Shown: positions 1 through 20,762 of the stretch, in pieces
Position numbering within the stretch: position 1 is the first letter of the stretch
Layout of the letters: each line of letters opens with the position of its first letter
From: a virus
Direction: 5' to 3' (one strand)
IMG/VR virus record: IMGVR_UViG_3300046010_001393
Span: 1 to 20,762 of that record
DNA: 20,762 nt
Notes under the pieces: model-generated
What the model was told of the DNA's origin: nothing
Database searches by the model: none
What the model saw: the letters and a program-made list of their open reading frames with translations, nothing else
Translations under genes and position numbers: made by a program

Positions 1-49
1 AAATGACCAACAATCTATTTACGATATTGACAATGATGAATATATCTAC

Positions 50-2125
50 ATGAAAGATGAGGAAGATGACAGAACAACAAAAGCCGTTGATGGTGGAAGT
101 TCCAATCCCCGTCAATCAAATGACTCCAGAGCAGAAGAAAGCCTTCGCGGAGGAGATTCTCAACGCAATCGAGAAGAATCGCCCCATGTCTGCCTCGGAA
201 GATACCAAGGCGTAGAAAAACACTTAGAGGGTCAGCATGACCAAGCCACACACGGCTCTTGGGCATCTGGTCGCTTTGGTCCAGATTCAGTTAAGTCAGC
301 AAGAGACGGCGCTAAAGAGTACGCCTTCAAAGCAGGAATTGAGCAAGACGATTCCATTGACTATCAAAAGACAGTTGCTAACCGAGCAAGAGCGGCGCGT
401 ATTGCCGATGCTTACGATGAATTGCCTACGGTTGATGAAGAAGCATTTCCAGCCTACACAGCCCTTGCTACAGAGGTAGAAGCGCAGTTCGAATATATGA
501 CAAAGACCTTGGGCGTTAAGGTTGAATTCGTAGCCGATGACCCATACAAAACTTCCAGAGAGATGTTTGCAGATGTAAGCAAGGGAGTTCTAAAAGTATT
601 AAGCACAGCCTCAACAGGCTCACATCCATTTCTTTCAGATGAACAGAACGACAAGTTTCGAGCAGTTCACGATTTCTTTGGACACGCGGCTACAGGTCGA
701 GGTTTCGGTCAAGACGGAGAAGAATCGGCTTGGGTTCACCACTCTCAGATGTTTACAGAGACCGCTCGCGGTGCGCTTACAACAGAAACCCGTGGGCAAA
801 ATTCTTGGTACAACTCACGCGGTAAAGTCTTTGCCGAGCAGAAAGTTGCCTTGCTACCTAAAGAGTTCTGGGAAGTTCCAGACACATTCGAGAAGTCTTA
901 CAAAGTAATTAAGTTTCAAGCGGGTCTCATCCCAATTCTTAAACACCAAGAGCATGACCAATCTACCCACGGCAATTGGGCTACCGCTGGATTTACAGAC
1001 GAAGAAAAAGCCCGTATTGCTGAATGGGAGAACCGTGGTCCAGCCCTTGAAGATTTAGATGCTCTTTGGGAGCCAGCAAGTGATGATGAGTTACGCGAAA
1101 TGCTTTTGAACGATGAAAATACTTATCCGCTTGTAGAACAGGCTATTGCCAATTATGTTCAGGCTGAGATTGACGATTATGAAGAAAGAGAAGGAAAATC
1201 TCCTACTAAAGCAATGATTGATGAGATGACCGAAAGAGTCACAGAGGAAAGAATCAAAGCGTATATTGAAATTGAGCGGGATGACTATTCTGAAAAAATT
1301 AGAGAATCTAAGGGCGTAACTGTAGATGCCCTACAACCATTCTTTGAAGAAGTATTCAATATGGAGCATACATATACAGATAAAGATGGAGTTGAGAAAA
1401 CTCTTGAATCAAGAATTACTGGCATTGGAAAAATGGCAGAAGATTATGAGATGTATGTTGAGGGATGGGTATACGATGAAAATGATGAGGCAGTAGGAAA
1501 GTTTGAAAGACTTTTCTTCAAAGACCAGACCACGGGTGTTTGGGCAGTTGAGCATAAATGGCTACAGATGGATGATGAACATAGAGGAGTAGGTTTTGGA
1601 AAAGCCTTTATTCAGCAGACTGAAGATTTCTTTACTCATCGAGGATTTGGATACATAAAAGTTCTTGCTGGTCTTGAAGATGGCGCTCGCCATTGGGCTA
1701 ATGCTGGCTATGACTTTAATCCTGATGAAATTGCAACATCAGCAACTAACCTTAAACAGCGTTTCGATAGTGTAATTAGTAACGCACCAGCAGATTTCTT
1801 CGTACAAGCAGATATTGATGAATTCAATTCGGTCTACGACAGAATGGTTGATAAATCAACTGGCAGGGTGAGAGATATGAAAAGCCCAGACTTCCCATTC
1901 CCAGCCGAGTTCACCATGATTGGTTATGACAGGCGCAAAGATTGGCAAGGTAATCCAACTTGGCTTGGTAAGGCGGGTCTTTATGGCTTTGCTGTTGAGT
2001 ATGTCAAGCCTTTGACCGCCGAGGGTCGTAGCCTTCTGGAAGGTCCAATTGACCGCGATGGTGATGGCTTGGTTTATGACGGAACAGGGCGCGAGAAACC
2101 TGCTCCAGCCCCAGCGAATAACTAA
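50..2125 (+). CDS. Multidomain tagged virion-associated protein with HDFFGH domain and GNAT-like domain
   Basis: I see a modular protein of 691 residues from the first in-frame ATG. The frame is open to the left window edge, so the true start may lie upstream, possibly as a C-terminal extension of a portal-like gene. Order: a tag at residues 57-74; a domain to about 290 with H207-D-F-F-G-H212 followed by a GEE.AW..H stretch and ETRGQN; a second tag at 298-314; a GNAT-like segment with R512-G-V-G-F-G517 resembling the acetyl-CoA loop and GARHWANAGYDF at 545-556; and a C-terminal D668-R-D-G-D-G loop like an EF-hand calcium site, then a Pro/Ala tail. The HDFFGH domain resembles those in phage polyvalent proteins. 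Residues before 57 look shadow-like, because a better-looking short frame overlaps them. A capsid-packaged effector is inference; enzymatic activity is unproven. Confidence 0.8.
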   Translation: MKDEEDDRTTKAVDGGSSNPRQSNDSRAEESLRGGDSQRNREESPHVCLGRYQGVEKHLEGQHDQATHGSWASGRFGPDSVKSARDGAKEYAFKAGIEQDDSIDYQKTVANRARAARIADAYDELPTVDEEAFPAYTALATEVEAQFEYMTKTLGVKVEFVADDPYKTSREMFADVSKGVLKVLSTASTGSHPFLSDEQNDKFRAVHDFFGHAATGRGFGQDGEESAWVHHSQMFTETARGALTTETRGQNSWYNSRGKVFAEQKVALLPKEFWEVPDTFEKSYKVIKFQAGLIPILKHQEHDQSTHGNWATAGFTDEEKARIAEWENRGPALEDLDALWEPASDDELREMLLNDENTYPLVEQAIANYVQAEIDDYEEREGKSPTKAMIDEMTERVTEERIKAYIEIERDDYSEKIRESKGVTVDALQPFFEEVFNMEHTYTDKDGVEKTLESRITGIGKMAEDYEMYVEGWVYDENDEAVGKFERLFFKDQTTGVWAVEHKWLQMDDEHRGVGFGKAFIQQTEDFFTHRGFGYIKVLAGLEDGARHWANAGYDFNPDEIATSATNLKQRFDSVISNAPADFFVQADIDEFNSVYDRMVDKSTGRVRDMKSPDFPFPAEFTMIGYDRRKDWQGNPTWLGKAGLYGFAVEYVKPLTAEGRSLLEGPIDRDGDGLVYDGTGREKPAPAPANN
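66..215 (+). CDS. Possible 49-residue overlapping protein or frameshifted N-terminus
   Basis: This short frame begins MTEQQKPLMVEVP and ends SASEDTKA. It overlaps the large modular gene in another frame. Its composition is balanced and amphipathic (TPEQKKAFAEEILNAIEKN forms a good helix), whereas the overlapping frame here is rich in Ser, Arg and Gly like a shadow. It stops exactly where the large gene enters its first tag (position 218). GAGG lies at 59-62, closer to the ATG than usual. ATG 57 in the same frame is an alternative start. It could be a real small gene, or the true N-terminus of the modular protein joined by a frameshift or an assembly indel. Confidence 0.4.
   Translation: MTEQQKPLMVEVPIPVNQMTPEQKKAFAEEILNAIEKNRPMSASEDTKA
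218..271 (+). repeat. HDQ-THG-WA tag, copy 1
   Basis: Encodes residues 57-74 of the first modular protein: KH, a four-residue insert, then HDQATHGSWASG. It shares the H-D-Q-x-T-H-G-x-W-A core with four other copies in this window and precedes the HDFFGH domain. Confidence 0.85.
941..991 (+). repeat. HDQ-THG-WA tag, copy 2
   Basis: Encodes residues 298-314 of the first modular protein (KHQEHDQSTHGNWATAG). It separates the HDFFGH domain from the acidic helical and GNAT-like part, so it marks a domain junction. Confidence 0.9.
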
Positions 2126-2137
2126 AGGTGGTAGGAT

Positions 2138-2293
2138 ATGGCTATGAGTAGAGATGCAAAGTTAAAAGAGATTCAAAAGGCATGGCGTGAATGGTCTGCC
2201 GTTACTGAGTTCACTTCGGACACAGGTTCATCTGACCAAGACGAAATTGCGCTTACCGACAAGATTCAAACTATACTTAAAAAATCTGAATAA
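2138..2293 (+). CDS. Small hypothetical protein, 51 residues
   Basis: This short gene fills most of the gap between the two large modular genes. It starts ATG GCT ATG behind a GGTGG/TAGGA stretch and encodes a charged helical peptide (KLKEIQKAWREWSAV) followed by an acidic linker and a second helix ending KKSE. It has no cysteine pairs, signal peptide or membrane segment. I recognise no family. The plausible SD, orientation and lack of any better frame here support it as real. A second in-frame ATG lies two codons in. A role in head assembly is only suggested by position. Confidence 0.6.
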   Translation: MAMSRDAKLKEIQKAWREWSAVTEFTSDTGSSDQDEIALTDKIQTILKKSE

Positions 2294-2312
2294 GGGTTAA
2301 AAATCAATCCGC

Positions 2313-2327
2313 TACTATGTACACATG
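2313..2327 (+). promoter_or_regulatory. Possible -10 element for a leaderless start at 2325
   Basis: TACTAT (2313-2318) fits the TANNNT -10 consensus and lies six bases before ATG 2325. No purine-rich SD is visible before that ATG, unlike almost every other gene here. That is the arrangement of leaderless transcripts, which are common in Actinobacteria. No good -35 is seen, so this is tentative. Confidence 0.3.
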
Positions 2328-4559
2328 GCGGATATTGCTCCTAAACTCGTAGAACTTAGCGCGGATAAACTACGCGCTCTACATGAACGCCTTCATAAGT
2401 CTGAAGCCACTCCAGAGGTATTGGAAGTCCACCATCTAGCAATCAATGAGATGTTGCGCCGTGGATTAGAAGCCCCAGCCAATGATGCGTGGGATGAATT
2501 CGAGATTCTCGTAGACACTCTCAAGGGAGCAAACCTAGAATCTCTCAAAGGCTCACTACCCGCTGAGATGGTAGAAGAAGTTATTAAATCAACAGGCTCA
2601 TCAGTTGCCAATGTGCAACTTTTCTTAACTACTACTGGGTACGAAATGCGCCTTGAAGAAGTTGAAGAAGTAAACAAAATGATTCGCCGTGAAAACGGAA
2701 AATGGACAGTTTACGATGAAGAAGGCAAGCGACCTTTTGGCACATACGACACAAAGGCTGAGGCTGAAAATCGTCTAGCCCAGATGCACCAGTTTAAGAA
2801 AGCAGAAACTTTTACACCTCCAAAGGCAGTTCGTAGCGCGGCTCGTAGAGCGCTCGATTGGATTGGCGAAGGCAAGGCTGGAAGTGGCTTTACTGGAGTT
2901 GGTCGCGCTCGCGCTAACCAATTGGCTTCAGGTGAGCAAGTAACAATGGCAACACTTAAACGCATGAAGTCTTTCTTCTCGCGCCATGAAGTTGATAAGG
3001 ATGCAGTTGGATTTAGCCAAGGAGAAAAGGGCTATCCAAGCGCAGGTCGAGTTGCTTGGGATGCTTGGGGTGGAGATGCAGGATTCGCTTGGGCTGAGTC
3101 TTTAGTCGCTGAAGATGATAAGAAAATTGAAAAACATAATCAGGGTATGCACGACCAAAAAACCCATGGCTCTTGGGCTGACGGTATTGCTCAAGCAATT
3201 TTGGATGGTGGTCACCCAACAGTTGAGAAAGAAAATGTTTCAGCCTTCCTCATGGCGGCGGCGAAACGAGATGACCACCCAGACCTTACTGAGTTAAGTG
3301 TTGAAGGAACATTGTTATACGGCGATGAGGGTATGGGAATTGCTCGTAAAGATATGCCACAGATTCCTGGAAAAGAACGAGGTCGCTTCCTTGCCGAAAT
3401 TGAAAAGTCTGAGGGCATTACATCAACGGCTGAAGAAATAGACCCAACAACTTTGAAGCCAGTCCAAAAAGAAATCTCTGCATCTCGCTCTGGAGCCATC
3501 TATAACAAATTCCGCGAAGAAGGCGGAATCCCAGAAAAAGAAAGAATCTTAGTTTCTAGCGATGGCTTTGTAATTGACGGTCACCATACATGGGGCGCTT
3601 CAGTTGCTTTTGCTTTCGATAACCCAGGAACCAAAATACCTATTTATCGCTTATCCGTAACGGCACAAGAAGCACTTGATGTTTCTCTCGAATGGTCTAC
3701 AGCAAATGGTTTTGAAGGTCAGGCTATTGATGCGAAAGAGCCAGCAAAGAAATCTCTAGCATGGAAACCTCTTGCAAAGCATGGAGAACATGACCAAAAA
3801 ACTCATGGTGCATGGGCTACGGGTGCAACAGGTGATGTTCCTGCTTTAGCGCCAGATGTTGAACCTCAAGGAAAATGGTCACGCGAGGCAGTTGCCGAGG
3901 CTAAGCGCATCCGTGAAAGAGCGCTTGCAGTTGAGCCAAAAGTTACAGAACTAATGAAAACCATTCAGGAAAATGCTGGTGGAGAATTTGTTCAATTAGA
4001 ACAAAGAGTTAAATCAACAGATTCATTGGCTCGCAAGATTGACAGCGATGCAGTTACAGAATTTGATGGCGACAGGTCAAGAGCGGCTGATGCTGTCTCT
4101 GATGCAGTTCGTTATACCCTAAAGGTAGGCGATGAGAATTACGCTCAATCCCTTGATTCAACAGTCAAGGCTCTTGAGGCATCTGGCTTCACATTGCGAG
4201 TTAAGAACTTCTGGCAGTCTGGTGACCCTTACGATGGAGTAAATATCAAGGCGAAGAAAGACGGCATTGAGGTAGAAATTCAGTTGCATACTCCAAGTTC
4301 ATTTGAACACAAAGAGGGCAAGGGTGGAACCCACCCAATCTATAAGGCTTATCAGGTTGAGTTGAATGATTCCAGCCGTCTGAGTATGTGGAATCAGATG
4401 ATTGAAATTGCTAAGGGTGTAACCCGCCCATCTAACTACGGGTCTATTCTGGCTACAGGAAGTCTCGTTCTACAGACATTCCAAACCGCTCAAGAGGCTG
4501 GCTTGATTAAATCAACCCCAGTTGGTAATATAACCCTCAAGAGAGGAGGACAAGCATGA
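2325..4559 (+). CDS. Multidomain tagged protein with ParB-like and RelA/SpoT-like domains
   Basis: A modular protein of 744 residues. Order: N-terminal helices; a small domain at about 127-160 (WTVYDEEGKRPFGTYDTKAEAENRL); a conserved phage domain at about 164-260 (PPKAVRSAARRAL to AWDAWGGDAG); tag at 270-287; a ParB-like segment with V416-I-D-G-H-H421; tag at 485-500; and a RelA/SpoT-like domain at about 510-700. The last shows RVKSTDSLARKI (K563, S567, K571), DAVRYT (593-598), PYDGVNI (635-641) and EVEIQLHT (649-656). These match the order of motifs in RelA/SpoT-type domains at the ends of polymorphic toxins, which transfer pyrophosphate to nucleotides. The ParB-like motif has HHTW instead of the usual HHRW. 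The gene overlaps the downstream protease gene by ATGA. I infer a capsid-packaged effector; activity is unproven. Confidence 0.88.
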   Translation: MADIAPKLVELSADKLRALHERLHKSEATPEVLEVHHLAINEMLRRGLEAPANDAWDEFEILVDTLKGANLESLKGSLPAEMVEEVIKSTGSSVANVQLFLTTTGYEMRLEEVEEVNKMIRRENGKWTVYDEEGKRPFGTYDTKAEAENRLAQMHQFKKAETFTPPKAVRSAARRALDWIGEGKAGSGFTGVGRARANQLASGEQVTMATLKRMKSFFSRHEVDKDAVGFSQGEKGYPSAGRVAWDAWGGDAGFAWAESLVAEDDKKIEKHNQGMHDQKTHGSWADGIAQAILDGGHPTVEKENVSAFLMAAAKRDDHPDLTELSVEGTLLYGDEGMGIARKDMPQIPGKERGRFLAEIEKSEGITSTAEEIDPTTLKPVQKEISASRSGAIYNKFREEGGIPEKERILVSSDGFVIDGHHTWGASVAFAFDNPGTKIPIYRLSVTAQEALDVSLEWSTANGFEGQAIDAKEPAKKSLAWKPLAKHGEHDQKTHGAWATGATGDVPALAPDVEPQGKWSREAVAEAKRIRERALAVEPKVTELMKTIQENAGGEFVQLEQRVKSTDSLARKIDSDAVTEFDGDRSRAADAVSDAVRYTLKVGDENYAQSLDSTVKALEASGFTLRVKNFWQSGDPYDGVNIKAKKDGIEVEIQLHTPSSFEHKEGKGGTHPIYKAYQVELNDSSRLSMWNQMIEIAKGVTRPSNYGSILATGSLVLQTFQTAQEAGLIKSTPVGNITLKRGGQA
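3132..3185 (+). repeat. HDQ-THG-WA tag, copy 3
   Basis: Encodes residues 270-287 of the second modular protein: KH, a four-residue insert, then HDQKTHGSWADG. It lies between the conserved AWDAWGGDAG domain and the ParB-like domain. Confidence 0.9.
3777..3824 (+). repeat. HDQ-THG-WA tag, copy 4
   Basis: Encodes residues 485-500 of the second modular protein (KHGEHDQKTHGAWATG). It sits directly between the ParB-like domain and the RelA/SpoT-like domain. Confidence 0.92.
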
Positions 4560-5254
4560 GATATTTCGTAAAGATGAGTAGAGGCGTACCGTTTAACCTG
4601 TATCGCTTCGACATAATCAATGAAGAACGCTGGTATCCGACACAAGGCTGGACACCAACGCGCAACATCTCCGCCTATCTAGTTATGGGCGAAGGCGATT
4701 ATGAAGAAATTACAGAGTCTCTAGCCAAAGAGACATTCCCTGATGCCTTTGCACTTGCAAAGAGCATTGGGGCTTATGAAGTCTCCAAGGCTGATAGCGA
4801 GAAGCGTTACACACTCGGAGCCATGTATATCCCAGACCGTATTGATGCTCACGGTGAGTGGACAGATTCAGATGAGTTGCAACGCGCAGTCTGGGATTAT
4901 GTAAAGAGCAATGACCGCCGTATCCGTCTCCAGCATAACCGCGATGTAGTCGCAGGTGAATGGGTAGAAGTTATGGCGTTCCCTTATGAATTAACAGTTC
5001 CAATCCAGACGATGACTGGCATTGATGTAAACCATACATACCCACCAAACACAGTCTTTCTCGGTGTTATCTGGGAGCCTTGGGCTTGGGATTTAGTAAA
5101 GACTGGAAAGATTCTTGGCTATTCAATCGGCGGTAAGGCAGAGCGCCTTTATGTTGATATGGAAGAAGTCGAAAAAGAAGATGGTCCAGGAGTCAATGAT
5201 GTCCATGTTGATACAATTATGAATCCAAAGAAGAAGAAACCAAAGGTGAAGTAA
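4556..5254 (+). CDS. Prohead protease, XkdF-like (Peptidase_S78_2 type)
   Basis: This 232-residue protein resembles the XkdF-type putative phage serine protease that trims scaffold and capsid proteins during head maturation. An N-terminal extension of about 80 residues (WYPTQGW, EEI) comes before the core. The core runs from YTLGAMYIPDRIDAHGEW through LQHNRDV (H127), YPPNTVFLGVIWEPWAWDLVK and GYSIGGKAERLYVD (S190). H127 and S190 are the likely catalytic pair, by analogy with herpesvirus-like prohead proteases; the third member is not clear. The tail is acidic then Lys-rich. A GGAGG site stands before the ATG, which overlaps the preceding stop (ATGA). Its place among tagged proteins and just before the scaffold and capsid genes fits a maturation protease. 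Confidence 0.85.
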   Translation: MRYFVKMSRGVPFNLYRFDIINEERWYPTQGWTPTRNISAYLVMGEGDYEEITESLAKETFPDAFALAKSIGAYEVSKADSEKRYTLGAMYIPDRIDAHGEWTDSDELQRAVWDYVKSNDRRIRLQHNRDVVAGEWVEVMAFPYELTVPIQTMTGIDVNHTYPPNTVFLGVIWEPWAWDLVKTGKILGYSIGGKAERLYVDMEEVEKEDGPGVNDVHVDTIMNPKKKKPKVK

Positions 5255-5808
5255 TGGGAATCATCGTCAATGATGGAGACAGCAAGCCAGTAAATCTCAC
5301 CTCTTATGCGGTTGATTTTGAAAAGGCTAAATCTGTAAAGAGTGGCGATATGGTTTCTTGGAATTCTTCAGGCGGAAGCGCAAGAGGCAAGGTAGTTCGA
5401 GTTGTCTCTAACGGAAAGATAAATGTTCCTGATTCAAGTTTTACAATTACTGGCACAGAAGATGACCCAGCAGTTCTTATTCAGTTGTACCGAGATGGTA
5501 AGCCAACAGAAACTAAAGTAGGACATAAGATGTCTACTCTAAAAAAAAACTCTGAAGTAGCCAAACACGGTAGCCACGACCAAGGTTCACACGGAGCGTG
5601 GGCTAACGGTAAGTACAGCCCTGATGACTCTGAAGGCGAAGATGACTCCGAACCAAAGAACCCAAAGAGTCCTAAAAAGTTACATTCTCACAATGACGAC
5701 TCCGAGGAGGAGTACGAAGAATTAGATGCCGATGACCCACGCTGGATGGATGACATGGACATTCTGCGCCCGTCTCGAATTACTCCAAGCCAGAGATTAA
5801 CCAAATAA
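5254..5808 (+). CDS. Tudor/HVA1-like small protein ending in a tag and acidic tail
   Basis: The first 100 residues (SGDMVSWNSSGGSARGKVVRV, INVPDSSFTITGTEDDPAVLIQLY, VGHKMSTL) resemble the Tudor/KOW-like small beta domains annotated as hypervirulence-associated or DUF2945-like proteins in phages. Such folds bind nucleic acid or protein, but the role here is unknown. A KHGSHDQGSHGAWANG tag follows at residues 104-119, then a very acidic, disordered tail of about 65 residues. Nine adenines (5541-5549) come just before the tag. The start overlaps the protease stop (TAATG), so the two are co-translated. Tag plus acidic tail on a single small domain suggests another loaded head protein; that is inference. 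Confidence 0.75.
   Translation: MGIIVNDGDSKPVNLTSYAVDFEKAKSVKSGDMVSWNSSGGSARGKVVRVVSNGKINVPDSSFTITGTEDDPAVLIQLYRDGKPTETKVGHKMSTLKKNSEVAKHGSHDQGSHGAWANGKYSPDDSEGEDDSEPKNPKSPKKLHSHNDDSEEEYEELDADDPRWMDDMDILRPSRITPSQRLTK
5563..5610 (+). repeat. HDQ-SHG-WA tag, copy 5
   Basis: Encodes residues 104-119 of the Tudor-like protein (KHGSHDQGSHGAWANG). It is the only copy with Ser in place of Thr before HG, and the only one followed by an acidic tail rather than a folded domain. Confidence 0.9.
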
Positions 5809-6075
5809 ATGCAAAGCATCATTGAAGATACTGCAAATATTCTTCGGGGGATGGGCTTAGAGGTAAATCCAGTTGCCACAACGCCAAGATTTGCTGGTTT
5901 AGTCGCTAAGTTACCCAACGACTCACAGGTATTTTTTGTCTGGAGCGAGATGGGCGAGGGAGATTTTCACTTCCGAGTTGCCCGTTTTTGGGAGAGCGAT
6001 AACCCATTTTCAATGATGGCTTTTGAGGATTTAATAAGCGCTCTGGTTAATTTGAGGATTTTGATTTCTTCTTAA
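5809..6075 (+). CDS. Hypothetical protein, 88 residues
   Basis: The ATG follows the preceding TAA directly, so it is probably translated by coupling. The protein looks like a compact alpha/beta domain: an N-terminal helix (IIEDTANILRGMGLEV), strands with aromatic residues (VFFVWSE, FHFRVARFW), then a C-terminal helix. No signal peptide, transmembrane helix or known motif is visible, and I do not recognise the family. It lies between the tagged proteins and the scaffold gene, so a head-related role is possible but unsupported. Confidence 0.65.
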   Translation: MQSIIEDTANILRGMGLEVNPVATTPRFAGLVAKLPNDSQVFFVWSEMGEGDFHFRVARFWESDNPFSMMAFEDLISALVNLRILISS

Positions 6076-6095
6076 AAAGGGTGAAATTACACCTG

Positions 6096-6104
6096 TGTTA
6101 TTCT
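6096..6104 (+). promoter_or_regulatory. Possible extended -10 promoter upstream of scaffold and capsid genes
   Basis: TG-T-TATTCT (6096-6104) fits an extended -10 in the 99-base gap between the 88-residue gene and the scaffold gene. No convincing -35 lies 16-18 bases upstream. A small CCAGT/ACTGG hairpin (6132-6145) follows in the leader. Position suits a separate promoter for highly expressed capsid genes. Confidence 0.3.
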
Positions 6105-6174
6105 TATCCAGTCAAGACCCGTGTTTATTTTCCAGTCCATACTGGTTCAAATAGGCACTTTTCGTTAGGAGTGA

Positions 6175-6957
6175 ATGTTGGCTCGTACCCGCAAAATGGC
6201 GAATTTAGTCATTGAGGAAACATCTGGTGTAGACCATCCTGCACACTTACACGAAGGTTGGTTGGTTATGAAATCAGCCGATGAATCTGAAGTTCAGAGA
6301 GTCTTAGACGAAACGCTCACCGAGGAGGACTCCATCATGGAGGAAACAACAACCGCGGCTACTGATGCACAGGTCGAAAAGGCTGAAATGACACTTGAAG
6401 ATGCGATGAAGAAAATCGCTGAACTCGAAGGCAAACTTTCTGAAAAGGAAATGGCTAAAGAGGAAGATAAGTCAGAATCAGATAAGACCGAGGATGAAAT
6501 GGACTACATGAAGTCTGCTCCTGAGTCAGTCGTCAAAATGATTGAAGATTTCAAGAAGCAAGCAGAAACAGCAACCGAAGAACTCCGTAAGGAGCGCGAG
6601 GCTAAGGCTGATGCTGAAGCAATTGAAAAAGCAAAGGGATTCTCACACTTGAATCTTGAAGCAGAGAAGGTCGGACCAGCGCTTCGCCGTTTGTCTACAG
6701 TTGATGCAGAACTAGCAAAGTCAGTAGAGGAAATCCTCGCATCTGTAAATGCTCAGGCTGAATCAGCAAACATTTTTGCTGAAATCGGGAAATCAGCAGA
6801 TTTAACTACAGGTGATGCCTATGGTCGCTTGACCGCTTTGGCAAAGTCAGCAGTTGAAGAAGGAAATGCAAAATCATTCGAACAAGCGTTCGCTAATGCC
6901 GCATCTTCTAATCCTGAACTTTATGTCCAATACCGTAACGAGAAGGGTGCTAACTAA
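6175..6957 (+). CDS. Scaffold-like coiled-coil head protein
   Basis: A 260-residue, highly charged protein just before the decoration and major capsid genes, the classic scaffold position. The N-terminus (ANLVIEETSGVDHPAHLHEGWLVMKSA) resembles a segment at the start of many phage scaffold or protease-linked proteins. Residues about 70-155 are Glu/Lys-rich heptads predicted to form a coiled coil, and the C-terminal 80 residues are Ala-rich helices. AGGAG (6167-6171) is three bases from ATG 6175 and six from TTG 6178, so TTG could be the real start. An in-frame ATG at 6337 with a strong SD suggests a second, shorter product. It is probably a substrate of the XkdF-like protease. Confidence 0.72.
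   Translation: MLARTRKMANLVIEETSGVDHPAHLHEGWLVMKSADESEVQRVLDETLTEEDSIMEETTTAATDAQVEKAEMTLEDAMKKIAELEGKLSEKEMAKEEDKSESDKTEDEMDYMKSAPESVVKMIEDFKKQAETATEELRKEREAKADAEAIEKAKGFSHLNLEAEKVGPALRRLSTVDAELAKSVEEILASVNAQAESANIFAEIGKSADLTTGDAYGRLTALAKSAVEEGNAKSFEQAFANAASSNPELYVQYRNEKGAN
6322..6339 (+). promoter_or_regulatory. Internal ribosome binding site and in-frame ATG in the scaffold-like gene
   Basis: GAGGAGG (6322-6328) lies eight bases before an in-frame ATG (6337). Initiation there would give residues 55-260, dropping the conserved N-terminal segment and keeping the coiled coil. The site is better than the one before the annotated start. Confidence 0.45.
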
Positions 6958-6959
6958 AC

Positions 6960-7355
6960 ATGGCATACGAAATCAGTAATTACAGCGTTAAGGTCACCCT
7001 CGTAGCGGCGGCAGACCTTTCCTCAAAGCAGTACACATTCGTTAAGTTGGATTCTGATGGAAAGGTTGCGGCCGCTTCAGGCGCAACAGATATTCCAATC
7101 GGAGTTCTTCAGAACGCACCAATCGCAGGACAAGAAGCAGAAGTGCTTGTTGTTGGCGGAACAAAGATTGTTGCTGGAGCCGCAATTGGCGAAGGCGCAC
7201 TTGTAGGTACAGGTGCAACAGGCAAGGCAGTCGCTCTTGTCGCTGGAACAGATACAACAAAGTATGTTGTAGGAACACTACTAACCGAATCTGCGGCAGA
7301 TGGAAACATCGTTACAGCAGTTATTAACTGTGCCAATCCAGGCAGAGCGGCATAA
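6960..7355 (+). CDS. Capsid decoration/stabilisation protein, DUF2190-like
   Basis: A 131-residue Ala/Gly/Val-rich beta protein encoded right before the major capsid protein. The pattern (SNYSVKVTLVAAADLSSKQYTFVKL, IPIGVLQNAPIAGQEAEVLVVGGTKIVAGAAI) matches the DUF2190 type of capsid cement proteins, which bind the outside of HK97-fold shells. It has no cysteine pair, signal peptide or membrane helix; a single Cys lies near the C-terminus. The start is two bases after the scaffold stop, with only a weak purine stretch upstream. Family assignment is from pattern resemblance. Confidence 0.7.
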   Translation: MAYEISNYSVKVTLVAAADLSSKQYTFVKLDSDGKVAAASGATDIPIGVLQNAPIAGQEAEVLVVGGTKIVAGAAIGEGALVGTGATGKAVALVAGTDTTKYVVGTLLTESAADGNIVTAVINCANPGRAA

Positions 7356-7370
7356 GGGGGATAACTAACA

Positions 7371-8348
7371 ATGCCACAGCCAAATATCAATAGCGTTCAC
7401 ATTGATGCTATTCTCACAAACATCTCGGTTGCTTATTTACAGAACCAAGATAACTTCATTGCAGACAAGGTATTCCCAGTTATTCCTGTGGATAAGAAGT
7501 CTGACAAATACTTCACCTACACCAAGAACGATTGGTTCCGTGACGAGGCTCAGCGCCGCGCACCTGGAACTGAATCTGCTGGTGGCGGATACAACCTTTC
7601 AACTGGAACATACTCAGCAGATGTCTGGGCGTTCCACAAGGATGTAGATGACCAGACACTTGCTAACGCAGACTCACCTTTGAACCCTCTCCGTGAGGCG
7701 ACAGAGTTCGTTACTCGCCGTTTGATGCTTCGCCGCGAACTTCAGTTCGTAAGCGACTTTTTCACAACTGGCGTATGGGCTGACGATGTAACAGGTGTTG
7801 CTGGCGCTCCATCATCAGGCGAGACAAAGCATTGGTCAGATTACGCATCATCAGACCCAATCGCTGACATCGAGTCAGGTAAGGCTGAGATTCTTGGTAA
7901 TACAGGAATGGAAGCAAACACACTCGTTCTCGGATACGATGTATTCAAGGCTCTTAAGAATCACCCAGACCTTGTAGACCGTATCAAGTACACATCTTCA
8001 CAGACAATCACAACCGATATGCTCGCGGCAATGTTCGACATTCCACGCGTTATGGTTGCAAAGGCTGTTAAGGCAACAAACAACGAAGGCGCATCAGAGG
8101 CTTACGGCTTTGCATTTGGCAAGGGCGCACTCCTTACCCATGTTGCTCCAAACCCAGGACTTCTAACACCATCAGCGGGTTACACATTCGCTTGGACAGG
8201 TGTTTCAGGTGGTCTCGGACAGACTGTTGGAACTTCACAGTTCCGCATGGAGTCAATCAAGTCAGACCGCATTGAAGCGGAAATGGCATTTGATAACAAG
8301 GTAATCGGAGCAGACCTCGGTTACTTCTGGAACACAATCGTTGCATAA
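7371..8348 (+). CDS. Major capsid protein
   Basis: A 325-residue protein with the layout of a phage major head protein: an N-terminal arm (INSVHIDAILTNISVAYLQNQDNFIADKVFPVIPVDKKSDKY), a charged loop (NDWFRDEAQRRAPG), and a helix like the HK97-fold spine helix (PLREATEFVTRRLMLRRELQFVSDFF), then repeated beta segments and a C-terminal domain ending ADLGYFWNTIVA. No long N-terminal delta domain is present, so scaffold function probably lies in the separate upstream protein. A GGGGG-containing SD (around 7354-7360) precedes the ATG. A strong intrinsic terminator follows. Fold class is inferred from motif pattern and position. Confidence 0.88.
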   Translation: MPQPNINSVHIDAILTNISVAYLQNQDNFIADKVFPVIPVDKKSDKYFTYTKNDWFRDEAQRRAPGTESAGGGYNLSTGTYSADVWAFHKDVDDQTLANADSPLNPLREATEFVTRRLMLRRELQFVSDFFTTGVWADDVTGVAGAPSSGETKHWSDYASSDPIADIESGKAEILGNTGMEANTLVLGYDVFKALKNHPDLVDRIKYTSSQTITTDMLAAMFDIPRVMVAKAVKATNNEGASEAYGFAFGKGALLTHVAPNPGLLTPSAGYTFAWTGVSGGLGQTVGTSQFRMESIKSDRIEAEMAFDNKVIGADLGYFWNTIVA

Positions 8349-8360
8349 TTAAGTTGAGTG

Positions 8361-8397
8361 AAGGGGAGGGTCTGAAAAGGCTCTCCCCTTCTTTCTT
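8361..8397 (+). terminator. Intrinsic terminator after major capsid gene
   Basis: AAGGGGAGGG (8361-8370) pairs with CTCTCCCCTT (8381-8390): ten base pairs including one G-U, a ten-base loop, then CTTTCTT. It ends the capsid transcript or lowers expression of the downstream cassette. Confidence 0.88.
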
Positions 8398-8427
8398 AAT
8401 AAATCAAATTTTAGAAAAGGAAAACAA

Positions 8428-8772
8428 ATGCCTCAAGTAAATCGTATTTCTCGCGGTGAAGTTTCAGTTGGTGCTATTCAAGGCTCAACTGGCGATATGG
8501 TGTACGGACTAGATTTTGGTACAGCATCTTGCGACCCAGCATCAATCGCCGCAACAACTCGCGGTTCAGTTACTTTCACTCTTACAGGTGCTAAGACAAC
8601 TGACATCATTATCGTAAATCCTCCTGCTGGTCTAAACGATGATTTGATTTTCTGTGGAGCGGCTATCTCAGCGGCGAACACAGTTTCAATCTATCTTTAC
8701 AACCCAACAGGTTCAGCAATCAACGACACAGCAACCACATGGTCTTATGTGTGGATTGATATGACTGCGTAA
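8428..8772 (+). CDS. Small beta-rich virion protein (hypothetical)
   Basis: A 114-residue protein starting behind AAAAGGAAAAC and directly after the capsid terminator. The sequence alternates Thr/Ser strands and hydrophobics (GSVTFTLTGAKTTDIIIVNPP, NTVSIYLYNPTGSAIND), like a beta-sandwich of the kind found in phage decoration and spike proteins. It resembles in pattern the 119-residue protein at 11701. There is no catalytic motif, signal peptide or membrane helix. Its stop overlaps the next start (TAATG). Virion location is inferred from the context. Confidence 0.68.
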   Translation: MPQVNRISRGEVSVGAIQGSTGDMVYGLDFGTASCDPASIAATTRGSVTFTLTGAKTTDIIIVNPPAGLNDDLIFCGAAISAANTVSIYLYNPTGSAINDTATTWSYVWIDMTA

Positions 8773-8993
8773 TGAAAGCAGAAATTCTTAAGAATATGGT
8801 GGTTGATGGTCGCCTGTTGAAGTCTGGAGACATTATTGATGTCAAGGGATGGAAACACGCAAAGGCTCTAAATCGCAGTCGCTATATCAGAATTATCGAA
8901 GAAACAGCAAAGCCAAAGGTAGAGCCAAAAGCCGAGCCAGAGGTTGAAGCAGTTGAAAAACCAAAGGCGAAGAAAGAAGTCGCCCCTAAGTAA
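8772..8993 (+). CDS. Small protein with basic-acidic Lys/Pro/Glu tail
   Basis: This 73-residue protein has a compact N-terminal part of about 45 residues (MVVDGRLLKSGDIIDVKGWKHAKALNRSRYIRII), which looks like a small beta hairpin plus helix, followed by a low-complexity tail of K-P-x-V/A-E repeats. The start overlaps the preceding stop, so the two genes are translationally coupled. The layout resembles short head-completion or neck-adjacent proteins with a disordered tail, but I cannot name a family. An intrinsic terminator follows at once. Confidence 0.65.
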   Translation: MKAEILKNMVVDGRLLKSGDIIDVKGWKHAKALNRSRYIRIIEETAKPKVEPKAEPEVEAVEKPKAKKEVAPK

Positions 8994-8995
8994 TC

Positions 8996-9034
8996 GAGAG
9001 GGGTGGCTCAGTCAAATGGGTCACCCCCTTTCTT
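8996..9034 (+). terminator. Probable intrinsic terminator
   Basis: GGGGTG (9000-9005) pairs with CACCCC (9022-9027) around a 16-base loop and is followed by CTTTCTT (9028-9034), the same tail as the previous terminator. The SD of the next gene (AAAGGAG) follows within a few bases. The stem is shorter than the first terminator, so read-through is likely. Confidence 0.68.
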
Positions 9035-9045
9035 AAAGGAGAATC

Positions 9046-9318
9046 ATGGCAATCTCTCACCAACGAGTATCAGTTGGAACTACAGCAACACAGATTTCAT
9101 CTAACTATGCTGGCAAAGATGGTCAGACTGTCTCAGTTCAGAATCCCGCAGGTGGCACTACCGTCTACCTAGGTGGAGAAGGCGTGACCACAACCGCCTA
9201 TGGATTTGAACTAGCCGCTGGAATCACCTTCTCAGTTGAAATGCAAGATGGTGAAAAACTTTACGGCGTGGTTGCTTCATCAACACAGACAGTTAATGTA
9301 ATTCGTCAAGGCGCTTAA
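9046..9318 (+). CDS. Small beta virion protein, hypothetical
   Basis: A 90-residue beta-rich protein (HQRVSVGTTATQISSN, GQTVSVQNPAGGTTVYLGGEGVTTTAYGFEL, GEKLYGVVASSTQTVNVIRQGA) behind AAAGGAG. This pattern recurs in many phage structural cassettes as an unnamed small protein, probably a jelly-roll or decoration-like domain, though its position on the virion is not known to me. No catalytic or membrane features are present. It is the first gene after the second terminator and leads a run of fibre-like genes separated by a few bases. Confidence 0.65.
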   Translation: MAISHQRVSVGTTATQISSNYAGKDGQTVSVQNPAGGTTVYLGGEGVTTTAYGFELAAGITFSVEMQDGEKLYGVVASSTQTVNVIRQGA

Positions 9319-9320
9319 TC

Positions 9321-9866
9321 ATGGCACTACCAGCATCCCTTTCAACCGTAACGGTGGCTGGTACCTATGTAGATTTATTGGGTAATCCAGTTCGAGGTTC
9401 AATCACTTTTGAGCCTCAGACCATCCTGAAGGAAAAGACTCTCAATGTCCACATCATGCCAGTTCATATCGTTAAGACATTAGATGCAACAGGCTCTTTC
9501 TCGATTACCCTACCCGTCACCTCTGATACAGATGTGACCCCACAACCTTTTGTTTACACCATAGTTGAAAACTTTACCTCTGGTCGTACATTTCAGATTG
9601 CGCTACCTCTTTCAGTTGCAGGTACTACACAGAACCTTGCTGACCTGCTTACAGCCCTTTCTGAGTCCGATGCGGCTTCTTACATTACTACCGACCAGTA
9701 TCAAGGTCTATTAACCCGCTACAACGATGCAAGCGGTATTAGAGAGATTGTTGTCAATGCCTCAGATTATGAAGGCAACGCCTTGGCTTACGCAACAGCC
9801 GCTTCAAAAGCGGCTAGTTCAGTAGCAAATTTCACTACTAATCAGTTAATGATGATGGGAGTATAA
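9321..9866 (+). CDS. Fibre-like protein A (beta domain plus Ala/Ser stalk)
   Basis: A 181-residue protein: an N-terminal beta domain of about 110 residues (STVTVAGTYVDLLGNPVRGSITFEP, TGSFSITLPVTSDTDV, FVYTIVENF), an Ala/Ser stalk (YATAASKAASSVA), then a hydrophobic end NQLMMMGV. The beta domain is clearly related to that of the 225-residue protein at 10065, pointing to gene duplication. Such domains look like the Ig- or transthyretin-like modules in phage fibres. It starts two bases after the preceding stop without a strong SD. Head or tail attachment is undecided. Confidence 0.7.
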   Translation: MALPASLSTVTVAGTYVDLLGNPVRGSITFEPQTILKEKTLNVHIMPVHIVKTLDATGSFSITLPVTSDTDVTPQPFVYTIVENFTSGRTFQIALPLSVAGTTQNLADLLTALSESDAASYITTDQYQGLLTRYNDASGIREIVVNASDYEGNALAYATAASKAASSVANFTTNQLMMMGV

Positions 9867-9867
9867 A

Positions 9868-10065
9868 GTGGCAGAGCCTTATGTACCGATAGCCGAATAC
9901 ACCGCTTCAAATACCCTTTTAACAGCCCTAGAAGGGGCTACAGATGCCTCTGAGACTAACGCTGATGCTTTGAGTGCGGCAACTGCCAGCGCCCTTGCAT
10001 CTAAGAATTCAGCCGAAACTGTTGAGCAGTCTAAGTTCGACTTATTATTCTTGGTAGGTGCGTAA
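9868..10065 (+). CDS. Short stalk-like protein (65 residues)
   Basis: Starts with GTG behind GGGAG and encodes a 65-residue protein made almost entirely of Ala/Ser/Thr/Asn-rich helix (NADALSAATASALASKNSAET), ending in KFDLLFLVGA. It looks like the isolated stalk and C-terminal end of the flanking paralogues without their beta domain. It lies between them, with the next start overlapping its stop (TAATG). It could be a fibre subunit that co-assembles with the neighbours, or a remnant of a duplicated gene; intact reading frame and SD favour a working gene. Confidence 0.62.
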   Translation: MAEPYVPIAEYTASNTLLTALEGATDASETNADALSAATASALASKNSAETVEQSKFDLLFLVGA

Positions 10066-10742
10066 TGGCTCTAGGTCCAAACCTAACTTCAGTTACCGTA
10101 ACTGGCTCCTATGTAGATTTTGAAGGCACACCAATTGAAGGTCAGATTCGCTTTAGTATTGGTGAGGTCTTGCGTAATGGTACAGATGACCAGATGGTTG
10201 CTCCATCTAGCGTGGTCGTGCCTTTGAGTTCAGGTTCATTCTCTGTATCGCTTCCAGCGACCAACGACCCAGATGTAGTGCCTAATCCTTTTATCTACAC
10301 AGTTGAAGAATCATTTCCCAATGGTCGTACCTACTCAATTAGCATCCCTTACACCACAGTTGGTTCTCTCGATTTAGCAGACATTAGCCCAGACCCATCG
10401 CTATCTGAAACATTCGTACAGGCAGTAGACCAAACTTCTTGGGATTCTCTTGAGTCCAATATTACTGCCCTTGATGCTTTGATTGACCAGTCTACGGATA
10501 CTTTCCCAGCATCAGGCGAATACTGGTATATCGGTTCTGCCTATGCTACATATACAGCGTTAGATACGGCTTTTGCAACCTACACCGCTCTCACCGCGGC
10601 TTCCTATAACATCTCGGGTGAGGACATTGGAACATTCGTAACTTCAGCGCAAGGTTACGCGGCTTCAGCATCATCAAGCGCAACAACAGCCTCAAATAAC
10701 TCGGCTGGTACTATTAGTCCATTATTACTCATCGGAGGATAA
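10065..10742 (+). CDS. Fibre-like protein B, paralogue of the protein at 9321
   Basis: A 225-residue protein whose first 110 residues match the 9321 product in order and pattern (TSVTVTGSYVDFEGTPIEGQIRF, SGSFSVSLPATNDPDV, FIYTVEESFPNGRTYSISIP). A longer middle follows, with ATYTAL repeats (about residues 165-180) and an Ala/Ser stalk (YAASASSSATTASNNSAG), then the end SPLLLIGG. The beta domain is probably a fibre base or capsid-binding part and the stalk a trimeric helix. The last codons (ATC GGA GGA TAA) also provide the SD for the next gene. Function is inferred from composition and context. Confidence 0.7.
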   Translation: MALGPNLTSVTVTGSYVDFEGTPIEGQIRFSIGEVLRNGTDDQMVAPSSVVVPLSSGSFSVSLPATNDPDVVPNPFIYTVEESFPNGRTYSISIPYTTVGSLDLADISPDPSLSETFVQAVDQTSWDSLESNITALDALIDQSTDTFPASGEYWYIGSAYATYTALDTAFATYTALTAASYNISGEDIGTFVTSAQGYAASASSSATTASNNSAGTISPLLLIGG

Positions 10743-10746
10743 CCGC

Positions 10747-11076
10747 ATGGCAACTACTTACAAGGTTCTTGGGCAATCAAACCCATCAGCCACAACTGCC
10801 ACAACTCTTTACACCTGCCCTGCATCTACACAGACGGTTATCTCAACCATCACCATCTGTAATCAGGCTGGCACAAGTGGCACATATCGAATTGCAGTAC
10901 GCCCAAATGGAGCGACTTTAGCGACTGAACACTATGTTGTTTACGATGCAACAATCCAAGCCAATACAACCACGGCTTACACCCTAGGTATCACTATTGA
11001 TGCTTCAGATGTAGTAACTGTCTACGCATCATCAACAAGTTTCTCATTCAATGCGTTCGGAAGCGAGATAGCATAA
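10747..11076 (+). CDS. Small beta virion protein (109 residues)
   Basis: A Thr/Ala-rich beta protein (KVLGQSNPSATTATTLYTCPAST, TISTITICN-like strand, TYRIAVRPNG, LGITIDASDVVTVYASS) with two cysteines. This pattern is frequent in phage structural modules as a small protein of unknown role, next to fibre genes. GGAGGA at the end of the preceding gene serves as SD. No enzyme motif, signal peptide or membrane helix is visible. It is one base from the following gene, so it belongs to the same cassette. Confidence 0.65.
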   Translation: MATTYKVLGQSNPSATTATTLYTCPASTQTVISTITICNQAGTSGTYRIAVRPNGATLATEHYVVYDATIQANTTTAYTLGITIDASDVVTVYASSTSFSFNAFGSEIA

Positions 11077-11077
11077 T

Positions 11078-11689
11078 ATGGCAATCACCACTAATGGTGG
11101 CGCTGGAGTCACCGCAGATGCAGTTGCAACACTTAGCAATAAGACACTTGAACAGCCAGTAATCAATAACGCGACTTTCACGGGCGCTCAGGCTGGTCTT
11201 GAAATTAAGTTTGGTAATAACATTGTTCTTGAAGGAACAACTGATAACGCTTTTGAGATGACTCTCTCAGGTGGAGACCCAACCGCTGACCGTACTGTAA
11301 CTCTCCCAGATGTCACAGGTACAGTTATCACTACAGGAAACATTAGTGATTTAACATTTACTTCAAGCATTATTTTTGAAGGTGCTACCGCTGATGCTTT
11401 TGAAACAACTCTTGCGGTAACAGACCCAACAGCAGACCGCACAATCACATTCCCAGATTCAACAGGCACAGTTGCTCTGACTTCAGGAGTTATCAATAAC
11501 TCTTTAACAACAACAACAGGCGACACAATTTACGCATCAAGCGCAAATACACCTGCTCGTCTCGCTATTGGTACAGCAGGACAAACATTAACTGTATCGG
11601 CTGGCGGAGTTCCTGAATGGGCAACTCCAGCGGCAGGTACAACCGCCAACGACCAAGCCTTCGCCTTTGCGGTGCAGGTATTCGCATAA
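11078..11689 (+). CDS. Tail/head fibre-like protein with tandem 40-residue modules
   Basis: A 203-residue protein. The N-terminus (NGGAGVTADAVATLSNKTLEQPVINNATFTG) is typical of phage fibre proteins. Two modules follow (about residues 49-88 and 98-137), each ending with D-P-T-A-D-R-T-[VI]-T-[LF]-P-D-x-[ST]-G-T-V. A third copy lies in the 16085 gene. The C-terminal part (ARLAIGTAGQTLTVSAGGVPEWATPAAG) is also typical of fibre tips and would be a trimeric beta region. No chaperone or lyase domain is seen. Whether it is attached to head or tail is unknown. Confidence 0.75.
   Translation: MAITTNGGAGVTADAVATLSNKTLEQPVINNATFTGAQAGLEIKFGNNIVLEGTTDNAFEMTLSGGDPTADRTVTLPDVTGTVITTGNISDLTFTSSIIFEGATADAFETTLAVTDPTADRTITFPDSTGTVALTSGVINNSLTTTTGDTIYASSANTPARLAIGTAGQTLTVSAGGVPEWATPAAGTTANDQAFAFAVQVFA
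11222..11341 (+). repeat. Fibre module, copy 1
   Basis: Forty residues beginning IVLEGTTDNAFEMTL with PTADRTVTLPDVTGTV near the end; related to copies at 11369 and 16250. Confidence 0.85.
11369..11488 (+). repeat. Fibre module, copy 2
   Basis: Forty residues beginning IIFEGATADAFETTL with PTADRTITFPDSTGTV near the end. It is closer to the 16250 copy at its start (IIFEG) than copy 1 is. Confidence 0.88.
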
Positions 11690-11700
11690 GGAGAAAATAA

Positions 11701-12060
11701 ATGGCAACAACAGTATCGCGTATCCCACTATCAGGTTCTACTCATGGTCGTGGAGTTAAGGTTGCGGCGACATCAAGCGCTGGAACAACAATTCACACAG
11801 CAACATCTTCAACTACTGACTGTGATGTTGTCACAATTTATGCTTACAACTCATCAGGCTCAGCAGTAAACCTAACCCTTCAATGGGGCGGTACTACTTC
11901 AGTTGATGACGACATTAAGTTGTCAATCCCTGCAACATCAGGTCTAACCCTTGTTGCTCCAGACCTAGTTCTTCGTAACTCATTAGTTATCAAGGCATAC
12001 GCTGGAACAGCAGATGTTGTAACAATCCATGGATTTGCTAACCGCGTAACTACTGCCTGA
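11701..12060 (+). CDS. Small beta virion protein (119 residues)
   Basis: Behind AAGGAGAAAAT. Beta-rich: TIHTATSSTTDCDVVTIYAYN, SAVNLTLQWGGTTSVDDDI, LVIKAYAGTADVVTIHGFANRV. The strand-rich pattern with SGSAVN resembles SGSAIN in the 114-residue product of 8428, so the two may share a fold. Such proteins occur in phage fibre cassettes with no known role; decoration or a fibre-associated domain is plausible. No catalytic or membrane features were seen. Confidence 0.65.
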   Translation: MATTVSRIPLSGSTHGRGVKVAATSSAGTTIHTATSSTTDCDVVTIYAYNSSGSAVNLTLQWGGTTSVDDDIKLSIPATSGLTLVAPDLVLRNSLVIKAYAGTADVVTIHGFANRVTTA

Positions 12061-12073
12061 TAGGAGTTAGTGC

Positions 12074-13072
12074 GTGTCACTAATAGGTCGTTTGTTAAAG
12101 GCTAACCCGTCAGCGCAAGTTTCAGATATGCTGACGGGGTATTTCGTCATTCCTTCTGCAAAAGGCGCGGCTACGGCACCCGTTTCGGGCAGAGGAATTT
12201 TTGCTGGTGGAAACACTAGCGGAACAGGCGCTCCTAATAGTCCTATTATTGATTATATTACTATCGAAACCCTTGGTAACGCTACAAGTTTTGGTCAGTT
12301 AGCAACTGGCAAAAGAGGTGGACCTAAAGGTGGTGGTTCATCAACTAGGGCAGTCATGGGTGGTGGATACGGTTCAAATTATTCAAGTGACATTGAATAT
12401 ATAACTATTGCTACTACTGGTAACGCTACAAGTTTTGGTAGTTTATCAACAGCAAGAGAAGGTCACGCGGGAGCAAGTAATTCAACAAGAGCCTTGATTG
12501 GCTCTGGTGGCGGTCCTAGTGGTGCTTTACTTAGTATGGAATATGTAACTATAGCCTCAACTGGTAATGGTACAAATTTTGGAGATACAACAGTAGGTCG
12601 TAGTGAATCCTCTGCTACTGCTTCACCAACAAGAGCCTTGGTTGCTGGAGGTTATACATCTGGTCCTAAACTAAGTAGTATTGATTATTACACTATTGAT
12701 AGCGCTAGTGCCGCCACAAATTTTGGAAATTTAACAGTAGCAAGGGCTAATGTTGGGTCTTGTTCAAACGGAATTAGAGGAGTGTTTGCTGGTGGCGATA
12801 ATGGAACAGCATACATAAATGTTATGGATTATGTAACCATCGCCTCAACTGGTAATGCAACTGACTTCGGTGATTTAACGGTAGGAAAATTTGGTACTTT
12901 GGCTACATCAGGTGGAAGTCGAGGAGTATTTGCTGGAGGTTATTCAACGACTCAAACTTCCACAATTGATTATGTTTCTATACCTACTACTGGCAACGGT
13001 ACAAATTTTGGTAATTTAACTGAACCTAGATATGGTGCTTTTGGTGGTTCCAGCGCACATGGAGGTCTGTAA
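12074..13072 (+). CDS. Propeller-like adhesin I, six repeats
   Basis: A 332-residue protein starting with GTG behind TAGGAG. A 35-residue N-terminal part (ANPSAQVSDMLTGYFVIPSAKG) is shared with the next protein. Then come six repeats of about 49 residues, each with a [ID]-[YF]-[VI]-[TS]-I-x-x-x-G-N-A-T-x-F-G-x-L strand, an R, a S-x-x-[ST]-R-[GA] turn and a G-G-x end. It finishes SSAHGGL. Six repeats of this length with a GG hairpin look like a Kelch-like six-bladed beta-propeller, which commonly binds carbohydrate or protein. I infer a virion adhesin. The last codons contain the SD for the next gene. Confidence 0.75.
   Translation: MSLIGRLLKANPSAQVSDMLTGYFVIPSAKGAATAPVSGRGIFAGGNTSGTGAPNSPIIDYITIETLGNATSFGQLATGKRGGPKGGGSSTRAVMGGGYGSNYSSDIEYITIATTGNATSFGSLSTAREGHAGASNSTRALIGSGGGPSGALLSMEYVTIASTGNGTNFGDTTVGRSESSATASPTRALVAGGYTSGPKLSSIDYYTIDSASAATNFGNLTVARANVGSCSNGIRGVFAGGDNGTAYINVMDYVTIASTGNATDFGDLTVGKFGTLATSGGSRGVFAGGYSTTQTSTIDYVSIPTTGNGTNFGNLTEPRYGAFGGSSAHGGL
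12191..13069 (+). repeat. Six-repeat propeller-like module 1
   Basis: Six in-frame repeats, average about 49 residues, ending HGGL. Repeat cores: TIETLGNATSFGQL, TIATTGNATSFGSL, TIASTGNGTNFGDT, TIDSASAATNFGNL, TIASTGNATDFGDL and SIPTTGNGTNFGNL. Confidence 0.85.
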
Positions 13073-14934
13073 TGTCTTACTTGCCACAAATTAGAATCCT
13101 TGTGCCATCCGCTCAAGTATCTAGTTACACAACTGGAACTTTTAGTTTGCCAAGCGCCAAGCAAGGATTTATTCTACCTGCATATCTAGCAGTATTAAAT
13201 GCTGGTACTGGAACTGGTTCCCTACAAGAATTGAACTTAACAACAGCAGGAAACGCAGTAAATTTTGGAAACGCTTACAACGATAGCCAGCCATCAGCAT
13301 CAGGGAATACTGTTATCTCAGTAATGGCTGGCGGTGCAGACGGACCATGGACAAGTCTTGTTTTCTCAACAAGAGGAAACAGCACTCTATTCGGCAGTAT
13401 GCAGACAAACTCTTATGCTACGGCAACAGTAAGTTCTGATACAAGAGGAATTCTTTCAGGTGGAGACAGAGATGGTCTAAAGAGCCGTCTTGAATATGTA
13501 ACATTTGCATCTCAAGGTAACGGTACATTTTTTGGAACTGGTGCCACAATATTTACCCACGCAGGTGTTCAATCTACGACCCGTGGAGTATACGGTGGCG
13601 GTATTTCTGGTTCTAGCAGACAAAGCCGCATGGATTACATCACTATGGCTACTACTGGAAACACTACAAGTTTTGGTGATTTAACAGTAGCGAGAGGACA
13701 ACTTGCTGGAACTTCTTCTAATACTCGAGGTTTATTTGCTGGTGGAGATACTCCTGCATATAACATCATTGATTATATTACTATCGCTTCAACGGGAAAT
13801 GCTACAGATTTCGGTGATTTGACTGTTGCTCGTTTTGTTTTGGGAGGGGCTACAAATCAAACAGTAGGAGTTTTTGCAGGTGGAAACTCAACAAATAATG
13901 CAATAATAGATTCTGTAAACATTGCTACTTTAGGTAATGCTTCATCTTGGGGTTCTCTTACAACAGGAAAAAATTTAGGTCCTGCTCAATCATCTCAAGC
14001 CCACGGCGGTATTGATATTTCAGGAATCACATTCCCAGTAATAGGCGAAAAGGCTATGTTCTTTGGAGGTATACCTTCAGGATGGACAAATACGGTTGAT
14101 TTTGTAGCAATTGCTTATCTTGGAGATGCCCGTGACTTCGGAGATTTAAGTATTGTAAAACGAGGAATGACTAACGGAACTGTGTCTACCAGTTCACGCG
14201 CCGTTGTTGCAGGTGGAGATACCACATCTGATGTACTTCAGGGAGGTATTGAATACTTCTCATGGGCAACAAGTGGAAATGCTACTTCTTTTGGCAATTT
14301 ATCTGTTTCGAGAATGTATCTTGGTGGAGCATCTAATTCTACCGTTGGTCTACACGCTGGCGGTACAGGCGGCGGCGGCGGCTCATTCTATTCAAATGTT
14401 ATTGACTACATAACTATCGCCGCATCTGGTAACGCAACAGATTTTGGTGACCTCACCGCTCAAAGAGGTTTTGTCACAGGCTTGGCTTCTACAACCCGCG
14501 CTTGTTTTTCAGGAGGATTTACACCTTCATCGGCTACAACGGAAATTCAATATGTAACAATTGCCTCTGCTGGAAATGCTACTAACTTTGGAGCATTAAC
14601 TGTTGCTCGCTATCAAGCAGAATCTCTTGCCAATTCAACTCGCGGAGTCGTAGCGGGTGGCTATGCAGGTGGTAGTAGCAATGTTATTGACTACTTCACA
14701 ATTGCTTCTACAGGAAATGCTACAGATTTTGGTGATTTAACTGGCGCTTCTTATTCTGGCGCTGGAGCGGCAGGTTCAACAAGGGGGTTGTTTGCTAAAG
14801 GGTATCAAGCAGGAGCGGTTTCTGGAATTGACTACATAACCATTCAATCCGCTGGAAATGCCGCTAGTTTTGGCAGTCTAAGTCAAGCACGATACGATTT
14901 ATCAGGAGCATCTAATTCACATGGAGGACTATAA
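13072..14934 (+). CDS. Propeller-like adhesin II, two six-repeat modules
   Basis: A 620-residue protein overlapping the preceding stop (TAATG), with GGAGG six bases upstream. The N-terminal part (VPSAQVSSYTTGTFSLPSAKQGF) is homologous to that of the preceding protein. Two six-repeat modules follow; the first ends SQAHGGI, and after a short linker (DISGITFPVIGEK) the second ends SNSHGGL. The first two repeats of module 1 are the most divergent (LNLTTAGNAVNFG, VFSTRGNSTLFG). Probably two tandem beta-propellers for binding a host surface structure. The gene looks like the result of duplication of the neighbour. No enzymatic motif is visible. Confidence 0.75.
   Translation: MSYLPQIRILVPSAQVSSYTTGTFSLPSAKQGFILPAYLAVLNAGTGTGSLQELNLTTAGNAVNFGNAYNDSQPSASGNTVISVMAGGADGPWTSLVFSTRGNSTLFGSMQTNSYATATVSSDTRGILSGGDRDGLKSRLEYVTFASQGNGTFFGTGATIFTHAGVQSTTRGVYGGGISGSSRQSRMDYITMATTGNTTSFGDLTVARGQLAGTSSNTRGLFAGGDTPAYNIIDYITIASTGNATDFGDLTVARFVLGGATNQTVGVFAGGNSTNNAIIDSVNIATLGNASSWGSLTTGKNLGPAQSSQAHGGIDISGITFPVIGEKAMFFGGIPSGWTNTVDFVAIAYLGDARDFGDLSIVKRGMTNGTVSTSSRAVVAGGDTTSDVLQGGIEYFSWATSGNATSFGNLSVSRMYLGGASNSTVGLHAGGTGGGGGSFYSNVIDYITIAASGNATDFGDLTAQRGFVTGLASTTRACFSGGFTPSSATTEIQYVTIASAGNATNFGALTVARYQAESLANSTRGVVAGGYAGGSSNVIDYFTIASTGNATDFGDLTGASYSGAGAAGSTRGLFAKGYQAGAVSGIDYITIQSAGNAASFGSLSQARYDLSGASNSHGGL
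13186..14010 (+). repeat. Six-repeat propeller-like module 2
   Basis: Six repeats averaging about 46 residues, ending HGGI. Its first blades are divergent, while blades 4 and 5 (TMATTGNTTSFGDL, TIASTGNATDFGDL) match the consensus. Confidence 0.82.
14044..14931 (+). repeat. Six-repeat propeller-like module 3
   Basis: Six repeats averaging about 49 residues, ending HGGL. Cores include AIAYLGDARDFGDL, SWATSGNATSFGNL, TIAASGNATDFGDL and TIASTGNATDFGDL. Confidence 0.85.
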
Positions 14935-14935
14935 A

Positions 14936-15787
14936 ATGGATATTGAAAAATCAAACGAGAGGCACTTTATGGAAATCGCATTACAAGAGGTTAGTAACGA
15001 ATTAGCAATAACTCCTGAGTACAAAGGGATGTTGGAGCATATCAATGCCAATCTTCCTGCTATTAGCAGAGATTCTGAAAACTTTCACAAATCAGCATCT
15101 CAATTTAAGAATGTAACTTTAGATGTTACTGACCTAACTCCAATGGGTTCTTTGAAGCATATCTTGGCGGTAATTGACCGTACCCGTTCAGCATTAGAAG
15201 AAGCACATATTTCTGTAAAACGCAAGCAAATTGAATTAAAGAAAAAAACTCAAGAATACGACAATGCTGATGATGGCTATGAGAAAGAACTTCTTTGGGT
15301 TGATATTGTTGAAATTAACAATCATCTAAATAATTTTGAAAACTCAGTTAAGGGCGCTTTGCGTAAATTAAGTTTTTTTACTACTCAGTATCAAGCCATG
15401 ATGGAAAAATTGGGCAAAGATGAAATTACTGAAGAAGATTATGAATTAAATGAATCTCGTCACCATGTAATGACAGCCATGAAACAAGCCCTTAATGCGG
15501 CTCGTACTAGAGGCGGTCTTATAGACGAGGGTAATCATATTTATTTATTTGATATGGGAATCAATGGAGCAGTTGCTCAAGCAGAAATTTTCGCTTATTT
15601 ACAGGCAGAACAAGAAATGCTTGCAAAAGGCGAGGAACCAACCCACGAACTCACAGTCAGATGGTTAGAGGCTTGCGCCGATAAGTTTGCTGATTGCGGG
15701 GCTAAGTTCGCTGAACTCCGTGGTTTCATTCCACTAGACAAGAAATCACTAGCAAAGGAGATTACAAGTGGCAAAGAAAATAATTAG
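14936..15787 (+). CDS. Helical protein of unknown function after the adhesins
   Basis: I choose ATG 14936, because GGAGG (14923-14927) is eight bases upstream; the in-frame ATG at 14921 overlaps that SD. The 283-residue product is almost all charged helix, with a coiled-coil-like central part (DRTRSALEEAHISVKRKQIELKKKTQEYD) and a C-terminal half rich in Ala/Glu helices. It carries no signal peptide, membrane helix or catalytic motif. Directly following the adhesin genes, it might be a fibre-assembly chaperone or a fibre-attachment protein, but this rests only on position. I do not recognise the family. Confidence 0.7.
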   Translation: MDIEKSNERHFMEIALQEVSNELAITPEYKGMLEHINANLPAISRDSENFHKSASQFKNVTLDVTDLTPMGSLKHILAVIDRTRSALEEAHISVKRKQIELKKKTQEYDNADDGYEKELLWVDIVEINNHLNNFENSVKGALRKLSFFTTQYQAMMEKLGKDEITEEDYELNESRHHVMTAMKQALNAARTRGGLIDEGNHIYLFDMGINGAVAQAEIFAYLQAEQEMLAKGEEPTHELTVRWLEACADKFADCGAKFAELRGFIPLDKKSLAKEITSGKENN

Positions 15788-16064
15788 TTACAAACTAAAT
15801 GAGGATGGAACAATTCCATCTTATGTTGAAAATGGCGGTTTTTTAGCGAAAGATGCTAATGACACACCAAACATGGTTGTACTTGGCGTTTCTTTTGACG
15901 GAGAAGATATTTCAGGAGCAGAGTCAGAATTTGCAACAGAGGCAGATGCCTTGGCATTTGTATCAACCTATTTAAGCGATACAACATATACAGATTCTTC
16001 GGGTCAAACTAGAGAATTTGTAGTTGCCGATGCGGTAGCAGACCTATTTGCTAAACTAGCGTAA
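15768..16064 (+). CDS. Hypothetical protein, 98 residues
   Basis: Starts with GTG behind AAAGGAG (spacing seven), overlapping the end of the helical protein gene by 20 bases. N-terminal beta stretch (KKIISYKLNEDGTIPSYVENGGFL), then an acidic middle and an alpha/beta end (ADALAFVSTYL, EFVVADAVADLFAKLA). It resembles small proteins found beside phage fibre genes, without a known role. No cysteines or motifs. It may be a fibre accessory or assembly factor; confidence in function is low, in the gene fair. Confidence 0.65.
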   Translation: MAKKIISYKLNEDGTIPSYVENGGFLAKDANDTPNMVVLGVSFDGEDISGAESEFATEADALAFVSTYLSDTTYTDSSGQTREFVVADAVADLFAKLA

Positions 16065-16084
16065 TTTAGAATCGAGGTAGTAAA

Positions 16085-16558
16085 ATGGCAGGTACAACAA
16101 CTAAGGGTCTACGCTATCCAACAGCGGGAGATAACCCTGCCGTTCACACCGATATTCAGAACTTGGCTACAGATGTTGATAGCGAGTTAGACAATTACAT
16201 TCTTGCGGCTTCTCCAATATTTACATCTAATATTGAAGTGCCTACAGCAATTATCTTTGAAGGTTCAAGCGCTGACGGAAGTGAAACTACTTTTCAGGTA
16301 ACTAACCCAACGGCTGACCGAACAATCACTTTGCCAGATGCTTCTGGAACAGTAGTGACTACGGGAAACCTTACAGCAATTACTACTATAACCAGCGCAA
16401 CCATCACATCTGGAACTCTGGGAAACAATCTTGCGGCTGGAGGATATAAAGTCACGGGTCTCGGTGATGCCTCTGAATCAACTGATACAGATGCCGTCAA
16501 TGTCAAGAGTGCGTTGAATCTTGCTCGTACCACTATGCTAATGCTTGGCGGTATGTAA
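16085..16558 (+). CDS. Fibre-like protein with shared 40-residue module
   Basis: A 157-residue protein with a fibre-type N-terminus (TTKGLRYPTAGDNPAVHTDIQNLATDVDSELD), the third copy of the PTADRT...LPD.SGTV module (residues 56-95), a threonine-rich repeat (TAITTITSATITSGT), and an end reading TTMLMLGGM. The N-terminus is of the kind common at virion-attachment ends of phage fibres. The final codons overlap the next start (TAATG) and contain a weak GGCGG SD. It closes the fibre-like region before the connector genes. Confidence 0.75.
   Translation: MAGTTTKGLRYPTAGDNPAVHTDIQNLATDVDSELDNYILAASPIFTSNIEVPTAIIFEGSSADGSETTFQVTNPTADRTITLPDASGTVVTTGNLTAITTITSATITSGTLGNNLAAGGYKVTGLGDASESTDTDAVNVKSALNLARTTMLMLGGM
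16250..16369 (+). repeat. Fibre module, copy 3
   Basis: Forty residues beginning IIFEGSSADGSETTF with PTADRTITLPDASGTV near the end. It lies about 4.8 kb from copies 1 and 2. Confidence 0.88.
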
Positions 16559-17004
16559 TGACTTTTACATACTCAGGTGACCCAAGTACCTCTACTCGAA
16601 ATTATGTTCGATTCCTTCTCAATGACACAGATTCAACTGATGCTCTTTTCTCAGACGAAGAATTAACCTATGTAATTACCGAGTGGAATGGCGATGCCTA
16701 CGATGCGGCGCGTGAATGTGCCGAAATCCTGATTGCCCGTTTTGCCCGTTTAGCCGATAGCAGTTCAAAGAGCGTTGGAGATATATCCGTCTCTGAGTCT
16801 TACAGTTCAAAGATTGCTCATTACAAAGAGTTGGCTAACAGCCTGTTTCAACGCAAGATGCGGAAATCTCCACCTGCGCCATGGGCTAAGTCCGATGCTT
16901 TGAAGTCCACAGACGACAAGACAACTACAGATTTTGCAACAGACTTTGTTGTTGGTCAGATGGACAATCCAAACTCTTACTACGAAACACGCATCGTAGA
17001 GTAG
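16558..17004 (+). CDS. Head-tail connector (adaptor) protein
   Basis: A 148-residue mainly helical protein (STSTRNYVRFLLNDTDS, LFSDEELTYVITEWNGDAYDAARECAEILIARFA). The early D-S-D/E-L helix and a long central helix resemble HK97 gp6/SPP1 gp15-type adaptors that sit under the portal ring. The order with the next three genes (stopper, gp10-like, tail terminator) is the canonical neck order of siphophages. The C-terminal 45 residues are low-complexity (KSTDDKTTTDFATDF). The start overlaps the fibre-like gene stop. Confidence 0.78.
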   Translation: MTFTYSGDPSTSTRNYVRFLLNDTDSTDALFSDEELTYVITEWNGDAYDAARECAEILIARFARLADSSSKSVGDISVSESYSSKIAHYKELANSLFQRKMRKSPPAPWAKSDALKSTDDKTTTDFATDFVVGQMDNPNSYYETRIVE

Positions 17005-17017
17005 GGAGATAGCAACA

Positions 17018-17353
17018 ATGGATGCTATCTATTCAAAAGTCACAGAGTTTATGACCGATACTGTGGTCTTTACACCCAAGGCTTCAGTTGATAAATACAA
17101 CAAAACCACCTACGGCGCGGCTGGCACAAATGTCACGGCTACTGGTCGCCTCATCTATGACACAGTTCGTAGCCGAGATGTCCAAGGAATTGAAGTTACC
17201 GATATTGGTCGTTTTATCACCAACGGTCCACAGACTTCAATTACCGTTTCTCATAGGATGGTGGTCGGAAACGACACATTTACTATCAATGCAGTTGATA
17301 ATCTCGCAGATGAAAACGGAGCGCATCACACCGTCATACGCTTTGGGCGGTAA
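17018..17353 (+). CDS. Head closure (stopper) protein
   Basis: A 111-residue beta-rich protein (FMTDTVVFTPKASVDKYNKTTYGAAGT, ATGRLIYDTVRSRDVQG, HRMVVGNDTFTINAVDNL, HHTVIRFGR), of the pattern seen in head completion proteins (SPP1 gp16-like). A GGGAGAT SD stands before the ATG. Placed between the adaptor and HK97 gp10-like genes, exactly where the stopper is expected. No enzymatic motif. Confidence 0.72.
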   Translation: MDAIYSKVTEFMTDTVVFTPKASVDKYNKTTYGAAGTNVTATGRLIYDTVRSRDVQGIEVTDIGRFITNGPQTSITVSHRMVVGNDTFTINAVDNLADENGAHHTVIRFGR

Positions 17354-17355
17354 TT

Positions 17356-17763
17356 ATGGCTCAAACATTCTCATTTGAAATTGATGGGGCAGAGCAACTA
17401 CGCCATGTTTTAGAGGTATCAGGCAGGGATGCTGGCAAAGTAGTTGGTCAAGTAATCCTTGAAGAAGCCAATATGATTTTTGCTAAAGCCATGATTTTGA
17501 CCCCTATTGATACAGGCGCTTTGCGTGGCTCAGGCGGAGTCTCGGCTCCTATGAATACTCCTCAAGGCATCGGAGTTGATATTTTCTTTGGTGGACCAGC
17601 GGCTCCATACGCCCTTTATGTCCATGAGATTATGTACTACAAGCACAATGCTCCAACACAGGCTAAATATCTTGAGCAACCTTTCATGGAGAGATTGCCA
17701 GATATTCAGCGAAACATGGCACAGCGTATTATTGACCTAATCAGAAAGAACGGGGCAGTCTAA
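17356..17763 (+). CDS. HK97 gp10-like neck/tail-completion protein
   Basis: A 135-residue protein with the features of the HK97 gp10 family: an N-terminal helix after FEIDGAEQLRHVLE, then ILTPIDTGALRGSGGVSAPM (TPxDTGALR is a signature of the family), a beta region with PAAPYALYVHE, and a C-terminal helix (ERLPDIQRNMAQRIIDLIRKN). These proteins join the tail to the neck. Two bases after the preceding stop, and its stop overlaps the next ATG. Confidence 0.85.
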   Translation: MAQTFSFEIDGAEQLRHVLEVSGRDAGKVVGQVILEEANMIFAKAMILTPIDTGALRGSGGVSAPMNTPQGIGVDIFFGGPAAPYALYVHEIMYYKHNAPTQAKYLEQPFMERLPDIQRNMAQRIIDLIRKNGAV

Positions 17764-18164
17764 TGGCAACAATCCTAGAATCCATAGGGGATTACTTGGT
17801 GACCAATAGCCTTGGCACCCTCGGTACGAATCTATTTCTTGGCACCTTGCCTGAGTCCCCAGATGTCTGTACAGCAGTCTTTGAAAACTCTGGAACTCCA
17901 CCAGCCTTCACAATGGGTGTAGGTGGCATCGCAATTGACTATCCAATGCTTCAAGTTATCTGTCGTGCTGGTCGTGAAGATTATCCAACGGCGCGAGATG
18001 CAGTTGAGACGATTCGAAACTTGCTTGCTTCGGTAACTGATGTCACAATTTCCAATGTCCAGATTTTGCGTATAGAACCAATGGGTAGTGTAAATCCATT
18101 GGGAGTAGACCCAAAACAGCGACCACTATTATCGGTGAATTTTCGATGTCTAGTGAGGAAATGA
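17763..18164 (+). CDS. Tail terminator protein
   Basis: A 133-residue alpha/beta protein: ESIGDYLVTNSLGTLGTNLFLGTLPESPDVCTAVFENSG at the N-terminus, IDYPMLQVICRAGREDYPTARDAVETIRNLLA in the middle and NVQILRIEPMG, then LLSVNFRCLV at the end. This matches the minor-capsid/tail-terminator family that caps the tail tube. Position after gp10-like is as expected. The start overlaps the preceding TAATG stop. Genes for a tube or sheath would normally follow but are absent here. Confidence 0.8.
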   Translation: MATILESIGDYLVTNSLGTLGTNLFLGTLPESPDVCTAVFENSGTPPAFTMGVGGIAIDYPMLQVICRAGREDYPTARDAVETIRNLLASVTDVTISNVQILRIEPMGSVNPLGVDPKQRPLLSVNFRCLVRK

Positions 18165-18334
18165 CACAGGAGCCAATGGCTCCCCAAGAGAGAGTGGCAG
18201 ACCCGTATGGCAGAAACGCAACGACAGACGAGTTCCAAAGGTGCTGGAAATGCGACAGGCTCCTCTTTGAGTCAGCAACCCGCCCGTGGAGCATTAGATG
18301 TCCAAGATGTAAGTCAAAGAATAAATCTGGATGA
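18146..18334 (+). CDS. Com-like zinc-ribbon protein
   Basis: A 62-residue protein with C33-W-K-C36 and C52-P-R-C55 in a C-terminal zinc ribbon (CWKCDRLLFESATRPWSIRCPRC), resembling phage Mu Com and its relatives. Com of Mu is a translational activator that binds mRNA; its partner mom is not in the window. ATG 18161 in the same frame (ATGA overlap with the preceding stop) is an equally good start; GAGG (18155-18158) is near it. The N-terminal 30 residues are low-complexity and may be partly absent. The 3' part overlaps the next gene. Confidence 0.7.
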   Translation: MSSEEMTQEPMAPQERVADPYGRNATTDEFQRCWKCDRLLFESATRPWSIRCPRCKSKNKSG

Positions 18335-18587
18335 GTTCAGCGCTAGGTTAGACTCCCTCCAAGGTAAGAAAACACTTCCTGGGTATAAGTGCGCTATGGG
18401 CGCATTACTCCAAGAGTTACCTGAAGCGTTTTCACAGAAACTTTCGGAGGCTCTTTTGAACACAGCAGTTGAAGGTTCAGCAATTACCAAAGTCCTTGCG
18501 GATTACGGGTTTGAGATGAGTTCGAACATTGTTCGCCGTCACCGTAGAAGGATGCAAGGCTTAGACGGATGTAAGTGTGATAAATGA
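18207..18587 (+). CDS. HTH-like DNA-binding protein
   Basis: A 126-residue reading frame whose first 35 residues overlap the Com-like gene out of frame and look low-complexity. The conserved-looking part begins near residue 36 (DVSQRINLDEFSARLDSLQGK) and has a helical domain with GSAITKVLADYGFEMSSNIVRRHRRR, a likely helix-turn-helix with a basic recognition helix. It could be a terminase-small-subunit-like or regulatory protein. ATG 18207 has no clear SD; a TTG at 18267 is an alternative. The stop overlaps the next ATG (ATGA). Confidence 0.68.
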   Translation: MAETQRQTSSKGAGNATGSSLSQQPARGALDVQDVSQRINLDEFSARLDSLQGKKTLPGYKCAMGALLQELPEAFSQKLSEALLNTAVEGSAITKVLADYGFEMSSNIVRRHRRRMQGLDGCKCDK

Positions 18588-19783
18588 ATTTAGACGATGC
18601 TCTTGAGAATCTGTTAAAGACTTCAGAAAACAATACGACCCAGCCAGTTGAATCGCGTAAGCGTAGTGCTGAGTGGACTCCTGGTGTTACTTGGGATGGC
18701 AATGAAGGATTAGTTACAACAGAGCCAATGGAAGGTGATGCTCACCCAGATTGGTCAGGAGTTCTTCGCCTCTGGGGTCTCGACCCTGAGAATTTTGCTG
18801 TTGTCGAGCCTGTCCTTTTCAATGTCTGGGGTAACACCGAAGGTGCGCTTAACCGCCAATGGAAAGGCAAGGTCATTCGTAAAGGGGCTAAAGAACGCGC
18901 CGATATAGACCATTTGATTCAAGAGATACGAAAGCATAAACCTAGAGAAAGAAAGCCACTTATTGAAGGCGCGGCTAGTCTTGTTGTAGTTGCCGCTGAC
19001 TGGCAGGTGGGCAAGAAAGATGGAGATGGACTTAAAGGATTAGTTGGTCGCTGGCTCCAAGCCATTGACGATGTTGAAGCCCGATACAAAGAGTTGAAGA
19101 AGATGGGCAGACCCATTGAATCCATAACAGTCCTTTGTCTCGGTGATTTAGTTGAAGGTTGCGATGGACATTATGACATCCAGACTTTTACAGTTGAAGT
19201 TGATAGACGAGACCAAGTAAAGATTGCTCGCCGACTTTTGCGTGATGCCCTAATCCGATGGTCTAAGTTTGCTCCAGAAATCACAGTTGCGGCGATTGGT
19301 GGAAACCACGGCGAGAACCGTAAGAATGGCAAAGCCTTTACGACTCTCAACGATAATGACGATGTAGCCCTAGTTGAGTCCGTGGCTGAAATCTTCCAAG
19401 CCAATCCTGAAGCCTACGGACATATCAAGTTCGCTATCCCTACCGATGCCCTATCGCTGACAGTTGAAGCGGGTACAAAAATTATTGGAATTACTCACGG
19501 ACATCTGGCTCGGGCTGGGTCAGGAGTTGAAGCAAAACTTCGTAGATGGATTGCTGACCAAACCCTAGGGCGCAATAAGATTGGCGATTGTGACATTCTT
19601 GTGACTGGTCATTATCACTCTTTGAAGATGGCAGATTGGGGTGGAGTTAAATGGCTCCAAGCCCCAGCACTAGATGGGGGAAGCGTATGGTGGAGTCAAT
19701 CAACGGGGGAAACTGCGGATGTAGGAGTTCTGACATTTGTTGTGTCGGAGCGGGGGATAACAGACCTCCAACTGCTTCAATGA
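18584..19783 (+). CDS. Calcineurin-type metallophosphoesterase (Mre11/SbcD-like motifs)
   Basis: A 399-residue protein. The N-terminal 130 residues are a phage-specific domain (HPDWSGVLRLWGLDPENF). Then come the metallophosphoesterase motifs: D139-W-Q141, G-D188-L-V-E191, G-N241-H242, T-H305-G-H307 and G-H343-Y-H345. The usual first motif is D-x-H; here Gln replaces His, which may be a feature of this phage family. A nuclease or phosphodiesterase acting on DNA is plausible; activity is not shown. The start overlaps the HTH-like stop and the end overlaps the next ATG, so all belong to one translational unit. Confidence 0.85.
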   Translation: MNLDDALENLLKTSENNTTQPVESRKRSAEWTPGVTWDGNEGLVTTEPMEGDAHPDWSGVLRLWGLDPENFAVVEPVLFNVWGNTEGALNRQWKGKVIRKGAKERADIDHLIQEIRKHKPRERKPLIEGAASLVVVAADWQVGKKDGDGLKGLVGRWLQAIDDVEARYKELKKMGRPIESITVLCLGDLVEGCDGHYDIQTFTVEVDRRDQVKIARRLLRDALIRWSKFAPEITVAAIGGNHGENRKNGKAFTTLNDNDDVALVESVAEIFQANPEAYGHIKFAIPTDALSLTVEAGTKIIGITHGHLARAGSGVEAKLRRWIADQTLGRNKIGDCDILVTGHYHSLKMADWGGVKWLQAPALDGGSVWWSQSTGETADVGVLTFVVSERGITDLQLLQ

Positions 19784-20061
19784 ATGACCCTAGAGACATA
19801 GCCCTCTTTGCGGCTGAACTCGTCTCTGGAGACCGACAGGAGGCTTACGGGCATCCTCTGGATAACTTCACTAGGGCGGCTCAAATCTGGAGCGCTATCC
19901 TCGGTATAGAGGTCACAGCGGAGCAGGTAAGCCTTTGCATGGTGGGAGTTAAGATTGCAAGAGAAGCCCATATCACCAAGCCAGATACAGTCGTAGACGG
20001 CATCGGATATTTCCTGACCTTAGCCATGATTCGAGAGGAACGCGCTCGCCGAGATGCTTGA
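19780..20061 (+). CDS. DUF6378-like protein
   Basis: I choose ATG 19780 (ATGA overlap) instead of an upstream ATG at 19651, because the extra residues are a shadow of the metallophosphoesterase gene. The 93-residue helical protein has ELVSGDRQEAYGHPLDNFTRAAQIWSAILG, VSLCMVGVKIAREAH and DTVVDGIGYFLTLAMI, matching a common actinophage domain of unknown function (DUF6378, from memory). The arrangement of acidic and His residues resembles small all-alpha nucleotide pyrophosphatases, which is only a guess. The 37-residue zinc-ribbon gene overlaps its end. Confidence 0.8.
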   Translation: MNDPRDIALFAAELVSGDRQEAYGHPLDNFTRAAQIWSAILGIEVTAEQVSLCMVGVKIAREAHITKPDTVVDGIGYFLTLAMIREERARRDA

Positions 20062-20167
20062 GTGCGACTTTTGTGGCAAGGAATATGAGCCGATTTCGAC
20101 CCGCTGGCTTTGCCCTCATTGCCACCAGAAATCTAATTGTTGTGAGGGCGCACCCTTGAATAACTAA
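20054..20167 (+). CDS. Tiny zinc-ribbon protein, 37 residues
   Basis: ATG 20054 overlaps the end of the DUF6378-like gene by eight bases. The product has C4-D-F-C7 and C20-P-H-C23, the two knuckles of a zinc ribbon, plus C29-C30. The second knuckle (TRWLCPHC) resembles that of the Com-like protein (TRPWSIRCPRC). No clear SD is seen before the ATG, but coupling by overlap is possible. It may bind RNA or DNA, or serve as a small regulator. The four-cysteine pattern strongly suggests a real gene. Confidence 0.65.
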   Translation: MLECDFCGKEYEPISTRWLCPHCHQKSNCCEGAPLNN

Positions 20168-20184
20168 CTGGGGTGTGATATGCT
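20156..20184 (+). promoter_or_regulatory. Sigma-70-like promoter with extended -10
   Basis: TTGAAT (20156-20161), a 17-base spacer, then TG-A-TATGCT with -10 TATGCT (20179-20184). Transcription would start near 20191 and reach the gene at 20210 with a leader of about 20 bases. The -35 lies inside the end of the tiny zinc-ribbon gene. Confidence 0.68.
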
Positions 20185-20209
20185 ATTCCTGTAACGAAAG
20201 GGGATAGAA

Positions 20210-20638
20210 ATGGCAAGACCAGTCGAAGGTTCAAAGCCTTGCTTCAAGTGTGGGCGCGAAGTTGTTAAGTGCGAGTCCAAAGGTGGCAAGTTCTACATCG
20301 CTAGTGTCGAGATTGTTTCAAGCAGATTTGCTGACTACGGAGACCGTGGTAAGGCTATCTACCCAGTTCACAAATGTGACGAGAAGGAAATTGTTGAGTA
20401 CCAAGAATTTTTACAGAGCCAATTAGCCGAGGGTCAAATCGTCAAAGGTCAGAAAGTTGTCGTGGTCAAGGGTCGCAAAGTGGCAAAGGGAACAGAGGGT
20501 GAAATCTTCTGGCTTGGCTACGAGACTTGGAACGGCGAGTCCATCTTGAAGCGCGTTGGCATCGTTCTTGAATCTGGAGAAAAAGTATTCGTCAGTTCAG
20601 AATATGTAGAGGCTAAAATCTCCGAATCTGCATCCTGA
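20210..20638 (+). CDS. Zinc-finger plus KOW-like protein
   Basis: A 142-residue protein with C11-F-K-C14 and H54-K-C56 as a likely zinc site in the first 60 residues, and a small beta domain at about 78-135 (QKVVVVKGRKVAKGTEGEIFWLGYETW, KRVGIVLESGEKVFVSSEYVEA) like KOW/SH3 domains that bind RNA polymerase, ribosome or nucleic acid. AAAGGGG (20198-20203) is six bases before the ATG. It has its own promoter, so it is regulated separately from the upstream operon. A role in gene control of phage or host is inferred. Confidence 0.78.
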   Translation: MARPVEGSKPCFKCGREVVKCESKGGKFYIASVEIVSSRFADYGDRGKAIYPVHKCDEKEIVEYQEFLQSQLAEGQIVKGQKVVVVKGRKVAKGTEGEIFWLGYETWNGESILKRVGIVLESGEKVFVSSEYVEAKISESAS

Positions 20639-20705
20639 TACACTTTCCTTAATGTGCGCTAGTCGCCCGAGTTAGTCGTCTTACCTCCGTGTCCGTGTGA
20701 CCTTA

Positions 20706-20736
20706 GACGGTGTACTTGGGCTACCCATGCGCCGTC
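20706..20736 (+). promoter_or_regulatory. Hairpin in the leader of the last gene
   Basis: GACGGTGTA (20706-20714) pairs with TGCGCCGTC (20728-20736) with two G-U pairs; after a two-base bulge, TGGG pairs with CCCA around a CTA loop. The stem ends directly before the SD AAGGAGG (20737-20743). No T-run follows, so it is not a typical terminator. Confidence 0.5.
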
Positions 20737-20748
20737 AAGGAGGAATAG

Positions 20749-20762
20749 ATGGCTAAGTACCG
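20749..20762 (+). CDS. Start of a gene cut by the window edge
   Basis: ATG with a perfect AAGGAGG SD five bases upstream begins MAKY, then the window ends. Nothing can be said of its product. The 110 bases before it (20639-20748) hold the hairpin leader and no other gene I can support. Confidence 0.6.

What the first reader, a model, noticed from the sequence alone, without database searches (positions are those of the whole stretch)
218..5610. A shared tag (K-H...HDQ-x-THG-x-WA) joins unrelated effector-like domains next to the prohead protease
Five copies lie in three different proteins (218-271, 941-991, 3132-3185, 3777-3824, 5563-5610). The core H-D-Q-x-[TS]-H-G-x-W-A is invariant, while flanking domains are unrelated. 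Four copies stand before or between domains and one before an acidic tail. The clustering around the XkdF-type protease suggests a capsid-loading signal, a scaffold-binding peptide or a protease cleavage site. A repeated histidine pattern also allows metal binding. I know of no described function for this tag.
Basis: partly seen in the sequence, partly recalled or inferred. Interest (0 to 1): 0.85.

Follow-up and report, generated by a model that had tools for sequence, protein, structure and literature searches.

The report
Shared postcode tag on phage effectors
Many phages carry the same short, floppy peptide in front of very different host-attacking enzymes, always beside their head-building genes; it is probably an address label that gets these enzymes into the virus particle, and it appears to be undescribed.

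Summary
Five copies of K-H-x(2,4)-HDQ-x-[TS]-HG-x-WA lie in three proteins at the stated coordinates; shuffles give none. In loci chosen by capsid, not tag, all 175 copies lie upstream of the capsid gene on its strand; none lie in 381 kb downstream. Homology between tagged proteins breaks near tags far more often than chance (52% versus 1.7%), so modules are shuffled at tags. Modules include alarmone-synthetase (Apk2-like), ADP-ribosyltransferase, GNAT, Zeta-toxin and peptidase domains. A second tag, KFNPxHDE-x-GRF, occupies the same positions and replaces the first in near-identical modules (81% identity). It also occurs in portal, MuF and protease proteins, including an archaeal provirus portal. 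Both window proteins are predicted disordered at the tags. Best reading: a short motif that brings injected effectors into the procapsid, working like the T4 capsid-targeting sequence. A maturation-protease cleavage site remains the main rival; metal binding is disfavoured. I found no description of the tag. Loading and cleavage were not testable here.

The parts
2..2125 (+). P1: tagged two-module protein, truncated at the contig edge; complete relatives carry a third tag upstream
218..271 (+). Tag copy 1 (KHLEGQHDQATHGSWASG)
   Evidence: AlphaFold pLDDT below 50 through residue 85
290..871 (+). Module A of P1 (phrog_3170); the same domain occurs untagged in Rhodococcus phage E3 gp205, annotated 'structural protein', and near the capsid gene in Bixzunavirus phages
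941..991 (+). Tag copy 2 (KHQEHDQSTHGNWATAG)
   Evidence: K, H, D, Q, H, G, W, A, G invariant in 33 homologues; pLDDT below 50 at residues 291-328
998..1921 (+). Module B of P1: helical region plus GNAT-fold acetyltransferase
   Evidence: weak sequence match; top 50 Foldseek hits dominated by acetyltransferases, best E 1.7e-3
2042..2101 (+). Invariant DxDGDG motif (GPIDRDGDGLVYDGTGREKP), recurring in other tagged proteins; calcium-loop-like by resemblance
2325..4559 (+). P2: tagged protein matching phrog_2859 end to end
   Evidence: 998 bits
3132..3185 (+). Tag copy 3 (KHNQGMHDQKTHGSWADG)
   Evidence: pLDDT 37 in the block 271-280
3186..3704 (+). ParB-N-like module of P2
   Evidence: Foldseek matches to pNOB8-like ParB N-domain, prob 1.00 but E 0.07-0.2
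3777..3824 (+). Tag copy 4 (KHGEHDQKTHGAWATG)
   Evidence: pLDDT about 30
3882..4439 (+). Alarmone-synthetase (SAS/Apk2-like) module, fused to MuF in Streptococcus phages; related domains in head proteins of Mannheimia and Pasteurella phages
   Evidence: 8vx3 4.1e-15; Foldseek 1.6e-9
4556..5254 (+). P3: XkdF-type prohead protease, untagged
   Evidence: PF14550 1.7e-11
5254..5808 (+). P4: Tudor-like domain, tag, acidic tail
   Evidence: PF11160 3e-9
5563..5610 (+). Tag copy 5 (KHGSHDQGSHGAWANG)
6175..6957 (+). Acidic, probably scaffold-like protein (phrog_13547), untagged
6960..7355 (+). phrog_673 protein, annotated head scaffolding, untagged
7371..8348 (+). Major capsid protein (phrog_1005), untagged; anchor of the unbiased survey

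Best explanation
The tag is a short, disordered recognition motif that marks proteins for the inside of the phage procapsid. A component of the assembling head (capsid lining, scaffold, portal or protease; which one is unknown) binds it, so that effector modules placed behind it are packaged and later injected with the DNA. The same tag works in front of any module, and phages gain or swap effectors by recombining at it. A second sequence type, KFNPxHDE-x-GRF, does the same job. Shown by sequence: tag identity, clustering beside head genes, module shuffling at tags, exchange of two tag types, predicted disorder. Inferred: binding to a head component, packaging and injection.
For: Capsid-chosen loci: 175 of 175 tags upstream of the capsid on its strand, 0 in 381 kb downstream; 24 of 24 loci with at least 6 kb upstream carry tags. 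Gene order in a 60.8-kb relative is portal, MuF, tagged genes, protease, scaffold-like genes, capsid. Only 6 stretches match in 257 Gb of cellular contigs, one with the full K-H context. Tagged proteins include portal, MuF and head-protease fusions and effector domains. The alarmone-synthetase module carried here behind a tag is carried on MuF elsewhere (Apk2 toxins, PMC12226406). The phrog_3170 module is annotated structural protein in phage E3. Homology breaks near tags in both proteins, 52% versus 1.7%. Tag types are exchanged between near-identical modules. Low predicted order at all four tags modelled.
Against: No virion proteomics, binding or packaging data were available. Some tags sit in proteins already in the head (portal, MuF, protease fusions), where a loading signal looks redundant. 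Every tag seen is followed by at least 35 residues, which also fits a cleavage site. Two tagged small proteins in G009 lie next to a probable terminase gene, about 18 kb from the cluster. Cultured relatives with 53-58% identical capsids showed no tag in the regions read.
Confidence: 0.48

Rival explanations
1. The tag is a processing site for the prohead protease. It is cut during head maturation to free effectors from portal, MuF, leader or neighbouring modules and to trim tails.
For: Tags separate a head protein, leader or module from what follows, and at least 35 residues always follow. In ctUhy936 the prohead protease itself has two tags after its catalytic domain. Effectors fused to portal or MuF would plausibly need release. 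The HDE triplet recalls the AXE cleavage motif of SPN3US (PMC10052503).
Against: About ten conserved positions over 14-18 residues is long for a cleavage site. Two tag types serve closely related heads, and the HDE type occurs with S78 or S78_2 proteases. The HDQ type has Q where E would be P1.
Confidence: 0.27
2. The tag is both: a targeting motif that the prohead protease later removes, as with the T4 capsid-targeting sequence.
For: T4 internal proteins have an N-terminal targeting sequence of about 10 residues and lose small N-terminal peptides to gp21 (PMC9958956). Half of first tags lie within 30 residues of the first ATG.
Against: Internal tags between modules have no T4 counterpart that I know of. 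No cleavage data.
Confidence: 0.12
3. The tag is a passive linker or recombination joint without a binding partner, kept because modules spread by recombining there.
For: Homology breaks at tags; disorder is predicted.
Against: Residues stay fixed while silent sites vary, which pure DNA-level recombination would not produce. The same position holds different tag types behind conserved leaders. Tags avoid downstream genes.
Confidence: 0.08
4. The tag is a metal-binding site using its histidines.
For: HDQ tags have three conserved histidines.
Against: Interchangeable HDE tags keep one.
Confidence: 0.03

Closest known systems
T4 capsid-targeting sequence (IPII, IPIII)
   Same: Short N-terminal peptide that sends otherwise unrelated proteins, including GFP, into the prohead core (PMC9958956)
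   Different: Sequence not compared here; the new tag also repeats between modules, sits in portal, MuF and protease fusions, and has two interchangeable types
Encapsulin cargo-loading (targeting) peptides
   Same: Short motif that brings cargo enzymes into an HK97-fold shell (PMC8346489, PMC10960027)
   Different: Found on phage head and effector proteins here; receptor unknown; sequence relation not tested
MuF polymorphic toxins and Apk2
   Same: The alarmone-synthetase module of window P2 is related to MuF C-terminal domains of Apk2-type phages (PMC12226406, PMC5576092)
   Different: In the window the module is joined by a tag to a ParB-like module, not to MuF; L070, L088 and L221 have MuF-tag-effector proteins
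Polyvalent proteins and effector fusions to MuF, portal or protease
   Same: Multidomain effectors beside head genes, thought to be packaged and injected (PMC5512222, PMC9503650)
   Different: A shared peptide at module borders was not found in the passages or sequence-string searches made here

Membership tests
T4-type capsid-targeting sequence | Short, mostly N-terminal peptide on proteins encoded with the head genes | tested here: met
   internal copies also exist
T4-type capsid-targeting sequence | Sends a foreign protein into the prohead | not testable with these tools
   needs a reporter experiment
T4-type capsid-targeting sequence | Sequence similarity to the T4 peptide | not tested
   T4 peptide not fetched
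Prohead-protease cleavage site | Protein is cut at the motif in virions | not testable with these tools
   no proteomics
Prohead-protease cleavage site | Follows one protease family | tested here: not met
   HDE records have S78_2 above cut-off in 15 of 41 and S78 in 9 of 41; the two families could share specificity
Encapsulin cargo-loading peptide | Binds the inner face of an HK97-fold shell | not testable with these tools
   receptor unknown
MuF polymorphic toxin (window P2) | N-terminal MuF domain in the same protein | tested here: not met
   P2 has no MuF match; MuF is a separate gene in the relative G008
Apk2-type alarmone-synthetase domain (window P2 C-terminus) | Homology to the toxin domain | tested here: met
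Apk2-type alarmone-synthetase domain (window P2 C-terminus) | (p)ppApp synthesis from ATP | not testable with these tools
   enzyme assay needed
Polyvalent proteins | Several effector domains in one polypeptide near head genes | tested here: met
   P1, P2 and 2,000-residue relatives

The most novel reading that the evidence does not exclude
A broad family of interchangeable postcode tags exists in tailed viruses of bacteria and archaea. One head component reads them, and phages build exchangeable injected arsenals by placing any effector behind a tag. Weaker relatives of the form HPR-x-x-GRF or QPRD-x-x-GRW in cultured phages may belong to it.
Probability: 0.35. Interest if true: 0.9.

Novelty: new variant of a known kind. 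Interest (0 to 1): 0.8.

Why it matters
How phages choose which proteins to inject is known for few phages. A short tag that marks such proteins would let injected effectors be predicted from sequence, including many in proteins of unknown function, and would give a handle for loading chosen proteins into harmless laboratory phages. It would also explain how effector sets are reshuffled so freely.

Tried and rejected
Short tblastn of the HDQ tag against cultured phages and plasmids found nothing; the same kind of search found HDE tags, so this negative is informative. The Bixzunavirus and E3 homologues of module A lack the tag. Ottawa, Salgado and ValentiniPuff regions near MuF lack it. Metal binding disfavoured as above. 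A DNA-repeat origin rejected because silent sites vary. L125, L126, L127, L129 and L130 cellular matches lack the K-H context and look like chance. The first homology-break count was redone to exclude homology that resumes beyond the tag. No near match of P2 in Escherichia coli genomes. Searches for tag strings in the paper library found none; most subscription papers are not held. A DNA-level alignment of L295 gave no output at first and was redone.

Full report
Observation. The window (a 20,762-base viral record) encodes a head region. The five tags lie in P1, P2 and P4 at the stated places. The pattern is found 5 times against 0 in 100 shuffles. P1 and P2 are multidomain; P4 is a Tudor-like domain, a tag and an acidic tail. 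P3 between them is an XkdF-type protease, and the scaffold-like genes and the capsid follow.

Distribution. In 49 whole viral records all tags of a record are on one strand, with up to 18 in one phage and 0 for the control pattern. Of these records 35 have the XkdF-type protease and 33 the same capsid family; many are fragments.

Unbiased test. Because those loci were chosen by tag, I fetched 80 loci by capsid instead. All 175 tags found lie upstream of the capsid on its strand; there are none in 381 kb downstream and none on the other strand. All 24 loci with at least 6 kb upstream have tags. These capsids are at least 90% identical to the window's, so this is one lineage, not many independent cases. 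In a 60,849-base relative the order is portal, MuF, four tagged genes, the P2-like tagged gene, protease, scaffold-like genes, capsid.

Grammar. Half of first tags lie within 30 residues of the first ATG and tags in one protein are typically about 200 residues apart. At least 35 residues always follow. Among 294 deduplicated tagged proteins, ends of homology fall within 25 residues of a tag in both partners in 52% of cases (38% with tags masked) against 1.7% for random positions. The comparisons are not independent, so I give no p-value. In the second-tag position of P1, K, H, D, Q, H, G, W, A and G are invariant in 33 homologues.

Modules. Segments beside tags match ADP-ribosyltransferases, DRAT, Zeta toxin, GNAT, lethal-factor-like and SprT-like peptidases, HAD, cytidylyltransferase, MuF, portal and head proteases. 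P2 ends in an alarmone synthetase: sequence match to 8vx3 at 4.1e-15, fold match, and 33-35% identity to MuF C-terminal domains in Streptococcus phages, with further matches in Mannheimia and Pasteurella phages, the genera in which Apk2 toxins are described (PMC12226406). The same kind of toxin is thus attached to MuF in one place and placed behind the tag in another.

A second tag type. A tag-like KFNPYHDEIGRFT in L092, together with a remembered resemblance, led to a second scan: 172 copies, 83% with K two residues before NP, up to 10 per record, none for the control. Its proteins match portal families (24 family hits among 79 proteins), MuF (8), head proteases (5), ADP-ribosyltransferases and Zeta toxin. 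Of 181 segments behind it, 66 have a relative behind an HDQ tag (one is an overlap within L092, and near-duplicate contigs are counted). L295 and L024 share an 81.5%-identical module with different tags. L295 and L335 share 87% identical portal-MuF DNA and the same leader up to the tag, where the types differ. G018 has HDQ tags and one HDE tag. Few fetched records hold both types (2 found). The HDE type also occurs in the portal of the archaeal provirus Pro-Nvie1, followed by a Rel/Spo-domain gene, and in a prohead protease.

Leads in cultured phages. Query peptides I composed from memory of similar motifs gave weak hits (E 0.6-9), at a head-protease N-terminus (Predator, Nocardia P3.1), in portal or portal-like proteins (PhiXhv-5, Orimi01, the latter followed by a likely ADP-ribosyltransferase, and an HI1409-family protein) and at the N-terminus of a giant protein beside a portal-MuF gene (Gilgamesh). 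These are leads, not evidence of homology.

Structure. AlphaFold models of P1 and P2 (33 and 35 sequences) give low confidence at every tag and mostly 80-90 in the domains. Invariant sequence in a disordered region is typical of a short binding motif; this is inference.

Mechanism. The data say that tags belong to the head region, sit at module borders, and come in two exchangeable types. They do not say what reads them. A loading tag explains free-standing tagged effectors and the restriction to head genes; a cleavage site better explains tags between head proteins and effectors. I put loading first, cleavage second, and note that T4 combines both (PMC9958956). Known work describes effectors fused to MuF, portal or protease (PMC9503650, PMC5512222); I found no mention of the tag in the passages read, and string searches of open papers returned none.

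Noticed in passing
window 2042-2101; L070, L092, L099: A second recurring motif, DxDGDGxxxxGTxxE, calcium-loop-like by resemblance, ends or separates modules in several tagged proteins.
   Followed up: partly
L225 2069-3204 (record G009): Two small proteins with a helical-looking N-terminus and a tag lie next to a probable terminase gene, about 18 kb from the main cluster.
   Followed up: no
window 3882-4439: An Apk2-like toxin domain with no recognised hydrolase or inhibitor immunity gene next to it; the 88-residue product of 5809-6075 is unassigned.
   Followed up: no
L092 (P0001): Variant tags KHSGGEAHGGTDDQSSHGNWANG beside canonical HDQ and HDE tags in one protein.
   Followed up: partly
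L222 8212-8895: A tag start without its second half (KHAEHDQKTHGRRKTAG).
   Followed up: no
L345 from 2411 (Gilgamesh gp48): A gene of about 13.9 kb beside a portal-MuF fusion, with a tag-like N-terminus.
   Followed up: partly
window 12074-14934: Two adjacent proteins built of repeats (ITIASTGNATDFGDLT), probably fibre-like.
   Followed up: no
G001 23-49 and 61654-61680: Identical tag DNA at both contig ends, suggesting a terminal repeat or circular genome.
   Followed up: no

Follow-up and report, generated by a model that had tools for sequence, protein, structure and literature searches.

Kelch propellers are already known in phages (PMC5259590, PMC7760394), and one such protein, CBB_552, was found in CBB virions (PMC5259590). 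Propellers are also known from receptor-binding proteins, as in phi11 and in the earlier cases of PRD1 P2 and phiKZ gp131C (PMC4901313). We analyzed a virus record of 20,762 bases, which may be a fragment and is called the window here, in which two adjoining genes, A (12074..13072) and B (13072..14934), encode proteins built of propeller-like repeats; these genes, their parts, and the two genes that follow them are all on the + strand. From the analyses below, we consider it quite probable that A and B encode tailed-phage adhesins of modular build, in which six-bladed Kelch-type heads would be mounted on an anchor, would carry a variable and likely host-binding face, and could be exchanged for other heads.

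Gene A (332 aa, GTG start) consists of an N-terminal anchor (residues 1-29, 12074..12160) and one six-bladed Kelch-like propeller of six repeats (12182..13051), in which blade 1 is closed by the C-terminal strand; its last residues, 329-332, form the closing motif HGGL (CAT GGA GGT CTG, 13058..13069). Gene B (620 aa) carries an anchor (residues 1-29, 13072..13158), which is 48% identical to that of A, and two six-bladed Kelch-like propellers, the first at residues 38-310 (13183..14001) and the second at residues 325-616 (14044..14919). An internal HGGI lies at the propeller junction, in a low-confidence linker (residues 311-314, CAC GGC GGT ATT, no GGAGG, 14002..14013), and HGGL closes the protein (residues 617-620, CAT GGA GGA CTA, 14920..14931). 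An earlier note on this DNA had divided eighteen repeats over two genes into three sets of six ending in HGGL, HGGI, and HGGL; the repeats are all in frame, with six falling in A and twelve in B, and all three endings are found at the positions it gave. The period of 46-49 residues that it proposed is roughly right, the actual spacing being mostly 46-51 with one short repeat of 42, while its start at 12191 falls within blade 1 of A, and the feature is better drawn as the whole genes (12074-14934). The repeat consensus, R..LAGASNS / TRGVFAGG / loop / IDYITIASTGNATDFG / DLTVAR, is the Kelch pattern of beta-1, beta-2 ending in GG, beta-3, and beta-4 with an aromatic residue. No tandem repeats were found at the DNA level in the window, and the same codon occurs at shared repeat residues with a frequency of 0.46 as against 0.40 expected. 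The absence of DNA tandem repeats and a codon match near expectation are indicative that the repeats are old and were kept at the protein level; a recent repeat expansion is ruled out by the former, and the codon comparison agrees.

Relatives were drawn from IMG/VR and from genome contigs, and their repeats were called by a repeat HMM, which returned 849 unique repeats in related contigs; with hundreds of repeat units present in related contigs, the repeats of A and B are not a product of chance. Exactly 6, 12, or 18 repeats were counted in 138 of the 155 complete non-redundant ORFs (107, 30, and 1, respectively), and the ORFs with other counts were mostly one blade off, owing to weak or doubled HMM hits, or short and broken. 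The number of modules shifts between slots, with 6 blades in A and 12 in B in the window and in L010; in L009, the long gene comes first (11 of 12 blades detected) and the 6-blade gene second, and in L006, each of the two genes has 6 blades. Blade position gave no further support for the register, as blade i was not clearly nearer to its positional equivalents in other proteins than to blades at other positions. Six or seven separate six-blade propeller genes in a row, with other kinds of N-terminal anchor, were noticed in three loci (L042 2290-10670, L050 36-7722, and L025 2517-9251). Most of the relatives are uncultured phages; in the cultured-phage collection, the sole relative is a distant one, in Synechococcus phage S-SKS1 (about 30%).

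AlphaFold2, supplied with 68 aligned relatives, predicted A as one closed six-bladed propeller (pLDDT 89.4, pTM 0.85), the first 35 residues of the model being poorly defined. In the PDB, this model is matched best by Kelch domains, those of KLHL12 and KEAP1, and by designed Kelch proteins with six blades (lowest E 4e-22; TM to target, about 0.9). B was modeled as two propellers (pLDDT 80, pTM 0.54) with Kelch structural matches as for A, and its low-confidence linker (310-324) falls exactly at HGGI. Structure prediction had been named as the check for six-bladed closure, which was predicted with high confidence for A in a model that matches solved Kelch propellers; on these models, A and B are Kelch-like propellers, and the earlier note was right about the fold. 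The solenoid that it had named as the opposing fold is ruled out by the closed six-blade model and the counts of 6, 12, and 18. A PDB sequence search with B and with the family profile gave no match, so that the Kelch assignment rests on the predicted fold and the repeat pattern. Against Pfam Kelch_1, A scored E 0.0034 and 17.3 bits, below the cut-off of 20.1; no Pfam Kelch match was obtained for B, and none at E 0.001 in the 68 relatives. As the Pfam cut-off is not reached, we describe the proteins as Kelch-like by fold and do not file them as members of the Pfam sequence family. HGG can be aligned to the point where a seventh repeat would begin (SNS-HGGL vs SNS-TRGV) and, in the predicted structures, is the truncated start of that repeat, the C-terminal strand giving beta-1 of blade 1 (Velcro closure). 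The completion of blade 1 by this C-terminal beta-1 would explain why each set ends at HGG.

In the four-stranded antiparallel Kelch blade, the DA and BC loops lie on one side and the AB and CD loops on the other. Over the 849 repeats, the mean entropy was 3.27 bits in the DA loop (after R) and 3.38 bits in the BC loop (after GG), compared to 2.11 bits in the AB loop, 1.40 bits in the CD loop, and 0.76-2.66 bits in the strands; BC-loop insertions were present in 433 of the 849 repeats, and the GG after beta-2 and the F-G at the start of beta-4 were near-invariant. The per-site entropies agree with the earlier observation, made on the eighteen repeats of the window, that variation is highest after R and after GG. 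Taken together with the Kelch topology, the loop entropies indicate that one propeller face is variable and the other conserved, and by this analogy the variable DA and BC loops of the A and B propellers are expected to share one face. The suggestion that this is a binding surface which changes quickly gains support, at the level of sequence, from the variable loop pair and from the swapping of modules described below. The loops also bear on the notion that the propellers are enzymes, e.g., galactose-oxidase-like or a glycan-degrading Kelch enzyme. Some Kelch propellers are indeed enzymes, and the structural matches include a Pseudomonas phage protein that bears the name galactose oxidase. Nevertheless, the invariant columns of the 68-protein alignment are Gly and Phe residues belonging to the repeat core, most near-invariant residues reappear in blade after blade, in the manner of structural residues, the loops that would hold an active site are the most variable part, and the best PDB matches are binding domains; we regard an enzymatic role as very unlikely.

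The conservation of A and B is concentrated in the anchor. Among the nearest relatives, identity over residues 1-29 is 83-100% (97-100% in A and 83-90% in B), whereas that of the propellers, in A of the whole remainder, is 42-51%; the flanking genes of these loci are mostly 55-94% identical. Anchor relatives were sought by DNA pattern. L081 and L083 are about 99% identical in DNA up to the end of the anchor and have nothing in common beyond it, every 30-nt window between -360 and nt 90 (gene numbering) being 93-100% identical; past the shared anchor, L083 encodes a propeller and L081 an unrelated 207-aa protein, and in L082 a related anchor bears a third head. The L082 gene (3444-4607) joins an A-type anchor to a repeat protein that by eye resembles another propeller class and has no Pfam match. 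DUF7483 proteins fill the slot before the partner gene, described below, in L131 and L138, and the anchor of an L047 propeller gene matches a “concanavalin A-like lectin” of phage DSL-LC04 (39%, E 4e-4). In Desulfobacter vibrioformis DSM 8776 (L069 450-4229), a lambda-J-like tail tip protein (phrog_31 E 1.5e-85, PF13550) ends in a six-bladed propeller belonging to the family of A and B; this locus lies in an isolate genome and is a possible cultured test case. A and B have the conserved N-terminal anchor and exchangeable C-terminal head that characterize receptor-binding proteins, and neither a trimerization domain nor a fiber shaft was identified in them. The anchor/head swaps and the lambda-J-like fusion amount to the behavior of exchangeable receptor-binding heads, and the heads of A and B are, judging from these sequence comparisons, most probably exchangeable receptor-binding modules; the binding that the earlier note proposed for the propellers is, on the same comparisons, likely.

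Kelch domains of eukaryotes and poxviruses are mostly intracellular adaptors, and KLHL12 is the best structural match of A. Conceivably, the propellers could act inside the cell, e.g., as protein-binding adaptors against host factors like the poxvirus Kelch proteins, and would then not be parts of the virion. The design of anchor and exchangeable head, the fusion to a lambda-J-like tail tip, the structural genes as neighbors, and the Kelch protein contained in CBB virions (PMC5259590) make this highly improbable. In the adhesin mechanism that we favor, the conserved anchor of about 29 residues would mount one (A) or two (B) six-bladed propellers, each closed by its C-terminal strand, just ahead of HGG, which would complete blade 1. 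On every blade, the DA and BC loops would point to one common face, and this variable face would most likely bind the host surface, the specificity shifting via loop change, via gain or loss of six-blade modules, or via a swap of the whole head at the anchor junction. The repeats, their grouping in sixes, the contrast between conserved anchor and variable head, the head swaps, and the linkage of the genes were observed directly, and the fold is predicted with high confidence; host-receptor binding, the identity of the binding face, and the attachment of the anchor to the virion are what we infer from these comparisons.

The gene neighborhood bears on which part of the virion would carry the adhesins. 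In the window, small adhesin-like genes run between the capsid genes, with the major head (capsid) protein gene at 7371-8348, and the neck genes (17356-18164); A and B lie between these two groups in the window and not in a tail-fiber block, and the propeller genes of the nearest relatives likewise lie between capsid and neck genes. The capsid-side position makes a head-fiber position possible, and other phages, e.g., phi29, have head-fiber genes next to that for the capsid protein. The propellers could then be head fibers or capsid decoration for weak, reversible attachment to cells or surfaces rather than tail adhesins that trigger infection, a reading favored both by the position of A and B and by that precedent. 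Elsewhere, however, propellers have a tail context (L006, L047, and L069). Nearly the same cassette (partner gene 91%) adjoins tail fiber and collar genes in L006, the L047 cassette is located behind a T7-like tail fiber gene, which is followed by three propeller genes, and the L069 propeller ends the lambda-J-like protein. We therefore consider head fibers unlikely and retain the tailed-phage adhesin as the preferred reading. Kelch-propeller heads are, in any case, found beside capsid, T7-like, and lambda-J-like genes. Two further adjoining genes of the window (9321-9866 and 10065-10742, together 9321-10742) have a common N-terminal domain, PHROG 14726 (tail fiber), and are perhaps a further modular adhesin set. 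A DGR check for the reverse transcriptase family gave no match among the scanned genes of the 20.8 kb window, a possible fragment.

The ends of both genes carry GGAGG within the Gly-Gly codons of HGG. At the end of A (CAT GGA GGT CTG TAATG), GGAGG (13061..13065) is the likely Shine-Dalgarno sequence of gene B, with a 6 nt spacer and a TAATG overlap, and at the end of B (CAT GGA GGA CTA TAA AATG), GGAGG (14923..14927) is likely that of the next gene, with an 8 nt spacer to the ATG at 14936; the Gly-Gly codons of the internal HGGI are GGC GGT. Taking a terminal HGG with a start codon 4-11 nt behind it as a coupled end, we found GGAGG in 101 of the 119 coupled HGG ends of the relatives. By comparison, it occurs in 14 of the remaining 134 HGG sites, made up of 12 of 97 uncoupled ends and 2 of 37 internal ones, and in 225 of the 1015 GG pairs within blades. 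The coupled and other HGG sites differ with a Fisher p of about 1e-35, in which independence is overstated as the sequences are related, but the contrast is large. The spacing from GGAGG to the start codon is mostly 6-9 nt, which is typical of Shine-Dalgarno sequences. On this reading, the start of the gene behind B would be 14936 and not 14921. The terminal Gly-Gly codons of HGG likely double as the Shine-Dalgarno sequence of the next gene. HGG might instead be a protein motif only, one that terminates the closing strand or acts as a docking tag for the partner protein, with the Shine-Dalgarno match as a side effect of codon use. It is kept with other codons where no gene starts behind it, 35 of the 37 internal sites being without GGAGG, and HGG ends accompany one partner-protein subtype (197 of 206 gene ends vs 0 of 16), a comparison that is confounded by relatedness. 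The frequency of GGAGG at coupled ends, set against the other HGG sites and the blade GG pairs, renders a purely protein-level motif improbable. As the protein motif persists where GGAGG does not, both constraints seem real, and the two roles of HGG can hold together; a closing motif that overlaps a ribosome-binding site would be a clear small case of dual coding.

The gene behind B (14936..15787, about 283 aa), helix-rich by sequence and phrog_1409-like, is the conserved partner gene; its ORF start was listed at 14921, and 14936 is likelier. A small gene of 98 aa (15768..16064) usually lies behind it, and both accompany propeller genes across very different phages. A search with the partner gene gave 76 non-redundant loci, and in 69 of them it adjoins propeller genes by the distance cut-offs applied. 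Five partner loci lack a propeller in the available stretch. Three of these are truncated by the end of the contig; in the other two (L131 and L138), the partner gene follows DUF7483 adhesins, which rules out that it is strictly propeller-specific. It had no PDB match and no consistent Pfam match, its sole family match being phrog_1409, annotated as of unknown function, and IMG/VR has at least 483 stretches with a relative of it, which makes it a good marker for such loci. Its retention with different heads leads to the guess, from sequence context, that the partner protein may be an assembly or mounting factor. In seven loci (L021, L025, L027, L046, L061, L069, and L070), the propellers have SGN/SGD-like ends and not HGG; such ends accompany a distant partner subtype (under 30%), with the same confounding by relatedness in the counts given above for the two subtypes. 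More tentatively, and with less confidence than we attach to the adhesin reading itself, the locus might be a head-shuffling cassette, in which the HGG codons would serve as strand end and ribosome-binding site, a module could either end its gene and start translation of the next or be fused in frame to another propeller, and the helical partner would assemble or mount any head present in the slot.

In comparison with known systems, A and B are similar to the Kelch propellers of KLHL12, KEAP1, and the designed SAKe proteins in having six blades of four strands each, GG following beta-2, aromatic-G at beta-4, a C-terminal beta-1 as the closing strand, and variable BC and DA loops. They differ from these in their low identity (about 14-19%, below Pfam cut-offs), in being without BTB/BACK domains, and in features of their own, namely the repeat signature IDYITIASTGNATDFGDLT and the HGG terminus. 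CBB_550/552/554 and BcepSaruman, the latter a structural match, also represent phage-encoded Kelch propellers, but these Kelch-like proteins are only about 14-22% identical to A and B, and anchors with exchangeable heads, modules of 6, 12, and 18 repeats, and the partner gene are unreported for them in the sources searched. In the phi11 receptor-binding protein (five-bladed), PRD1 P2, and phiKZ gp131C (seven-bladed), propellers were proposed or shown to be host-recognition domains (PMC4901313); these have other blade numbers and repeat families than A and B, and the phi11 protein is trimeric and includes helical stem and tower domains, neither of which is seen in A and B. PHROG 19111 and PHROG 26444 are members of this repeat family (E 4e-11 and 4e-10 against B) and are annotated as of unknown function, with no fold or role described. 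The sources searched hold no description of the repeat family, the 6/12/18 modules, the head swaps, the joining of genes, or the dual role of HGG. Naming the repeats as exchangeable Kelch-propeller heads would give the study of host recognition a testable entry point for many environmental phages. In essence, the kind of protein is known, and the repeat family, the head swapping, and the gene coupling appear to be new within the sources searched.
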